Shown: positions 1-64,000 of the stretch, in pieces | Layout: each line of letters starts with the position of its first letter | Position numbering within the stretch: the stretch's first letter is position 1 | From: Natronococcus sp. CG52 | GTDB taxonomy: Archaea; Halobacteriota; Halobacteria; Halobacteriales; Natrialbaceae | DNA: 64,000 nt | Direction of reading: 5' to 3' | NCBI RefSeq assembly: GCF_023913515.1 | Contig: NZ_CP099391.1 | Span: 2,728,001-2,792,000 of the forward strand | The notes under the pieces: model-generated | What the model was told of the DNA's origin: nothing | Databases searched by the model: none | What the model saw: the letters and a program-made list of their open reading frames with translations, nothing else | Made by a program: the position numbers and the translations under genes

Positions 1-201
1 CCGTTCTCACCGCAACCCCGGGGTTCAGGCCCTGTCTTTTTGTCCGTTTCCGTGAACGTGACCGACAGCGAATGCGTAGACGAATAGTAGACGACTTTCT
101 TCGGATCGTCTCGGACAGGCGGAGAGACGCAGACGTATCGACTCGAGGCTCCCTCGCGACGGTTCGCAACACCTTATCGCCGGGAGGTCGAACGGTGGCG
201 C

Positions 202-1179
202 ATGACTCCGAACGTTCTGGTCGCCGGCGAGACGCTGATCGACTTCCTCCCCGAACGACCCGGCCCGATCTCGAGCGTCGAGGGCTTCGACCGACGGCCC
301 GGCGGCGCGCCCGCGAACGTCGCCGTGGCACTCGAGCGACTCGAGCGAACGCCGCTGTTCTGGACCCGCGTCGGCGACGACCCGTTCGGCCGCTACCTCC
401 GGGAGACGATCGACGGACACGGTCTTCCGGACCGGTTCGTCGAACTCGATCCCGACGCGAAGACGACGCTCGCGTTCGTCACCCACGACGAGACCGGCGA
501 TCGCGAGTTCTCCTTCTACCGCGACGGAACGGCAGACACCCGCCTCGAACCCGGCCGGATCGACGACGCAACCCTCGAAAACCTCGAGTGGGTCCACGCC
601 GGCGGGGTCGCCCTCTCGAGCGGCTCCTCGCGGGACGCCACGCTGGACCTGCTCGAGCGCGCCGCCGACCGGGGCTGTACGGTCTCGTTCGATCCCAACG
701 CCAGGCCGGAGCTGTGGCCCGACGAGGAGGCGTTCCGAAACGTCGTCCGGGACGCCCTCGAGCACGTCGGCGTCCTGAAAGCGGCCGAGGAGGAGCTCGA
801 GGCGCTCGGCTTCGAGGGAGCTGACGTCGAGGAACTGGCTCGCGAGGCCCTCGAGTTCGGACCCGCCACCGTCTTCGCCACTCGAGGCGACGAGGGGGCG
901 ATCGCCGTCGCCGGGGACGACGCACCCTGGTCGGGAACGGCCAGCCACCCCGGCTACGAGGCCGACGTCGTCGACACGACCGGCGCGGGCGACGCGTTCG
1001 TCGCCGGAACGATCGCCGCGCTCTCCGACGGGCAGGATCTCGAGGAGACGCTCGCGTTCGCCAACGCCGTCGGCGCGAGCGCGACGACCGCCCCGGGCGC
1101 GATGACGGCGCTCCCGGATCGCGAATCCGTGCAGACGATCAGGGAGAACGAGGCGTCGAAAGCCGATTCGGATACCTGA
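202..1179 (+). CDS. PfkB-family sugar kinase (fructokinase-like)
   Basis: A 325-residue ATP-dependent sugar kinase of the ribokinase/PfkB family, predicted to phosphorylate a hexose or ketose in the cytoplasm. The N-terminal glycine-rich signature GGAPANVA is at about residues 34-41. The C-terminal nucleotide and catalytic signature DTTGAGDAF is at 258-266, with Asp264 the expected catalytic base. Length is normal for fructokinases. CTTATC about 27 bases before the ATG may be a TATA-like box, suggesting a leaderless transcript. It lies upstream of an ABC sugar importer but in its own unit. Substrate cannot be read from sequence; fructokinase or 2-keto-3-deoxygluconate kinase are both possible. 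Confidence 0.88.
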   Translation: MTPNVLVAGETLIDFLPERPGPISSVEGFDRRPGGAPANVAVALERLERTPLFWTRVGDDPFGRYLRETIDGHGLPDRFVELDPDAKTTLAFVTHDETGDREFSFYRDGTADTRLEPGRIDDATLENLEWVHAGGVALSSGSSRDATLDLLERAADRGCTVSFDPNARPELWPDEEAFRNVVRDALEHVGVLKAAEEELEALGFEGADVEELAREALEFGPATVFATRGDEGAIAVAGDDAPWSGTASHPGYEADVVDTTGAGDAFVAGTIAALSDGQDLEETLAFANAVGASATTAPGAMTALPDRESVQTIRENEASKADSDT

Positions 1180-1275
1180 AGGGTCGTAGACGGCGCTCGG
1201 TGCAGCGGTACTCGTCGTGATAGGTTTCAGTATCCGAACGCGAAGTATTTACGAAGTACCGTTCAATCATCGAAC

Positions 1276-1494
1276 GTGTCGATCGCGCAGATTCGGTGGA
1301 CCGTTCCGAGATCGTACGCGATTTTGCTCGGTGCCGCCCTCACCGCGAGTTTCGCGTACGCCGTATTCGTGAGGCAGTTGCTTCTCTGGCTGTTCGGCGT
1401 CGTGGCGCTGGCTACGTTCGTCCTCTCGGTGTGCGTCGTCTATCTCTTCTATCGGCTCGTGGTCGCCGTCGAGCGGATCGCTAACGGGTCGTAA
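1276..1494 (+). CDS. Small two-helix membrane protein
   Basis: A 72-residue protein beginning at a GTG. It has two hydrophobic helices, roughly residues 14-32 and 36-62, with a short basic N-terminus and a polar tail. An AT-rich stretch (AGTATTTACG) lies about 25-30 bases upstream and could serve as promoter. I do not recognise a family. It sits alone between the sugar kinase and the aldo/keto reductase, with codon use like its neighbours. Confidence 0.6.
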   Translation: MSIAQIRWTVPRSYAILLGAALTASFAYAVFVRQLLLWLFGVVALATFVLSVCVVYLFYRLVVAVERIANGS

Positions 1495-1575
1495 CGTGCG
1501 GTCTCGAGCCGCCAGGTGACGGTTTTCCGCGCCGACCGGCCGTTTTAGGCTGACGGCGGGAGAAGGACCGCTCGT

Positions 1576-2571
1576 ATGAGCGACGACAAAATGGAGTACA
1601 CCCGACTCGGATCGACCGGCCTCGAGGTCTCGCGGTTCTGCCTCGGCTGTATGAACTTCGGCGGCGAGCAGCCGTGGATGCTCGACGACGAGGAGCGCAG
1701 CCGCGAACTCATCGACCGCGCGCTCGACCTCGGCATCAACTTCTTCGACACGGCGAACGTCTACTCGCACGGCGAGAGCGAGGAAATCCTCGGTCGGGCG
1801 ATCACCGACTACGACCGGGACGAGCTGGTGATCGCGACGAAGGTCTACGGTGACATGGGCGACGGGCCGAACAGGCGGGGGCTGTCCCGAAAGCACATCT
1901 TCGACCAGTGTCGGGCGAGTCTCGAGCGACTCGGCCTCGACTACGTCGACCTCTACCAGATCCACCGGTTCGACGACGAGACCCCGATCGAGGAGACGCT
2001 GTCGGCGCTCGACTCGCTGGTCGAGGAGGGGCTCGTCCGGTACGTCGGGGCGAGCACGATGCCGGCCTGGAAGTTCGCGAAACTGCTGTACACCGCCGAC
2101 GTGGAGAACTACGAGCGGTTCGTCTGTATGCAGCCGGAGTACAACGCCGTCGACCGCCACGAGGAGGCGAACCTCCTGCCGCTGTGTGCCGACGAGGGGA
2201 TCGGCGTCATCCCCTGGTCGCCGCTAGCCGGCGGCTTCCTCACGGGGAAGTACGACCGCGACGACGACGATCCCGACGGCGACGTCCGCGCCGCGACCGA
2301 CGAGTACACGCGGGAGCGGTTCGCCGAAGAAAACTGGGAGGTCCTCGAGGCGATCCGCGAGGTCGCCGACGAGGTCGACGCGAGTGCCGCGCAGGTGAGC
2401 CTCGCCTGGCTGCTCCACCGGGACGTCGTCGACGCGCCGATCATCGGTCCGAAGTCGATCGACCACCTCGAGGAGAACGTCGGCGCGCTCGAGGTGTCAC
2501 TCACCGACGAACAACTCGAGCGCATCGAGGCCCCGAAGACGCCGCGCTGGCCCGCGCCGGGGAAGGACTGA
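1576..2571 (+). CDS. Aldo/keto reductase
   Basis: A 331-residue NADPH-dependent aldo/keto reductase with a TIM-barrel fold, of the YajO/Tas-like group, predicted to reduce aldehydes or keto-sugars in the cytoplasm. The catalytic tetrad is visible: Asp58 and Tyr63 in DTANVY, Lys89 in IATKVYG and His130 in YQIHRF. The C-terminal IIGPKS segment matches the cofactor phosphate-binding region. The stop codon runs directly into a long inverted repeat that separates it from a convergent gene. The neighbouring sugar transport genes make a sugar-derived substrate plausible, but this is inference. Confidence 0.9.
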   Translation: MSDDKMEYTRLGSTGLEVSRFCLGCMNFGGEQPWMLDDEERSRELIDRALDLGINFFDTANVYSHGESEEILGRAITDYDRDELVIATKVYGDMGDGPNRRGLSRKHIFDQCRASLERLGLDYVDLYQIHRFDDETPIEETLSALDSLVEEGLVRYVGASTMPAWKFAKLLYTADVENYERFVCMQPEYNAVDRHEEANLLPLCADEGIGVIPWSPLAGGFLTGKYDRDDDDPDGDVRAATDEYTRERFAEENWEVLEAIREVADEVDASAAQVSLAWLLHRDVVDAPIIGPKSIDHLEENVGALEVSLTDEQLERIEAPKTPRWPAPGKD

Positions 2572-2652
2572 TACGGTTTGCTGTAACGAGTTCCCGGCCC
2601 AACCGCAGGACGGTTCGCGGTTGTGCCGGAACTGACGTACAGCAGTCCGTAT
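2571..2652. repeat. Long imperfect palindrome between convergent genes
   Basis: Two 36-base arms (2571-2606 and 2617-2652) are imperfect inverted copies around a 10-base loop. The outer ends ATACGG/CCGTAT, the block TGCTGTA/TACAGCA, AGTTCC/GGAACT and the inner AACCGC/GCGGTT all pair. It fills the whole gap between the aldo/keto reductase stop and the convergent gene's stop. It could act as a bidirectional terminator or be a copy of a dispersed intergenic palindromic element. No other copy was noticed in this window. Confidence 0.75.
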
Positions 2653-2656
2653 GAGG

Positions 2657-3490
2657 TCACTCGAAGACGGCGAACTGGGCCCGACAGGAGGGACAGCGGA
2701 GAACGGTTCTGGGAGCCTGCGACGCCGACCGGGGCGTTCCGCAGCACCCGTGTTGAGGTCCTTCGACGAGTGCTTCCTCGCACTCGGGACAGGTCTCGAG
2801 GAACGTACACAGCGGCCTCGCGGCGAGCCGGCGGAGCTCTCGCGGAGCACCGACGTCCGCCAGGGCGTAGACCGCGGCGACTTCGGCGACGGCGACCGGG
2901 CGCTGGAGCCACAGTTCGTCGGTCGCAGTGCTCGACTCACCCTCGAGAACGACGTGCGTGCGTCCGCGCGAGGTGACGATCGATCGGTCGACCGCTTCAG
3001 TCACGATGCTGGCGGTTGCGTCCGCGAGGTTGCGGTCGCTCTCGGCGGCGAGATCTGCCATCTCCTCGTGCCACCGTCGCTCGAACGACCGCGAGAGGAA
3101 CAGTTGATCCGTCTCCTCGTCGACCTCGATCACCCCGTTTTCGACCAGCGCCGCGAGGACGGCCTCGCCGTCGGTCGACCGTTCGACCGCCGCATCGGCC
3201 GTGAGACCGTCGGCGAGCGATCCACCCTCGGCCTCCGGTTCGTCGTGGAACGGATCCCATGGAAGGGCCGCGACCAGCCGCGGAGCGAACTCGGGGGTGT
3301 ACGGGACGAGGTAGCCGCGGAGCCAGATGCCGGCCGCGCCGAGCGTCGCCACGGCGACCGCCAGCGGCGGGGAGACGATCGCGACCGCGATCGAGGCGAT
3401 TCCGAGAAGGACGGCGTTTACGACCGTGCAGGGCCAACAGCGGTTCTCGCCCGTGTACCGGGACCGTCTGATCCTGGAGAACGCCGACAT
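2657..3490 (-). CDS. Membrane protein with C-terminal cysteine-pair (zinc-ribbon-like) region
   Basis: A 277-residue protein of unknown function. The chosen ATG gives a start MSAFSRIRRSRYTGENRCWPC; the longer frame upstream is Arg/Ser-rich and looks non-coding. The N-terminus has a Cys-Trp-Pro-Cys motif followed by two hydrophobic helices at about residues 25-65. The middle is an acidic soluble domain. The C-terminus carries cysteine pairs (CPECEE, CCG, CPSC) that resemble a zinc ribbon. It is convergent with the aldo/keto reductase. I recognise it only as a haloarchaeal conserved-type protein. Confidence 0.72.
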   Translation of the reverse strand: MSAFSRIRRSRYTGENRCWPCTVVNAVLLGIASIAVAIVSPPLAVAVATLGAAGIWLRGYLVPYTPEFAPRLVAALPWDPFHDEPEAEGGSLADGLTADAAVERSTDGEAVLAALVENGVIEVDEETDQLFLSRSFERRWHEEMADLAAESDRNLADATASIVTEAVDRSIVTSRGRTHVVLEGESSTATDELWLQRPVAVAEVAAVYALADVGAPRELRRLAARPLCTFLETCPECEEALVEGPQHGCCGTPRSASQAPRTVLRCPSCRAQFAVFE

Positions 3491-3901
3491 TGCACTCTCG
3501 TTTCGGAGGTGACAACTTGAGCGTTCCGTCCACGCGAATCCCCGCCGGCGCGGTCGCGTGAATCGGGGAGCGATACCTGGAGAACGATTGTACACGGGAT
3601 TACCGGTTCCCGCGTCGCCGACCGACGACGTCCGCCGGGACCTCGAGACGCGAGCGTTCGTCGAACGGATCGACGCCGCCGCGGTAATACGTGATTTCGG
3701 GCACCGCCTGTCTAGCAACTGGTTTCGCTCGTCGACGGTCACGACGATCGACTCCGATATCGCCTATTACCGCTCACTCGAACCGACGAGATCCCGTCGA
3801 ACGCCGCCGGCGCCGTCCGGTTTTTCGAATCGCACGCCTAGTCACAACAACTGTAGTAAACACCCATAATGATAAATAGTAATAGTTCGTTATTCCGGCT
3901 G
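3491..3901. promoter_or_regulatory. Intergenic region with promoter of the ABC importer operon
   Basis: About 410 bases separate the divergent membrane-protein gene from the importer operon. No convincing gene is visible. Near the right end the DNA becomes AT-rich, with a TATA-like ATAAATA at 3872-3878 centred 27 bases before the ATG at 3902. This fits a leaderless haloarchaeal promoter. It also argues against the in-frame ATG at 3869, which would lie within the promoter. Confidence 0.55.
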
Positions 3902-5437
3902 ATGCATGGGGATAACTCACAAGGTACGGATTCACAACGCACCGGCGTGTCACGACGACGCTTCGTGAGGGGAGTCGGTGCGACCGGTGCGGCGGCCAGT
4001 TCGATCTCGGTGGCCGGCTGTACGGCCGCTCCGTGGGGGAGTAGCGACGACGACGACGTTCCCGACGGTGCCGAAGACTACGAGACGGTTGTCACCTGGC
4101 ACGGCGGTTTCGCCGACGACGAGTCCGACGACGTCAAGGACGACGTCCGGGAGGCGCTGTGGGAGGCGGGGCTGTCCGAGGATATCTACGTCGACATCCA
4201 GCAGTCGTCCGAGTCGACCGACGACGTGCTGGACCAATACACCACCTGGCTGTCGGCGGGCCGATCGGACCCCGACATCCTCAACATGGACTCGGGGTGG
4301 ACGATCCCGTTCATCGAACGCGGCCAGCTCGGCCGGATCGACGAGTACATGTCCGACGATCAGATCGCGGAGATCGAGGAGGACTACTTCCCGGCGAGCG
4401 TCGACTCCGTCCGCGACGAGGACGGCAACCTCCACGGGCTTCCGGTGTTCGTCGACCTCGGCCTGATGCACTACCGGAAGGATCTCGTCGAGGCGGCGGG
4501 CTACGATCCCGACGGAGAGGTGTGGGCGACGGAGCCGCCGACCTGGCAGGAGTTCTCGGAGGCCGTCAGCGCCGCGATGGAGGAAGACGACGAGATCGAG
4601 CAGGGCTTTACCTTCCAGGCGGACAACTACGAGGGGCTGTCCTGCTGTAACTTCAACGAGTGGATCACCACGTGGGGCGGCGCGTACTTCGGCGACCACG
4701 AGAACCTCCACGCCAACGTCGGCGACCGGCCGATCACCGTCGAGGACGAGCCGGTGCTCGACGCAATTCGAATGATCCGCACGTTCATCCACGGCAGCGA
4801 CGCCGACGACACGCTCGACGACTTCGAAGGCGGCATCTCGCCGGAGGCCGTCCTGGGGTGGAACGAGGACCCCTCGCTCGGCCCGTACGGCGACGGTCGG
4901 GTGATCGCGAACCGCAACTGGTCGTACGCGGCCGCGATGCACGCACAGGACGACGACGAGGACGGCGCCGGCTTCGGCGAGGACCACGGCGTGATGCCGA
5001 TCCCGTACGCGGTGACCGAGGACGAAGCCGAGTACGAGGGCACCGGCGGCACCGCCGCGGCGCTCGGCGGCTGGAACGCCGTTCCGAACCCGAACTCCGA
5101 AAACCTCGACGCGGTCGGCGAAGTCCTCGACGCGCTGATGGACCCCGACTTCCAGCTATTCATCTTCGAACACCCTCTGATCGGCAACATCCCGCCCCGC
5201 TCGGAGGCCCTCGAGGACGACGACGCCGAGGACATTCCCGTCATGGGCCGCTACGTCGACTCGATCAGGGTGGCCGGCGAGACCGCGACGGCGCGACCGG
5301 TCACGTCGCTCTGGCCCGACCAGTCGAGCGTGACCGCCAGTCACGTCCACTCGGCGCTTCAGGGCGACGAGACGCCGGCGGACGCGATGAGCAACCTCAC
5401 CGACGACCTCGAGCAACTCGAGCAAGAGGGGAACTAG
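3902..5437 (+). CDS. Tat lipoprotein solute-binding protein of sugar ABC importer
   Basis: A 511-residue extracellular substrate-binding protein of the CUT1 type. The N-terminus has a twin-arginine signal (SRRRFVRG) and a lipobox (SVAGC), so it is exported folded through Tat and anchored outside by a lipid on Cys. The mature part is strongly acidic and ends in a typical all-alpha C-lobe. The start at 3902 is preferred over 3869 because a TATA box overlaps the latter. It is the first gene of an operon with two permeases and an ATPase. A sugar or polyol ligand is inferred from context; the exact ligand is not visible. Confidence 0.9.
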   Translation: MHGDNSQGTDSQRTGVSRRRFVRGVGATGAAASSISVAGCTAAPWGSSDDDDVPDGAEDYETVVTWHGGFADDESDDVKDDVREALWEAGLSEDIYVDIQQSSESTDDVLDQYTTWLSAGRSDPDILNMDSGWTIPFIERGQLGRIDEYMSDDQIAEIEEDYFPASVDSVRDEDGNLHGLPVFVDLGLMHYRKDLVEAAGYDPDGEVWATEPPTWQEFSEAVSAAMEEDDEIEQGFTFQADNYEGLSCCNFNEWITTWGGAYFGDHENLHANVGDRPITVEDEPVLDAIRMIRTFIHGSDADDTLDDFEGGISPEAVLGWNEDPSLGPYGDGRVIANRNWSYAAAMHAQDDDEDGAGFGEDHGVMPIPYAVTEDEAEYEGTGGTAAALGGWNAVPNPNSENLDAVGEVLDALMDPDFQLFIFEHPLIGNIPPRSEALEDDDAEDIPVMGRYVDSIRVAGETATARPVTSLWPDQSSVTASHVHSALQGDETPADAMSNLTDDLEQLEQEGN

Positions 5438-5472
5438 CGACCCCACTCGTTTCACCACATTAGCACGTAATA

Positions 5473-6441
5473 ATGGCAACAGACAATCGGGGCGCGTCGA
5501 GCTCGACTCTTACGCGCCCGCACGTAGCCGTAGCCAACAAACTCGAGACCATCAGCGAGGACAAGTTCGCGTACTTCCTGCTGGTACCGACGTTCCTGCT
5601 GATTACGGTCGTCGCCATCTACCCGCTGCTCGAGACGTTCCGGCTGTCGATGTACGAAGACCAGCTCGGAAGCGTGGGCGTCGGTGATTTCGTCGGGCTC
5701 TCGAACTACGTCGAGGTGCTGACCGGCGCACGGGACGTCGTACTGCTGTCCGGCTTCTGGTACGGCGTCGCGATCACGCTCGGGTTCGCGCTCGCGAGCG
5801 TGTTCTTCGAGACGCTTCTCGGACTCGGAATGGCGCTCGTTCTCGACAAAGAGTTCCGCGGGCGGGCGGTCGTCCGCATGGCGATCCTCATCCCGTGGGC
5901 CGTCCCGGTCGTCATCCAGGGGATGATCTTCTACCTGATGTTCGAGCCCTCGATCGGCTTCGCGGTACGGCCACTCCAGGAGATCGGGCTGATGTCCTCG
6001 ACGCCGCTGACGACCACTCGAGACGCGCTGATCCTGCTGATCACGGCCGACGTCTGGAAGACGACGGCGTTCATGGCGCTGATCATCCTCGCCGGCCTCC
6101 AGAGCATCGATCGCAGCCTCTACGAGGTCGGCCGGGTCGCCGGCGCCACGCGCTGGCAGCGGTTCGTGATGATCACCTTCCCCCTCGTTCTGCCCGCGAT
6201 CCTCGTCGCGATGCTGTTCCGGACCCTGCAGGCGATGCAGGTGTACGGCATCGTCGTAACGATGTCGGGCTGTTCGACGGTGCCGTCGCTCACCTGCATG
6301 GTCGTCGAGACGTTCCGGGCCAACCGGTTCGCGACCTCGGCGACCGTCGCGTTCCTCACGGCGGGGATCATCTCCATCATCATCGGCATCTACCTGGTGA
6401 AGTTCGTCGACAGTCTCAGAGAGATCGGAGGTGACGTCTGA
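5473..6441 (+). CDS. ABC sugar permease 1 (MalF/UgpA-like)
   Basis: A 322-residue inner permease subunit with six or so transmembrane helices, the first at about residues 35-55. The EAA loop that docks the ATPase is visible as YEVGRVAGATRWQRF followed by PLVLPAIL. It is typical in length and order for the first CUT1 permease. Its stop overlaps the next start by one base (TGATG), indicating translational coupling. It works with the binding protein upstream and the second permease and ATPase downstream. Confidence 0.9.
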   Translation: MATDNRGASSSTLTRPHVAVANKLETISEDKFAYFLLVPTFLLITVVAIYPLLETFRLSMYEDQLGSVGVGDFVGLSNYVEVLTGARDVVLLSGFWYGVAITLGFALASVFFETLLGLGMALVLDKEFRGRAVVRMAILIPWAVPVVIQGMIFYLMFEPSIGFAVRPLQEIGLMSSTPLTTTRDALILLITADVWKTTAFMALIILAGLQSIDRSLYEVGRVAGATRWQRFVMITFPLVLPAILVAMLFRTLQAMQVYGIVVTMSGCSTVPSLTCMVVETFRANRFATSATVAFLTAGIISIIIGIYLVKFVDSLREIGGDV

Positions 6442-7376
6442 TGGCGACCGAAACCGGACCGTCGACCCAGTCGGAAGACGATCAGAGCACGCTCCAGCGG
6501 TGGATCCAGCGCAGCATCCGCGATCCGCAGCTGGCCTACCGCGTGACCTTCTACACGGCGATGATCTTCTTCCTCGTCTTTACGCTGTTTCCGTTCTACT
6601 GGCTGGTGGTGCTCGCGCTCACGCCGAATCACCTCATCGTCAACATGGGAATTCTTCCCGGTGGATTCAACATCAGCGTGTTCTGGGACGTGTTCCAGCA
6701 GGTGCCGATACACCTGTACATCCTCAACAGCTTCATCATCGCGATTACGACGACGATCATCGTCTTGCTCGTCGCGAGCCTGGCCGGCTACGTCTTCGGC
6801 CGACTCCAGTTCCGCGGGAAGGGACCGCTGATGTTGCTCATCCTAATCATCTCGTTCTTCCCGCCGGCGGCGTTCATCCTGCCGCTGTTCCGGATCTTCA
6901 CCGGCAACATCGAGATACTCGGAACCACGACGCCCGACCTGTTCAACACGGCCGGGGCGATGATTATCCCCTTCAGCGCGCTCATGCTGCCGCTGTCGAT
7001 ATTCATCCTCACGACGTTCTACGCGCAGATCCCGGACGGCTTGGAGGACGCCGCCCGCGTCGAGGGGACGACCAGGATCGGCGCACTGACCCGGGTGATC
7101 ATGCCCCTCTCGATGCCCGGCCTGTCGACCGCGGGCATCCTCACGTTCATCGCCGTCTACCAGGAGTTCTTCTTCTCGTTCCTGATGACCGACGGCCGGG
7201 TGGAGAACTGGGCGCCGCTGGTCTGGGGGATCCTCAACTTCCAGGGCCGGTACTCGGACCTCTACAACTACATGGCAGCAGCGAGCATCATCGGCGTCCT
7301 GCCGGTCGCACTGCTCGTCGTCATCGCACAGGAGAAGATCGTCAGCGGACTCACGCAAGGAGCACTCAAGGAGTGA
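6441..7376 (+). CDS. ABC sugar permease 2 (MalG/UgpE-like)
   Basis: A 311-residue second permease. The N-terminal 30 residues are polar, then about six transmembrane segments follow. The EAA-type loop LEDAARVEGTTRIGALTRV precedes IMPLSMPG, as in MalG-like subunits. It begins at an ATG overlapping the upstream permease stop, and only six bases separate its stop from the ATPase start, so the three genes are almost certainly one transcript. Confidence 0.9.
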   Translation: MATETGPSTQSEDDQSTLQRWIQRSIRDPQLAYRVTFYTAMIFFLVFTLFPFYWLVVLALTPNHLIVNMGILPGGFNISVFWDVFQQVPIHLYILNSFIIAITTTIIVLLVASLAGYVFGRLQFRGKGPLMLLILIISFFPPAAFILPLFRIFTGNIEILGTTTPDLFNTAGAMIIPFSALMLPLSIFILTTFYAQIPDGLEDAARVEGTTRIGALTRVIMPLSMPGLSTAGILTFIAVYQEFFFSFLMTDGRVENWAPLVWGILNFQGRYSDLYNYMAAASIIGVLPVALLVVIAQEKIVSGLTQGALKE

Positions 7377-7382
7377 TCACAC

Positions 7383-8570
7383 ATGGGAGAAGTAACACTC
7401 GAACACGTCACGAAACGCTACGAAGACGTCGTCGCGGTCGACGACATGAACCTCGAGATCGAGGACGGCGAGTTCGTCTGTCTCGTCGGCCCCTCGGGCT
7501 GCGGGAAGTCGACCACGCTCGAGTCGATCGCGGGGCTGACCACGCCGACGGAGGGTCGCATCGAGATCGCCGATCGGGAGGTGACGAACCTGCCCCCGAA
7601 GGACCGGGATATCGCGATGGTGTTCCAGAACATCGCGCTGTTCCCGCACATGGACGTCTACGACAACATCAGCTTCGGCCTCCGGCTTCGGAGCTACGAG
7701 CAGGAGGAGATCGACCGCGCGGTCGAGCAGGCGGCGGATATCGTCCAGCTCGAGGAGATGGAAGACCGTCAGCCGAGCGAGCTCTCGGGCGGGCAGCGCC
7801 AGCGCGTCGCCATCGCGCGGGCGATCGTTCGCGATCCCGAGGTGTTCCTGATGGACGAGCCGCTGGCGAACCTGGACGCGAAGCTGCGCGTCCACATGCG
7901 GACCGAACTCCAGCGGCTGCACAAGGAACTGGGCGTGACGACGATCTACGTCACCCACGACCAGGCCGAAGCGATGACGATGTCCGACCGGATCGCCGTC
8001 ATCAACGGGGGGGAACTCCAGCAGATCGCGCCGCCGCTGGTCTGTTACAACGAGCCCGCGAACCGCTTCGTCGCCGGCTTCATCGGCTCGCCCTCGATGA
8101 ACTTCGTCGAGGGCGAACTCGTCGCGAACGGTCTCGAGACGCCGAAATTCGCGGTCGAGTTCGACCCGAACCGGATCGACGGCGCCTCGGTCGGCGACGC
8201 GGTCACGCTCGGCGTCCGACCCGAGGACGTCTACCTCACGGAGAACGAACGATACGTGTCGGCGCCGGGCGATCCCATCGAGGTGACGACGGACGTCCTC
8301 GAGCCGATGGGCGACGAGGTCTTCGTCTACCTGTTGTTTGAAGATAGTGGGGATCGGACGATGGAACAGCAAGGCTCGCGCGGATCGGAGGAACTGCTGA
8401 TGAGCGTCGATCCCGACACGGAACTCGAGGAGGAGGAAGCGGTCGAGGTCGTTCTCGATCACTCCAAGATCCACCTCTTCGACACCGAGACGGGGGCGGC
8501 GATCACCCACGGCGTCGAGGACCTCACGGACGCGCGCGTCGCCGTCGCGGACGCAGAGCACGACAGCTAG
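7383..8570 (+). CDS. MalK/UgpC-type ABC transporter ATPase
   Basis: A 395-residue ATPase energising the sugar importer at the inner membrane face. Walker A GPSGCGKST is at residues 36-44, the Q-loop VFQNIALFPH near 83-92, the signature ELSGGQRQR near 134, Walker B VFLMDEP next, then the H-loop YVTHDQAEA. The C-terminal 130 residues form the OB/TOBE regulatory region typical of MalK-type ATPases, here carrying a Glu-rich insert (ELEEEEAVE). Its position directly behind the two permeases fixes its partners. Confidence 0.93.
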   Translation: MGEVTLEHVTKRYEDVVAVDDMNLEIEDGEFVCLVGPSGCGKSTTLESIAGLTTPTEGRIEIADREVTNLPPKDRDIAMVFQNIALFPHMDVYDNISFGLRLRSYEQEEIDRAVEQAADIVQLEEMEDRQPSELSGGQRQRVAIARAIVRDPEVFLMDEPLANLDAKLRVHMRTELQRLHKELGVTTIYVTHDQAEAMTMSDRIAVINGGELQQIAPPLVCYNEPANRFVAGFIGSPSMNFVEGELVANGLETPKFAVEFDPNRIDGASVGDAVTLGVRPEDVYLTENERYVSAPGDPIEVTTDVLEPMGDEVFVYLLFEDSGDRTMEQQGSRGSEELLMSVDPDTELEEEEAVEVVLDHSKIHLFDTETGAAITHGVEDLTDARVAVADAEHDS

Positions 8571-8606
8571 CCCACGACAGACACCACCACGTATCCACCA
8601 CTACAC

Positions 8607-8810
8607 ATGGTAGAACCGCTCGCAATCGCCTACGTAACCGCCGTAACCGTCCTGTTTTTCTTCTGGGTCTACGGCATCGTATCGTTCGTCTTCGACCTGA
8701 AGAACAAGATCATCCCGGCGGCCGTCCACTACGCGCGGGGTCGACGGGAAAAGAAGGAGAAACGGGAACGGGAACGGGAGCGCGAAGAGCGCGAACGACA
8801 GCTCTACTGA
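8607..8810 (+). CDS. 67-residue single-pass membrane protein at end of ABC operon
   Basis: A small protein with one hydrophobic helix at about residues 5-30, including an aromatic run (VLFFFWVYG). It then has a short amphipathic segment and a tail of about 25 residues made almost only of Arg, Glu and Lys, likely a charged helix on the cytoplasmic side. It lies 36 bases after the ATPase on the same strand, so it is probably the fifth gene of the importer operon. I know no assigned function. A role as an accessory or assembly subunit is inference. Confidence 0.7.
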   Translation: MVEPLAIAYVTAVTVLFFFWVYGIVSFVFDLKNKIIPAAVHYARGRREKKEKREREREREERERQLY

Positions 8811-9012
8811 CGGAAGGTTCCGACGCCGGAGCCGTCCCGATGCGACTCCGACGACTGACTCCCGAACACCCCGTCGTTTTTCACTCGCGGGACTCGCTGA
8901 ACCAGTCCGTCGGGAGCCCGCTTCGAGCCCGGTCGGAACGGGGTTCGGAGGGGAGCGAAATGCGCGACGAGCGGCCGCGCTGTACCCGGCGTTCGCCGCA
9001 GGTGACAGCCGG

Positions 9013-9020
9013 ATTTATGA
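9013..9020 (+). promoter_or_regulatory. TATA-like box for the isomerase gene
   Basis: ATTTATGA is centred about 30 bases before the ATG at 9046, the expected spacing for a leaderless haloarchaeal transcript. The isomerase is therefore likely to be transcribed separately from the ABC operon that ends 235 bases upstream. Confidence 0.4.
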
Positions 9021-9045
9021 CCCTCCCGGCCGTCGTTGCGGCCGT

Positions 9046-10014
9046 ATGGATATCGGCGTTCACACCCCGCCGCTCGCGGACGAATCGCTCGAGGGCGCAC
9101 TCGCATACCTCTCCGATATCGGCGTCGACGCGATCGAACCCGGCGTCGGCGGCTATCCCGGCGACGACCACCTCGTCCGGGAGGAGTACGTAGACGACGA
9201 GGACGCGCAGGCCGAACTCGAGGAACTGCTCGGCGAGTTCGATATGCGGATCAGCGCGCTCGCGACGCACAACAATCCGCTGCATCCGGACGACGAACAG
9301 GCCGAGGAGGCCGACACCGAACTCCGCGAGGCGATCGAACTCGCCGACCAGCTGGACGTGAACACCGTGACCTGCTTCTCCGGGCTTCCGGCGGGCGGCC
9401 CCGAGGACGAGGTCCCGAACTGGATCACCGCTCCCTGGCCGACCGAACACGCCGACGCCCACGAGTACCAGTGGGAGGTCGCCACCGACTACTGGTCGGA
9501 CCTCGCGGGGTTCGCCGACGACCGCGGCGTCGACCTCGCGATCGAGATGCACCCGAACATGCTGGTCTACGAGCCCCACGGGATGGCTCGCCTGCGCGAG
9601 GAGACGAACGAGCGCGTCGGCGCGAACTTCGACCCCTCGCACCTCTACTGGCAGGATATCTCGATCACCGACGCGATCCGCTACCTCGGCGAGCGCGACG
9701 CGATCCACCACTTCCACGCCAAGGACACGAAGGTCTACGAGGAGCAGGCCCGCGAGAAGGGCGTCCTCGACACGACGGCCTACGACGACGAGGAGAACCG
9801 CTCCTGGCTGTTCCGGTCGGTCGGGTACGGCCACGGCGAGGGCCACTGGAAGGACATCGTCTCGACGCTGCGGATGGTCGGCTACGACGGCGCGCTGAGC
9901 ATCGAACACGAGGACTCGCTGACGAGTTCCCGCGAGGGGCTCGAGAAGGCGGTCGAACTGCTCGAGCGCGCGGTGTTCCGCGAACAGCCCGGCGAGGCCT
10001 ACTGGGCCGAGTAA
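9046..10014 (+). CDS. Sugar phosphate isomerase/epimerase (xylose isomerase-like TIM barrel)
   Basis: A 322-residue TIM-barrel protein of the AP endonuclease family 2/xylose isomerase-like superfamily (IolE/IolI-like). Metal-binding positions are visible in order: Glu in LAIEMHPN, Asp and His in NFDPSHLYW, His in HFHAKDTK and Glu in LSIEHED. Such enzymes isomerise, epimerise or dehydrate sugars and inositol derivatives using a divalent metal. The neighbouring ABC importer and Gfo/Idh dehydrogenase suggest a joint sugar or polyol pathway. The reaction is not determinable from sequence alone. Confidence 0.85.
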   Translation: MDIGVHTPPLADESLEGALAYLSDIGVDAIEPGVGGYPGDDHLVREEYVDDEDAQAELEELLGEFDMRISALATHNNPLHPDDEQAEEADTELREAIELADQLDVNTVTCFSGLPAGGPEDEVPNWITAPWPTEHADAHEYQWEVATDYWSDLAGFADDRGVDLAIEMHPNMLVYEPHGMARLREETNERVGANFDPSHLYWQDISITDAIRYLGERDAIHHFHAKDTKVYEEQAREKGVLDTTAYDDEENRSWLFRSVGYGHGEGHWKDIVSTLRMVGYDGALSIEHEDSLTSSREGLEKAVELLERAVFREQPGEAYWAE

Positions 10015-10083
10015 GCGTTTCCGCCCCTCGATCATCGATTTTCGGCACTTTTCGATAGACGACTCCTGGTCTCGGGAGGAGAC

Positions 10084-10145
10084 GCCGCTGCTGACGGTTC
10101 GAACGTAGCATCCGTGAGCGACCGGAGGGAGCGAGCGGCTTTTTT
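10084..10145 (+). terminator. Possible hairpin and T-run terminator
   Basis: GCCGCT at 10084-10089 can pair with AGCGGC at 10134-10139, which is followed by TTTTTT at 10140-10145. It lies about 70 bases after the isomerase stop on the plus strand and just before the end of the convergent MFS gene. The loop is long, so the call is weak. Confidence 0.3.
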
Positions 10146-10151
10146 ATCGAA

Positions 10152-11348
10152 TTAGTAATCGATCGAGACGAACACGACGAGGAGGACCGCGCCGGCAAGA
10201 ACGGCGAGCCCGAGAAACGCCTCGTCGAAGTACCCTCGGTCGGCGACCGCTCCGAAAAGGACCGGACTCAACGCGCCGAGCGCGATGTAGACCGTCCGAA
10301 GGGCACCCAGGTTCGTTCCTTGGGTCCCGTCCGGAAGTCGCTGGGTGAGATCGGAGATCACGATCGTCTCGAATCCCAGGAGAGTACTCGCGAACGCGGT
10401 CAGGAGGACGAACAGCCATATCTCGCCGACGTACGGGAGAACGACGAGCGCCAGACCGGCTGCACTCATGATCACTAGCAGCGGAACTCGGACGCCGACG
10501 CTGTCGTAGGCGCGGCCGGCGATCGGCTTCATCAGGATTCCGAGCGCAAAAAAGAAGCCAAAGAGTACGGTCGACACCTGCGCCGAGAACTCCTTCACAT
10601 CGATCAGATACGTCGGGTAGAATCCCATGAACGACTGAATGATCACGCCCCACAACACGAGTAACGCGGTTCCTCGGAGGACGGCCGGATGAGACAACGT
10701 CGGGACGACGTCGCCGAGTTCGAGGTACTCGCGCAGCGGTGTCGCTGTAGCGGGTCGTCTCGGAAGCGTCGCCCAGAGACCGACCGCAGCAACGAGGAAG
10801 AGCGGGACGGCGAACCCGAAGCCGTACTGCCAGCCTATCACGACCGCGATGAACCCGGCGGCGGGCGGCATCACCGCGTTTCCGACGTCGCCGGCGGCCA
10901 TCGTCGCGCCCGTCGCCGTACCGAGTTGCTCGGGATAGATCTTGTCCAGTATCGTGAACCGCGAGACGCCGTACAGGGCCGTTCCCACGCCGAACAGGGC
11001 CGTCGCCAGGAACAGGACGATCGGCGAGTCCGCGACGACGACGAGCGCGAGCATCGTCGCTGCGAGGAGGGAACTGGCGATCAACAGCGGGCGCTCCCCG
11101 GCCCAGTCGGCGAGGATTCCGCCGGGAAGCTGCCCGAACGCGTACGCGATCCAGAGAACCGTCAGGAGGAGCCCGGCGGTCGTGAGCGTGAGGCCGTACG
11201 CATCGCTGATGTGCGGCAGTAACGCCGGGTAGATCATCCGGACGCTGATCGACAGAAACCAGCCGAAGGCGACGGCGAGGAGTATCTTCCCGCGCCCGCC
11301 GCTCGAGAGGTCCGAAATCACTCGTTTCGCAGCCGAAATGTAGCGCAC
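10152..11348 (-). CDS. MFS transporter
   Basis: A 398-residue major facilitator superfamily permease with about 12 transmembrane helices in two halves. The loop between helices 2 and 3 carries the MFS motif as GGILADWAGERP. No periplasmic domain is present. It is convergent with the isomerase and divergent from the Gfo/Idh oxidoreductase. A sugar acid or metabolite antiporter role would suit the context, but the substrate is unknown. A TATA-like CTATAAAG on the minus strand at about 11397-11404 lies about 50 bases upstream. Confidence 0.87.
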   Translation of the reverse strand: MRYISAAKRVISDLSSGGRGKILLAVAFGWFLSISVRMIYPALLPHISDAYGLTLTTAGLLLTVLWIAYAFGQLPGGILADWAGERPLLIASSLLAATMLALVVVADSPIVLFLATALFGVGTALYGVSRFTILDKIYPEQLGTATGATMAAGDVGNAVMPPAAGFIAVVIGWQYGFGFAVPLFLVAAVGLWATLPRRPATATPLREYLELGDVVPTLSHPAVLRGTALLVLWGVIIQSFMGFYPTYLIDVKEFSAQVSTVLFGFFFALGILMKPIAGRAYDSVGVRVPLLVIMSAAGLALVVLPYVGEIWLFVLLTAFASTLLGFETIVISDLTQRLPDGTQGTNLGALRTVYIALGALSPVLFGAVADRGYFDEAFLGLAVLAGAVLLVVFVSIDY

Positions 11349-11626
11349 GGACAGTGAGCGTCACCTACCTGTTCGTTCTCGGTCGCGCTCTTCAGTCTTT
11401 ATAGAGACGGGCTGGCGAGTCCCCGACCGAAGCACGAGTACGTTCGTACCCGTACGTGGCCGGAGAGATCGAGTGCTTTCAGTACAGTCGTAACACTCAG
11501 CAACTGTTTCAGTAAAAAGTGGAACTTGTTCTCACAACGGCAGCGTGAGCAGATCGTCCTCTCGTCAAACAGCAAAGAATCCCCGAGACAAAAAGCACTA
11601 ACTACATCTGTGGTGAACGATCGCGT
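11349..11626. promoter_or_regulatory. Divergent promoter region of MFS and Gfo/Idh genes
   Basis: This 278-base gap has no gene. It holds the minus-strand TATA-like box at about 11397-11404 and a short palindrome GTACGTTCGTAC at 11438-11449, followed by a further GTACG at 11452-11456. These could be operator sites for a regulator controlling both genes. The right half is AT-richer, as expected for the plus-strand promoter. Confidence 0.4.
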
Positions 11627-12748
11627 ATGACCCTCGAAGTCGGCGTACTCGGCTATCGGTTCATGGGGAAAGCCCACGCGAACGCACTGGCGCGGCTGCC
11701 GATGTTCTTCCCGGACGCTCCGGACGTCGAGCGCAGCGTTCTCGTCGGTCGCGACGAGGAGGCGCTCGGCGAGGCGGCCGACCGGCTCGGCTTCGCGGAG
11801 ATCGCGACGGACTGGCGCGACGTCGTCGACGACGTCGACGTCTTCTACAATCTCGGTCCGAACCACGTCCACGCCGACCCCTCGATCGCCGCCCTCGAGG
11901 CCGGCACGCCCGTCTTCTGCGAGAAACCGCTCGCACCCATGCTCGAGGAGGCCGAGAAGATGACCGAGGCCGCGCGCGAGTCCGGCGTCCCCCACGGCTG
12001 CGCCTTCAACTACCGGTTCGTCCCCGCGATCCGGTACGCGAAGCGCCTGCTCGAGGCTGGCGAACTCGGCGAGATCCGCCACGTCCGCGGCCGGTACCTC
12101 CAGGACTGGCTGGTCGACCCCGAAGCGCCGTGGGCCTGGCGCCTCGACGAGGAGCTGGCCGGTTCGGGCGTGCTCGGCGATCTGGGCGCTCACACGGTCG
12201 ATCTCGTTCGCTTCCTGGTCGGCGACGACGACCTCGCGGGCGACATTGAGCGCCTCAGCGGGCACCTCCGGACGTTCGTCGACGAACGCCCGGTCCCCGA
12301 TAGTGACGAGACCCGACCCGTGACCGTCGACGACGCCTACTCGGCCCAACTCGAGTTCGCAAACGGCGCGATGGGGACGCTCGAGGCCACTCGCTACGGA
12401 ACCGGGCACAAGAACGACCACACGATCGAGATCCAGGGCTCCGAGGGGAGTCTCCGGTTCTCGCTCGAGCGGCTGAACGAACTCGAGGTGTTCCGACGGG
12501 GCGAGAACCGCGGCTACGAGACGATTCTCGTTACGGACGAGGACGATCCGTACGTCGACCACTGGTGGCCGCCGGGCCACGTCCTCGGCTGGGAGCACAC
12601 GTTCGTCCACGAGAACTACGAGTTCCTTTCTGCGGTACACGAAGACGGCGAGTTCGCACCGAGCTTCGAGGACGGGCTGGCCGCCCAGCGCGTGCTCGCG
12701 GCGATCGAAGACAGCGACGAGCGCGGCGAGTGGGTTACGCCCGAGTAA
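11627..12748 (+). CDS. Gfo/Idh/MocA-family NAD(P)-dependent oxidoreductase
   Basis: A 373-residue dehydrogenase. The N-terminal Rossmann fold starts VGVLGYRFMGKAHANAL; the lysine of FCEKPLA near residue 103 is the conserved catalytic/cofactor lysine of the family. The C-terminal alpha/beta domain carries DLGAHTVDL, where Asp and His are the usual catalytic pair. Such enzymes oxidise sugars, inositols or amino sugars. The neighbouring isomerase and importer suggest oxidation of the imported compound. Length is normal. Confidence 0.9.
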   Translation: MTLEVGVLGYRFMGKAHANALARLPMFFPDAPDVERSVLVGRDEEALGEAADRLGFAEIATDWRDVVDDVDVFYNLGPNHVHADPSIAALEAGTPVFCEKPLAPMLEEAEKMTEAARESGVPHGCAFNYRFVPAIRYAKRLLEAGELGEIRHVRGRYLQDWLVDPEAPWAWRLDEELAGSGVLGDLGAHTVDLVRFLVGDDDLAGDIERLSGHLRTFVDERPVPDSDETRPVTVDDAYSAQLEFANGAMGTLEATRYGTGHKNDHTIEIQGSEGSLRFSLERLNELEVFRRGENRGYETILVTDEDDPYVDHWWPPGHVLGWEHTFVHENYEFLSAVHEDGEFAPSFEDGLAAQRVLAAIEDSDERGEWVTPE

Positions 12749-12821
12749 CGCTCGGCCCGTCTTCTACCCGACTGCCGTTCGGTCTGCCGTCCGTCCGGTT
12801 CTGACGGTTCGGTTCGTATCG

Positions 12822-12971
12822 CCTCTCGAACTCGTGCTCACGCTACACGTCGCGTAGTACTCAGAGGAATCGTACGTCGACCTCCACGAGACCGTGACTC
12901 GAGACGTCCTTCGAGTGCTGAACGGCGAGCAGCCCGAGAACCCGGTCAACGAGGACGTCCTCTCGAGTTGA
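12822..12971 (+). pseudogene. C-terminal relic of a D-2-hydroxyacid dehydrogenase
   Basis: Reading this frame gives a segment ending LVLTLHVA, a TAG stop, then YSEESYVDLHETVTRDVLR and VLNGEQPENPVNEDVLSS before a TGA at 12969. This closely matches the usual C-terminus of haloarchaeal D-isomer 2-hydroxyacid dehydrogenases (LTPHVA-x-YSEES, RVL-x-GE-x-PENPVN). The expected aromatic residue after HVA is replaced by the stop, and no upstream catalytic or Rossmann part is present. It is a decayed remnant behind the Gfo/Idh gene. The family match is from memory. Confidence 0.65.
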
Positions 12972-13070
12972 GCGTCGTCGGTCAGACTGCTTCCGGCTGC
13001 GTCCACGGACCGATGGTACGGCAAAAATGGGTGTCTCGAGCGCGCTCTTTTTCGAGCAAACGACCGGCGA

Positions 13071-13319
13071 TCACTCCGAATCGATCTTCGTGACCGTGTG
13101 GATTTCGTCGTAGCGGACGCTTCCCTCGTCGAGAGGCTGTTCGTCGAGTTCGAGGTAACCCGGCTCGACGCCAGTTACCGTTCCCGTGACGTCGAACGCG
13201 TCCTCCTCGGTCCGTTCCTGGTTACGGACCTCGACGACGTCGCCGATATCGACGTGTTCCTGAACGAGTTTCGTCGCTCGTTCCTCGTCGGCGTCCGGTG
13301 GAATCGTGAGTTGTGACAT
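13071..13319 (-). CDS. Conserved-type small acidic protein
   Basis: An 82-residue acidic soluble protein starting MSQLTIPPDADEERA. The central part (VVEVRNQERTEEDAFDVTGTVTGVE) looks like beta strands of a small barrel, ending in a DEIHTVTKI segment. No cysteine cluster or membrane segment is present. It is divergent from the HD-domain gene. I cannot assign a function. Confidence 0.6.
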   Translation of the reverse strand: MSQLTIPPDADEERATKLVQEHVDIGDVVEVRNQERTEEDAFDVTGTVTGVEPGYLELDEQPLDEGSVRYDEIHTVTKIDSE

Positions 13320-13440
13320 CGTACGTAACGCGGACGATATCCACGGCTAAAGTATTGCTGTCGTCATATCCAACGCGATCCCCGACTCGAGCGAACCGGG
13401 TGGACGACGGTTTTTGTACTTACCGGACAAAATACCGACA

Positions 13441-14673
13441 ATGAAGATCATCAAGGACAGCGTCCACGATCACATCCGGATCGACGGCGTCGCTCGAGCG
13501 CTGCTGGATACGCCGGAGGTACAGCGGCTTCGTCGAATTACGCAGCTCGGAACCGTCTCACTGGTCTACCCCTCAGCCAATCACACCCGGTTCGAACACA
13601 GCCTCGGCGTGTATCACCTCGCGTGCGAGGCGCTCGAACAGCTCGGCGTCGAGGGCCGGCAGGCCGAGCGGGTCCACGCCGCGGCGATGCTCCACGACGT
13701 CGGCCACGGTCCGTTCAGTCACAACCTCGAGTCGCTCACGTACCGGCGGACGGGTCGGTATCACGACGACGTTCACGACCTGCTGGCGAACGGGACGGTC
13801 GGGGAGGTGCTGCGCGAACACGACCTCGAGCCCGGGCGGGTCGCGGACCTGGTCGCCGGCGAGGGCCGATTCGGTCAGCTGGTGTCGGGCGAACTCGACG
13901 TCGACCGCATGGACTACCTGGTGCGCGACGCCCACCACACGGGGGTCCCCTACGGGACGATCGATCACGGCCGGCTGGTTCGAGAGCTCACGTTCACCGA
14001 CGGCGAACTCGTCCTCGCGGAGGGGAACGTCCAGACCGCGGAGAGCCTGCTCGTCGCGCGAGCGCTGATGAACCCGACGGTCTACAGCCACAGCGTCGCC
14101 CGGATCAGCAAGGCCATGCTCCGTCGCGCGGCCGAACGGCTGCTCGAGTCGCCCGACGCCGGCGTCGACGCCGAAACCCTCCAGCGGATGGACGACTACG
14201 ACCTGGTCGTGGCGCTGCGATCGTGCGAGCCGACGAGTGCGTTTTCCCGGCGACTGGACCAGCGCGACCTCTTCAAACGCGCGGTGTGGGCGGAGATCGA
14301 CGACGTCCCCGGCGGGATCATCGAGGCCGATCACGACGCCATCCGGGAGTTCGAACGCGACGTCGCCGACGAGGCGGGCGTCGACCCAGCACACGTGATC
14401 CTCGACGTTCCGGGCCGTCCTTCGATGACGGAGTCGACGAGTCGCGTGATGGTCAACGGCGACGTTCGGCGACTCGGCCAGCAGTCGCCGCTCGTCGAGG
14501 CGCTTCGGGCCGCCCAGTACTCCCAGTGGCGGCTCGGCGTGTACTCCCCGACCGAACTTCGCGAACGGATCGGACGGGCCGCCGTCGACGTGCTCGGACT
14601 CGATATCGACGGCGCGCTGGTGAGCGAAGTTCGGGACGGACTGGATACGACGCTGGATCAGTTCGTCGACTGA
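13441..14673 (+). CDS. HD-domain phosphohydrolase (dGTPase/SAMHD1-like)
   Basis: A 410-residue HD-superfamily protein. The metal-binding pattern is present: His53 in FEHSLGVYHL, His85-Asp86 in MLHDVGHGPFSH, and a downstream Asp in DVDRMDYL near residue 153-158. The N-terminal KDSVHDHIRIDG is typical of the COG1078 group, which hydrolyses dNTPs or other nucleotides. The start at 13441 was chosen because the family begins near this Met and a TTTTGTACTTACC promoter-like sequence overlaps the longer alternative start at 13414. Confidence 0.87.
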   Translation: MKIIKDSVHDHIRIDGVARALLDTPEVQRLRRITQLGTVSLVYPSANHTRFEHSLGVYHLACEALEQLGVEGRQAERVHAAAMLHDVGHGPFSHNLESLTYRRTGRYHDDVHDLLANGTVGEVLREHDLEPGRVADLVAGEGRFGQLVSGELDVDRMDYLVRDAHHTGVPYGTIDHGRLVRELTFTDGELVLAEGNVQTAESLLVARALMNPTVYSHSVARISKAMLRRAAERLLESPDAGVDAETLQRMDDYDLVVALRSCEPTSAFSRRLDQRDLFKRAVWAEIDDVPGGIIEADHDAIREFERDVADEAGVDPAHVILDVPGRPSMTESTSRVMVNGDVRRLGQQSPLVEALRAAQYSQWRLGVYSPTELRERIGRAAVDVLGLDIDGALVSEVRDGLDTTLDQFVD

Positions 14674-14732
14674 TCCGCTCTCTCGCAGACAAAACGCGAA
14701 CCGTTGAAGGGCCGCCCCGCGAACACACCAGT

Positions 14733-15755
14733 ATGGAACGAACGGGGACGATTCTCCGCGGGCGGGAACTCGAGCCCGTCGAGGGACGGATCGTGATCGA
14801 CGAGGAGGGGCGGATCGAAGCCATCGAAGAGGAGTCGGTCGAGAGTTCGGACATCATTCTGCCGGCGTTCGTCAACGCCCACACCCACATCGGCGACTCG
14901 ATCGCGAAGGAGGCCGGCGGCGGCCTCTCGCTCGAGGAACTGGTCGCCCCGCCGGACGGGCTGAAACACCGACTCCTGCGCGAATCCTCTCGAGAGGAAC
15001 TCGAGAGCGCGATGCGTCGGTCCCTGCGGTTCATGCAGCGAGGGGGGACCGCCGTCTGCCTCGACTTTCGCGAGGGCGGCGTCGAGGGCGTTCGCATGCT
15101 CGAGGCGGCAGTCGAGGGGCTCGAGATCGACGCGCTGTCGTTCGCTCGCGGATCGGTCGACGCGATGGAAGCCGGCGACGGGTTCGGTGCGAGCGGCGCA
15201 AACGACGCCGATTTCGACAGCGAGCGCGCCGCGACGCGGACGGCCGGGAAGCCGTTCGGCATTCACGCCGGCGAGGCCGACGCGAGCGACCTCAACGCCG
15301 CGCTCGATCTCGACCCCGACTTTCTGGTCCACGTCGTCCACCCCGAGCCGATCCACCTCGACCGGATCGGGGACAGCGAGATCCCGATCGTGGTCTGTCC
15401 GCGCTCGAACCTCGTGACGGACGTCGGCTTCCCGCCCGTCTCCGAACTCGACGAGCGGACGACGCTCGCGCTGGGAACCGACAACGTGATGCTCAACTCG
15501 CCGTCGATGTTTCGGGAGATGGAGTTCCTCGCGAAATGTTCCGACCTCCCGGCCGAGACGATCCTCCGGATGGCGACGATCAACGGCGCCGAGGTGGCCG
15601 ACCTGGAGTACGGCCCGCTCGAGTCGGGGCGGACCGCCCGCTTCGCGGTACTGGACGGCGACTCGGACAACCTCGCCGGCGCACGGGATCCCGTGCGGGC
15701 CGTCGTTCGACGCGCCGGCGTCGACGACGTCACGGGTGTCGTGCTCGAGCCCTGA
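14733..15755 (+). CDS. Amidohydrolase-family metal-dependent hydrolase
   Basis: A 340-residue amidohydrolase (COG0402-like, cytosine/guanine-deaminase superfamily). The N-terminal metal motif NAHTHIGDS is at residues 49-57, followed by FGIHAGEA, VHVVHPEPIHL and the late aspartate in ALGTDNVML, in the correct order for a metal TIM-barrel hydrolase. Typical substrates are cyclic amides or aminated purines and pyrimidines. It follows the HD protein by about 60 bases on the same strand, and both could act on nucleotides or bases, but the link is inferred. Confidence 0.85.
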   Translation: MERTGTILRGRELEPVEGRIVIDEEGRIEAIEEESVESSDIILPAFVNAHTHIGDSIAKEAGGGLSLEELVAPPDGLKHRLLRESSREELESAMRRSLRFMQRGGTAVCLDFREGGVEGVRMLEAAVEGLEIDALSFARGSVDAMEAGDGFGASGANDADFDSERAATRTAGKPFGIHAGEADASDLNAALDLDPDFLVHVVHPEPIHLDRIGDSEIPIVVCPRSNLVTDVGFPPVSELDERTTLALGTDNVMLNSPSMFREMEFLAKCSDLPAETILRMATINGAEVADLEYGPLESGRTARFAVLDGDSDNLAGARDPVRAVVRRAGVDDVTGVVLEP

Positions 15756-15944
15756 CGTTCCCGCGGAGGTGGGACGGCTCCGACCTCTCGTACCGGTTTC
15801 GGACCGGACGTCGGCAGGAGCGCCGTGAGAACCGTTCGCTCCGTTCCGACGGGTGTGCAGAAACAGAGTGGAATAGATTATACACCCGCTAAGATGCCGA
15901 TTACCCCCTTTGTAGTAATTCCGTATCTCGAGTAAGGAACGGGT

Positions 15945-16793
15945 ATGACGAAGAGCGAGCGAACGCGACGACGAGTACTACAAGTTGGCGGAGGGACAAC
16001 TCTGGTGGGACTATCCGGCTGCGTCGGATTCCTCTCCGACTCGTCGGAGGGGGACGAGACCACGCCTTCCTCGCCGGGTGGTGCCGGCTCGGACGGAACG
16101 AACGACGGGAACGAATCGCTCGACGAAACCGATGCGAACGGGGACGAACCCGACGAAGTCGAAGAACTCGAGGAACCCGAAACGGACGACCTCGAGGAGC
16201 CGGGGGGTGCGCTCGCGGAGATCCCGATTCCGGAGGAACCGGATTCCACGTATCCGCTCGTGGGTAGCGGCGACGCGCCGGTGACGGTCCGACTGTTCGG
16301 GAACTGGAAGTGCCCGTACACCAACCGGTTTCTGCACGAGGAGTTCGACGCGTTCGTCGACGAGTACGTCCGCCCCGGCACGGTCGACCTCGAGGTTCAC
16401 GCCGTCGCCTACCGCGACGGGCGGGAGCTCTACGGAGAGGACGGGCCGCGAATGGCCCGTGCCGGTCTGGCGGTCTGGGAGCACGATCCCGAGCAGTTCT
16501 GGTCGTTCGTCGAGTACGTCCTCGTCAACGTCGGGGGGAGCGACTGGGCGACACCGGACCGTATCGAGGCCGTCGCACGCGAGGCGGGTGTCGACGACCC
16601 CGAACGGATCCGGGCTGCCGTCGAGGACGACGCGTACGAGGACCGAATCGAGAAGACGACTGAATACGTTCGCGAACTACCGGTGTCTCGCGTTCCGCGG
16701 ATCAGCGTCGAGGGCGAACCCTACTCGCCGAACGCTCACCGGGAGGAACTCGACGAGGCGATCGAGGAAGCCGTCGAGAACGCGACCGAGTAG
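15945..16793 (+). CDS. DsbA-like thioredoxin-fold Tat lipoprotein
   Basis: A 282-residue secreted lipoprotein. It begins with a Tat-like basic region (TRRRVLQVGGG) and a lipobox (GLSGC), then an acidic, Asp/Glu/Ser-rich linker of about 80 residues, then a thioredoxin-like DsbA domain (VTVRLFGNWKCPYTNRF). The active-site position reads C-P-Y-T rather than C-x-x-C, so only one cysteine is present there. The cis-Pro loop is visible as SRVPRI. This is related to DsbA/DSBA oxidoreductases and NhaA-linked thioredoxin domains. With one cysteine it may act in reduction or as a monothiol enzyme. Confidence 0.8.
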   Translation: MTKSERTRRRVLQVGGGTTLVGLSGCVGFLSDSSEGDETTPSSPGGAGSDGTNDGNESLDETDANGDEPDEVEELEEPETDDLEEPGGALAEIPIPEEPDSTYPLVGSGDAPVTVRLFGNWKCPYTNRFLHEEFDAFVDEYVRPGTVDLEVHAVAYRDGRELYGEDGPRMARAGLAVWEHDPEQFWSFVEYVLVNVGGSDWATPDRIEAVAREAGVDDPERIRAAVEDDAYEDRIEKTTEYVRELPVSRVPRISVEGEPYSPNAHREELDEAIEEAVENATE

Positions 16794-17170
16794 CCAATAT
16801 CACCCGGAGTCACCGGCTGTTCTCGCTCTCGGCCGGTCGAGCAGTATGCCAGCGAGAAACGAGCCGTCGCTGGACGAACTGGACCCCCCTCGAGGAGATC
16901 GGCTGCGACGTCTGTAGTATCTCCGAGATGGTCGTCGAGACGCGGGGAGACGCTCGAGAGTGCCGGTATCGACGTGGGTCGAATCTTTACCGACGGTGGG
17001 AATCCGATGCGGTCGACGAGGAGCGACGATCCTCGGCCACGCCTGTCGTCTGCCCTCGCGAATTTTTCAGGACAGGTGAAGAAACCAGATAGCGTGTATA
17101 TTTAACTGGCTTTCATATCTCTGGTCAACGGGTAACTGGATACTACGAAAAATGTAAGCTGTCGTTACAA
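16794..17170. promoter_or_regulatory. Intergenic region with promoter for the acidic secreted protein
   Basis: About 377 bases contain no intact gene. The left 200 bases have coding-like composition (for example LDELD and, in another frame, EEIGCDVCSISEMVV) broken by stops and frame changes; I could not match this to a family. The right end is AT-rich, with TATATTTA at 17097-17104, a good archaeal TATA box about 67-74 bases before the ATG at 17171. Confidence 0.4.
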
Positions 17171-18559
17171 ATGACACGGAGAAGATTACTCGCGAGCCTG
17201 CTCGTATTGATCGTCGCCTTCGGAGCCGTTTCCGCCGTCGGAATCGGTGGAGCCGGAGCCGCCGAGGACGACAGCACAGCGGACGACGTCGCTGTTGAAG
17301 CCGCCGATTCGTATACGTACTATCTCGAGGCGGAATCCACCGTCGTCGTCGAGAACGATGGTGAGGTAGCTGACATTTCGAGTGCTGCCAACGGGTCCGG
17401 CGCGGTCGACGCCGAAAACGAGCGCCTGACCGAGACTCGGACGACGACCACCGACTCCGACGAAGCCGGGGACGAACACGAGGCGACGAGCTACCTCGCC
17501 GACGGTATCCTGTACGCCGACGGATCCCTCGGAGAGGAGTCCGAGTGGACGAAGATCGACCTCGAGGATGACGAGACTAACGCCGAGGCCGAGTTCGCAC
17601 AGTTCGACCAGCTCGGACAGTACGAGCAACTCGAGGACGCCTCCGACGCCGAAGTCGTCGGCGAGGAAGAAGTGGACGGTACGGAGACGACCGTCGTCGA
17701 GTTCTCCCTCGACTGGGACGAGTACGCGGCCATGACGGCGGAGGACCTCGAGGCGAACGCTGACCAGTACGAGCAGGACAGCGAGGTCTACGCGGACGAC
17801 TTCGACGAACTCGCCGACGAGTTCGACGTGACGGTGACGGTCTGGCTCGACGACGAGACCGACCAGCCGGTGAAGGCCGTTACTGACGCCTACCTCTGTG
17901 TCACTGGCGACTCCGTCGCCGAGAGTGACGGCGAGGTCGACGACACGTTCGACCGGATGACGGTGACCGCCAGCGAAACGATCTACTTCGACGACCACGA
18001 CGAGAACGTGACCGTCGAACTCCCCGAGGACGCCGAGAACGCGACCGATCTCGAGGACCAGGTCGACGATGAGGTCGACTACGAGGACGACACCGGTGTC
18101 GACGATGATGACGCCACCGACGACGGTGCCGTAGACGAGGACTACGACGAGGACGGCGAGACCATCGAAGACGGCCAGGAGGTTGACGACGACGAGACGA
18201 CCGTCGATGACGACGACGCTGCCGACGAGAACGAAACGGTCGTTGACGATGACGATGCCGTCGACGAAGACGAGACTACCGAAGAGGGCGACGCGCCCGC
18301 TGACGAGGACGACGCGGCTGATGACGACGACGCTACGGATGACGACGATGCCGCTGACGAAGACTACGACGAGGACGGCGAAACGATCGAGGACGGCGAG
18401 GAAGTCGACGAAGACGAGACCGGCGACGACGACGGCGACGCCGGCGACGAGGACCAGGCCGCCGGTGACGACGCCGGTGCTGACGGCGACATCGGTGCAG
18501 GTGAAGACTACGACCTCGACGACGACCGAACTGTCGACGACCTGCCGGTAGAGTGCTGA
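17171..18559 (+). CDS. Secreted acidic protein with Asp/Glu-rich repeat tail
   Basis: A 462-residue exported protein. A Sec-type signal peptide occupies residues 1-31, with a hydrophobic core (LLASLLVLIVAFGAV) and cleavage near GAGA. Residues 40-290 form a soluble domain with alternating strands, resembling lipoprotein carriers of the LolA/LppX or DUF6612 type (EWTKIDL, VVEFSLDWDEY, TVTVWLDDET). The last 160 residues are almost only Asp, Glu, Ala, Gly and Thr, with two near-identical copies of DYDEDGETIEDG about 74 residues apart. The tail has no membrane anchor and ends in Cys. The function is unknown. Confidence 0.75.
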   Translation: MTRRRLLASLLVLIVAFGAVSAVGIGGAGAAEDDSTADDVAVEAADSYTYYLEAESTVVVENDGEVADISSAANGSGAVDAENERLTETRTTTTDSDEAGDEHEATSYLADGILYADGSLGEESEWTKIDLEDDETNAEAEFAQFDQLGQYEQLEDASDAEVVGEEEVDGTETTVVEFSLDWDEYAAMTAEDLEANADQYEQDSEVYADDFDELADEFDVTVTVWLDDETDQPVKAVTDAYLCVTGDSVAESDGEVDDTFDRMTVTASETIYFDDHDENVTVELPEDAENATDLEDQVDDEVDYEDDTGVDDDDATDDGAVDEDYDEDGETIEDGQEVDDDETTVDDDDAADENETVVDDDDAVDEDETTEEGDAPADEDDAADDDDATDDDDAADEDYDEDGETIEDGEEVDEDETGDDDGDAGDEDQAAGDDAGADGDIGAGEDYDLDDDRTVDDLPVEC

Positions 18560-18665
18560 GCAGGAACGCCATCGACCACCAGTTCAGACGCCTTTTTTGA
18601 TCGGAGCCGCCGAATCCGAGACCGCTCGGTCGAGTCTACTGTGAAGACCGGGCCGTAATCGGAGA

Positions 18666-18712
18666 TTTTTACCGTAACGTTATTACGAACGCCATCCATG
18701 TTACGTGGTAAC
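18666..18712 (+). promoter_or_regulatory. Promoter and operator-like palindromes upstream of uspA
   Basis: TTTTTACC at 18666-18673 may be the TATA box. It is followed by GTAACGTTATTAC at 18674-18686 and by a 13-base inverted repeat GTTAC-GTG-GTAAC at 18700-18712 that ends two bases before the start codon. A regulator bound to the second palindrome would block transcription or initiation. Confidence 0.45.
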
Positions 18713-18714
18713 AG

Positions 18715-19230
18715 ATGTACGATTGCATCCTCGTTCCGACGGATGGCTCACCCGAGGGCGAGCACGCACTCGAGTACGCGTTCGACCTCGCCCGCGCTCA
18801 CGACGCGAAGATTCGGGCGATCTACGTCGCCAACGTCGCCAGTTACGGCGGGCTCCCGATGGAGACCGCCTGGGAGGGGATCGGCGACGCACTCCGATCG
18901 GAGGGACAAGAGGCAGTCGCACGGGTCGAGAAGCTCGCACCTCCCGACCTCGAGGTCGAGACGAAGGTTCTCGAGGGATCGCCGAGTCGCGTCATCGTCG
19001 ACGAGGCCACCCCCGAAAACTGCGACCTCGTCGTCATGGGCACCCACGGTCGCGGCGGGATCGATCGACTGCTCCTGGGGAGCGTCGCAGAACGGGTCGT
19101 CAGGCGGGCGTCCGTCCCGGTGTTGACGGTTCGGGTCGGCGAGGACGGGTTCGAGGAGAACTCGGAGGGACAGCCCGCGGCGGCCGGCGAAGGCACGGCG
19201 GGGCCGTCCGACGCCGAACCGATCAAATAG
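18715..19230 (+). CDS. Universal stress protein, UspA family
   Basis: A 171-residue single-domain USP. It begins with the family signature ILVPTDGSPEGEHALEYA. The ATP-binding motif is present as VMGTHGRGGIDRLLLGSVAERVVRRASVPVL, matching G-x2-G-x9-G(S/T). The last 30 residues are a low-complexity acidic tail absent from the core fold. USPs bind ATP and aid stress tolerance. Its stop overlaps the convergent birA stop by eight bases. Confidence 0.93.
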   Translation: MYDCILVPTDGSPEGEHALEYAFDLARAHDAKIRAIYVANVASYGGLPMETAWEGIGDALRSEGQEAVARVEKLAPPDLEVETKVLEGSPSRVIVDEATPENCDLVVMGTHGRGGIDRLLLGSVAERVVRRASVPVLTVRVGEDGFEENSEGQPAAAGEGTAGPSDAEPIK

Positions 19231-20161
19231 GGCGCAGGTGCTCGCAGTCGCCGGCAGCCACCGTCACGCGTTCCTCGCCGGTGTCGACGACGAGCGCTCC
19301 CGAGTCGGTGACGTCGACCGCTTCGCCGACGATCTCGTCCGAGGGACGATCGACTCGAACGCGCTGGCCGAGCGTCAGCGCGAGGTCGCGCCAGGCCGGC
19401 ACGACCGCCTCTAGATCGCTCCGGTAGCGGTCGAACTCCTCGAGCAGCCGCTGGACGAACGCGCGACGGTCGACGTCGCCGGCCTCGGCACGGACGGAGG
19501 TCGCCTCCGGCGGAAGCGCGTCGGCGTCGATATTGGCGTTGACGCCGATCCCGACGACGAGCCACTCGACGCGATCGGTCTCGCCCTCCATCTCCGTGAG
19601 AATGCCCGCGAGCTTCCGGTAGGAGCCGTCGTCGCCGACGGGAACGACGACGTCGTTCGGCCACTTGATCCGAGCGTCGACGCCGGCCTCCCGCGCCGCG
19701 CGCGCCGTCGCGACCGACGCCGCGAGCGTGTAGAGAGGGGTGCGGGCCGGCGCGATCTCGGGCCGCGAGACGATACTGAGCCAGACGCCGCCGGACGGCG
19801 ATGACCACTCGCGCTCGAGGCGACCCCGGCTGCCGGTCTGTTCGTCCGCGAGGACGGCGACGTCGCTCGCGCCGTCGGTCGCCAGTTCGCGAGCGCGGTC
19901 GTTGGTGCTCCCGACCGACTCGTGGTAGTCGACCGAAAACGGCGCCTCGAGCCCGTACTCGACGGCCGGCCCGTTGTACGCCGCGACGTCGGTCAGTTCG
20001 TAGCCGGTCGGTCCGCTCTCGATCTCGAAGCCGGCCTCGCGAAGCGCCTCGATGTGCTTCCAGACGGCCGCCCGCGAAATCTCGAGGGAGTCGGCGACGT
20101 CGGGTCCCGACACCGGCCCGTCCGCGATTCGCTCGAGGATCGCCCGTCGCGTCTCGTTCAT
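19223..20161 (-). CDS. birA: Bifunctional biotin protein ligase / biotin operon repressor
   Basis: A 312-residue protein. The N-terminal winged helix (residues 1-60, VSGPDVADSLEISRAAVWKH) is a DNA-binding domain. The ligase core has the biotinyl-AMP loop GSRGRLEREW, then GGVWLSIV, and the catalytic lysine region IKWPNDVVV. The C-terminal SH3-like domain follows (LGQRVRVD, GALVVDTG). It biotinylates carboxylase subunits and may repress biotin genes. The start MNETRRAIL was chosen because earlier in-frame sequence is non-coding in character. Confidence 0.92.
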   Translation of the reverse strand: MNETRRAILERIADGPVSGPDVADSLEISRAAVWKHIEALREAGFEIESGPTGYELTDVAAYNGPAVEYGLEAPFSVDYHESVGSTNDRARELATDGASDVAVLADEQTGSRGRLEREWSSPSGGVWLSIVSRPEIAPARTPLYTLAASVATARAAREAGVDARIKWPNDVVVPVGDDGSYRKLAGILTEMEGETDRVEWLVVGIGVNANIDADALPPEATSVRAEAGDVDRRAFVQRLLEEFDRYRSDLEAVVPAWRDLALTLGQRVRVDRPSDEIVGEAVDVTDSGALVVDTGEERVTVAAGDCEHLRPI

Positions 20162-20337
20162 AGCCTCGAGAGGGAAGCCCTCGTACTTGAATCGGCGGGA
20201 TCGGGTCGCGGTATCCGTCGAACCTGTCGGCGCGGGCGTTCCGGAGGCGATGATTCGCCCTCCTCGAGTCGAGTTTCCGATTGTCCTGCTTTCAGGGTGC
20301 GAGGAAGCGAACGACGAAACGGTACTCAGTCCAAACA

Positions 20338-20347
20338 TTTTTTATTA
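20338..20347 (+). promoter_or_regulatory. TATA box of the following lipoprotein gene
   Basis: TTTTTATTAC lies about 25 bases before the GTG at 20367, in otherwise GC-rich DNA. The position supports a leaderless start at this GTG rather than at any upstream ATG in the same frame. Confidence 0.5.
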
Positions 20348-20366
20348 CGATTTGGTTACGAATATT

Positions 20367-20867
20367 GTGAACCGGCGGCAAATCCTCTCCGCGATCGGCG
20401 GCTTTTCGGTGGCACCTGCGGGTGGTTGTCTTTGGAGCAACGAGGAGCGAACCGACGCCATCGTGCGGGACGTGCGCGAATTTCTGGAGTCGGAGTCGGC
20501 ATCCTCCGACGAGATACTCGTCCTGAGTGCGGACGAAGTCGAGGAGAGCGAGTTTCATCCGGGCGGCGTCTCCGTCGGACTCCGTCACGTCCTCCCGTTC
20601 ACGACGGACGACGACCCGGCGGCGATCCGCGACGCGGTCGATTCGAACTCGTACCACGTCGCGGACGCGTGCCTGGAGCGGACCGACGAAATTCTGCGAA
20701 TCGAGATCAACTCGTACGTACGGGACCCGGACAAAGAGGTCGCTCCCGAGGTGTCCTACGTCCACCTGCGGTGGGACGCGCTCGAGGAGGTCGACTGGAC
20801 GGCCATCGGTCCCGCCGACGTTCCCGACAGCGTGACGCGCTACTGGTTCGACGAAACCCCGTTCTGA
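20367..20867 (+). CDS. Putative Tat/lipobox lipoprotein of unknown function
   Basis: A 166-residue protein read from a GTG. The N-terminus NRRQILSAIGG followed by PAGGC resembles a Tat signal with a lipobox. The body is acidic with mixed alpha/beta character and no recognised domain. It is divergent from birA. The GTG start is supported by the TATA box 25 bases upstream. Longer in-frame starts would place coding sequence inside birA's upstream region and lack coding character. Confidence 0.62.
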   Translation: MNRRQILSAIGGFSVAPAGGCLWSNEERTDAIVRDVREFLESESASSDEILVLSADEVEESEFHPGGVSVGLRHVLPFTTDDDPAAIRDAVDSNSYHVADACLERTDEILRIEINSYVRDPDKEVAPEVSYVHLRWDALEEVDWTAIGPADVPDSVTRYWFDETPF

Positions 20868-20945
20868 ACCGCGCGAATCCCGGTCGTCGCCGCGAGTCCG
20901 CGCGTCTTACGGCTATCGGTCGAAACGATCCGTCGTCGGGGGTAC

Positions 20946-21926
20946 TCAGCCCCGCAGTTCGCGCAGCTTCTCGCGACCCGGCGCGATCAGCTCGTCGAGG
21001 TACGTCGCGAGCGTCCCCTTCGCGTCCGCCGGATGAAGCTCGCCGGACTCGAGGTCCGCGGCCAGGCTCTCGTAGTCCTCGTAGGTGAGGTCGCCGCCGT
21101 ACTTCTCGGGTCGCTCGACGACGATTTCCTCGAACCGCGGGAAAACGTGGTACTCGAACAGCTCGAGCACGGGGTTCTCGAGGTCGCCTTCCGGATCCCG
21201 CGTCGGCGGACAGAACGCCGAGTTGACCTTCTCCTCGAGTTCTTCGGTCGAATCCTCCATCGAGATCGTCACGCCCTCGCTCGAGGACATCTTCCCCTCG
21301 CCGCTGGTGAGGTCGGCGACGATCGGGGTGTGCAGACACGGCCGGGACTCGTAGCCCAGGTCGGGCAGTTCCTCGCGGTGGAGCATGTGGACCTTACGCT
21401 GGTCGAGTCCGCCGACGGCGAGGTCGAGGTCGAGGTACTCGATGTCGAGCGCCTGCATCAGCGGGTAGACGAGGTGGCTGACCTTCGCGGTCTCGCCCGA
21501 CTGCAGTTCGGCCATCGCGCGCTGGGCGCGGTTCATCGTCGTCGAGAGCTCGAGTTCGTGGAGGTCGAGCGCGTACTCCTCGTCGAGCTGGAACGACGAA
21601 CCGTAGACGAACTCCGTGTTTGCTTCGTCGAGACCGTACGCGACGAACTGCGCTTTCATCTGTTCGGCGGTCTCGCGGATCTCTTCGAAACTACCTTTGC
21701 CGTTGAGGTAGGCGTGGACGTCCGCGAGCAGGACGACGACCTCCATGCCGGCGTCCTGGAGGTCGATGAGCTTGTTTGCCGTCAGCAGGTGTCCCAGGTG
21801 GAGCACGCCGGAGGGTTCGTAACCGACGTAGACGCGCTTTCCCTCGGGATCCGCTGCGAGTTCGCGCACCTCCTCGTCGGTTACGATCTCCTCGGCGTTT
21901 CTCGTGATCAACTCGTAGGCGTCCAT
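20946..21926 (-). CDS. tyrS: Tyrosyl-tRNA synthetase (archaeal type)
   Basis: A 326-residue class I synthetase that charges tRNA-Tyr. The ATP-binding HIGH motif appears as HLGH at residues 43-46 and the KMSKS motif as KMSSS near residue 209. Tyrosine-binding context is seen in YVGYEPSG and in the QALDIEYLDLDLAVGGLDQRK region, where GGxDQRK is typical. Length is that of archaeal/eukaryal-type TyrRS without the bacterial S4 domain. Confidence 0.95.
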   Translation of the reverse strand: MDAYELITRNAEEIVTDEEVRELAADPEGKRVYVGYEPSGVLHLGHLLTANKLIDLQDAGMEVVVLLADVHAYLNGKGSFEEIRETAEQMKAQFVAYGLDEANTEFVYGSSFQLDEEYALDLHELELSTTMNRAQRAMAELQSGETAKVSHLVYPLMQALDIEYLDLDLAVGGLDQRKVHMLHREELPDLGYESRPCLHTPIVADLTSGEGKMSSSEGVTISMEDSTEELEEKVNSAFCPPTRDPEGDLENPVLELFEYHVFPRFEEIVVERPEKYGGDLTYEDYESLAADLESGELHPADAKGTLATYLDELIAPGREKLRELRG

Positions 21927-21965
21927 CTCTGTCTAATCGCATCCGTCGAACGGTTTTATACATAA

Positions 21966-22412
21966 CGAGAGAGCCCACGGCTTTAGCCGTGGAATGAATC
22001 CGTCACTGCACCGTGGATTCGTGCGCCCAGACGACCGTGAGAACGAGTCGTTCGAGCGTTTGCAATGCGTACGAGAGCTACGCCGATTACAACGCGGTCG
22101 TCGGATGGAATCCGACGGGCGGCACAGTCGCGCAGCGACTTTGCGACGGTGAAAAATCGATTTGCGGTATCTCCGCTGTCAGAAATCGCAGTGCGACTTT
22201 CGAACGCAACCGAACTGAAGGCGACGGAGGCGCATCCTCGGGCGTGCGCTCGAATAGCGCGGGACTGGAGGCCCCGCGGAGCGTGCGAACGGGCGCGAAG
22301 CGCCCGTGAGCAGACAGCGGGATGACGAACGCGACCGGGAGTTACTCTCCCGTCGAGGAATCGGCCAGAACGGAATCCACGCTGAATCCCACGACTTCGG
22401 TCGCGGGTAGCT
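21966..22412. mobile_element. Relic of IS200/IS605-type (TnpB) insertion ends
   Basis: Two hairpins lie about 415 bases apart in a gene-free stretch: CCACGGCTTTAGCCGTGG near 21974-21991, and CCCACGACTTCGGTCGCGGG at 22388-22407 with a TTCG loop. Both resemble the right-end hairpins that follow tnpB genes of the IS1341/IS605 type in haloarchaea. The frame ending in the second hairpin reads ESHDFGRG then stop, like the overlap of tnpB ends with such hairpins. No intact transposase or TnpB domain remains. The assignment is from memory of these elements. Confidence 0.5.
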
Positions 22413-22488
22413 CAAAGTAACCGATCGACGCCGAGCGCAAGCGAACGGTCGCGGGCGCGAAGCGATCGCCGGCTGTTCCCGCCTTCGG

Positions 22489-22779
22489 CTAGCCGGCCGC
22501 CGATTGTGTACGGTTCGAAACCGTCGTCACGCCGTCTTGCCGGACGTGAAACTGGTATCCCTCGTAGGTGAACTCGAGCGACGCCTCGGCCTCCGCCTTC
22601 GGCGGCGACGAGAAGAGATTCGCGAGCAACTCGTCGACGCTGTAGTAGATCGGCGACAGCTCCGTCGGCTCTCGTCCCTCGAGGTTGGCGACGATTTCGA
22701 CGATCTGAGCTGCCGGTGCGTCCTGATCCGTGTCGAGCGTCCGTCGAATAATTATCTCGTCGTTGTGAGTCGTATTCAT
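22489..22779 (-). CDS. HalOD1 output-domain protein
   Basis: A 96-residue stand-alone HalOD1 protein. The family features IVEIVANLEGREPTELSPIYYSVD followed by LLANLFS and a beta-strand YEGYQFHVRQDG are present. HalOD1 is a haloarchaeal domain often found behind sensor domains, and short solo versions like this are common. Its role in signalling is inferred from that association. It is monocistronic. Confidence 0.85.
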   Translation of the reverse strand: MNTTHNDEIIIRRTLDTDQDAPAAQIVEIVANLEGREPTELSPIYYSVDELLANLFSSPPKAEAEASLEFTYEGYQFHVRQDGVTTVSNRTQSAAG

Positions 22780-22925
22780 CGGAGTGTCCTGATTGTCAAC
22801 CAGTAGCTACGTAACCGTTCTACCGGCGTATTCACGCATCGTGCCCGCATGCGATTTCACAGGGACCGGCCGTGGCTCCTGCCTGCCGAACGTTCATACG
22901 GCTGTCGAGCTACCACTCCGGTCAC

Positions 22926-23588
22926 ATGGGTTACAGCGAGGACGTGATCAACGCCGCTCGGCGGAGCTTCTATCCGCAGATTCACTACCTCCTCCGGGGG
23001 TCGTTCGGCGGCTACGCCGTCAGCCATACCACCGCCGACGAGTACGTGCTGACCGCCCACTGTTCGGAGGACGCCCTCGAGTCGCTACTGGAACGGCTGG
23101 GCTTCTCGCGCAACCCGATCGCCGCGCTGAAGGTCCGGATGGACGGCAACACCGCCGAGGGATCGTGGGTGTGGCGCCCCTCGCCGCTCGCCTCCTCCCA
23201 GCTTCACATCGTGTTGCACGAACTCGAGGACGCCGAGGGCGTCGACGTCTACGCCCACTGGGAGTGTTCCTGGATCCGACATCCCTACAAGCACTACGTT
23301 GCACGCGGGTACGACGCCGAAAAGGGCGTCGAACTGGCCCGACGCCGGCTCGTCGGCGACGACGGAGAGACGCTCCGGGGCGACGACTGCGACATCGCCT
23401 ACGAGATCGACACCTCGATCAGCCGCCGAGCGAGCGAGTACCTCTCGCTGTCGCACTACCGGGTGAAAGAAGCCGTCGCGTCGGTCCGCTCTCGCCTCCC
23501 GTTCGTCGAGAGCGGCGGCGGGAGTCTCGTCATCGAGCGCGAGGACGAACGCGACGCCGTCTCGCCGCGAATCACGGACGAGTTCTAG
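22926..23588 (+). CDS. Conserved-type haloarchaeal protein, function unknown
   Basis: A 220-residue soluble protein beginning MGYSEDVINAARRSFYP. It contains a compact alpha/beta region rich in Trp and His (HWECSWIRHPYKHY). No catalytic motif is clear. The start at 22926 is preferred because the upstream extension lacks coding character. Its stop codon shares a CTAG with the stop of the convergent phosphopantothenate synthetase gene, a four-base overlap. Confidence 0.65.
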   Translation: MGYSEDVINAARRSFYPQIHYLLRGSFGGYAVSHTTADEYVLTAHCSEDALESLLERLGFSRNPIAALKVRMDGNTAEGSWVWRPSPLASSQLHIVLHELEDAEGVDVYAHWECSWIRHPYKHYVARGYDAEKGVELARRRLVGDDGETLRGDDCDIAYEIDTSISRRASEYLSLSHYRVKEAVASVRSRLPFVESGGGSLVIEREDERDAVSPRITDEF

Positions 23589-24364
23589 AGGTCACCGGTT
23601 CGGATTCGGGTTTCGGCCGCCTCGAGCGCCGCCTCCCGGTCGAACGTCTCGACGATCGCACGCAGTTCCGACTCCTCGGCACCGGCCAGGTCCCGCGCGT
23701 GAGCGGTCATGTTGGGCACCGCGCGGATGATGTTGTCGACGATCGGCACCTCCGCGACCTGCGGCGACCGCGAGAGCGGGTTGAGGTCGATCACGATCTC
23801 GGTCTTGCCCATCTCCTCGAGGGCCTCCGCGCGGTCGCCGTCCTCGAGCGGGACGACCACGACGTCGGCCGCGTGGATCCCGTCGACGTCGACTTTCGCG
23901 CGCTGGTGGTCGAGGTTCGGAATTCGGGCGTCGGCCTCGAGCCCCTTCACGTCCTCGGCACCGTGATCGCGCAGGTGATCGGCGATCGTCTCGATCCGCT
24001 CGGGCGTTCGGTTGAAGAGGTTGACCTCGAGGTCGGCGCCGGTCGCCTCGGCGAGGGCGACCATCTCGCCGGGGACGAGCGCCGCAACGTTGCCGTTAAT
24101 CGAGAGCACGGGTCGCTCCGCGAGCAGGAGGTGGGCGGCGGCGACGCGTTCGGCTTCGTCGGCGCTCGGGATGGTCTCCTCGCCGAGCAGATAGTCGAAG
24201 GCGCTGCCCCGGCCCTCGGCGTGCATCCCCTGCAGGTGGGTGATCCCCTTCTCGACACCCTGCTCGATTCGGTGACGGGTGAGCAGGTCCTGGTATCTGG
24301 GATGGTCCTCCGGGATCTCCTCTTCGTGCTCGACCTCCGCGGAGACGGTGTCGTAGTCGGTCAC
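23585..24364 (-). CDS. 4-phosphopantoate--beta-alanine ligase (archaeal phosphopantothenate synthetase)
   Basis: A 259-residue enzyme of the DUF137/COG1701 family, which joins 4-phosphopantoate and beta-alanine in archaeal CoA synthesis. Typical parts are visible: the N-terminal EDHPRYQDLLTRHRIEQGVEKGIT, VLSINGNVAALVPGE, VEVNLF-like LEVNLFNRTPERIETI, and VIDLNPLSRSPQ. The GTG start at 24364 was chosen since the upstream in-frame sequence has no coding character. It lies 52 bases after pantoate kinase, which makes its substrate. Confidence 0.92.
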   Translation of the reverse strand: MTDYDTVSAEVEHEEEIPEDHPRYQDLLTRHRIEQGVEKGITHLQGMHAEGRGSAFDYLLGEETIPSADEAERVAAAHLLLAERPVLSINGNVAALVPGEMVALAEATGADLEVNLFNRTPERIETIADHLRDHGAEDVKGLEADARIPNLDHQRAKVDVDGIHAADVVVVPLEDGDRAEALEEMGKTEIVIDLNPLSRSPQVAEVPIVDNIIRAVPNMTAHARDLAGAEESELRAIVETFDREAALEAAETRIRTGDL

Positions 24365-24416
24365 GATCGGTGACTCGCGACCGCAGATAAAAAGCCGACC
24401 GATCTCCCGAACGCGG

Positions 24417-25244
24417 TCACTTGAGCACCGCACCGGCGGGATGAGTCGCACAGACCGACGGCTCGTAGCCGGCGTCGGACAGCCCGGTTCCCAGGGCGAA
24501 CACGGTCTCGCCGAGCATCGCCATCGACGCCTGGCCGTCGACGGCACCGGCGTCCTCGATCGTCGCCTCGACGTCGGGAGTGAGGAGTTCGGCCTCGCGG
24601 GCGAACTTCCGGGAGGCGTACATCAGCGAGAGCAGCGTCGGCTCCTCGACGATCCGCGAGAGCGCCGTCTTCCCGGCGGTCGAGAGCCGTTCGGTGTCGC
24701 CCGCGAGCACGTCCGCCGTCGAGAGTTCGCCGAAGGTGACGTACTCGACGCGCGCTCGAGAGGGAATCGCGTCGAGTTTGTTGACCTGGGGCCCGCCCGG
24801 CTCGAGCCGGATCGGAACGCCACCCTGTGCCTGTGCGACGACGTCGCCGAGACCCGTCCCGGCCTGCACTTCGGCGCCGTGGGCGATGGTCACCAGCTCG
24901 TTTTGCGAGAGCTTCCGCTCGAAGGCGTGATTCGCCGCGAAGGCGGTGCCGAGCGCCATCGCTCCCGAGACGCCGAACCCGGCGCCGATCGGGAGCTCCG
25001 ACTCGGCCTCGACGCGGGCCGACGCGTCGAGCGTCTCGAGCACTGTCGTCACCGGATCGATCTCGATCGGTTCGCCGTCGAGCACGACGGCCGGTTCGGT
25101 AGCAGGTTCGACCGTAACCTCGACGCCGTCGGTGAGCGTCAGCCCTGCACCGCGTGAACCGGCCTTCGTCGGATCGTCGTTCGGGTGCGTGCTGAAAAAG
25201 CCCGTAATGTGGCCCGGAACGAACGCCGTCGCCTCCTCGCGCAT
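24417..25244 (-). CDS. Pantoate kinase (GHMP family)
   Basis: A 275-residue archaeal pantoate kinase, which phosphorylates pantoate with ATP in the archaeal CoA route. The GHMP ATP-binding motif is PIGAGFGVSGAMALGTA near residues 90-106. The N-terminal AFVPGHITGFF and the SRGAGLTL segment are typical of this group. The start at 25244 (MREEATAFVPGHITG) fits the family; the upstream open sequence is unrelated. It is cotranscribed with the following phosphopantothenate synthetase gene. Confidence 0.92.
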   Translation of the reverse strand: MREEATAFVPGHITGFFSTHPNDDPTKAGSRGAGLTLTDGVEVTVEPATEPAVVLDGEPIEIDPVTTVLETLDASARVEAESELPIGAGFGVSGAMALGTAFAANHAFERKLSQNELVTIAHGAEVQAGTGLGDVVAQAQGGVPIRLEPGGPQVNKLDAIPSRARVEYVTFGELSTADVLAGDTERLSTAGKTALSRIVEEPTLLSLMYASRKFAREAELLTPDVEATIEDAGAVDGQASMAMLGETVFALGTGLSDAGYEPSVCATHPAGAVLK

Positions 25245-25358
25245 TACGCACCGGTTGCCGCTCACCCAGTATAACGTTGCAGGTTCGACACCGACGGATT
25301 CCGGTTCTGGCAAACCCAGGGTTGTGGCTTTTCCGTTCGGAAGCCGGTGTATCACACC

Positions 25359-25448
25359 ATGAGCGTACAGTTCTCGTCGCCGATCGTCGCCGACCCGGCG
25401 GCCGACGGCCGTAACGAGAGTCGACCGTTCGAGGACGGGTGCGACTAG
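25359..25448 (+). CDS. Possible 29-residue protein upstream of the propeller gene
   Basis: A short frame starting with ATG encodes 29 residues (MSVQFSSPIVADPAADG, then an acidic end) and stops three bases before the ATG of the next gene. Composition is acidic like haloarchaeal proteins. No homologue is recognised, and it may be non-coding. If real, it would be translated just before, and coupled to, the membrane propeller protein. Confidence 0.25.
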   Translation: MSVQFSSPIVADPAADGRNESRPFEDGCD

Positions 25449-25451
25449 TCG

Positions 25452-26849
25452 ATGGCGACAGGCTCCGAACCCGAGAGTTTCGGTTCGTTCTTTCGGCAGT
25501 ACACGAAGACGTGGATGCACGCAGTTGCGACGGCCGGGCTCACCGCGTTCGGGACGCTCACCATCGTCCACCGCGGGTTCGTCGTCCTGGCGCTCGCCTC
25601 CTATATCATCCCGCCTATCGTCCTCTACCTCTCTCGAAAGCGGGGCGGCTCGAGCGACGACCCGAGGACGCCGACCGATGCAGCACTGGCCGACCGGGAC
25701 GAAGCCGACGACGGACCGTCGTCGACATCGGACGCCGATTCGCTCGAGTCGTCGGCGGCGGAGGGCGAACCGGAACCCGTGACGGAAGCGGAGCCTGCGA
25801 CCGAGCCAAAACCGACGGTCGAAACGAGAGGCGAACCAGCGTCGTCGGCCGAGCCGGAGGACGAGCCGACGACCGAAGCCGAACCGGAGAGGGAACCGGT
25901 GACCGAAGCCGAACCGAACGCCGAGTCGACCGAGTCGGCCATCGATTCGGACGCCGACGACGAATCCGACGCCGAGCCGAACTGGCAGCCAGTCGACGCG
26001 CCGACCGACGCGACCCTGCTCGACGCCGCGATCGCGTCGTCGGGTGCGATCGCCGTCGGCGACGGCGGGATCGTCCTCGAGCGCGACGACGAACGCTGGG
26101 ACGTGCTCATCGAGGACGGCCCCGCCGCGCAGGGACAGACGCTCCGCGGCGTCGACGCGACGGACGACGGAGCGATCGCCTGGGTCGCCGGCGACGGCGG
26201 CGCAGTCGGTCGGTTCGACTGCTCGTCGGGTCGACACACGGACTACTCGGCGCCCGACGGGCAGACGAACAACCTCTCCGGACTCGCCGTCGCCGGATCG
26301 AGCGGCGACGAGACCGTCCTCCTGATAAACGGCTCGGGCGAGGTCATCCGCGGGCGCTACCGCGACGGCGATCTCGGCTGGGACGAGCCCGTGAAACCGG
26401 GGAGCGGCTCGAGCCTGAGCGACGCGACGCTCGTCGACGCGTCGGTCGGCTACTGCTGCGACACGAACGACGGCGTCTTCGAGACCGACAACGGCGGGCA
26501 GACGTTCGAGACGGTCGGGCTCGAGGGTGCCGACGGGACGCCGACCGGAATCGCCGCCGGCGAGCAGGGCGACTGCCACGTCTGTACCGACGCGGGCGTC
26601 GTCCACCGATTCGACGGCTCCACGTGGACTCCCGAACGAATCGGCGAGACGGCGCTGTCGGGGATCGCTCGAGCCGGCGAGCGACTCCTCGTCTGCGACG
26701 AGGCGGGCGATATCCACGAGCGCGCCGGACGGAGGGCCGAGTGGGAACGAGCCGACGTGAGCGCGAGCGCGGCGCTCGAGGCCGTCGCCGTCGGCGAGGA
26801 GCTGGCGGTTGCCGTCGGCAGCGAGGGAACACTGATCGAGCGACGATGA
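25452..26849 (+). CDS. Membrane-anchored beta-propeller-like protein
   Basis: A 465-residue protein. Two hydrophobic stretches at about residues 25-60 anchor it. Residues 70-180 form a low-complexity linker of repeated E-P-x-T-E-A-E-P units. Residues 180-465 contain about six repeats of the type GDGGIVLERDDERWDVL, GDGGAVGRFD and TNDGVFETDNGGQTFETV, characteristic of YCF48/BNR-like propellers. The domain probably lies on one face of the membrane; the topology is not certain. No enzyme motif is seen. A scaffold or ligand-binding role is inferred. Confidence 0.78.
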   Translation: MATGSEPESFGSFFRQYTKTWMHAVATAGLTAFGTLTIVHRGFVVLALASYIIPPIVLYLSRKRGGSSDDPRTPTDAALADRDEADDGPSSTSDADSLESSAAEGEPEPVTEAEPATEPKPTVETRGEPASSAEPEDEPTTEAEPEREPVTEAEPNAESTESAIDSDADDESDAEPNWQPVDAPTDATLLDAAIASSGAIAVGDGGIVLERDDERWDVLIEDGPAAQGQTLRGVDATDDGAIAWVAGDGGAVGRFDCSSGRHTDYSAPDGQTNNLSGLAVAGSSGDETVLLINGSGEVIRGRYRDGDLGWDEPVKPGSGSSLSDATLVDASVGYCCDTNDGVFETDNGGQTFETVGLEGADGTPTGIAAGEQGDCHVCTDAGVVHRFDGSTWTPERIGETALSGIARAGERLLVCDEAGDIHERAGRRAEWERADVSASAALEAVAVGEELAVAVGSEGTLIERR

Positions 26850-27030
26850 TCCCGCAACGCGACCGCGGGACGTTCGCGGCCGCCGCTCGAACCCGCGTGA
26901 CGGGAGTTACACACGAAACTCCCGAAACCGTCGGTTTGAAAACGACAATCGGGGTTCCCTCGAGTACGAGACCACCGGTGACGGCACGTTGCCGGCGTGT
27001 ACTGCTATCGGAACTGTAAGTTGATTTGAA

Positions 27031-28746
27031 ATGCCACTCGGAGGAATTGCACTCGCGGCCGACTTCGCCATCGTCATCGTTACAGCGACGGTGCTGAGCT
27101 ACGCCGCCCGACGAACCGGACAGCCGACGCTGGTCGCGTACATTCTGACGGGAATCGTTCTCGGACCCGTCCTGCTCGGCGTCGTGACCGAAGAACAGCT
27201 CATCGAAGTGATGGCCGAACTCGGACTCGGATTTCTCCTGTTCGTACTCGGCATCGAGATGCGCTTCGATCGCATCAAGGACATCCTCAGACCGATCGTC
27301 AACATCTCGGCCGGGCAGACGCTTCTCTAGACCGCCGCGGCCTTCGGGATCGCGTTCCTGCTCGGCTTCCGCGGGATGGACGTAATTATCATCGCGCTCG
27401 CGACCGTCTTCGGCGCGACGCCGATCATCGTCAAACTGCTCGACGAGAAGGACGAGCTCAAGACGCTGCCGGGACGGATCGACATCGGCGTCCTCATCGT
27501 TCAGGACATCTACCTCGTGATCGTCCTCGCGCTGGTCGGGGCGGGTCTCGAGGGCGCAGCCGGCGAGATCCTCTTCGACGTGGCTCGCATCCTCGGGCTG
27601 ATGGCAGCGATCGGTGCCGTCTCGTACGTCGCCTACCAGTACCTGCTCCCGACGCTGCTCGCGTCGGTCGCCAGCGACCGAAACGTCCTGTTCGTCGGAC
27701 TGGCGTGGGCGTTCCTCCTCATCTTCGTCGCGGAGGCGCTCGAGCTCTCCGTCGAGGTCGGCGCGTTCGCCGCCGGTCTCGCGGTCGCCTCCGAGTACCC
27801 TCACGACGTCGAGATGGTCGACGCCGTCGGCTACCTCGAGGACTTCTTCACGCCGATAGTCTTCATCACGCTCGGCGCACTCGTCTCGATACCGACGGTT
27901 GAGACCCTCGGCATCGGCGCCCTGCTCCTGGTCGCCGTCTTCGTGCTCAATCCGACGGCCACCTACCTTGTGCTTCGCTGGCGGGGGTACGCCTCCCGGA
28001 CGGCGACGCTGACCGGCTACAACCTCGATCAGGTGAGCGAGTTCGCGCTCATCATCGCGATCGAGGCACTGGTCGCCGGCATTCTCGTTCCGGAGCTGTT
28101 CGACGCGATCGTACTCGCGGCGATCGTCACCATGCTCGGCTCAACGGTCACCGAGCGCTACGCGGAAACCGGCTTTCAGCGCCTCGTCGAGCGCGACGTC
28201 TTCGAGAGCGACATCGAACGGGTGCGTCGGCGGAGCCGGGTGAGCGACGATCTCGCAGCCCACGTCGTCGTGACGGGCTACGACCGCGAGGGACAGCAGG
28301 TGGTCGAAGCCTGCGAGTCGGTCGATCAGCCGTACGTCGTCCTCGAGAGCGATCCGACTCGCGAGGAAACGGTCAAAGATCACTGCGAGAACTACGTCCT
28401 CGGTGACGTGATGACGACGTCGACGTGGACGGTCGCCAACGCCGAGGAGGCGGGACTGATCGTCGGCACCGTCGCCCGGGAATCCTGGGCGGAACAGATC
28501 CTCGCCCTCGATACCGACGCCGACATCATGGTGCGGGCGGTCGACGTCGAGTCCGGTGCGGACCTGCTCGAGCAGGGTGCGCTCTTCGTCGCGATTCCGG
28601 ACGAACTGGCCGCCGAACGCCTCGAGGATCGGGTCGAGGCGGTGCTGACGGGCGAGGCGAGTCGAGAGGAGCTTCGAGCGCAAGGCGAAGAACGTCTCGA
28701 ACGTGCCGTCGAGTACGGCCCGAGCGACGTCCAGCGGCTCCGCTGA
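27031..28746 (+). pseudogene. Kef-type CPA2 cation/proton antiporter with in-frame TAG
   Basis: A single reading frame would encode about 571 residues: a CPA2 membrane domain (about 11 helices) and a C-terminal RCK/TrkA-N domain (HVVVTGYDREGQQVVEA, VLGDVMTTSTW). A TAG at 27328-27330 interrupts it after ISAGQTLL, where relatives read a Gln (GQTLLQT), so one C-to-T change explains it. Coding resumes in the same frame at once and could restart at ATG 27376. The gene is a recent nonsense pseudogene, or the stop is read through, or it is a sequencing error. Product would export K+ or Na+ in exchange for H+. Confidence 0.8.
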
Positions 28747-28763
28747 AGAGCCGTTTCCACCGT

Positions 28764-30032
28764 TCAGCTATCGACGAGCCGATTCATCACCGGCGTCGCC
28801 AGGATACCGTGGCCGACGACCGAGACGAGGACGACGAGCCCGGCGATCGCCCAGAGCACCTCAGCCTTGCGAAACGGCGCGGCGTTCAATCCCCACGAGA
28901 GGTAGAAGAACGTCCCGATTCCGCGAATTCCGAAGGTCGATATGATCGCTCGCTTACGAAACGCGAGGTCGGAACCGAAAAAGCCGATCAGCCCCGCAAG
29001 CGGACGAACCAGAACGAGGATGCCGAGCGTGACGACGACCGCCTCGAGCGTGAGCGGCGCGAGCAGTCCGTCGGCGAGCGCGCCCCCGAACAGGACCATA
29101 ATCGCGACCATCAGCAGGTGTTCGGCCATCTCCGCGACGCCGTGGAGCGCGTCGTGGTACTCGTGGCTGCGCTCGTACTCGCGGAGCGTCAGCGCGGCGA
29201 CGAACACCGCGATGAAGCCGTAGCCGCCGACGAGTTCGACGGCCGCGAACGCGATCAGCGTTCCCGCGACGGCCTCGAGTCCCTGGACCGACCGCGAGAG
29301 CGGTGACTCCGCGGAGAACCGGAAGACGACGACGGCGACCAGCCAGCCGATGAGGACCCCGCCGATCACGCCGACGACGATCTTGTAGACGACGTAGACG
29401 AGGAGCCACTGGCCGAGCCACCGACTCGGCGCATAGCCGACGAACGTGAGGAGAACGGCCAGGTAGGTGAACGGAAACGCGAGCCCGTCGTTGAGACCCG
29501 CTTCGGAGGTCAGCGCGAACCGAACGTCGTCAGTCCCGTCGTCGCCGTCCGTCTCGCTCCCCGCCGAGTTCGACGGCGAGTTCCGGCCGGGCGGTCCGAC
29601 CTGCACCTCGGAGGCGAGGACCGGATCGGTCGGGGCGATCGCTGCCCCGAGCAACAGCGCCGTCGGGAGCAGGAGTCCGGCGACGCCCCAACCCAGCAGC
29701 GCCGCGCCGGCGATCGACAGCGGCATCGTGACCGCGAGCAGCCGCGCCGTCGACGCCCAGGCGGGCCAGCCGACGCGACGGTCGATTTTCAGCCCCGCAC
29801 CCATCAGCGCGACGATCACCCCGAGCTCGGTCAGCCGCTCGGCCTCGTCGGCGTGCTCGATCGGGTCGGGATAGGGCAGTTCCGGCACGAGCGTGAACGC
29901 GACCGCGCCCAGGACAAGGTAGAAGATCGGCAAGGAGAGCGCGCGCTCCTCGAGAATGCGCGTCAGCACGACGAGCGCGAGAATCGCGACTCCGGCGAGC
30001 AGCAGGCCGGCGACGAAGCCGTCGAAGACCAT
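28764..30032 (-). CDS. NhaP-type Na+(K+)/H+ antiporter (CPA1)
   Basis: A 422-residue cation/proton antiporter with about 12 membrane helices. Characteristic motifs are present: APTDPVLAS in helix 5 and the paired ND of SEAGLNDGLAFPF in helix 6, which bind the ion. An acidic, Ser/Asp-rich loop is inserted between them, near residues 150-168. No cytoplasmic RCK domain is attached. It is convergent with the broken Kef-type gene, so the two antiporters sit tail to tail. Confidence 0.92.
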   Translation of the reverse strand: MVFDGFVAGLLLAGVAILALVVLTRILEERALSLPIFYLVLGAVAFTLVPELPYPDPIEHADEAERLTELGVIVALMGAGLKIDRRVGWPAWASTARLLAVTMPLSIAGAALLGWGVAGLLLPTALLLGAAIAPTDPVLASEVQVGPPGRNSPSNSAGSETDGDDGTDDVRFALTSEAGLNDGLAFPFTYLAVLLTFVGYAPSRWLGQWLLVYVVYKIVVGVIGGVLIGWLVAVVVFRFSAESPLSRSVQGLEAVAGTLIAFAAVELVGGYGFIAVFVAALTLREYERSHEYHDALHGVAEMAEHLLMVAIMVLFGGALADGLLAPLTLEAVVVTLGILVLVRPLAGLIGFFGSDLAFRKRAIISTFGIRGIGTFFYLSWGLNAAPFRKAEVLWAIAGLVVLVSVVGHGILATPVMNRLVDS

Positions 30033-30122
30033 CCGTTCGCGATATCACCATCGGCTCCATAAACGAGAGACTTGCACCCGTCAGGGGGAGGCTTTTGACC
30101 CGGACGAGGATACGTCGGGAGG

Positions 30123-30677
30123 ATGACCGCTCCGCCAGCGACCACCCGGCGGGCGCTCCTCGCGGCCGTCGGTTCGGTCGTCCTCGCCGGCTGCACCGTC
30201 GAACACGACGAGGGCTACGAGGAGGAACCGGAACCGGTCGAACACCACACCCCGGTGCAACATCGCCTCCCCGACCTCCCCGTACGCGAGTTTTCCGACG
30301 AGTACGAGGCCGGCATCGAAGCGGGACTCGAGGGCGACGTCGTCGATCTGGAGACGTTGCGGACGGCCCTCGAGGACGGCGGACTCGACGTCGACGGTCT
30401 CGTTCGCGAGCGCAACTATCTCTACCTCGAGTACCTCGGTGAGACGCCCGAAACCGGCGTGCTGTGGGAGGTCGGCTACGTCGCCGGCGCGTACGTCCCG
30501 TACGTGCTCGCGACCGACGATCCGGCCACGCTCGACGCGACCATCCTCGAGCGCGACGGGATCGACTTCGGCCGCTTCACCGGGTACGTAACCTGGGTTC
30601 GGTCGTTCGACGCCGGCGAGGAACCCCTCGAGACCTACGGCGAGCGCGTCCTCGAGACGTTGAAGACGAAGCGGTAG
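30123..30677 (+). CDS. Tat-type lipoprotein, function unknown
   Basis: A 184-residue secreted lipoprotein with a twin-arginine start (TTRRALLAAVGSVVLAGC) whose lipobox is LAGC. The mature protein is acidic and alpha/beta, with a conserved-looking GYVAGAYVPYV and FTGYVTWVRSFD. I do not recognise a family. It is divergent from the NhaP gene. Confidence 0.72.
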   Translation: MTAPPATTRRALLAAVGSVVLAGCTVEHDEGYEEEPEPVEHHTPVQHRLPDLPVREFSDEYEAGIEAGLEGDVVDLETLRTALEDGGLDVDGLVRERNYLYLEYLGETPETGVLWEVGYVAGAYVPYVLATDDPATLDATILERDGIDFGRFTGYVTWVRSFDAGEEPLETYGERVLETLKTKR

Positions 30678-30701
30678 CGCCGCCGCTCGAGGGTCCCGCG
30701 G

Positions 30702-31187
30702 CTACGTCCGCTCGAAGTCGTACTCTTCGCGCTCGTCGTCGCGAGCGGTCGACGGCCCGGGACGGTCCAGCGACTCGGTCTCGAGCAGTCGCTCGAGTCG
30801 GTGGTCGAACTCCTCGTCGCTCAGTTCGCCGCGGGCGTACCGCTCGCGAACGACCTCGATCGAGTCGTCCGCTGCCGGCTGGCGCTCCGACGTCCGATCG
30901 GTCGCCCGCCGCCGTTCGTACAGTTTAACGAGCCCGATCGCGGCCGGAAGGACGCCCGCGAACCCGATCGGGAACACGATCCAGAAGTAGAGGTAACCGA
31001 GCGCGAGCAGCCCGAACGCGACCGTCAGGATCGCCCCGACCGTGATCCCGGCGACGATCCGCTCGAGCGGCGTTTCGCCGTCGACTCGGATTCCGCGCCC
31101 ATAGGTGACGCTACACGGTCGACGAGAAAAAACGTGTGCCGCTCGAGGTGTCGTCCCGGTCTCGGATCGTCGGCCTCGCGCGCTCAC
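30702..31187 (-). CDS. SHOCT-domain membrane protein
   Basis: A 161-residue protein with two transmembrane helices (about residues 45-68 and 70-90) followed by a short linker and a C-terminal SHOCT motif (RYARGELSDEEFDHRLERLL), a small oligomerisation domain. It ends in an acidic tail. The start is uncertain: the first 35 residues are basic and not typical, but I saw no ATG, GTG or TTG closer to the helices. Confidence 0.72.
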   Translation of the reverse strand: MSARGRRSETGTTPRAAHVFSRRPCSVTYGRGIRVDGETPLERIVAGITVGAILTVAFGLLALGYLYFWIVFPIGFAGVLPAAIGLVKLYERRRATDRTSERQPAADDSIEVVRERYARGELSDEEFDHRLERLLETESLDRPGPSTARDDEREEYDFERT

Positions 31188-31231
31188 ATCGTACTTGAAC
31201 CAGTCTTCGCTACCGGACTCGGCCGGTGCAA

Positions 31232-31455
31232 CGCCGCGTCTCCCTTTCGTCGTCTGCCCGCTCGTCGGTCAACGGCGAGCCCTTCCGGGCACAGCGGATT
31301 CCGGTCCGGCGAAACTCCTTTCAGTCGTCTCGCTGGCTCTCAGCGTCTTCGCCTACGGGCTCAGCCGCTGCCGGTCCCGCAAGACTCTCACGTCGTTCGA
31401 GCCTTGCCGGCTCCCAGAGACTTCGTCCTACGGACTCAGTCTCTGGCGATCCCGC
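31232..31455. repeat. Degenerate tandem repeats of ~70-79 bases including the aspS 3' end
   Basis: Three successive units can be aligned: about 31232-31310, 31311-31380 and 31381-31455. The last includes the final codons and stop of aspS on the minus strand. The middle unit also reads, on the minus strand, RDRQRLSP followed by a stop, the same as the authentic AspS C-terminus. Stop-to-stop spacing is 75 bases. A still weaker part-copy may lie at 31205-31230. Units share CTTTCxGTCGTCT, CTTCG(C/T)CTACGG and the CCGGTCC(C/G)GC end. Confidence 0.7.
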
Positions 31456-32732
31456 GGGAAGAGAACGGCCTCTCGGATGTTCTCGAGCCCGAGAATCGTC
31501 ATGATCAGGCGCTCGCCGCCGAGGCCGAAGCCGGCGTGGGGCGGCATCCCGTACTTGAACATCTTGGTGTAGTACTCGAACTGGTCGGGGTCGAGACCCT
31601 GCTGTTCGAAGCCTTCGATGAGGTGCTCGTGGCGGTGTTCGCGCTGGCCGCCCGAGACCAGTTCCATTCGGGGGTGCATCAAGTCGAAGCCGGTCGAAAG
31701 CTGCTCGTCGTCGTCGTGGTCCTTGATGTAGAACGGCTTGACCTCGCTGGGCCAGTCCGTGATGAAGTAGTGGCCGCCGACGTCGTCGCCGAGGGCCTTC
31801 TCGGCTTCCGTCGAGAGGTCGTCTCCCCAGACCAGCTGCTCGTCGAGTTCGCCCGTCGCGTTGATGCGCTCGATGGCGTCCTCGTAGCTGATGCGCGGGA
31901 AGTCGCCCTCGGGAATTTCGAACTGTTCCTCGAGACCGAGCGCCTCGAGTTCCTCGCTGCAGTTTTCGGTCACCGCTTCGTAGGCGGCTTTGACGACGCC
32001 CTCGGCGACGTCCATGGCGTCGTCGGCGTCGCAGAACGCGCCCTCGAAGTCGATCGAGGTCGCCTCGTTGAGGTGGCGCGGCGTGTTGTGTTCCTCCGCG
32101 CGGAAGATGGGACCGATCTCGAAGACGCGCTCGACGTTCGAGCCGGCGATCAGCTGCTTGAACAGCTGCGGCGACTGGTTCATGAACGCCTCCTCCCCGA
32201 AGTAGGTGATGGGGAAGAGTTCCGTGCCGCCCTCGGTACCCGTCGCGACGATCTTCGGCGTGGTGATCTCCGTAGAGCGGAACTCGCGGAACTGCTCGCG
32301 GACCGCGCGCAGGATCTCCGCACGGATCTCGAAGATCGCCTGGACCTCGTCCTTGCGGAGGTCGAGCGTGCGGTTGTCGAGTCGCGTCGAGAGGTCGGCG
32401 TCGACCTTCCCCGAGGGGTCGAGCGGCAGTTCGGGGTCGGCGGGGGCGACGACCTCGAGCGACTCCGGCGTGACCTCGACGCCGGTCGGCGCACGGGGCT
32501 CCTCCTCGACGGCACCGGAGACCTTCACGACGCTCTCGCGCGAGACGTCCAGACCAGTCTCGACGAGGTCCTCGTCCATCTCGTCTTTCTCGAACTTGAT
32601 CTGGATCTTGCCGGTCGCATCCCGGAGAATCAAGAAGGCGATGCCGCCGAGGTCACGAATCTCGTGGACCCAGCCAGCGACGGTTGCCTCGTCGCCGGGT
32701 TCGGCGTCGGCAGTGTAGGTTCTGTCCTGCAT
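31428..32732 (-). CDS. aspS: Aspartyl-tRNA synthetase
   Basis: A 434-residue class II synthetase. The N-terminal OB-fold anticodon domain reads [22 protein letters not shown]. The catalytic core has motif 1 region [24 protein letters not shown], motif 2 [17 protein letters not shown], and motif 3 GLGGERL. The architecture is that of the archaeal, often non-discriminating, AspRS, which may also mischarge tRNA-Asn; this cannot be decided here. Its last codons are part of a repeat array. The gene is otherwise normal. Confidence 0.95.
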
Positions 32733-32801
32733 ACCCCCCGATTCCCGTCGCCGGAACTTAAGCGCAATCGTTCTGGCTCGGCGACGAACGAGCCGTCACC
32801 G

Positions 32802-34151
32802 CTATCGCTCGCGGACGGTCATCGGTATCTCGTGTTTCGGACGGGCGGTGATCGTCGCCATCAGGTCGAGATCCTCGGTACCTGGGACGAGCTCGAGGTG
32901 ATAATCCTGGTAGATCGTCGCGAGGATGAGTTGGGCCTCGAGCATCGCGAAGCGGTCACCGATACACCGGCGCGGTCCCGCCGCGAACGGGAAGTACGCC
33001 AGCTTCGGGAGGTCGGACTCCATCTCGTCGGTCCAGCGCTCGGGTCGGAAGGCGAGCGGGTCGTCGTACCACCGGGGGTCGCGGTGGACGACCCACTGGT
33101 GCATCCGGACCGTCGCTCCCGGCTGGATCTCGTAGCCGCCGACGATGTCGGGTTTGACGGGTTCGCGGACGATTCCCGGCACCGGCGGGTAGAGCCGCAT
33201 CGACTCTTTGACCACTCGCTCCGTGTACGTGAGATCGGAGAGGTCCCGCATCGTCGGCGTCTCACCGCCGAGTTCCGTCTCGAGTTCGTCGACGAGCGTC
33301 TCCTCGACGGCGGGGTTCCGCGCGAGGAGATGCGACGTAAACGTCAGCGAGAGCGCCGTCGTCTCGTGGCCGGCGAGCAGCAGCGTCACCACCTCGTCGC
33401 GGATCTGCTCGTCGGAGAGCGTGTTCCCCTCCTCGTCGGTCACTTCGAGGAGCTTCGAGATGACGTCTCGGTCGGTCGGGTTCGCCCGCCGTTCCTCGAT
33501 CAGCCGGTAGACGACCGCGTCGAGTTCCTCCCGCGCCCGCTGAATGCGCCGCCTGGAGAGAGTCGGTACCCGCGGCGGGAGGACGAGATGCGAGAGGCTC
33601 TCGGTGGCCAGCATGAACTCCTCGAGCGCCGAGCCGACGGTGTCGACGTACTCGTCGATGTCGACGCCGAACAGCGCCCGGGCGACGATCCGCAGCGTCA
33701 CCTCCATCATGTCCTCGTGGAACAGCCGAGTCTGGCCGTCCGCCCACTCCTCGAGCGCGTTCTCGGTGAACGCGGTCATCATCTCGGCGTACTCCTCGAT
33801 CCGGTCGGGGTTGAACGCCGGCTGGATGAGATGCCGATTCCGACGCCAGACCGCGCCTTCGCTGTTCAGAATACCGTTCCCCGTGACCGGTTTGAGAACG
33901 TGCTGGAAGCGATCCCCCTTGACGTAGTTCTGGTTGTTCTGGACGAGGACCTGCTCGATGTAGTCAGGGTGGTTGAGCTGATAGACGGGCCCGGTGGGGT
34001 CCTCCCAGTAGGCGATGTCGCCGTAGTCGCGAGCCGTCCGAGTCATGAAGCCGTACGGATCGCGGAGAAACGCGAGCTGATTCCCGACGATGGGAAGGCC
34101 GTCCGGTCCGGGAGGGTGCTCGTCGGTAACTGCGGGGGTGTCACTGCTCAT
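32802..34151 (-). CDS. Cytochrome P450
   Basis: A 449-residue soluble P450 monooxygenase. The I-helix oxygen motif is LLAGHETT, the K-helix ExxR is KESMRLYPP, the PERF-type motif is RPERW, and the haem-binding loop is FPFAAGPRRCIGDRFA with the axial Cys. No N-terminal membrane anchor is present. Length and motifs fit the CYP174-like group known from haloarchaea, as I recall. The substrate is unknown, and no ferredoxin or reductase gene is adjacent. It is divergent from a Bat-like regulator, which may control it. Confidence 0.93.
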   Translation of the reverse strand: MSSDTPAVTDEHPPGPDGLPIVGNQLAFLRDPYGFMTRTARDYGDIAYWEDPTGPVYQLNHPDYIEQVLVQNNQNYVKGDRFQHVLKPVTGNGILNSEGAVWRRNRHLIQPAFNPDRIEEYAEMMTAFTENALEEWADGQTRLFHEDMMEVTLRIVARALFGVDIDEYVDTVGSALEEFMLATESLSHLVLPPRVPTLSRRRIQRAREELDAVVYRLIEERRANPTDRDVISKLLEVTDEEGNTLSDEQIRDEVVTLLLAGHETTALSLTFTSHLLARNPAVEETLVDELETELGGETPTMRDLSDLTYTERVVKESMRLYPPVPGIVREPVKPDIVGGYEIQPGATVRMHQWVVHRDPRWYDDPLAFRPERWTDEMESDLPKLAYFPFAAGPRRCIGDRFAMLEAQLILATIYQDYHLELVPGTEDLDLMATITARPKHEIPMTVRER

Positions 34152-34206
34152 CGGTACGTCGAACGACGAACGCCAGTCCCCTATGTCTGAACCCGATCAT
34201 CACCGG

Positions 34207-34215
34207 TGTATTTAA
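34207..34215. promoter_or_regulatory. Shared TATA-like box between P450 and HTH regulator
   Basis: GTATTTAAG at 34207-34215 contains TTTAAA-like sequence readable on both strands. On the plus strand it lies about 25-30 bases before an ATG at 34239. On the minus strand it lies about 60 bases before the P450 start. It is the only AT-rich element in the gap. Confidence 0.45.
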
Positions 34216-34238
34216 GTTTGGATCGACAGCCGCTAGTA

Positions 34239-34364
34239 ATGAGTGCCTGTGCAGAACGAACGAGGACCGACACACAGTCGGCTCGAGACCGAGAGGCGGG
34301 ACGAGGCGGTCGACGATCGCCACGGACGGACGGGCGGTGGGCGTCTCGAGGGAGCCGACGATGA
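34239..34364 (+). CDS. Possible 41-residue leader ORF overlapping the HTH gene
   Basis: An ATG placed about 28 bases after the TATA-like box opens a 41-codon frame whose TGA overlaps the regulator start as ATGA. The product would be Arg-rich (MSACAERTRT start), unlike normal haloarchaeal proteins, so it may not be functional as a protein. Position rather than composition suggests translation and coupling to the regulator. Confidence 0.25.
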   Translation: MSACAERTRTDTQSARDREAGRGGRRSPRTDGRWASRGSRR

Positions 34365-35032
34365 GATACGCGACGGTTACGCTGACGTGGAGCGGCCGAC
34401 AGCTCACTCCCATCGACGAGATATTCGGCCACATCGACGGGGTTTCGGTCGAATCGATCCGGTACGTGAATCCGGTCGACGGGAACGAGGAGCGGTACGT
34501 CGAACTGCTCGAGTTGCGCGGCGACCTCGAGCGGGCGCGGAGGCTCCTCGCGGACGCCGAGGACGCGTTCGAGTTCGACGTCACCGGCAGCGACGGCCGC
34601 GGCCTCGCCTACGTGCAGTGTCGCAACGTTGGCCTCGTCGACGACCTCCTGTCGGTCCTCCGCGAACACGAGATCGTCCTCGACTGGCCGATGACCTACG
34701 TCGAGACCGATAGCGCCCGCGGGCTCGAGATCACGGCGATCGGCACGAGTCGGGCGATCCAGCGCGCGGCCGCGGATCTCCCCGACGGAATCGGGCTCGA
34801 ACTCGAGTGCCTGGGCGAGTACGAACCCGGTCCCGACCCCGCAGCGACCCTGACCGAACGCCAGCGAGAGCTCTTCGAGGTCGCCGTCCGCGAGGGGTAT
34901 TACGCGGTGCCCCGCGAGACGACCCACCGGGAACTCGCCGCGAAACTCGACCTCGCCCCGTCGACCGTCGGCGAACACCTCCAGCGCATCGAATCGAAGC
35001 TGGCCGCCGCCCACGCGACCTCGATAGACTGA
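34361..35032 (+). CDS. Bat-like HTH transcriptional regulator
   Basis: A 223-residue regulator. The N-terminal two-thirds form the haloarchaeal bacterio-opsin-activator-like ligand domain with alternating strands (ATVTLTW, YVELLELRGDL, GLAYVQCRN). The C-terminal HTH_10 domain (LTERQRELFEVAVREGYY, ETTHRELAAKLDLAPSTVGEHLQRIESKL) binds DNA. The start MRYATVTLTW at 34361 is typical of the family; a GTG at 34337 is an alternative. It is divergent from the P450, a likely target. Confidence 0.88.
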   Translation: MRYATVTLTWSGRQLTPIDEIFGHIDGVSVESIRYVNPVDGNEERYVELLELRGDLERARRLLADAEDAFEFDVTGSDGRGLAYVQCRNVGLVDDLLSVLREHEIVLDWPMTYVETDSARGLEITAIGTSRAIQRAAADLPDGIGLELECLGEYEPGPDPAATLTERQRELFEVAVREGYYAVPRETTHRELAAKLDLAPSTVGEHLQRIESKLAAAHATSID

Positions 35033-35094
35033 GCCTCCTGAGCCCGCGGCGGGCTCCCACCTCGCTTTTACCGATTCGTCACGACCATCGCGAT

Positions 35095-35904
35095 ATGGAC
35101 GACTTCGCAACCCTCGCGGACGCGATCCGGAATGCGGACACCGCAGTCGCTCTCACCGGTGCCGGCATCTCGGCGCCCTCCGGCATTCCGACGTTTCGCG
35201 GCGACGACGGCGTCTGGGAGCACTTCGACGAGGGGCAGTTCACCTACGGCCGGTTCCAGCGCGACCCCGAGGGGTTCTGGGAGGATCGCCTCGAACTGCA
35301 GGAGGCGATGTTCGGCGGCGAGTACGAGCCGAACGCGGGCCACGAGGCCCTGGCCGCGATGGAGCGAGACGGCCACCTCGAGACGGTTCTCACCCAGAAC
35401 ACGGACGGACTCCATCGGGATGCCGCCGCATCCGCTGTCGAAGGTGCCGAGACTGACGGAGGCGCCGACGGAGACGGTGAGGAAAACGACTCGAGCGTGC
35501 TCGAGATCCACGGCAACGCCCGCCGCGTCAGGTGTACCGACTGCGGCCGCCGGCGGGAGGGCGACCCGATCTTCGAGCGCGCCGCCGACGGCGAACTCCC
35601 GCCGACCTGCGACTGCGGCGGAGTCTACAAGCCGGACGTCGTCCTCTTCGGCGAACAGCTTCCCGGCGCGGTCATCCAGCGGGCGAAGTCGCTGGCCCGC
35701 GAGAGCGACGTCTTCCTCGCCATCGGCTCCTCGCTGGTCGTCGAACCCGCCGCGTCCCTTCCTCGACTTGCGGCCTCGAGCGGCGCGACGGTCGCCGTCG
35801 TCAACCTCGAGTCCACGCCGCGTGACGACGTCGCCGACATCGTCCGCCGCGAGGACGCAACGGAAGTACTCCCGCGGCTTCGAACACTCCTCGAGCCGCG
35901 GTGA
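35095..35904 (+). CDS. Sir2-family NAD-dependent protein deacetylase
   Basis: A 269-residue sirtuin. NAD-binding and catalytic motifs occur in order: GAGISAPSGIPTFRG near residue 21-35, TQNTDGLHRDA, the active-site His in EIHGNAR, and GSSLVVEPAA. The zinc module is visible as CTDC and then CDC in TCDCGGVY. An acidic Gly/Asp/Glu-rich insert (GAETDGGADGDGEEND) lies between the NTD and HG motifs, which is unusual but common in haloarchaeal proteins. It removes acyl groups from lysines, with Alba-type chromatin proteins as possible targets (inference). Confidence 0.93.
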   Translation: MDDFATLADAIRNADTAVALTGAGISAPSGIPTFRGDDGVWEHFDEGQFTYGRFQRDPEGFWEDRLELQEAMFGGEYEPNAGHEALAAMERDGHLETVLTQNTDGLHRDAAASAVEGAETDGGADGDGEENDSSVLEIHGNARRVRCTDCGRRREGDPIFERAADGELPPTCDCGGVYKPDVVLFGEQLPGAVIQRAKSLARESDVFLAIGSSLVVEPAASLPRLAASSGATVAVVNLESTPRDDVADIVRREDATEVLPRLRTLLEPR

Positions 35905-35947
35905 GAACGAGAAGTGAGGGGTGCGGCGAGTTGTACGAGCAGCGGCC

Positions 35948-36154
35948 TCAGTCCCCGCTCTCGACCGAACTCACGAGTTCGTCGACGAGGATGTCCTCGC
36001 AGATCGTCGGCGGCATCGGTCTCCCGAGCGATTCGGTCGAGTCGATCGAGTGGCCCGTCTCGACGAAGTGGTCGACCGCCAGTTTCGACCGATCTCGTTC
36101 GGTGAGGCCGTCTTCGACGCTCGCGAACCACTCGCAGTTGTGACAGTACTTCAT
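35948..36154 (-). CDS. Small Cys-pair protein, function unknown
   Basis: A 68-residue protein from MKYCHNCEWFASVEDG. The N-terminal CxxC with the following Trp/Phe, and a His in VDHFVETGH, suggest a half zinc finger, with a further Cys in PPTICED. The tail is acidic. The in-frame upstream extension is basic and non-coding in character, so the shorter start was chosen. The following 289 bases up to the GGGP synthase gene show no gene; a minus-strand CTTATACACC near 36325-36335 may be its promoter. Confidence 0.6.
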   Translation of the reverse strand: MKYCHNCEWFASVEDGLTERDRSKLAVDHFVETGHSIDSTESLGRPMPPTICEDILVDELVSSVESGD

Positions 36155-36443
36155 CGACACCGCGTCGTCGTTGCCGGGTCGGTTCGATCGGTGCGTCGTC
36201 GCAGTCCCGAGGGATCGACGCTCTCGTCGACTGTGATCTTCCGACCGACACCAATCAGCGACGGTTCGTCGTTCGAGGGTCGTGAGGAGGGCAGAATTGT
36301 CACTACCTGTGGAAAGTCGACGCGGTGTATAAGAATGTCGGACAGTATCATATTGACGTAATAGTAGCGGTCGAGGATTCAACTGACCGGCAACGAACTG
36401 GATGAGAGGCAATCTCCCCCTTTCGGGACGAGCGCTGCCGCGT

Positions 36444-37142
36444 TCAGGCGTCGTTGGCCGCCTCGACCGTCTCGCGGAGCGCGTCGACGCCCTCGTCGTG
36501 GGCGAGGTCGCCGACGACGACGACGTCCGCGTACTGGGCCATCGCGTACGCCGAGTCGTAGTCGTGGATGCCGCCGCCGTAGAACAGCGTCGACTCGTCG
36601 ACGGCCTCGCTCGCGGCCTCGACGATTCTCTCGTCGCCGAGCATCCCGGAGTACTCGAGGTAGACGATCTCCTGGCCGAACATCCGCTCGGCGACTTTCG
36701 CGTACGCCGCGACGTCGTCCGCCTCGAGGTCGCAGTCGGCCTCGGTGAGCGTCGCCACGTCCGCCTCGGGGTTCATCACGATGTACGCCTCGGTCGTCGT
36801 CCGGTCCCAGTCGACGTCGTCGATTCGAACCCACTCCTTGTGCGCTTCCGTGATCCAGAACGGGGTGCCGGCGTTGAACACCGTGGGGATGAAGTAGCCC
36901 TCGAGCGCGTCGTTCTCGACGACGACGCTGGGGTTCGACGGCTCCTGGTAGAGCGGGACGTCGTGTTCGGCGCAGGCCTCGATGACCGCGGTCATGTTCT
37001 CCTCGGTCATCCCCATCGTGCCGCCGATCTCGATGGCATCGGTCCCGGTCGCACAGAGATCGCCGAAGGTGACGCCCTCGGGAAGCTCTTTGTCCGGATC
37101 CAGTTTGAGAACGTGATTCCAATCGGCCCAGGGAGCAGTCAT
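36444..37142 (-). CDS. Geranylgeranylglyceryl phosphate synthase (PcrB family)
   Basis: A 232-residue TIM-barrel prenyltransferase that links geranylgeranyl diphosphate to sn-glycerol-1-phosphate, the first committed step of archaeal ether lipids. Characteristic segments are [38 protein letters not shown]-like [23 protein letters not shown] and [12 protein letters not shown], with the phosphate-binding GGGI loop. The start [18 protein letters not shown] is the family norm. Confidence 0.92.
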
Positions 37143-37210
37143 ACCGCCCCGTTTCCCGACAACTGGCAAAAGCGCTACGAAACAGGCGGCGCCCTGAGAG
37201 CCTGAACCGG

Positions 37211-37969
37211 CTACCGGTCGGCGATCCAGACCATCTCCTGAGCCGACGACTCGAGCGGCTCGTACTCGAAGCCGCCGTAAACCGTCCACGACGAGAACGG
37301 CGACTGACGGAAGAGCAACTCGAACTCCCGCCTCGAGACGAGCGCGATCCGCGCGTCGCGCTCGAATAGCTGCTCGCCGTCGCTCGCGAGCACCACCGAT
37401 CGAATACGAGCCAGTTGCTCGACCTCGTCGATCAGTTCGGTCATCGTCCGGTGCGTGTACGTCTCTCCCTCGAGTTCGACCGTCGTCTCCTCCCACTCGC
37501 CGTAACCCTCGCAGATCACCTCGAAGTTCGGCGTGAAGACGTTGAGCGCGAGCCGACCGCCGGGCGCGAGCGCGTCGTGAATCCGCTCGAGTGCCGCCAG
37601 CTGTTCCTCGACCGTCGTCAGGTGGAGAAACGCGCGGAAGGGAACGATCACGAGGGCGTACTCCCGATCCTGTCGAAACGAGGTGACGTCGGCTTCCCGG
37701 ACGCTCGGCTCGAGGCCCTCGACGGCCGCCTTCTCTCGAAGCACCTCGAGCATCCCGCTCGAGACGTCGATACCGTCGGCGTCGACGCCGGCGCGGAGCA
37801 ACTCGAGGTAGACGCGACCGGTACCGCAGCCCACCTCGAGGACGGGGCCGTCGGCCTCGTGGGCGAGGTCGACGTAGAACTGCACGTCTTCCTCGACGAC
37901 GCCCGCCTGCTGGCCGTAGGCGGCATCGTAGAACGCTGCAAAGTCGTCGTAGTACTCCGACGAATCCAT
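37211..37969 (-). CDS. Class I SAM-dependent methyltransferase
   Basis: A 252-residue methyltransferase. Motif I is [16 protein letters not shown] near residues 43-58, followed by the acidic [10 protein letters not shown], motif [13 protein letters not shown] and a C-terminal beta domain with [16 protein letters not shown]. The N-terminus ([15 protein letters not shown]) is typical of the family. The substrate is unknown. It lies 68 bases upstream of the GGGP synthase on the same strand and may be cotranscribed. Confidence 0.87.
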
Positions 37970-38219
37970 ACGGCAAATGTCGAGACGATAACTAAAAAGC
38001 TACCCCCGGTCTGTCATTTAGACTCGATCCGGGTCGAACGATATTTTCTCGGCCCGACAGTGACAGTGTTCGCACCTGTTCACAGACGTGTGAACTCGTG
38101 CGCCGGTATTATTCTGCGAGAGAAAACCACGCTTGCACACGAACGACCGAGGGGAATCGACGGACGGAACGACCTGGCCGGGCGGCGGTCCCTCGGCGGC
38201 GAGACGGTGGTTTCGGGCA

Positions 38220-38240
38220 CTCGTCGAGGCCGTCGACGAG
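38220..38240 (-). terminator. Perfect 8-bp hairpin after threonine synthase
   Basis: CTCGTCGA and TCGACGAG form a perfect eight-base stem with a GGCCG loop, eight bases past the thrC stop on the minus strand. No T-run follows, so it may stabilise mRNA or be a terminator. The remaining 240 bases up to the methyltransferase gene show no gene. Confidence 0.35.
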
Positions 38241-38247
38241 ACGTGAT

Positions 38248-39441
38248 TCAGATCCCCTGGCTCATCAGGTGGCTGCGGAGCACGTCTGCGTCCTTGTTCC
38301 CCGTTCCCGTGTTGACGATGACGATCGTCTCGTCCCCGTCGAACTCGCCGCGTTCGGCCAGTTCCCACGCGCCGCTGGCCGCCGCCGCGCAGGTCGGCGC
38401 CATCTCGAGGCCCTCGTGCTGGGCCACCTGGATCGCGGCGTCTAAGATCTCCGAGTCGTCGGTCGCGACGGCACCGCCGTCGGTGTCGCGCAGCGCCTCG
38501 AGAATCCACGGGCTCGCGCCGGGATCGGGGATCTCGATGCCGCCGCAGATCGTGTCGGGGGTTTCGACCGGCTCGTGGACGTCGCGGCCCTCCTCGAACG
38601 CCTCGACGATGGGCGCACAGCCCGACGCCTGCGCGGCGTAGAAGGCGGGAAGTTCGTCGGTCAGGCCGAGTTCCCGGAACTCCGTCGCGGCCTTGTACAT
38701 CCCGACGAGGCCGACGCCGCCGCCGGTCGGGTACGAGATCACGTCCGGCACCTCCCACTCGAGCTGTTCGGCGATCTCGTAAAACATCGTCTTCTTGCCC
38801 TCGTGGCGGTACGGCGTGACGAACGTCTGGAGGGGGTACCAGTCGTCGTGCTCCGCCAGCCCCTCCTCGAACGCCGCACCGGCCTCGCCGATCCGACCGC
38901 CGACCACGTTCATGTCGCCGCCGTGGACGTTCACCATCGCCTTGTTCGTGAACCCGGAGCGAGAGGGAAGGTAGACGTGCGACTCGAGGCCGGCCCGGCC
39001 GGCGTAGGCCGCCGCGGCCTGGCCGGCGTTGCCCGCCGAGGCGAGGGCGACGTCGGTCGCGCCGTGCTGGACGGCCGCCGTCACGGCGAGGGTCTGTCCG
39101 CGGTCTTTGAACGTCCCCGTCGGATTCCGGCCCTCGTCCTTGATGAGAACGCGCTCGACACCCATCTCGTCGGCCAGTTTGGAGCAGTCGACCAGCGGCG
39201 TCGTCCCCTCGTCCATCGTCACCGCGGACTCCCGCGGGAAGGGAAGCAGTTCCTCGTAGCGCCACAGCGAGTCGAACGGCCGCGAGGCGAGCGACTCGCG
39301 GTCGAGGTCGACGGCGTCGTAGTCGTAACTCGGGTCGAGAATTCCACCGCAGTCCGGACACCGGTGGCCCTCCGCGTCGGCGTCGACGGTCGATCCGCAG
39401 TCGACACACTCGAGGCCGACGAAGGCGGCTGTCGTCTCCAT
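38248..39441 (-). CDS. thrC: Threonine synthase
   Basis: A 397-residue PLP enzyme converting O-phosphohomoserine to threonine. The N-terminus carries a zinc-ribbon-like pair (CVDCGSTV, CPDCGG). The PLP lysine is in PTGTFKDRGQ near residue 112, the phosphate loop is SAGNAGQAAAA, and the glycine-rich PTGGGVGLVGM follows. Length and motifs fit archaeal threonine synthases of the fold II family. A distant threonine dehydratase or related enzyme is a less likely alternative. Confidence 0.92.
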   Translation of the reverse strand: METTAAFVGLECVDCGSTVDADAEGHRCPDCGGILDPSYDYDAVDLDRESLASRPFDSLWRYEELLPFPRESAVTMDEGTTPLVDCSKLADEMGVERVLIKDEGRNPTGTFKDRGQTLAVTAAVQHGATDVALASAGNAGQAAAAYAGRAGLESHVYLPSRSGFTNKAMVNVHGGDMNVVGGRIGEAGAAFEEGLAEHDDWYPLQTFVTPYRHEGKKTMFYEIAEQLEWEVPDVISYPTGGGVGLVGMYKAATEFRELGLTDELPAFYAAQASGCAPIVEAFEEGRDVHEPVETPDTICGGIEIPDPGASPWILEALRDTDGGAVATDDSEILDAAIQVAQHEGLEMAPTCAAAASGAWELAERGEFDGDETIVIVNTGTGNKDADVLRSHLMSQGI

Positions 39442-39564
39442 AAAAGAGTGTTCGCGGCCCCGAACTAAGGGTTGTCCATCGGGTGGCGGAGAAACCGTAA
39501 CCGCCGCGTCGTCGGCCGTCGCACGACTCGAGCGAGCGTTCGACGCGAACGAACCGGTCGCCGA

Positions 39565-40263
39565 CTAGATCGCAGACCGCTCGGGCGACGGCTCTCCGCC
39601 GGTCTCGTCGACGGAGACCGGATGGAGGTCCTGCCAGGTGTGTCCGATGACGTAGTACGCCGCGACCAGGGCGTAGAACGCGACGATGGCGCCCAGCACG
39701 GTCCCGATGAACGGAATGGCGTTGAGGATCCCCGAGACGAACGATCCGACGACGACGATCCCGACCGCCAGCAACCACCTGGCTGCGTACGTGCCGGTCG
39801 AGAGGACGGGGCGAAGCGTCTCGATGTCGAATCCCGCGCCGATACGTCGGTTCTCCGCAAAGTTGGCGAGCGCTGCGGGGGAGACGTACGCGGCCGCGAC
39901 GAACAGCGCAAGGGTGATCAGTCCGGCGAGGACGAATCCGGCCGCACCGATCGAACCCGGCGTTCCACCGGTGGCGAGCCACATCCCGCCGAACAGTATC
40001 CCGCCGACCACCACGGGGACGAGCGAGTACGCGAGGAGGATCACGAACGCCTTTGCTCCCTCGATGGTCAGTTCGCCCCACTCCTCGAAGACCGGAGCCT
40101 CGTCGTCGCCGCGTGCGGTCCGGTCCAGCACTCGGACGACGTATCCCCAGACGAGAAAGAGCGGGATCAGCAGGAAGCTAAACAGCAGGAGGACTCCGCC
40201 GATGATGCTCGTCTTCCACGCCTCGTCACTGTTTTTCAGGTACTCGATTGATTCGGTTAACAT
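39565..40263 (-). CDS. DUF4013 membrane protein
   Basis: A 232-residue membrane protein with about five helices. The N-terminal SIEYLKNSDEAWKTSIIGGVL and the ensuing LLIPLFLVWGYVVRVL are signature elements of the DUF4013 family, common in haloarchaea. The C-terminus is polar. Function is unknown. The upstream region contains a tandem 17-base repeat over its probable TATA box. Confidence 0.85.
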   Translation of the reverse strand: MLTESIEYLKNSDEAWKTSIIGGVLLLFSFLLIPLFLVWGYVVRVLDRTARGDDEAPVFEEWGELTIEGAKAFVILLAYSLVPVVVGGILFGGMWLATGGTPGSIGAAGFVLAGLITLALFVAAAYVSPAALANFAENRRIGAGFDIETLRPVLSTGTYAARWLLAVGIVVVGSFVSGILNAIPFIGTVLGAIVAFYALVAAYYVIGHTWQDLHPVSVDETGGEPSPERSAI

Positions 40264-40329
40264 GGTCTCTTCCTCGACCGACTGCCGTTGCTCACGGCTC
40301 GATCAAGAGCGTATACGGCTGATAGCTAT

Positions 40330-40363
40330 ATAATCGTTTGTCAGCCATAATCGTTTGTCAGCC
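40330..40363. repeat. Perfect 17-bp tandem repeat in DUF4013 promoter
   Basis: ATAATCGTTTGTCAGCC occurs twice head-to-tail at 40330-40346 and 40347-40363 with no mismatch. On the minus strand the copy nearer the DUF4013 gene merges into a TATA-like TTATATAG at about 40326-40333, roughly 65 bases before its ATG. GGCTGAT at 40319-40325 is partly complementary to the TCAGCC ends. It may be a duplicated operator or upstream activator site. Confidence 0.7.
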
Positions 40364-40497
40364 TCGAGCGCCCGCGAACAGGGACGGTAGCGCAACGATC
40401 GGACCGACGGACTGGTTCGAGCGACGGCCCGGTGTCTCAGTGCGCAGTCGCTGCGCTCGGCGTGAAAACAGCGTGTCGTGCGAAGCGCAGAGAGAAC

Positions 40498-40674
40498 TCA
40501 GTTGTCGCCGGTCTTCGACTGCCACTCGTAGCCGCGGCGCTTGGCGGACTTGCCGAAGCCGCACGACGAGCAGACCTTCTTTTTCGTGTGGTAGGACTTC
40601 TCTCCGCAGCGACGACACTTGGTGTGGGTCGTCTTGTTCTTCTTTCCTTGGCTCGGGGTTCCTGCACCAGTCAT
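40498..40674 (-). CDS. rpl37e: 50S ribosomal protein L37e
   Basis: A 58-residue basic zinc ribosomal protein. The start [20 protein letters not shown] and the four cysteines C20, C23, C35 and C38 of the C-x2-C-x11-C-x2-C finger are classic for L37e, as is the end [11 protein letters not shown]. Its start overlaps the stop of the Lsm gene as ATGA, so the two are translationally coupled. This is the usual archaeal pair. Confidence 0.97.
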
Positions 40675-40898
40675 GGAGTGATCGAAACGACGTTGTCGCC
40701 GCGTATAATCGTTGTGTCTTCGACCGGCGCCTCGTCTTCCACTTCGCGCTCTCTGGCCATCGATACGTCCTCCAGCACGAGATTCATGTGTTGATCGTAG
40801 CCGGCGAGATCGCCGACGTACTCGTCGCCACTCTTGAGTCGTACGGTAACGCGTTCGCCGAGCGACGCCTCGAGGACGTCCAGCGGTCGTCCACTCAT
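40671..40898 (-). CDS. Sm-like archaeal protein (Lsm)
   Basis: A 75-residue RNA-binding Sm-fold protein. It contains Sm1 ([30 protein letters not shown]) and Sm2 ([12 protein letters not shown]). It forms a ring that binds U-rich RNA. It precedes rpl37e with a four-base overlap, as in most haloarchaea. The acidic loop between the motifs ([12 protein letters not shown]) is longer than in some archaea. Confidence 0.96.
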
Positions 40899-41023
40899 AC
40901 GAAACACCGCAAGTGATGCACACTTAATCGTACCGGTCCCGATGCCGTCCGTACCGCTCTTCGACGCGGCCGTCACACCCGTCCAAGCCAAACGGCTAAG
41001 TGGACTCTCGTCGATTTCCCCGT

Positions 41024-41332
41024 ATGGGAGAAAAGAAGTTCACGCTCATCGAGTTGCATCTGGACGGCGACACGCAGTTCGGACCCCGAGCTATCGACGA
41101 CGCGCTTCCGTTCGGCGGGAAGCGCGAGTCCGACGAGCTCGAGGAGGAGTTCGTCGAGGAATCGGGCGAAGAAACCGCGGACGAGGACGACTCCGGCGGC
41201 AAGGGCGCCATCGGCGCGCTGCTCGCGCTCGTCTTCCTCGCCGCGATCGGCGTCGCCGTCAAGAAGTACGCCGGCGACGACGAGGAAGAGGAGTTCCCGG
41301 AGCAGGAAGAGCCCGACGTCATCGTCAACTGA
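41024..41332 (+). CDS. Acidic single-pass membrane protein, conserved type
   Basis: A 102-residue protein. Residues 1-35 form a beta-like soluble part (KFTLIELHLDGDTQFGPRAIDD), then a Glu/Asp-rich linker, one transmembrane helix (GALLALVFLAAIGVAVKKY) and an acidic end. No signal peptide precedes the helix. It is divergent from the Lsm/L37e genes. Function unknown. Confidence 0.68.
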   Translation: MGEKKFTLIELHLDGDTQFGPRAIDDALPFGGKRESDELEEEFVEESGEETADEDDSGGKGAIGALLALVFLAAIGVAVKKYAGDDEEEEFPEQEEPDVIVN

Positions 41333-41481
41333 GACGATCGACCGGGCCGGGTCGCGTGCCGATCACTCATCACGGCCGTCGACGCCGATAACGGCCGAGA
41401 CGTCACGCTCGACTTCGTACCGACCGTTACGACCAGATGGCGAGCCGAACGCTTTTGCGTTCGCCACTCGTACCGATACGT

Positions 41482-42438
41482 GTGAATCTCTACCGTAGCG
41501 CCCGCGCAGTCGCCCGAGCGTCCGGCGATAGCGTGATCGACTGGCAGTCGGCTGCCGAGGGTGCCAAGGCGGCGACCGATCCCGGCTCCCTCGACCTCGA
41601 GCCCGACGAGCGCGAGGCCTACGCTCGCGACGTCCGGGACGCTCGAGCGGCCGTCCGATCGGTCTCCGGTGCCGACTTCGACGTCCCCGAGACGATCGAG
41701 ATCCAGAACCGCCACCACTGGATCGACGCCAACGTGGAGACGTTCGAACGGGTCATGGGCGCCCTGGAGACCCATACCGGGACGTTTCCCGGCGTCGCAC
41801 GGACGATCAACACGGGGACGATGACGGTCCTGCTCTCGTTTCTCGGACGGAACGTCCTCGGGCAGTACGATCCGCTCTTACTCGCCGAGATGCCCGAAAA
41901 CGACCACGCGCTGTACTTCGTCCGACCGAACATCCTCAGAGCCGCCGAAGCGCTCGACGTCGATGCCGACCGGTTCCGCCGCTGGATCGCCTTCCACGAG
42001 GTGACCCACGCCGCCGAGTTCGGCGCGGCCCCGTGGCTCTCGACGCACCTCGAGAACCGGATGCAGGACGGGATCGCCGACCTCTCGGCGGGATCGTTCA
42101 ACAAGGAGGCGTTCCGCGAACTCGACGCGGCGATGACCGTCGTCGAGGGGTACGCGGAACTCCTGATGGACCACGCCTTCGACGACGAGTACGAGGACCT
42201 CCGCCGGAAGCTCGACGCTCGACGCCAGGGTCGCGGCCCGCTTCAGAAGCTGTTCCGGCGCCTGCTGGGACTCGGTCTCAAGGAGCGCCAGTACGAACGC
42301 GGGAAGAACTTCTTCGAGCACGTCGTCGCGGTGCGGGATCTCGAGACGGCGAGTCGGGTCTGGGACCACCCCGACAACCTCCCGACGCACGAGGAACTCG
42401 ACACGCCGGGGCTGTGGATTCGACGTCTCGAGCGCTGA
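41482..42438 (+). CDS. Zinc-dependent metalloprotease of DUF2342 / F420-associated family
   Basis: A 318-residue protein beginning with GTG (VNLYRSARAVARASGDS). The zinc motif HEVTHAAEF appears near residue 173, with LENRMQDGIADLS and VVEGYAELLMDHAF, the usual pattern of the family annotated as coenzyme F420 biosynthesis-associated or zinc-dependent metalloprotease. An upstream in-frame ATG at 41437 is possible, but family members start near the GTG. The physiological substrate is not established. Confidence 0.85.
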   Translation: MNLYRSARAVARASGDSVIDWQSAAEGAKAATDPGSLDLEPDEREAYARDVRDARAAVRSVSGADFDVPETIEIQNRHHWIDANVETFERVMGALETHTGTFPGVARTINTGTMTVLLSFLGRNVLGQYDPLLLAEMPENDHALYFVRPNILRAAEALDVDADRFRRWIAFHEVTHAAEFGAAPWLSTHLENRMQDGIADLSAGSFNKEAFRELDAAMTVVEGYAELLMDHAFDDEYEDLRRKLDARRQGRGPLQKLFRRLLGLGLKERQYERGKNFFEHVVAVRDLETASRVWDHPDNLPTHEELDTPGLWIRRLER

Positions 42439-42468
42439 ATCGGACGAATCGCTGCGGTAACGAGCGCG

Positions 42469-42681
42469 CTATTCCAGAATCCAGTACAGGTACCAGAGCA
42501 GTCCGCCGCCAGCGACGAGCCCGCCGAGGGTCGCCAGCCCGATCTCCGCGAGCGACGCGCCGCCCTGAAGCGCGATCAGTCCGCCCGAGAAACCGACGAG
42601 CAACACGAACGCGATCGCGAGACGGGCCGACGGCGTCGTCAACACACTGGCTCGCGAGGAACGGCGGGGTCCGCGGCTCAT
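42469..42681 (-). CDS. Small two-helix membrane protein
   Basis: A 70-residue protein with a basic N-terminus (MSRGPRRSSRASVLTT) and two hydrophobic helices, about residues 20-38 and 45-67. Its ATG overlaps the TGA of the NTF2-like gene (ATGA), so it is likely translated by coupling. No family recognised. Confidence 0.62.
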   Translation of the reverse strand: MSRGPRRSSRASVLTTPSARLAIAFVLLVGFSGGLIALQGGASLAEIGLATLGGLVAGGGLLWYLYWILE

Positions 42682-43097
42682 AGCTCGGCGGCCGTGCTGA
42701 CGTGCATCGTCCGGAACAGCCACGCCGGATCGTCGGACTGTCCCGCACTCGAGTCACCGTTCGGCGTCCCGCGGCGAACCAGCGTTCCGCTCCAGCGCGT
42801 CTCGAAACGTCGCTCCGTGCCGTCTTCGGCGTCGGTCCAGGCCATCGTCACCTCGTCGGCGAACGTGGCGTACTCGCCGCCCTCCGCGACCGTGAGGCGG
42901 TCGCTCTCGACGGTCCAGTCCTCGGTCGTTTCGGTCTGGCTCCGGAGCGCATCCGCGACGGCGTCGTAGCCGAACAGGGCCTCGCTGATGCCGAACTTGA
43001 CGGTGGACGCGTCCTCGAGGAAATACCGCTCGAGCGGCTCGCCCCGGCGGAGCGCGTCGTAGTAGTCCTCGACGACGGCCTCGGCAGTGTCACTCAT
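42678..43097 (-). CDS. NTF2-like / AtzH-like protein
   Basis: A 139-residue cone-shaped alpha+beta protein of the nuclear transport factor 2-like superfamily (AtzH/DUF3225-type, SnoaL-like). The helix AEAVVEDYYDALRRGEPLERYF, the following DASTVKFGISEALFGYDAV and the strand-rich C-terminus with WLFRTMHVS are typical. These proteins are small enzymes or binding modules; the role here is unknown. It is translated just before a small membrane protein. Confidence 0.78.
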   Translation of the reverse strand: MSDTAEAVVEDYYDALRRGEPLERYFLEDASTVKFGISEALFGYDAVADALRSQTETTEDWTVESDRLTVAEGGEYATFADEVTMAWTDAEDGTERRFETRWSGTLVRRGTPNGDSSAGQSDDPAWLFRTMHVSTAAEL

Positions 43098-43426
43098 TCC
43101 TAGCCTGATCTCTCGAAGCCCGTTCCCAAAGGCTCACCGGACGCAGACGCAGGTCCTTCCGACCGGCAGTCTGTGGCCCGGGTTCCGTCCGCGGGCGACG
43201 ACTGTCACGCGCTCGAGAAGCGTTGCAGTTGCAGCCCAAACATCCAATGAAGCAGTTGTCCGGATTACGTATCGGGGCTGTTACACATGCCAGGGAACGC
43301 CGCCGGTTTTCGGAGAGTACGTAACGTATCGATCGCCACCGCCGCCGATCGCGAGGACCGGAGCTGCGGTGTCGAACGCACGGTCCGCTCCGGTGTGGAC
43401 CCCACAATCGCCACCGGATCCGAGCC
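43098..43426. promoter_or_regulatory. Gene-free divergent region
   Basis: About 329 bases separate the NTF2-like and SRPBCC genes. A 47-codon frame beginning at ATG 43287 ends with TGA overlapping the SRPBCC start (ATGA), and GGATTACGTATC some 20-25 bases before that ATG could be a promoter. The product has no recognisable character, so I list it only as possible leader sequence. A short TACGTAACGTA lies at about 43318-43328. Confidence 0.3.
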
Positions 43427-44212
43427 ATGACCGCGGACTCCACGAAGCACTCGACCGACGAGCGGTCGGAAGCAGAGCGCGTACCGACCGACGGGCGCTC
43501 GAGAACGAACGTCAATCGATGGGAACGAGCGGCGTCCGCGGCGATCGGCGGCGCACTCCTCGTGCGCGGTCTCAGACGCCGCTCGCTCGGCGGCGCGGTA
43601 TCGGCAGCCGCCGGAGCCGGGCTGTTGTATCGCGGTGCGCGCGGCCACAGCCGCCTCTATCGGGCCCTCGAGATCACTACCGCAGACGGCCGCGCGGAAC
43701 TGGACGCCGGCGCGACGGCCGGCGAACCGACGGTGAAGCGCTCGATCACGGTCGGCCGGCCGGCCGACGAACTCGACAAGTTCTGGCGCGAACCGAAGCA
43801 ATTGAGCCGTATCCTCGGCGAGTTCGCTGCGGTGTCCGGTGTCAGTGAGAACAGTTATCAGTGGCACGTTCGCGGTCCGCTCGATCGGCGCGTCGAGTGG
43901 CAGACTCGGACCGTCGAGGACCGGCCCGGCGAACTCCTGCGGTGGGAATCACTCGACGGCGCGGTGGTCCCGCACGAGGTGACGATCCGGTTTCAGCCGG
44001 CGCCCGGCGATCGGGGGACGAAAGTCACGCTCGAGGTCCAGTACGATCCGCCGGGTGGCTCGCTGGGTAACGCGGCGATGGACCGCCTCGGCGTCGTCCC
44101 CGAGACGGTCGCCAGGGAGGTGCTCCACCGGTTCAAGAGCCTCGCCGAGACCGGCGAGATTCCGACGATCGAGCGGAACCCGTCCGCTCGCGGCAGGGGA
44201 GATCTGGTCTGA
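43427..44212 (+). CDS. SRPBCC-family membrane-anchored protein
   Basis: A 261-residue protein. Residues 30-75 carry two short hydrophobic stretches with a YgaP/DUF2892-like look (GGALLVRGLRRRSLGGAVSAAAGAGLLYRG). The rest is a SRPBCC/polyketide-cyclase-like domain (RSITVGRPADELDKFWREPKQLSRIL, VEWQTRTVEDRPGE, VTLEVQYDPPGG). Such proteins, COG5637-like, bind hydrophobic ligands. It stands alone; a short possible gene relic follows. Confidence 0.82.
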   Translation: MTADSTKHSTDERSEAERVPTDGRSRTNVNRWERAASAAIGGALLVRGLRRRSLGGAVSAAAGAGLLYRGARGHSRLYRALEITTADGRAELDAGATAGEPTVKRSITVGRPADELDKFWREPKQLSRILGEFAAVSGVSENSYQWHVRGPLDRRVEWQTRTVEDRPGELLRWESLDGAVVPHEVTIRFQPAPGDRGTKVTLEVQYDPPGGSLGNAAMDRLGVVPETVAREVLHRFKSLAETGEIPTIERNPSARGRGDLV

Positions 44213-44418
44213 GAGCGCCCTGCTGACGCGAGTCGACGACCTGTGCGTAAGTACCCTCCCGGAACCGCAGGTCGTCGAACTCGAGCGGGAAGCCAGTCTC
44301 GATGAGGACCGCGTGGTCGCCCCTCGACCATCGGCTGGGGGCACGGTGGCCGCTACCGGGTGGTTGCTGGTCGCGCTGTGAGATCACGAGCCGAACGAGT
44401 ACGGGGTCGACGCCCGTT

Positions 44419-44970
44419 TTACATGAAGCCCCGATCGACCTCGTCGGTCTCGATCAGGTCGTCGAGTTCCGCGTTCAGCAGTTCCTCGGCTTCCTCGAAC
44501 TGCTCGGAGAGGTCTTCGAGTTCTTCGGGTCGGTCGTACTGGTCGTACTCCATCGGCCCGAACGCGGGGCTCTCGACGGCCTCCATCACGTCGTCGAAGA
44601 GATCCTGCGGCCGGGTCGGCGCGTCAGAGTGCGTCTCGAGTACCGTCTCGAGGCGCTTCGAGACGGTCTCGGCGTGGTCCTCGTCCTCGGGTGGGGACTG
44701 GACCGCAAAGCGACCGCCGGAGTCGCGTTCCGGCATGAACGAGCCGATCTCGTCGTCGAGGCTGCGGGCGACTTTCGTGCCGACGCCGCGAACCTCGAAC
44801 GGGTTCTTCGCGTAGGTCTTGAGGAAGAAGACGCCCGCCCGAGGGTGTCCGAGGTACATGTCCTCACCGACTCCGCCGGCGCGGTCGCCCGCGACCGCGC
44901 GCCAGTCGTCCGGGTCCACGTCCCGTTCGGTAACGTCCTCGAGGATGTCCTGCCACTCGCGAATCCGCAT
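44419..44970 (-). CDS. Conserved-type acidic protein, function unknown
   Basis: A 183-residue soluble acidic protein. It starts MRIREWQDILEDVTERDVDPDDWRA, includes an FFLKTYAKNPFEV segment followed by a basic-to-acidic helical region, and ends in coiled-coil-like Glu-rich helices (EELEDLSEQFEEAEELLNAEL). It probably oligomerises through these helices. No family recognised. The start is supported by the clear change in reading-frame character upstream. Confidence 0.65.
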   Translation of the reverse strand: MRIREWQDILEDVTERDVDPDDWRAVAGDRAGGVGEDMYLGHPRAGVFFLKTYAKNPFEVRGVGTKVARSLDDEIGSFMPERDSGGRFAVQSPPEDEDHAETVSKRLETVLETHSDAPTRPQDLFDDVMEAVESPAFGPMEYDQYDRPEELEDLSEQFEEAEELLNAELDDLIETDEVDRGFM

Positions 44971-45047
44971 AGGTGAGGGTTGTCCCGCGGACAGAATGAA
45001 CGTATCGATTGGAACGAACGCCCCAGAAACCGACGTGATCGGCGTCG

Positions 45048-46061
45048 CTACCACTCGCCGGCCGGCTCGAGGTCGTCGTAGTGTTCGTTGAACGTCTCGA
45101 GGATTACTTTGAACGCCCCGACGATGACCGGACCGAAGAACAGCCCCATGAACCCCATGAAGTACATGCCGCCGATGACGCCGACGATGATGATGCTCGG
45201 ATTCACGTCCGCGCGACCGACGATCAGCGGTCGAAGGAACTCGTCGGAGGTACCCACGACGACCGCTCCGTAGACGACCAGCGCGACGGCAGCGACGGTC
45301 GATCCGGTGGCGGCTAACCATACCGCAGCCGGTGCCCAGACCGCGAACGAGCCGATCAGCGGGATTAGCGAGAGCAGGATCATCACGAACGTCCAGAAGA
45401 CGACGTTCGGAACGCCCGTCGCCAGCAGGCCGAGTCCGGCGAGGACCCCCTGGATAACCGCTACGGCGACGTGGCCGACCAGTACCGCCCACGTTAGTCT
45501 GTCCAGTTCCGAAAAGAGCGTCTCCTGGACCTGCCGGGGAAGCGGGATAATTTCACGGGTCCAGACGAACAGGCGATCGCCGTCTTTCAGCAGGAAGAAG
45601 AGGAGAAACGCCGCCAGTCCGATCCCGATCAGCGCGTGGACGATCCCGCTAAAGATGTCGGGTGCGCCGCCCAGCAGTCCCTCGGCGGCGGTCCGAGCGC
45701 CGTCGGTCGCCGTGTCGGCGATGTTTACGTTCTGCCCCGTGCGTTCGCTGATCGCCGTCTCGATGCGACCGACGCCAGGCCCGCCGCTCTGGAGGTTCTG
45801 GGCGAACCGCGCTACGTCGGTCGCGATCAATCCGATCATCGCCACGAACGGGACGATGATCGCCAGCGTCGCCCCGATTACCAGCGAGAGCGACGAGAGC
45901 GACGCGCCGATTCGCGGCTCGAGGCGCTTCTGGAGCGGGTAGAGGACGTACGCCAGGAGCACGGCGAGCAACACGTACTGGAGGAACGGCCACACGAGCG
46001 CGAGCGTCAGCAGGGACGAGATCACGACGAGCAGGAGGTAAAATCCCTTGCTAACGTTCAT
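45048..46061 (-). CDS. AI-2E family transporter (PerM/UPF0118)
   Basis: A 337-residue polytopic membrane protein with about eight helices and a central extracellular/loop region. The family signature is seen in VVVGTSDEFLRPLIVGRADVNPSIIIVGVIGGMYFMGFMG-like stretches (read in pieces: DEFLRPLIVG, GVIGGMYFMG, LFFGPVIVGA). Members transport AI-2 or act as Na+/H+ antiporters; the substrate here is open. Start MNVSKGFYLLL preferred over one 11 codons upstream. Confidence 0.9.
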   Translation of the reverse strand: MNVSKGFYLLLVVISSLLTLALVWPFLQYVLLAVLLAYVLYPLQKRLEPRIGASLSSLSLVIGATLAIIVPFVAMIGLIATDVARFAQNLQSGGPGVGRIETAISERTGQNVNIADTATDGARTAAEGLLGGAPDIFSGIVHALIGIGLAAFLLFFLLKDGDRLFVWTREIIPLPRQVQETLFSELDRLTWAVLVGHVAVAVIQGVLAGLGLLATGVPNVVFWTFVMILLSLIPLIGSFAVWAPAAVWLAATGSTVAAVALVVYGAVVVGTSDEFLRPLIVGRADVNPSIIIVGVIGGMYFMGFMGLFFGPVIVGAFKVILETFNEHYDDLEPAGEW

Positions 46062-46230
46062 CGGATCTTCAACTCCTGATCGATCATGCTGCACGTATCG
46101 TACCCCCGCCCAAAAGTACGCGGCCGGCAGAGTGCGCCGGTGGCGTGTCGGCTACGGACCTCGTAACGTCGTAGCCGAACCGAAAGGAATACGATAGCTG
46201 ACTCGACAGGGAGAGTAACGTCGCTTGATT

Positions 46231-46476
46231 ATGGCCGTCCGACGACCCGCCTTTCTCGTGGAACTGTTTCGTGCCGCACCGGCGAAAAGTACGCTGCTCG
46301 CGGTCGGACCGCTCGTTCTGGCGGCGGGACAGCTCGCAAACGGGTACGTCAACGGCGTTTCGCCGATCGTTTCGATCGGCTTCGCGGTCGCGATGGTCGC
46401 GTTCGCGGCCGTCGCGACGGATCATCACGCCGCCGAACACCGGCGGCGGCGACTCGAGGCCGAGATCGAACCGTAG
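46231..46476 (+). CDS. Small two-helix membrane protein
   Basis: An 81-residue protein with two helices (about residues 20-38 and 43-62) and a basic C-terminus (HHAAEHRRRRLEAE). ATG is at 46231; a TTG at 46225 also lies in frame. No recognised family. It is divergent from the AI-2E gene and convergent with the SPW-like gene. Confidence 0.6.
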   Translation: MAVRRPAFLVELFRAAPAKSTLLAVGPLVLAAGQLANGYVNGVSPIVSIGFAVAMVAFAAVATDHHAAEHRRRRLEAEIEP

Positions 46477-46490
46477 CTACTCCGGTAGTC

Positions 46491-47024
46491 TCAGGGCGTC
46501 CCCGGTTCGGGCTCGGTCGCGACCGAACGGGCTTCTCGAGCCTCGTAGGCGTTGTACCCCGCCAGTCCCGCGATGAGCATCCCGGAGACGAGCGTGCTCC
46601 AGAAGCCGTTGACCATCTCGAGCAGCGCCGGGGCGATGATCAGCCAGATGCCGAGCAGCGCGACCAGCGAGGCGACGCCGACGCTGAGCGGGGCGTCGTT
46701 CACCAGACGATAGTAGTTGTAGGTGCCAGCGACGAAGACGACGCTTCCGACGAGGACGTTGTTCCAGAACGAAGCCGCCCCGAAGTCGTAGACGAGCACG
46801 GAGAGTGCGACCCAGGCCCCGATCGCGGCGATGATCACGCTGATGAACGGCGTGTTCCGCCGGCGCTCCTCGTTCGCGACCTGCGTGGAGTCGTCGCGCG
46901 GATCGCGCCCGCGGTCGCCCCGGTCACCGACGCCGGTTCCCGAGTCGGTTTCGGTGGGTGTTCGACCCTCGGTCACGTCGGGTTCCGAATCAGTGCGACG
47001 GTCGCCACTGGTAGGGTCACTCAT
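46491..47024 (-). CDS. SPW-repeat-like membrane protein
   Basis: A 177-residue protein with an acidic, Arg/Asp/Gly-rich N-terminal tail of about 55 residues and four transmembrane helices in two similar halves (WNNVLVGSVVFVAGTYNYYRL; GIWLIIAPALLEM, FWSTLVSGMLIAGLAGY). This resembles the SPW-repeat integral membrane family. The SPW triplets themselves are degenerate. Function unknown. Confidence 0.65.
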   Translation of the reverse strand: MSDPTSGDRRTDSEPDVTEGRTPTETDSGTGVGDRGDRGRDPRDDSTQVANEERRRNTPFISVIIAAIGAWVALSVLVYDFGAASFWNNVLVGSVVFVAGTYNYYRLVNDAPLSVGVASLVALLGIWLIIAPALLEMVNGFWSTLVSGMLIAGLAGYNAYEAREARSVATEPEPGTP

Positions 47025-47188
47025 AGCAGTTCCCGGTTCGCCACGAAGTTCCAAAAGGGCCGCGGCCGTTCCGCTGACAAAACTGTTGACGCCGGAGGAA
47101 ACGCGGGATTACCCGCGAAACCGCGGCGGCAATCCCGGGCTGGTCCGCGACCGATAGCGTTTTTGATGCCTCGGCCCTGACGATAGCC

Positions 47189-49861
47189 GTGGACGTACGC
47201 GGAACGGTCGCCGACGAGGTCGAGGTTCGGTCGGTATCGACGAGCTACGGCGAGAGCCAGCTCGCCGAGGTGCCGCTGGTGCTCGCGGACGATCACGAGC
47301 CCACGACGGTCGTCTGCTGGAACAAGTGGACCGAGTCGGCCGAACTGCTCGAGCCCGGCACGGAGCTGCTGGTCACCGACGCCGAGCGAGAGGAGTACCA
47401 GGGCGAGACCCAGTACAAGACGACGGGGGAGTCCTACGTGGTCGTCGAACCGAGCTTCCTCGTGAACGTGACGGCGATCCGGAACTGGACGGAGTGTCCC
47501 CGACTTTACTACCTGAACAAGCTCTCCGGCGTGCCGCTGAACTACCCGGTCGTCAAGGGGACCCTCGTTCACGAGGTGTTCGGCGACCTCCTGCGCGGCC
47601 GCGACCTCGAGGATTCCATCGAGGCCCGCGTCGACGAGCGCGGTCTTCAGCTCGGTCTGCTCGGCGAGTCACCCGACGCCGTCGCCGAGGACGTCCGGGA
47701 GAACGCCGCGGCCATCGAGGGCTGGCTCGAGCAGGGTCGCCTGACGGAGGAAGACAGCTGGCGGTCGGAACAGCTCATTATCAGCGAAACCTTCGGGATC
47801 CGCGGCCGGGCCGACGCCGTTCGCCGCGGCTCGCCGGTGGAGCTCAAAACGGGGAAGAACCTCAAGAAGGAACCTCGGTTCAAGGACAAGGTCCAGGCCG
47901 CCTGCTACGCGCTCCTGCTCGAGGAACACGGCGGCGACGTCGATATCGGGACCCTGCTCTACACCAAGAACTCGGCGCTCGACCGCAACGAGGAGACCGG
48001 CGACCTCACCCCGGCGAAGGAGTTCACGATGGGCGACGGCCTCCTGAAGTACGTCGTTCGGCTGCGCAACGAGATCGCGGCGGCCGAGATGGCCGGCGAC
48101 GTGCCGACCGGCTACGAGGGCAACGCGAAGTGCGAGTACTGCTTCGAACAGGACACCTGCATGGTCGTCTCGGGTCGGCTCGACCAGGAGTCGAAGGCCG
48201 GCCAGATCGGCCAGCCCCTTCCCGCCGAGGAGCGGGAGTTCTTCGAGCGGTTCTCCCGCGCGATCGAGGAAGAGCGACGGGAGGTTCACCGCGAGTACGC
48301 CAAACTCTGGGAGCAGGACGCTCAGGAGCGGGCCGACGACGACCGCGCGATGATCGACCTCGAGTTCGAGGAGAAACGCGAACTCGAGGAGGGACGGTGG
48401 GAGCTCGCGGCGCGTCGAACGAACGGTGCAGCCTCGAAGCTCCGCGAGGGCGATCTGGTGCTCGCGAGCGACGGGCATCCGGTTCGCGGACAGTCCGAAC
48501 TGGCGCGAATCGAGCGGTTAGACGAGAATCGAGTCGTCCTGACGGCCGACGAGGCCGTCGAAGTAACTCGACTGGACGTCTACCCCTCGGAGCTGACGAC
48601 CGACCGACTGCTCGTCGCGCTCCACGACATGCTCCTGAAGGGCGACGAGCGGCGCAAGGACGTGCTGTTCGACCGAGCCGAGCCGGAATTCGAAACGATC
48701 GACGAGACGTTCATCGACAACAATACGGCCCAGAACGAGGCCGTCACGATGGCGGTTGGCGCGGAAGACTGCGCGCTGATCCACGGCCCGCCGGGCACGG
48801 GCAAGACCTACACGATCGCTCGCGCCATCCGCGCGATGGTCGAACGCGGCGAGCGCGTGCTGCTGTCGGCCTTCACCAACCGGGCGGTCGACAACGCCCT
48901 GGAGGCCCTGCTCGAGCAGCTCGAAGACGTCGTCGATGATGACCGGATCGTCCGCGTCGGCTCCGAGAGCGGCGTTCGCGAGGATATGGAGCCCTACCGA
49001 CTCGAGCGGGCGGGCGATCCCGAGGAGCGGGTCGCCGAACTGCAAAACGCGCAGGTCGTCGCCGCGACGACCGCCACCTGCGGGTCGCGAATCATGAAGG
49101 AGCAGTCCTTCGACGCCGCGCTGGTCGACGAGGCGGCCCAGCTCACGGAGCCCGGAACCTTCGCGGCGATCAACCTCGCCGAGCGGTTCGTCCTCGTCGG
49201 CGACCACGAACAGTTACCGCCCGTCGTGCGAGCCGAAAACGACCTCACCGAGTCGCTGTTCGAGCGACTCGTCGAGCTCCACCCGGACGCGGGCGTGATG
49301 CTCGACCGCCAGTACCGGATGAACCAGCGGATCCAGTTCTTTTCCTCGCGGGAGTTCTACGACGGAACGCTCCGCCCCGCGACCACCGAGGTCGCCGGCC
49401 GGACGCTGGACGACCTCGAGGGCGTCTCTCGAGACGCCCTTCCCGAGAACCTGCGGGATCCGGTCGCGTTCCTCCACGTCGAAGGGGACGGCGGTCGGTA
49501 CACCGACGGCGAGGAGGCGGCCCGCATCGCCGAACTGATCGACGTCTACGAGGCCGCCGGCGTCGATCGCTCGACGATCGGCGTCATCGCCCCCTTCCGC
49601 GCCCAGGTCTCGGAGATCTCGAGTCACGTCCCCGAGGACGTCGCGGTCGACACGGTCGACCGCTTCCAGGGCTCGAGCAAGGAGGTTATCGTCGTCTCCT
49701 TTACCGCGACGGGAAGCCTCGAGGGACCCATCTTCGAGGACTACCGCCGGATCAACGTCGCGCTCACCCGACCCAAACGCGCGCTGGTGCTCGTCGGCGA
49801 TAGCCAGGCGCTCGGCTCCGATCCCGTCTACGGACGGATGCTCGAGTGGGCGGCTCAGTGA
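47189..49861 (+). CDS. Dna2-like protein: Cas4-type nuclease fused to SF1 helicase
   Basis: An 890-residue protein starting at GTG. Residues 1-90 form an OB-like leader. About 90-330 is an Fe-S RecB/Cas4 nuclease with TECPRLYYL, HEVFGD, GRADAV, PVELKTG, QAACYALLLEE and a C-terminal cluster KCEYCFEQDTC, giving four conserved cysteines. From about 510 is an SF1 helicase: Walker A GPPGTGKT near 532, DEAAQL near 647, GDHEQLPPV, DRQYRM, VDRFQGSSKE and NVALTRPKRAL. It matches archaeal Dna2-like flap/5'-end processing enzymes. Likely acts in replication or repair. Confidence 0.92.
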   Translation: MDVRGTVADEVEVRSVSTSYGESQLAEVPLVLADDHEPTTVVCWNKWTESAELLEPGTELLVTDAEREEYQGETQYKTTGESYVVVEPSFLVNVTAIRNWTECPRLYYLNKLSGVPLNYPVVKGTLVHEVFGDLLRGRDLEDSIEARVDERGLQLGLLGESPDAVAEDVRENAAAIEGWLEQGRLTEEDSWRSEQLIISETFGIRGRADAVRRGSPVELKTGKNLKKEPRFKDKVQAACYALLLEEHGGDVDIGTLLYTKNSALDRNEETGDLTPAKEFTMGDGLLKYVVRLRNEIAAAEMAGDVPTGYEGNAKCEYCFEQDTCMVVSGRLDQESKAGQIGQPLPAEEREFFERFSRAIEEERREVHREYAKLWEQDAQERADDDRAMIDLEFEEKRELEEGRWELAARRTNGAASKLREGDLVLASDGHPVRGQSELARIERLDENRVVLTADEAVEVTRLDVYPSELTTDRLLVALHDMLLKGDERRKDVLFDRAEPEFETIDETFIDNNTAQNEAVTMAVGAEDCALIHGPPGTGKTYTIARAIRAMVERGERVLLSAFTNRAVDNALEALLEQLEDVVDDDRIVRVGSESGVREDMEPYRLERAGDPEERVAELQNAQVVAATTATCGSRIMKEQSFDAALVDEAAQLTEPGTFAAINLAERFVLVGDHEQLPPVVRAENDLTESLFERLVELHPDAGVMLDRQYRMNQRIQFFSSREFYDGTLRPATTEVAGRTLDDLEGVSRDALPENLRDPVAFLHVEGDGGRYTDGEEAARIAELIDVYEAAGVDRSTIGVIAPFRAQVSEISSHVPEDVAVDTVDRFQGSSKEVIVVSFTATGSLEGPIFEDYRRINVALTRPKRALVLVGDSQALGSDPVYGRMLEWAAQ

Positions 49862-49930
49862 CGACCCTTCGTCGACCCCGCGCCGTTCTAACAGCAACGT
49901 TTACTATTCGGAATTAGAGAGTATCCCGGG

Positions 49931-50770
49931 ATGCGACTCGAGGCCGAAAGCGAAACGATTCGAGAGAGCGTTCCGGCGGAGTACGCCGACCTCGCGGTAC
50001 TGGTCACGGAACTCGGCGGGACGACCGTCCTTATGTTCCTCCTGGCGATCCTGTTCTGGCTCTCGAGTCGACGGCGAAGCGCGCTCGTGATCGCGTACGC
50101 CCTCGTCGGCTTCTCGCTGTTGCTCGCGACCAAGGCCGCGCTCGGGATGCCTCGCCCGCCGGAGGAGGTCTTTCTGAAACCGCTCAGCACCGACGAGTAC
50201 GGCTTTCCGAGCGGCCACGCGTTCGCCGCCGTCGTCGTTTACGGCGGCCTCCTCTCGGCGTACGACCGCGTCCGGGACTATCGGGCGCTCGTCGCCGTCG
50301 GAACGCTGATCGTACTGATTTCGCTCTCGAGAGTCGTCCTCGGCGTTCACTACCTCGGCGACGTGATCGTCGGAGTCGGCCTCGGGATCGTCTTCCTCGC
50401 CGGGATGGATCCGGTGACTCGCGGCGAGCCGAGACGGGCGTTCGCGGTCGCGGTCGTCCTCTCGGTTCCGGCGGCGTTCGTCGTCGGGCCGTCGGCCGAC
50501 GCACTGCTCGGCCTCGGCGGGTCGATCGGCGGATTCCTCGCATCGGCTCGAGTGGACGACCTCCCTCCGGTTCGCTCGAGAGCCGAGGGGGCCGTCCTCG
50601 TCCTCGCCGGAAGCGGCTTCATCGCCGTGGTGCTGGCGATCGAATCGGTCGTCGTAACGACCGAAGCGCTGGCCGCACCCCGCTACGCGCTTCTTCTCGC
50701 CGGAACCTTACTCGTCCCTGCCGTAGTCGGCCGGTTCGAGTTCGGCGGACGCGACACCGACGCGTTCTGA
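49931..50770 (+). CDS. PAP2-family lipid phosphatase
   Basis: A 279-residue membrane phosphatase with about six or seven helices. The three PAP2 motifs are present: K(x)6RP as KAALGMPRP, PSGH in YGFPSGHAFA, and SRVVLGVHYLGDV. The C-terminal 100 residues add further hydrophobic helices beyond the PAP2 core. It likely dephosphorylates a polyprenyl or lipid phosphate at the outer face. It lies 69 bases behind the helicase gene, with its own AT-rich promoter-like DNA. Confidence 0.9.
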   Translation: MRLEAESETIRESVPAEYADLAVLVTELGGTTVLMFLLAILFWLSSRRRSALVIAYALVGFSLLLATKAALGMPRPPEEVFLKPLSTDEYGFPSGHAFAAVVVYGGLLSAYDRVRDYRALVAVGTLIVLISLSRVVLGVHYLGDVIVGVGLGIVFLAGMDPVTRGEPRRAFAVAVVLSVPAAFVVGPSADALLGLGGSIGGFLASARVDDLPPVRSRAEGAVLVLAGSGFIAVVLAIESVVVTTEALAAPRYALLLAGTLLVPAVVGRFEFGGRDTDAF

Positions 50771-50831
50771 GCCGGTCCGTCCCGAATCGCAATCGCGTAC
50801 CGTTATATGTCGTCGCCCGCAAGATCGGCTT

Positions 50832-51050
50832 ATGTCGCAGGACGTTCCGGTGAAGACCACGGATCTACTCGTCCTCGTCGTCGTCTCGCTACTGGGCGGC
50901 CTCGTACTCGCGACCTGGACGCTGTCGCCGAGACTCGCGCCGGATTTCGCCGTCTCCATCCTCGCCGGAACCGTGACGCTGGCGTTTTTCCTGTTCATTC
51001 CGGTGATGGGCGTACGGCTGTTCCTGGACGAGCGAAACGAGAATCGGTGA
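50832..51050 (+). CDS. Small two-helix membrane protein
   Basis: A 72-residue protein with two transmembrane helices (about residues 10-32 and 40-62), a short polar N-terminus (MSQDVPVKTTD) and a charged end (DERNENR). It is on the same strand as the PAP2 gene, 61 bases downstream. No recognised family. Confidence 0.62.
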   Translation: MSQDVPVKTTDLLVLVVVSLLGGLVLATWTLSPRLAPDFAVSILAGTVTLAFFLFIPVMGVRLFLDERNENR

Positions 51051-51099
51051 GATCGACGCCGGTCGAAGAACCACCGCCGCTTTTTACGGCTCCGATCGA

Positions 51100-52329
51100 A
51101 TGCCGCTCGTGAACGTTCCACTGGGTTCCGGAACGATCGACGTACGACTCCCCGACTGCGAGGTGACGGTCGCCGATCCACCGGGTGGCGACTCCGTCGA
51201 CGTTCGCGCGGCCGCCGAGCGGGCGCTCGAGGTCCCCCTCGGCCCGCCGCTTTCGTCCCGCGTCGATCCGGACGGCGAGGTTGCAATCGTCGTGACCGAC
51301 GTGACGCGCAAGGCGCCGGACGACGTGTTACTCGACGTGCTACTCGAGCGCCTCACCGAACTCGGCGTCGCCCGCGATCGGATCACGGTCGTCATCGGGC
51401 TCGGTCTTCACCGGCCGATGACCGACGACGAGATCGCGTCGATGCTCGGACTCCACGCCGATCTGGCGGTGAATCACGATCCGGAGTCGGTCCGCGAGGT
51501 CGGGACGGTTGAGGGCGTCCCCGTCGAGATCGGCGACCCGGTCGCCGACGCCGAGACGGTCCTCTCGACGGGCGTCGTCGAACCCCACCAGTACGCCGGC
51601 TTCAGCGGCGGCGCGAAGACGGTCGTGATCGGCGCGGGCAGCGAGTCGCTGATCCGCTACACGCACGGTCCCGAGATGCTCGCCCGCGAGGAGGTCCGAC
51701 TCGGCCGCGTCGAGGGGAACCCGTTCCGCGAGACGCTGGACGAAGCCGGCGATCTGGTCGGCGTCGACTTCTCGCTCAATCTCGCTCACGGTCCGAGGGG
51801 CGCGCTCGGCGTCCGCGCCGGGGAGGGACGACGGGTCGTCCGCGAACTCGCGGCGGTAGCCCGAGACGCCCTCTCGGTACCAATCAAGCGCGAGTTCGAC
51901 GCCGTCGTCTGCGGCGTCGGCGCGCCGAAGGATGCGAACCTCTACCAGGCGACCCGCGGCGCGACCTACGTAGCGCTGGGCGATCGAAATCCCCTGAAAC
52001 AGTCCGGCCGACTCGTCGTCCCCGCCGCGCTTTCCGAGGGTGCAGGCGAGGGGACCGGCGAACGGCGGTTCCACCGCCGACTCCGGGAGGCCGACGACGC
52101 CGAGTCGCTGTACCGGGAGATGTGCGACGGGTACGAGCCCGGCGCACAGCGGGCGTTCGTCGTCGCGCGCGTCCTTCGGGAGCACGAACTCGCCGTGACG
52201 AACAGTCGGGCCCCCGAGATCGTTGCGGAGTGTCTGATGCGCGCCGAGCGCGACGTCTCGGACGCTATCGAACCCGGCAGCGACGTGCTGGTCGTTCCCG
52301 ACGCGCTGAACACGCTGCTCGTCGAGTGA
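51100..52329 (+). CDS. LarA-like (DUF2088) nickel-dependent racemase/isomerase homologue
   Basis: A 409-residue homologue of lactate racemase LarA. The N-terminal DUF2088 domain shows VVTDVTRKAP and GLGLHRPMTDDEI. The cofactor-binding region shows EPHQYAGFSGGAKTVVIG, including a Lys at the position that carries the nickel-pincer cofactor in LarA, and YTHGPEM with a further His. In experimentally studied relatives these enzymes racemise or epimerise 2-hydroxyacids. No larB, larC or larE gene is visible nearby. Confidence 0.85.
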   Translation: MPLVNVPLGSGTIDVRLPDCEVTVADPPGGDSVDVRAAAERALEVPLGPPLSSRVDPDGEVAIVVTDVTRKAPDDVLLDVLLERLTELGVARDRITVVIGLGLHRPMTDDEIASMLGLHADLAVNHDPESVREVGTVEGVPVEIGDPVADAETVLSTGVVEPHQYAGFSGGAKTVVIGAGSESLIRYTHGPEMLAREEVRLGRVEGNPFRETLDEAGDLVGVDFSLNLAHGPRGALGVRAGEGRRVVRELAAVARDALSVPIKREFDAVVCGVGAPKDANLYQATRGATYVALGDRNPLKQSGRLVVPAALSEGAGEGTGERRFHRRLREADDAESLYREMCDGYEPGAQRAFVVARVLREHELAVTNSRAPEIVAECLMRAERDVSDAIEPGSDVLVVPDALNTLLVE

Positions 52330-52378
52330 ACGGCGACGGCGCCGCCCCTCTCGCTATCGAATCGAGGTGTGGACCGGG

Positions 52379-52576
52379 CTAGGTCGACGAGTAGTTCACT
52401 TTCCCTTCCTCTTCGCTCATCCGGATCCAGTACAGCCGGGTGTACGGCAGGTGGATGTAACTCGCGTCCTCGAGTTTGATCCGGATACCCTGGACCTTTC
52501 CCGAGTCGGTAATGTTGTCGGCGCTTATCGTTTCCTCGGCCGTTCCGTCCGGACCCTCGTACGCGACTTTCGCCAT
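52379..52576 (-). CDS. Small conserved-type haloarchaeal protein
   Basis: A 65-residue soluble protein, MAKVAYEGPDGTAEET, with a beta-rich middle (SGKVQGIRIKLEDASYIHLPYTRLYWIRM). It resembles a small regulatory or RNA-binding barrel but has no assigned function that I recognise. It is convergent with the LarA-like gene and divergent from the K+ channel gene. Confidence 0.65.
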   Translation of the reverse strand: MAKVAYEGPDGTAEETISADNITDSGKVQGIRIKLEDASYIHLPYTRLYWIRMSEEEGKVNYSST

Positions 52577-52700
52577 GGTGCTAGCTGCACGCCTCGGTCA
52601 ATAAGTGCCAACCACGCGCACTCAGACTTCCGACGCGGACGAACAACGCGGTAGCGGGACGCGGCGAGGATTTACCGCCGACGGCGTGGTTTGGACCGTT

Positions 52701-53855
52701 ATGCTCGAGCGCCTTCCCAGCTACCGGCCGGGCGGCCGCGTCGCCGTCTGGATCGTCGTCGCGGTCGCCATCGCGTCCATCGTAACGGGCGTCGTCGCCA
52801 TCCTCACCGAACCGGCCCTCGAGACCGCGGGGCCGCTCGGAGCTCTCCAGACAGCGGCGGAGTTCAGCGGGACGGTCGTCGGCTTCGCACTGCTCGTCAC
52901 CGCGTGGGGTATGCACCGCGGCTACCGGATCGCGTACATCACCGCGGCGGCGTTCGTCTTCCTCGCGGCCGCTCACGGGGTCATCCAGTACCGCCTCTTC
53001 TCGGTGCCGCTGGTCGTCCTCTCGATCGGCGGACTCGTTGTCCTCGTACTCACCAGCGAGCGGTTCACGCGCTCGAGCGCCCTCGACTCGACCCAGCTCG
53101 GCGCGCTCGTGGCCATCGTCGGCGTCTTCTGTTACGGCACCGCCGGCGCGTACACCCTCCGGGCCCAGTTCGACGAACTCGACACCGTCATCGACGCGGT
53201 CTACTTCACGCTCGTCACCGCGAGTACGGTCGGCTACGGCGACATCCACCCGCTGACCGAGACCGCACGCCTGTTCGCCATCAGCCTGGTCGTACTCGGG
53301 CCGATCACCGTCGGCGTGGCCGTCGGCAGTCTGTTCGGTCCGGCCCTCGAGAACCGACTGGCCCGAACCGGTCGGCGGGCAACGAGTCACCACTCGCGAT
53401 CCGACGGAGTCGAGGGCGGACGAATCGCCGTACTCGGCTCCGACCAGTGGACCGCTGGACTCGCCGAAGCGCTCTCCGGGCAGATCCCCGTCACCGTCGT
53501 GACGACCGAGGAGGGCACAGCGCAACGGCTTCCCGACGCCGTCGAGATCGTCGTCGGCGATCCAACCGATACGCGCGTTCTCGGGCGGGCAGAGGTCGAC
53601 GCCTGTGATGCAGTTCTCGTCACGACGGCCGAAGAACTGGACGCGACGGACGCGTCGCTCGCCGCGCGAGCCGTCACTGACGCTCGAATCGTGATGATTG
53701 CGGATCGAGACGCGAACGAGCCGGTCGAGGACGGCGAGGCGGACGCGGTCGTCGATCCCGAGGCGGTCGTGGTCGACGCCGTCGTTCGGGCGGCGCTCGG
53801 ATCGGACGAATCGGCCGATCAGTCGCCGTCGTCGGCGGCTTCCCAGAGGGGATAG
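52701..53855 (+). CDS. K+ channel with RCK-like regulatory domain
   Basis: A 384-residue channel subunit. The N-terminal part has about five to six hydrophobic helices. The pore loop carries the K+ selectivity filter TVGYGD near residue 176 (ASTVGYGDIHPLTE), followed by an inner helix with a Gly hinge. Residues 230-384 form a TrkA-N/RCK-like domain (GRIAVLGSDQWTAGLAEAL, VEIVVGDPTDTRVLGRAEV). The start MLERLPSYRPGG was chosen; a longer N-terminus is polar and atypical. Its 3' end overlaps the convergent AIR-synthase-like gene by 37 bases. Confidence 0.88.
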   Translation: MLERLPSYRPGGRVAVWIVVAVAIASIVTGVVAILTEPALETAGPLGALQTAAEFSGTVVGFALLVTAWGMHRGYRIAYITAAAFVFLAAAHGVIQYRLFSVPLVVLSIGGLVVLVLTSERFTRSSALDSTQLGALVAIVGVFCYGTAGAYTLRAQFDELDTVIDAVYFTLVTASTVGYGDIHPLTETARLFAISLVVLGPITVGVAVGSLFGPALENRLARTGRRATSHHSRSDGVEGGRIAVLGSDQWTAGLAEALSGQIPVTVVTTEEGTAQRLPDAVEIVVGDPTDTRVLGRAEVDACDAVLVTTAEELDATDASLAARAVTDARIVMIADRDANEPVEDGEADAVVDPEAVVVDAVVRAALGSDESADQSPSSAASQRG

Positions 53856-54829
53856 AGATCGTCCCGAATCGGTTCGACGATCGTCTCACTGCCGAGTTCG
53901 AGTGCGGGCTCGCCCGCCGTTTCCGAGGCCCGTGGCGCCTCGCCGACCGTCCCGATCTCGGCGGCGTCGAGCCCGCCGGCCTCGAGCGCCTCGAGACAGT
54001 CGTCGATTGCATCCTCGGGAACGGTCGCGAGCAACGCACCCGAGCCGAAGATCCGGAGCGGATCGACACCAGCAGCCTCGCACAGCGTCTCCGTTTCCGG
54101 GCGAACCGGAACCGCCTCCCGGTCGACCTCGAGTCGAACGTCCGACGCCCGTGCGAGTTCGAACAAGCCGGCCGCGACGCCGCCCTCCGTAGGGTCGTGC
54201 ATCGCCGTCGCGTGCTCGCGGAGGACGCGACCGTCGGGGACGACGCTGATCTCCTCGAGGAACGCCGCCGCGCGATCCTGGACCTCGGGATCGACGTCGA
54301 ACTCGTCGCCGAAGTCGGCCGCGAGGATGGCCGTCCCCTCGATTCCCGCCGCCTTCGTGAGGACGACCCTGTCGCCGGGCTCGGCGCCGCCGGTCGGGAC
54401 GAACGCGTTCGTCGATCCCATCGCGGTCAGCGAGACGAGCGGGCGCTCGAGCTGATCGACGTACTCCGAGTGACCGCCGACGATCGACGCGCCGATCTCG
54501 CGGGCGGCCGCGTCGATATCCTCGGTGATCGTCTCGAGGCGCGCGCTCCGATCCGGGAGCAGGATGACGGCGGTGAGCCAGCGAGGATCGGCACCGGAGG
54601 CGGCGACGTCGTTGCAGGCGACGTGCACGCCGAGCCGTCCGACCTGCGAGGCCGCGAGCGAGATCGGATCGGAGCTGACGACGAGCGTTCCCTCGCCGTC
54701 GGGCCACGCGATCGCCGCGGCGTCCTCGCCGTCCGCGGGCCCCTGAATCACCGACTCGTCCGCGTTCGCGGTCCCCGTTCGGCCGAACACGTGCGCGAGC
54801 AACTCCTCCGGCGGCACCTTTCCGGGCAT
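53819..54829 (-). CDS. AIR synthase-related protein (HypE/ThiL-like fold)
   Basis: A 336-residue protein of the PurM/HypE/ThiL/SelD superfamily. The ATP-binding core is visible in GEDAAAIAWPDGEG, VVSSDPIS, HVACNDVAASGADP, GGHSEYV, LTKAAGIEGTAIL and MHDPTEGGVAAGL. The DPTEGG and HVACNDVA motifs favour the HypE-like group. No hydrogenase genes are near, so its substrate is open; many archaea carry such orphan paralogues. Its 3' end overlaps that of the K+ channel gene. Confidence 0.85.
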   Translation of the reverse strand: MPGKVPPEELLAHVFGRTGTANADESVIQGPADGEDAAAIAWPDGEGTLVVSSDPISLAASQVGRLGVHVACNDVAASGADPRWLTAVILLPDRSARLETITEDIDAAAREIGASIVGGHSEYVDQLERPLVSLTAMGSTNAFVPTGGAEPGDRVVLTKAAGIEGTAILAADFGDEFDVDPEVQDRAAAFLEEISVVPDGRVLREHATAMHDPTEGGVAAGLFELARASDVRLEVDREAVPVRPETETLCEAAGVDPLRIFGSGALLATVPEDAIDDCLEALEAGGLDAAEIGTVGEAPRASETAGEPALELGSETIVEPIRDDLYPLWEAADDGD

Positions 54830-55275
54830 ACAACGAACTGTGTCGATACGCGGCTTGTAGCTGTCGGCAGCGCTCGAGGTCGGGACCGTCTCGGGAGACG
54901 TAGCGCTCGGTAGGTCGCGGTATCGGACGGTACCCCCGTACCTGTCTCGTTGAACCCCCCTTCTTCAGAGATAGTTCGTCTGAAACAGCCGTTACGTGCG
55001 GATGCGTACTGGACGCCGAGTTCTCGTCGGGCAAAGATAATGTTCAGCGAGCGGTACTGAACGGAGGGTGCACATTCGGCACGGGGTTTCCTCGAAGCTG
55101 GGTCGGCTACTTTGGTCGATAAAGGGGAGGATGTGGCATTCCGGGCGGTGATTTTCCCGGTATTTGTCGAGAACGACGTGCTGAATTCACGCCTTTTCCT
55201 CTTTATACATGACTGTTGTTGTGTTAGTGATTTCAGGAGTCGCCTTCATCCCCCCGGGACTCGTAATTAAGAACG
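54830..55275. other. Gene-free region left of the methyltransferase
   Basis: About 446 bases with lower G+C than the surroundings and no coding frame. It contains GTGCTGAATTCAC at 55178-55190, which holds the palindrome TGAATTCA, and a TATA-like CTTTATAC at 55201-55208, about 70 bases before the methyltransferase ATG. A GTGCTGAAT copy recurs right of the gene. It looks like an insertion boundary. Confidence 0.45.
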
Positions 55276-56106
55276 ATGACCACTCAGCAACAACAGCAAG
55301 CACAAGAAGCGTGGGACGCGATCGCGGCGGGCTACGACGAGTTCGTCACCCCCACACACGCGGACGTTTCGAAGGCGGCCCTGGACGCAGCAGGCCTTCA
55401 ACCGGGAATGCGGTTCCTGGACGTGGCGGCAGGCACCGGCTCCCTCAGCCACTCCGCGGCCCGCCTCGGCGCGGAGGTGGTAGCGACGGACATCTCTCCC
55501 GCTATGGTTGAGCACCTTGAAGCGCGCACAAAGGAGGGAGGCTTCTCCAATGTAGAGGCGCGGGTCATGGACGGCCACGCTCTCGAACTGGAAAACGACG
55601 CCTTCGACGTCTCCGGCTCGCAGTACGGGGTCATGCTCTTTCCGGACCTCCCTCGGGCGCTCGAGGAGATGGTCCGCGTTACCAGGCCCGGAGGCCGCAT
55701 CTTCATTGTCGTGTTCGGCGACCCGAAGGAGGTGGAGTTCCTCGAGTTCTTCATGCGCGCCATGCGCGCTGTCGTCCCCGGCTTCGAAGGGCTCCCGTTG
55801 GACCCCACGCCGCTTCCGTTTCAGGTTGCGGATCCCCGGAAGCTGCGCCAACGGCTCCGGGAGGCGGGACTGGAAGAGGTGCACGTAGAAACGGTCACCG
55901 AGGAGCTAGAGTTCTACTCCGGGCGACAGCTGTGGGACTGGCTCATGAACAGCAACCCCATCTCGGGGATGCTGGTGACCGAAACCACCGACGAGCAGCG
56001 GATGGCTGCCCGGAAGGCGTTGGACGAGATGCTCCGCAAGCGCGCCGGGGGGAGCGGTCCCGCCGTTCTCACCAACCCGGTACACATCGGTATCGGAACG
56101 AAGTGA
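55276..56106 (+). CDS. Class I SAM methyltransferase, probably acquired
   Basis: A 276-residue UbiE/Coq5-like methyltransferase. Motif I is FLDVAAGTGSLSHSAARLG near residues 47-65, then VVATDISPAMVEHLEA, FDVSGSQYGVMLFPD and RVTRPGGRIFIVVFGDP. The N-terminus has a run of five Gln. By my count only about 15% of residues are Asp or Glu, well below neighbouring genes, with many Met and Arg; the DNA is also less CTCGAG-biased. This suggests recent transfer, possibly from a bacterium. Substrate unknown. Confidence 0.85.
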   Translation: MTTQQQQQAQEAWDAIAAGYDEFVTPTHADVSKAALDAAGLQPGMRFLDVAAGTGSLSHSAARLGAEVVATDISPAMVEHLEARTKEGGFSNVEARVMDGHALELENDAFDVSGSQYGVMLFPDLPRALEEMVRVTRPGGRIFIVVFGDPKEVEFLEFFMRAMRAVVPGFEGLPLDPTPLPFQVADPRKLRQRLREAGLEEVHVETVTEELEFYSGRQLWDWLMNSNPISGMLVTETTDEQRMAARKALDEMLRKRAGGSGPAVLTNPVHIGIGTK

Positions 56107-56121
56107 TGGATCGATCCGCTA

Positions 56122-56178
56122 TATTCAGCACGCCCGCTCTGACAGCAACTCGGTAGTTTCGGTAGGCGGTGCTGAATA
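56122..56178. repeat. Inverted repeat to the right of the methyltransferase
   Basis: TATTCAGCAC at 56122-56131 pairs perfectly with GTGCTGAATA at 56169-56178, and the adjoining GCC/GGC can extend the stem with a bulge. The loop is 37 bases. GTGCTGAAT also occurs at 55178 to the left of the gene. The element may be an IS remnant, or a terminator for the methyltransferase. The following 130 bases to the LLM gene hold no gene. Confidence 0.55.
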
Positions 56179-56307
56179 CAGAGCGCGAACGTGGCAACGA
56201 AGTAAGAATCGATCTGCGAAGGGCGATGATCGGTCAGTACAGACTGTAGAGGGGACGATGCTCGAGCGGTAGATCGCGTTTCAAAAATATCGAAACCGAG
56301 GCGCCGT

Positions 56308-57318
56308 TCAGGCCGGATCGGAGTTCGGCGCCAGCGCGGCCATCGTCGCCTCGATCTCGTCGGCCTCGGCGCCACGCGGGAAACTGACGGCGACCGCGTC
56401 GGCGCCGTCGACAGCCTCGAATCGCGCGAGCCGGTCGCGCGCGGTCTCCGGATCGCCCGCGGCGCAGAGGTCCTCGAGCAACTCGTCGGAGACCGCCTCG
56501 AGCGCCCGTTCCCGATCACCGTCCTGCCAGGCGTCGTGGATCGTCTCGGCCTCGTCGTACCCCTGCCGAGCGAGCGCGTCGCGGTAGAACGTGCCCATCC
56601 CGCCGACGTAGAAGGCCGTGTGCTGGCGGGCGAGTTCTCGAGCGCGGTCGGCGTCCTCGAGCGCACAGCAGGTGACGCCGACGGTCACCGCGACGTCGTC
56701 CGGCTCGCGGTCGCCGAGGTCGGCGCCGCGCTCGAGATCCTCGAGGCGGTCCCGAAGCCCGCCGGGCGTGAGCATGATCGCGTGCCAGCCGTCGGCGAAC
56801 CGGCCCGCAAGTTCGACCGCCTTCGGTCCCATGCCGGTGACTTCGACCGGCGGCGCGGGTTCGGGAACGTCGCACCGGAGTCGAAAGCCGGCGAGCGAGA
56901 ACTGATCGCCCTCGTAGTCGACAGTTTCGCCCGAGAGCACCTGCCGGACGACTTCGACGGTCTCGCGGGTGCGCTTGAGCGGGTTGCCGTACTCGAGGCC
57001 GTGCCAGTTCTCGATCACGACGGGGCCGCTCGGGCCGAGCCCGAGTCGGAACCGGCCGTCGGCGACCTCCTGCAGCGTCGCGGCGGTCTGGCCGAGCAGC
57101 GCGGGCGAGCGCGAGTATGTGTTGACGATGCTGGTGCCGAGCTCGACGCTACTGGTTCGCTCGGCGATCGTCGTCAGGACCGTTACCGCGTCCCGGCCCC
57201 AGGTTTCGGGAAGCCAGACGCAGTCGAACCCGTCCTCCTCGGCTCGCCGGGCGTAGTCGGCCAGCGAGTCAACGCTCGGCTGGGCCGCGACCGGGAGGTG
57301 GACGTCCCTGTCGGTCAT
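56308..57318 (-). CDS. LLM-class F420-dependent oxidoreductase
   Basis: A 336-residue luciferase-like TIM-barrel oxidoreductase of the haloarchaeal F420 family (NP1902A-type, as I recall). It contains PVAAQPSVDSLADYARRAEEDGFDCVWLPETWGRDA, ELGTSIVNTYSRSPALLGQTAATL and RFRLGLGPSGPVVIENWHG (seen in pieces), then GMGPKAVELAGRFADGWHAI. F420 is the expected cofactor. Its start overlaps the SDR stop by four bases (ATGA), so the two are coupled. The substrate is unknown. Confidence 0.88.
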   Translation of the reverse strand: MTDRDVHLPVAAQPSVDSLADYARRAEEDGFDCVWLPETWGRDAVTVLTTIAERTSSVELGTSIVNTYSRSPALLGQTAATLQEVADGRFRLGLGPSGPVVIENWHGLEYGNPLKRTRETVEVVRQVLSGETVDYEGDQFSLAGFRLRCDVPEPAPPVEVTGMGPKAVELAGRFADGWHAIMLTPGGLRDRLEDLERGADLGDREPDDVAVTVGVTCCALEDADRARELARQHTAFYVGGMGTFYRDALARQGYDEAETIHDAWQDGDRERALEAVSDELLEDLCAAGDPETARDRLARFEAVDGADAVAVSFPRGAEADEIEATMAALAPNSDPA

Positions 57319-58091
57319 ACCTCGGGCGACTCTTCGATGCGGGGCAGTCCCTGCGCGGTGATCGTCTCGCCGACGACGTACGAGGAGGCCGGACTCGCGA
57401 GGAACTGCGCGAGGTCGGCGATCTCCTCGACGGTTCCCATCCGGCGTTCGACCTCGGTCCGGTCGACCTCGTCGGCCGAGACGCCCATCTGGCTCTCGAC
57501 GCCCGCCGTCGCGACGAATCCGGGGGCGATACAGTTGATTCGCACGCCGTCAGCGGCCCACTCGTAGGAGAGCGTCGTCGTCAGATTGACCACAGCGGCC
57601 TTCGCCGCGCCGTAGTGGCTCATGTACGGCGAGCCCGTCTGTCCGGCGACGCTGGACAGGTTGATCACGATCCCGCCGTCCTCCTTCAAGCGTTCCGCGG
57701 CGGCCTGCGTACAGTGGTAGGTGCCGTGGACGTTGATGTCGACGATCGTCTTCCAGCCGTTCTCCGAGATGTCGTCGAAGGTGGCCATGAACGACGCGCC
57801 GGCGTTGTTCACCAGCACGTCGAGGCCGCCGAACTCCTCGACGGTCGCCTCGACCAGCGCGTCGACCGCCTCGCGGTCCGTAACGTCACATTCGACCGGA
57901 AGTGCCCGCCCGGAACGCTCGCTCCCGTTGATCTCCTCCGCGACCGGGTCGACGTTGTCCCGCTCGCGCGAGCAGATCACGACGTCGACGCCGTCGGCGG
58001 CGAACCGCTTCGCGATCGACTCCCCGATACCGCTCGAGGCCCCGGTGACGATCGCGACGTCGCCGTCGACGCTGAACTGTTCGGTACTCAT
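57315..58091 (-). CDS. Short-chain dehydrogenase/reductase
   Basis: A 258-residue SDR. The cofactor motif is TGASSGIGES near residue 16-25, then NNAGAS, the catalytic Ser in NLSSVAG, and the YxxxK pair in YGAAKAAV. Asp/Arg after the second strand (VVICSRERDN) suggests NADP. C-terminal GETITAQGLPRI is typical. It reads out from a divergent promoter region and is translated ahead of, and coupled to, the F420 oxidoreductase. Candidate substrate: a hydroxyacyl or ketoacyl compound, from context. Confidence 0.92.
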   Translation of the reverse strand: MSTEQFSVDGDVAIVTGASSGIGESIAKRFAADGVDVVICSRERDNVDPVAEEINGSERSGRALPVECDVTDREAVDALVEATVEEFGGLDVLVNNAGASFMATFDDISENGWKTIVDINVHGTYHCTQAAAERLKEDGGIVINLSSVAGQTGSPYMSHYGAAKAAVVNLTTTLSYEWAADGVRINCIAPGFVATAGVESQMGVSADEVDRTEVERRMGTVEEIADLAQFLASPASSYVVGETITAQGLPRIEESPEV

Positions 58092-58118
58092 CGGCGGTCA
58101 CCCGTCTCAGCTGCGAGA

Positions 58119-58194
58119 ATTGTTACCATTGTTAGGTGCAGTAAACGATATGCAGACACTGTTAATAAAGATGGGTCCGTCTCCCGTATTGTTA
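58119..58194. promoter_or_regulatory. Array of TTGTTA heptamers between divergent genes
   Basis: ATTGTTA occurs at 58119, 58128 and 58188, with ACTGTTA at 58158, all in the same direction and spaced 9, 30 and 30 bases. The set occupies the gap between the SDR and hydroxyacid-oxidase genes. AT-rich GTTAATAAAG at 58161-58170 may hold a TATA box. Regular 30-base (about three-turn) spacing is suggestive of regulator binding on one helix face. Confidence 0.5.
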
Positions 58195-58259
58195 AGGCGG
58201 TGGGAGGGCACTGTCAGCGATACGCACACTCGGGCGGCGAGCGCCGCTCGCACAGCACT

Positions 58260-59444
58260 ATGACAGGAGAAGACACCGGATACGGGCCGGATCGACAGGA
58301 AGCAGTCTACCGACGGGGCATGCTCGAGGGCGAGCCGCCGGAGTTTCCGGTCGCTTACGAGGATCTCGAGGAACGCGCCCGGGAGGAGCTCAGCGAGGAG
58401 GCGTTCGCCTACGTCGCGGGCGGCGCGGGCTCGGAGTCGACCGTCGAGGCGAACGACCGCGCCTTCGACGAGTGGCGGATCGTCCCGCGAATCCTGCGGG
58501 ACGTCTCCGACCGAGATCTCGCGGTCGAACTGTTCGGTCGAGAGATTCCGGCACCCGTTCTGCTCGCACCGATCGGCGTACAGTCGATCCTCCACGGCGA
58601 AGCGGAACTCGCCGTCGCCCGCGCCGCGAGCGATGTCGGCGTGCCGATGATCTCGAGTTCCGTCTCCTCGTACGCGATGGAGGAGATCGCCGGAGAACTC
58701 GACGCACCGGGCTGGTTCCAGCTCTACTGGAGCGCAGACCGAGACGTCGCGGCCAGCTTCCTGGAGCGCGCCGAGGACGCCGGCTTCGAGGCCGTCGTCG
58801 TCACCCTCGACACGCCGAAGATGGGCTGGCGAGAGCGCGACATCGAACTCGCCTACCTCCCGTTCCTCGAGGGGCAAGGGATCAAGAACTACTTCGAGGA
58901 CGACGCGTTCTGCGACCGGCTCGAGGCGGACGATCCGTGGGCCGATCCCGAGGCCTCCCTGGAGTCGTTCATCGACTGCTTCGGCGACGCCTCGCTCACC
59001 TGGGACGACCTCTCGTTCCTGCGCGAACGCACCGACTTGCCGATCGTTCTGAAGGGCGTACTCCACCCGGACGACGCCAGCCGCGCCGTCGAGCGCGGAA
59101 TGGACGGCGTGATCGTCTCGAACCACGGCGGCCGCCAGGTCGACGGCGCGATTCCCGCACTCGAGGCCCTGCCCGGCGTCGCCGATGCCGTCGGCGACGA
59201 CGTTCCGGTCCTCTTCGACAGCGGGATTCGGCGGGGCAGCGACGCCGTTCGCGCGGTCGCGCTGGGCGCCGACGCCGTCCTGCTGGGCCGGCCCTACGCC
59301 TACGGGCTCGGGATCGGCGGCGAGGACGGCGTGCGCTCCGTCCTGAAGAACTTCCTCGCGGATCTGGACCTGACTGTCGGGCTCTCGGGCTGTGCCAGCA
59401 TCGACGAGGTCGATCGGTCGACGATCCGACGGGCGAAGCGATGA
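58260..59444 (+). CDS. FMN-dependent alpha-hydroxyacid oxidase (lactate/glycolate oxidase family)
   Basis: A 394-residue flavoprotein of the glycolate oxidase/lactate 2-monooxygenase family, oxidising 2-hydroxyacids to 2-oxoacids. Signature residues: YVAGGAGSESTVEANDRAFDEW near residue 50-70, PVLLAPIG, WFQLYWSADRD, the FMN/catalytic Lys in VLKGVLHPDDA, the active His/Arg in VSNHGGRQVDG, and DSGIRRGSDAV. C-terminal FLADLDLTVGLSG is typical. Its stop overlaps the HAD gene start (ATGA). Confidence 0.93.
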   Translation: MTGEDTGYGPDRQEAVYRRGMLEGEPPEFPVAYEDLEERAREELSEEAFAYVAGGAGSESTVEANDRAFDEWRIVPRILRDVSDRDLAVELFGREIPAPVLLAPIGVQSILHGEAELAVARAASDVGVPMISSSVSSYAMEEIAGELDAPGWFQLYWSADRDVAASFLERAEDAGFEAVVVTLDTPKMGWRERDIELAYLPFLEGQGIKNYFEDDAFCDRLEADDPWADPEASLESFIDCFGDASLTWDDLSFLRERTDLPIVLKGVLHPDDASRAVERGMDGVIVSNHGGRQVDGAIPALEALPGVADAVGDDVPVLFDSGIRRGSDAVRAVALGADAVLLGRPYAYGLGIGGEDGVRSVLKNFLADLDLTVGLSGCASIDEVDRSTIRRAKR

Positions 59445-60175
59445 GTTCGAATTCTCCGCCCGAGGACGGCAGCGGCGCGGAACCGGCGGTGTGGGAGGCC
59501 GCCTTCTGGGACATCGGCGGCGTCATCCTCGACCTCGAGTCGGCCCGGGCCGCACACACCGCGTTCGTCGCGGACCTGCTCGAGCGCCACGACGTCGACG
59601 CGACCGTCGAGGAGGCCATCGCCACCTGGCGAAGCGCCGTCGGCGATCACTTCCGCGAGCGCGACGGAACGGAGTTTCGAGCCGCCCGCGACGGCTACCA
59701 CAGGGGTATCGAAGCGATCGTCGGCGAACCGGTTCCGCGAGCGGAGTGGAAGCCACCGTTTCGAGATGCCGTCCGATCCTCGATCGAGCCCGTGCCGGGC
59801 GCCGTCGAGACCGTCGAGCGACTCGCCGCACGAGACCTCCACGTCGGCGTCATCAGCGACGTCGACGACGAGGAGGGCCGGTGGATGCTCGAGCAGTTCG
59901 GCGTCCGCGAGGCGTTCGACTCGATCACGACCTCCGAGAAGGTCGGCCGGACGAAGCCCGATCCCGCGATGTTCGAGACCGCCCTCGAGAAGGCCGGCGT
60001 CGCACCCGACCGGTCGCTGATGATCGGCGACCGGTACGACCACGACGTGAAGGGCGCCGACGAGGCGGGGCTACGCGGCGTCGCCTTCGGCGCTGAAAAC
60101 GGCCCCGCCGTCTCGTATCGCATCGAGTCGCCGCTCGAGGTCCTCGAGATCGTCGACGGCGAACGAAACGAGTGA
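59441..60175 (+). CDS. HAD-superfamily hydrolase
   Basis: A 244-residue HAD phosphatase-like protein. Motif I is FWDIGGVILDLES with the nucleophilic Asp; motif II VGVISDVDDEEG; motif III Lys in SEKVGRTKPDPAMF; motif IV MIGDRYDHDVKGADEAG. The DIGGVIL form of motif I, instead of DxDxT, also occurs in epoxide-hydrolase N-terminal and ACAD10-type HAD domains. It is translated directly behind the hydroxyacid oxidase. A phosphorylated organic acid is a possible substrate (inference). Confidence 0.9.
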   Translation: MSSNSPPEDGSGAEPAVWEAAFWDIGGVILDLESARAAHTAFVADLLERHDVDATVEEAIATWRSAVGDHFRERDGTEFRAARDGYHRGIEAIVGEPVPRAEWKPPFRDAVRSSIEPVPGAVETVERLAARDLHVGVISDVDDEEGRWMLEQFGVREAFDSITTSEKVGRTKPDPAMFETALEKAGVAPDRSLMIGDRYDHDVKGADEAGLRGVAFGAENGPAVSYRIESPLEVLEIVDGERNE

Positions 60176-60293
60176 GGCGGAGCGAGCGGTCGACCGTCTA
60201 CGCCTCCGATAGCTGTTCGTTTCGAAGACAGTCGATTCCCGATAGAGGTCCCGAGACTTGTAAAATTTGGCGTATTCAGGCTCAACCTCTTTT

Positions 60294-60310
60294 TATCCGC
60301 TGGGCGGATA
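60294..60310. promoter_or_regulatory. 17-bp palindrome overlapping TATA box before the GNAT gene
   Basis: TATCCGC-TGG-GCGGATA is a perfect inverted repeat with seven-base arms. Its left arm overlaps a TTTTTAT box at 60290-60296. It sits about 60 bases before the GNAT start and 120 bases after the HAD stop. The overlap with the TATA box is what a repressor operator would show; a terminator for the HAD gene is an alternative. Confidence 0.45.
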
Positions 60311-60369
60311 CAGACGTGAGTCCACGGCACTCTCGTCGCGCGCGAGTCGGGCCGAAGCCGTTTCGAACC

Positions 60370-61497
60370 ATGAAATCAGCCAATCGGGGCGCATCGCGGG
60401 TAACGATCCGCCGGTTCGAGCCCGGCGACCGAGCCGCGTTTCTGTCGCTATACGAGACCGTCTTCGGACGCGACCGCCGCACCGACTGGTTCCGGTGGAA
60501 GTACCGGGAGAACCCGTACGTCGATCACGTCCCGATCGTCGTCGCCGAGCAGGACGGCGAACTCGTCGGCTGTCGATCGCTGTTCGCCCAGGAGATGCGA
60601 GGGTACGGAACGGTGCAGACGGCGTTCCAGCCGTGCGACACGATGGTCCACCCCGATCACCGTCGGCGCGGGCTGTTCGGCCGGATGAACGAACGGACCC
60701 TCGAGCGCTACGCCGACGACGGCCCGTCGTTCTTCTTCAACTTCCCGAACGAGGCCTCGATGCAGGGCAACCTCAATCACGGCTGGCGCGAGATCGGGAC
60801 GGTACCGCTGTACTATCGGTTTCAGGACCCGATCCGCGCCCTCGAGCGGTGGGCCGGCGACGCCGAAACGGCGAGCGATTCGGCGGAGTGCGTGAGGGAG
60901 AGCCGCGCGGCAACCGCGCTCTCGAAGTCGCTCACGGACGCGATAACCGGTTCACACCGGGCAGGAGATCGGCTTCTGGCCCCCGACGCCGACGTTCGAC
61001 TCGAGCGCTACGAGACGCCGCCCGCGGAGACGCTCGAGCGGATCTATCGGCGGTCGATCCCCGACGAGATACACACGAATCGGACCGAGGAGTTCTACCG
61101 CTGGCGATTCGCCAATCCGCACCGGGCGTACACGGCGTACGTCGCGAGACGGACCGGGACACCGGCGGCTGCGCTCGTCGTCTCCGAGATCGGCGATCAC
61201 GTCCGGATCGTCGAGACTCTTCCGCGAGCGGTCGATTCGGAACAGGCGGCGCTCAACCGGCTGCTCGTCGCGGTGCTCTCCGAGTACGAGAATCGCAGTT
61301 TCGTCACGGCGTTCGGCGAGACGCTGCCGACGCCGGTTCGCTACCGGTTCTACCCCGACACGCGACCGCCGCTCTCGACGGTCGTTCGACCGTCGGCGCG
61401 GACGTTGCTCGCGCGCGATCTCGACGCGAACGGCACAGTCGAAAACAGTTCGGCCGCCGACTGGACGTTCTCGCGGCTCGACCTTGACACGACCTGA
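60370..61497 (+). CDS. GNAT-family N-acetyltransferase
   Basis: A 375-residue protein with an N-terminal GNAT domain (residues 10-130; VTIRRFEPGDRAAFLSLYETVFG, CoA loop HPDHRRRGLFGRM) and a longer C-terminal second acyltransferase-like half (WRFANPHRAYTAYVA). It resembles Eis/FemAB-type double-domain GNATs. The start at 60370 was taken since the upstream extension lacks coding character and overlaps the palindrome. Substrate unknown. Confidence 0.82.
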   Translation: MKSANRGASRVTIRRFEPGDRAAFLSLYETVFGRDRRTDWFRWKYRENPYVDHVPIVVAEQDGELVGCRSLFAQEMRGYGTVQTAFQPCDTMVHPDHRRRGLFGRMNERTLERYADDGPSFFFNFPNEASMQGNLNHGWREIGTVPLYYRFQDPIRALERWAGDAETASDSAECVRESRAATALSKSLTDAITGSHRAGDRLLAPDADVRLERYETPPAETLERIYRRSIPDEIHTNRTEEFYRWRFANPHRAYTAYVARRTGTPAAALVVSEIGDHVRIVETLPRAVDSEQAALNRLLVAVLSEYENRSFVTAFGETLPTPVRYRFYPDTRPPLSTVVRPSARTLLARDLDANGTVENSSAADWTFSRLDLDTT

Positions 61498-61505
61498 GCG
61501 GGTCG

Positions 61506-62720
61506 CTACCCGCGGAATCGCGTCACCGGGTCGAGTTCGCTCTCGTCGATATCCTCGAAGGCGTCGCGGGCGATCACGCGCTTGTGGACCTCGTCGGCGC
61601 CGTCGACAATGCGGAACGCGCGGACGTTTTCGTAGAAGTCCGCCAGCGGCAGGTCCTTGCCGATCCCGTTGCCGCCGCAGCACTGGATCGAGAGGTCGAC
61701 CGTGTCCTGGACAACGTTCGCGGTGAAGACCTTCGCCATCGACACCGGGATGCGCGCCTCTCTCCCTTCCGAAATCTCGCGCGCGGCGTGACGGACCATC
61801 GTCCGGGCCGCGTGAAGACGCGTTTCGGCGTCCGCGATATCGTAGCGCAGGCTCTGCTTGTCGGCCAGTTTGCTGCCGAAACCCTCTCGTTCGCTCATGT
61901 AGGCCTTCGCGACCTCGAGCGAGCGCTGTGCCATCCCCGAGTAGCGCATGCAGTGGGTGAGCCGTGCGGGGCCGAGACGCTTCTGGGCGATGGAAAAGCC
62001 GTCGTTCAGCCCTCCCAGCAGGTTCTCCTCGGGGACGCGAACCTCGTCGTAGATGATCTCGGCGTGACTCGAGCCCGTAAACTCGCCGCCGACGTGCGGG
62101 ATGTCGCGCTCGTACTCGACGCCGTCGGTGTCGGTCGGGACGAGGAAGATCGAACAGCCCTCGTAGGGGTGGGCGGCCTGGTCGGTCCGCGCCATGACGA
62201 GCAGGACGTCGGCCTCGCTGCCCTGGGTCGTCCACCACTTGTGACCGTCGATGACCCACTCGTCGCCGTCTTTCTCGGCCGTGGTCTGGATCATCTTCGG
62301 ATCCGAGCCGCCGCCCTGCATCGGCTCGGTCATCGAGAACCCCGAGTGAATCTCCGCGTCGACGAGCGGTCGGAGCCACTCCTCCTTTTGCGCCTCGGTG
62401 CCGGCCATCTCGAGGGTGTGCATGTTCCCTTCGTCGGGCGCGTCGACGCGGATCGCCAGCTGCCCGAGCAGACTGCGGCCGGCCTCCTCGAACGCCGGCA
62501 GGACGTCGCGGAACTCGAGGCCGAGGCCGCCGTACTCCTCGTCGATCTGGGGCGCGTAGAGGTCTCGATCGCGCGCCTTCTCTCGTAGTTCTTCGACGAC
62601 GTCGTCCGGAACCGGACCGTTCCCGAGCCACTCGCGCTCGACCGGAATCACTTCGTCGTCGACGAACTCGCGAACGTCGGCGGCCAGTTCACGCGCTCGG
62701 TCGCTGTCGTGGTACTCCAT
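61506..62720 (-). CDS. Acyl-CoA dehydrogenase family protein (ACAD10/11-like)
   Basis: A 404-residue FAD enzyme. It shows the family course: N-terminal helices (REFVDDEVIPVEREW), FSMTEPMQGGGSDPKMIQTTAEKDGDEWVIDGHKWWTTQ (in pieces), and the C-terminal CGGNGIGKDLPLADFYENVRAFRIVDGADEVHKRVIAR-type region. The MTEP...GSDP and GHKWW forms are seen in the ACAD10/11 subgroup, as I recall. It reads divergently from the APH-type kinase gene, and together they match the two partners of 4-hydroxyacyl-CoA breakdown. Confidence 0.9.
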   Translation of the reverse strand: MEYHDSDRARELAADVREFVDDEVIPVEREWLGNGPVPDDVVEELREKARDRDLYAPQIDEEYGGLGLEFRDVLPAFEEAGRSLLGQLAIRVDAPDEGNMHTLEMAGTEAQKEEWLRPLVDAEIHSGFSMTEPMQGGGSDPKMIQTTAEKDGDEWVIDGHKWWTTQGSEADVLLVMARTDQAAHPYEGCSIFLVPTDTDGVEYERDIPHVGGEFTGSSHAEIIYDEVRVPEENLLGGLNDGFSIAQKRLGPARLTHCMRYSGMAQRSLEVAKAYMSEREGFGSKLADKQSLRYDIADAETRLHAARTMVRHAAREISEGREARIPVSMAKVFTANVVQDTVDLSIQCCGGNGIGKDLPLADFYENVRAFRIVDGADEVHKRVIARDAFEDIDESELDPVTRFRG

Positions 62721-62883
62721 GCCGTAACGTATGCGAACATTGTAAAATAAGGTTTCCGTCGTAACTATTTTCGTTAACCGGGCCGGGGATAGTACCGTAC
62801 GCGACTATGAAACTCGGGCCACCCCTTCCGACGGATCCGGCCGTATCGAGCCGACAGCCGACCGAACGCGCCGAACGCGAGCC
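62721..62883. promoter_or_regulatory. Divergent promoter of acyl-CoA dehydrogenase and kinase genes
   Basis: 163 bases. AT-rich DNA with ACATTGTAAAATAAGG near 62733-62752 (probable minus-strand TATA) and CTATTTTCGTTAAC near 62765-62778. A 26-codon frame from ATG 62807 ends with TGA overlapping the kinase ATG (ATGA); it may be a leader peptide or chance. ATTGT-like sequence resembles the heptamers at 58119-58194, but only weakly. Confidence 0.4.
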
Positions 62884-63993
62884 ATGACCGACAGCTACTA
62901 CGAGCGACTCGTCGACGAGGACGCGCTGGCGGCGTACCTCGAGAACCACCTGGGCGCGGCCGAGGAGTACGATATCGACCGGCACCAGGAGGGCCACTCC
63001 AACGAGACGCTGTTCGTCACCTGGGGCGACCGCGACCTGGTGGTCAGACGGCCCCCGCCGGGCGAGACCGCCGACACCGCCCACGACGTCCTGCGAGAGT
63101 ATCGGGTGACGAACGCGCTCGTCGACACCGACGTCCCCGTCCCCGAACCGCTGCTCGCCTGCGAGGACCACGACGTCATCGGCAGCGATTTCTACGTGAT
63201 GGAGCGGCTCGAGGGGCACGTGCTCCGGCTCGAGGAGCCCGACGAGTTCGCCGTCCCCGACGCCCGCGAGCGGATCGGCGAGGAACTCGTCGACACGCTG
63301 GCGGCGATCCACGACGTCGACTACGAGGACGTCGGCCTCGGCGAGTTCGGCTACCCCGAGGGCTACACCGAGCGACAGGTCGAACGCTGGGGCCAGCAAC
63401 TGATGTGGGCGTTCGACCGCACCGCGGACGAGCGGGAGGTGCCGGACCTCTACGAGGTCGGCGCGTGGTTACAGGAGAACGCGCCGGACGAGCACCCACG
63501 CGCCCTCGTTCACGGCGACTACAAGCTGGATAACGTGATGTTTGGGCCAGCGGGACGCGACGCGTCCCGGAACGAGCGAGCGGACGACGTCCGCGAGCCG
63601 GCGACGCCGGAACTGGTCGGCGTCTTCGACTGGGAGATGGCCACGCTCGGCGATCCGCGGGCCGACCTGGGCTGGATGCTCTCCTACTGGCGCGACGCGA
63701 AGGATCCCGACCCCGCCGTGCCGGAACTCACGTCGACGTTCATGGAACGGGAGGGGTACTCGAGCCGCCGGGAACTGGTCGACCGCTGGGAGGACCGGAC
63801 CGGCCTCGCGTTCGAGCACGAGCGGTTCTACCGCGCGCTCGCGGTGTACAAGCTGGCCGCCCTCGGCGAGATGTTCTTCCGGCGCTACCTCGAGGGGAAC
63901 AGCGACGACCCGATGTATCCGAAGATGGAGGAACGCGTTCCCGCACTGGCCGCGCGGGCGATGCGAATCATCGAGGGCGAGGAGCCGCTCTGA
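62884..63993 (+). CDS. APH-type phosphotransferase (LvaA/ACAD11 kinase-like)
   Basis: A 369-residue kinase of the aminoglycoside phosphotransferase fold, in the subgroup associated with acyl-CoA dehydrogenases. The nucleotide loop region reads NETLFVTWGDRDLVVRRPPPGE, the catalytic loop LVHGDYKLDNVMF (Asp as base) and the metal motif GVFDWEMATLGDPRADLGWML. The HxDxxxxN pattern is intact, so it should be active. Context suggests it phosphorylates a hydroxyacyl-CoA for processing by the divergent dehydrogenase, by analogy to LvaA and ACAD11. The window ends just behind it. Confidence 0.9.
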   Translation: MTDSYYERLVDEDALAAYLENHLGAAEEYDIDRHQEGHSNETLFVTWGDRDLVVRRPPPGETADTAHDVLREYRVTNALVDTDVPVPEPLLACEDHDVIGSDFYVMERLEGHVLRLEEPDEFAVPDARERIGEELVDTLAAIHDVDYEDVGLGEFGYPEGYTERQVERWGQQLMWAFDRTADEREVPDLYEVGAWLQENAPDEHPRALVHGDYKLDNVMFGPAGRDASRNERADDVREPATPELVGVFDWEMATLGDPRADLGWMLSYWRDAKDPDPAVPELTSTFMEREGYSSRRELVDRWEDRTGLAFEHERFYRALAVYKLAALGEMFFRRYLEGNSDDPMYPKMEERVPALAARAMRIIEGEEPL

Positions 63994-64000
63994 GATGCGC

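Follow-up and report, generated by a model that had tools for sequence, protein, structure and literature searches.

An interrupted antiporter frame and its surroundings

On the window studied here, a stretch of 64,000 nucleotides from Natronococcus sp. CG52, the gene of interest is a hybrid of two antiporter genes, kef-A and kef-B, on the plus strand at 27031..28746, and translation, Pfam and alignment all show it as one frame interrupted by a TAG. It runs from ATG 27031 to the TGA at 28744-28746 and makes 571 codons if read through, with the sequence and translation giving a single internal stop (from 27031 the translation reads MPLGGIALAADF...GQTLL*TAAAFG...). This stop is the TAG at 27328..27330 on the plus strand, codon 100 of the hybrid frame. 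The in-frame TAG and the frame open behind it to 28746 had been described in an original prediction, and both are borne out by sequence and translation. Its view that the TAG stands for a Gln codon also agrees with the relatives, as codon 100 is CAG in the two closest kef-A genes (genomes G003 and G004). The assignment to the Kef-type antiporters with RCK domain is right as well: Na_H_Exchanger (PF00999) spans the stop in one match across the TAG (167.9 bits; profile positions 2-83 before it and 90-369 after it), and a TrkA_N (RCK) domain is matched downstream in the kef-B-derived part (39.9 bits). An uninterrupted frame, as expected for a CPA2/Kef-type antiporter, is not found at the hybrid locus because of the TAG, and judged by its sequence the locus appears to be a relict and not a working member of this family, unless the TAG is read through.

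Among 47 gene-like ORFs of relatives having a homologue in the window, selected with a codon-composition filter since the unfiltered stop list is dominated by antisense ORFs, only the kef hybrid has a stop well inside the homologous frame; just one further ORF carries a stop, 4 residues before its end. Genome-wide, internal stops are found in none of the 85 ABC-ATPase matches, in none of the 34 MFS matches and in 1 of 9 Na_H_Exchanger matches, which is the hybrid itself. Being unique among the 47 ORFs, and with no stops in the ABC-ATPase and MFS controls, the TAG is an observation beyond chance.

Convergent to the hybrid lies an intact NhaP-type Na_H_Exchanger gene (28764..30032, minus strand, by Pfam), and the same gene adjoins the intact A-B pairs of Natronococcus pandeyae and Natronoglomus mannanivorans, so it is an old neighbour and the proposal that it compensates for the broken gene is unsupported. 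Upstream, a conserved hypothetical gene of 465 aa (25452..26849, plus strand) forms the left synteny boundary by collinearity with relatives; its homologue in N. pandeyae has 536 aa, and the difference of about 71 residues falls in an acidic low-complexity stretch. The flanks are collinear with N. pandeyae (G004), and what the window lacks is limited to the A/B interior and a TrkA-like gene. The TrkA-like gene stands 3' of kef-B in G003 and G004 (80% identical mutually), its best match in the genome studied here is 34%, and no close copy is present in G015 or G117; given this absence in G015 and G117 too, it is simpler, though not certain, to assume that the window lineage lost the gene. In N. 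pandeyae its product (L033:6695-8320) has two TrkA_N and two TrkA_C stretches. As for other Kef-type paralogues, the best other match in this genome is 29% over part of the query, and several Natronococcus genomes have about 8-14 matches. A mobile or viral origin was considered and rejected, no viral relative being found; haloarchaeal plasmids do carry 'cation:proton antiporter' relatives, but these are all more distant.

A deletion hybrid of two tandem paralogues

Adjacent kef-A and kef-B genes, in this order, are present in four genomes, namely G003 (a Natronococcus relative), G004 (N. pandeyae LS1_42, L033:2965-6389), G015 (Natronoglomus mannanivorans, L035 around 2965-6416) and G117, and also in a Natronomonas MAG (L034 around 457-3879). 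In all four pairs examined at base level (G003, G004, G015 and the Natronomonas MAG), the stop of A overlaps the start of B, with the SD-like motif GGAGGTG shortly before. This layout is typical of the termination-reinitiation pairs of Haloferax, since in Haloferax volcanii termination-reinitiation is common for overlapping gene pairs (PMC6728339). Judging from this arrangement, the two products of the intact pair may be antiporter subunits that are translated together and possibly interact, or the pair may form a co-expressed unit; a literature search for haloarchaeal Kef tandem pairs and for fusions of them found no paper. The pair of N. pandeyae LS1_42 occupies the same chromosomal place as the window gene, with protein identities of about 95% (A part) and 90% (B part). 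However, it consists of two complete genes, 582 and 559 codons long, the stop of the first overlapping the start of the second, while the window has one fused frame with a TAG.

The window gene is therefore not an ordinary Kef antiporter with a stop, but a deletion hybrid of the two tandem paralogues. Residues 1-243 are kef-A-like, with about 95% aa identity to kef-A of G003 and G004 and about 20-30% to kef-B, and residues 248-571 are kef-B-like with about 90% protein identity. In nucleotides, the kef-A-derived part (27031..27756, plus strand, by aa identity) contains antiporter helices including the QD ion-site motif, and the kef-B-derived part (27762..28746, plus strand, by Pfam and alignment) contains the last antiporter helices and RCK/TrkA_N. 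A search with the downstream part gives relatives at 72% and 64% overall identity, against about 85-90% in the surrounding DNA. In the alignment with these kef-B relatives, identity is about 90% over roughly the last 320 residues, and the first 245 are related at family level only, so the overall values are oddly low because only the 3' part derives from kef-B. A separate search with the first 99 residues leads, at 94% identity, to another gene of the same relatives, located directly upstream.

The identity switches from kef-A to kef-B within five bases, the GTCGG at 27757..27761 (plus strand), which lies inside the conserved VGAF(I/A)AGL motif; base 27756 is the last one diagnostic of kef-A, and 27762 the first one diagnostic of kef-B. 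In G003 as in G004, 1706 bp separate the homologous junction positions, showing that this much DNA, comprising the C-terminus of A and the N-terminus of B, was removed from the window copy. An independent blast comparison of the window with the relatives places the break at this point too, with flanks otherwise collinear. The junction region is one of the two most A/B-similar stretches (75% over 36 nt vs a mean of 47%), which fits a homology-assisted deletion. Near the junction one Val codon has been lost after 27696 (its place is 27694..27699, plus strand, from the alignment with relatives), the relatives having GTC-GTC-GGA and the window GTC-GGA, a change unique to the window copy.

Deletion between tandem paralogues can yield fusion genes. 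The window hybrid resembles these in having an in-frame junction at homologous positions and in the reduction of two copies to one, while it differs from them in the very short junction homology and the early stop. It is a single copy with its 5' part from the upstream gene, its 3' part from the downstream gene and a homologous junction, as a hybrid formed in this way should be. No full-length kef-A or kef-B was found elsewhere in the genome; the original reading had missed that the gene is a fusion of two paralogues. Across 392 genomes of the order, no close relatives of the B part are found except in the known A-B carriers.

Probable recent inactivation and its alternatives

In a three-way codon comparison of the window, G004 and G003, changes were assigned to lineages. 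The window lineage has synonymous/non-synonymous codon changes of 17/2 in the A part, 9/0 after the TAG (codons 101-243) and 15/8 in the B part, and the G004 lineage has 29/3, 15/0 and 21/5 in the same three segments; an excess of amino-acid change on the window lineage is not significant (Fisher P 0.29 overall). The 9 synonymous and 0 non-synonymous changes in codons 101-243 point to a stop that arose late, and constraint appears from these counts to have lasted through most of the period after the split, the lesions being apparently recent. The suggestion of a recent event thus agrees with the divergence before and after the TAG, which is mainly synonymous. Its companion, that the rest of the gene shows no decay, fails, since the paralogues are fused with 1706 bp missing, a codon is lost and the TrkA-like gene is absent. 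As the hybrid frame is open apart from the TAG and amino-acid change is not in significant excess, inactivation is deduced from the anatomy of the locus and not from accumulated decay.

With a probability of about three in four, we consider the gene a hybrid antiporter pseudogene that was disabled recently, in a locus on its way to being lost. Ancestral kef-A and kef-B would have overlapped stop-to-start, each encoding a CPA2 (Na_H_Exchanger + RCK) antiporter. A deletion between the homologous VGAF(I/A)AGL positions, probably by homology-assisted recombination or slippage, took out 1706 bp running from the C-terminal part of A, RCK domain included, across the overlap into the N-terminal part of B, and left an in-frame A/B fusion. 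Either after or before this deletion, codon 100 in the A part changed from CAG to TAG by a transition, which would reduce the product to a 99-residue fragment. A functional antiporter is presumably not made at the locus.

The alternative that deserves most attention, although we hold it unlikely, is that the TAG is a base-calling error and the real gene is an uninterrupted A/B hybrid antiporter, possibly functional. The assembly keeps untrimmed circular overlaps of about 35.7 kb (C1 1-35679 vs 3936275-3971974; C2 1-35690 vs about 357262-392952; L138-L145). Through this duplication in C1 and C2 genes are counted twice. The overlap copies differ by 10 substitutions and 29 gapped bases in C1 and by 7 and 21 in C2, the substitutions being nearly all transitions at RAGC-type or CTAG/CCAG-type sites and the gaps falling also in homopolymers; these discrepancies probably reflect long-read base-calling trouble at modified motifs. 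CTAG is m4C-methylated in Haloferax volcanii (PMC4389544), and the window TAG sits in a CTAG tetramer; besides, purifying selection seems intact across the frame. However, the sole codon-boundary C/T discrepancy (CTAG vs CCAG, in C2), which alters a stop within a long open frame, is at a likely natural stop that separates a glycoside hydrolase gene from dgoD. Because relatives have a gene boundary there, the copy with TAG is probably right and the other copy has lost its CTAG by error, so that the direction seen is loss and not gain of CTAG; for the same reason we rejected this discrepancy as proof of false TAGs here. The interior is also far better than the overlaps, with 0 frameshifts in 47 genes, and against G004 there is no asymmetry of AAGC/GAGC (11 to 10) or CTAG/CCAG (1 to 1). 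CTAG is about five-fold rarer in the window than expected (17 seen vs 94), so a newly made CTAG is unusual, which alone is uninformative on an error. In any case, the question of an error leaves the hybrid deletion untouched.

Also doubtful, in our view, is that the A/B hybrid once was, or still is, a working chimera, with the TAG an error or very recent. The frame shares with the KefC/CPA2 family the antiporter fold across the stop and the RCK domain, and it is alignable over the transporter and RCK parts with the KefC structures 8BXG, 8BY2 and 9EMB. At residues 157-160 the frame reads VQDI and so retains the QD ion-site motif, which in E. coli KefC is Q155-D156 (PMC11150392). Unlike KefC/CPA2 members, the window frame has halves from two paralogues, one codon missing and a stop at codon 100. 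In the 8BXG alignment the QD motif is A-derived, and the helices after the junction are B-derived, including the TM12 region which crosses TM5 at the ion site, so the chimera would join an A-derived TM5/TM6 ion-site half to a B-derived TM12 half and RCK domain. If true, it would be a natural domain-swapped Kef transporter from a heteromeric-looking gene pair. With the TAG in place, the predicted product has 99 residues and ends before the ion site, so that the B helices and the RCK domain are missing as well.

Readthrough of the TAG at a useful rate, giving the full-length hybrid protein, is quite improbable. The frame downstream of the TAG is conserved, but the recency of the TAG accounts for this equally well, and neither a CUA tRNA nor a PylS above the cut-off was found. 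The CUA anticodon is absent among the 46 ARAGORN-typed tRNAs of 47 tRNA matches, in a search which may miss intron-bearing tRNAs (tRNA-Trp was not detected), and the 47th match (L084) is by eye an intron-bearing tRNA-Gln(UUG). Loose matches to a CTA-anticodon pattern were discarded, as they are no more frequent than in a reversed-pattern control and eight of them checked with ARAGORN gave no CUA tRNA. For PylS, the sole match in the genome is below the cut-off and a similar match occurs in 13 of 14 control genomes, so the genome shows no pairing of PylS with a CUA tRNA, as pyrrolysine recoding needs. Selenocysteine and pyrrolysine are the only documented cases of archaeal stop readthrough (PMC8211752), and the CAG of the relatives means that codon 100 is no conserved recoding site.

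It is still harder to believe that two polypeptides are made by reinitiation at the next in-frame ATG (27376..27378, plus strand) and act together as a split antiporter. The distance from TAG to ATG is only 45 nt, and Haloferax volcanii commonly uses termination-reinitiation for overlapping gene pairs (PMC6728339). Yet these 45 nt are a gap and not an overlap, the break lies inside the transporter fold, and no GGAGGTG motif precedes 27376, while it is present in 4 of the 4 intact A/B overlaps examined. The restart at this Met, as originally proposed, is for that reason unlikely, and it would drop the first helices. Finally, an assembly artefact in which A and B were collapsed is barely credible in spite of other assembly errors in the genome, since A and B agree in only about 47% of aligned bases (36-nt windows) and share no identical run that reaches the length of the junction region, which makes a collapse implausible, and the fusion is in frame at homologous positions with both flanks collinear with relatives.

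Meaning for the Kef antiporters of haloarchaea

Gene loss by deletion between tandem paralogues together with a nonsense mutation is ordinary biology and not a new kind of event. What looks like a simple premature stop belongs here to a set of lesions in a locus that is being lost, and an in-frame fusion of tandem paralogues can pass as a normal full-length gene. More interesting than the pseudogene is the intact A/B pair in the relatives, which is worth an assay.
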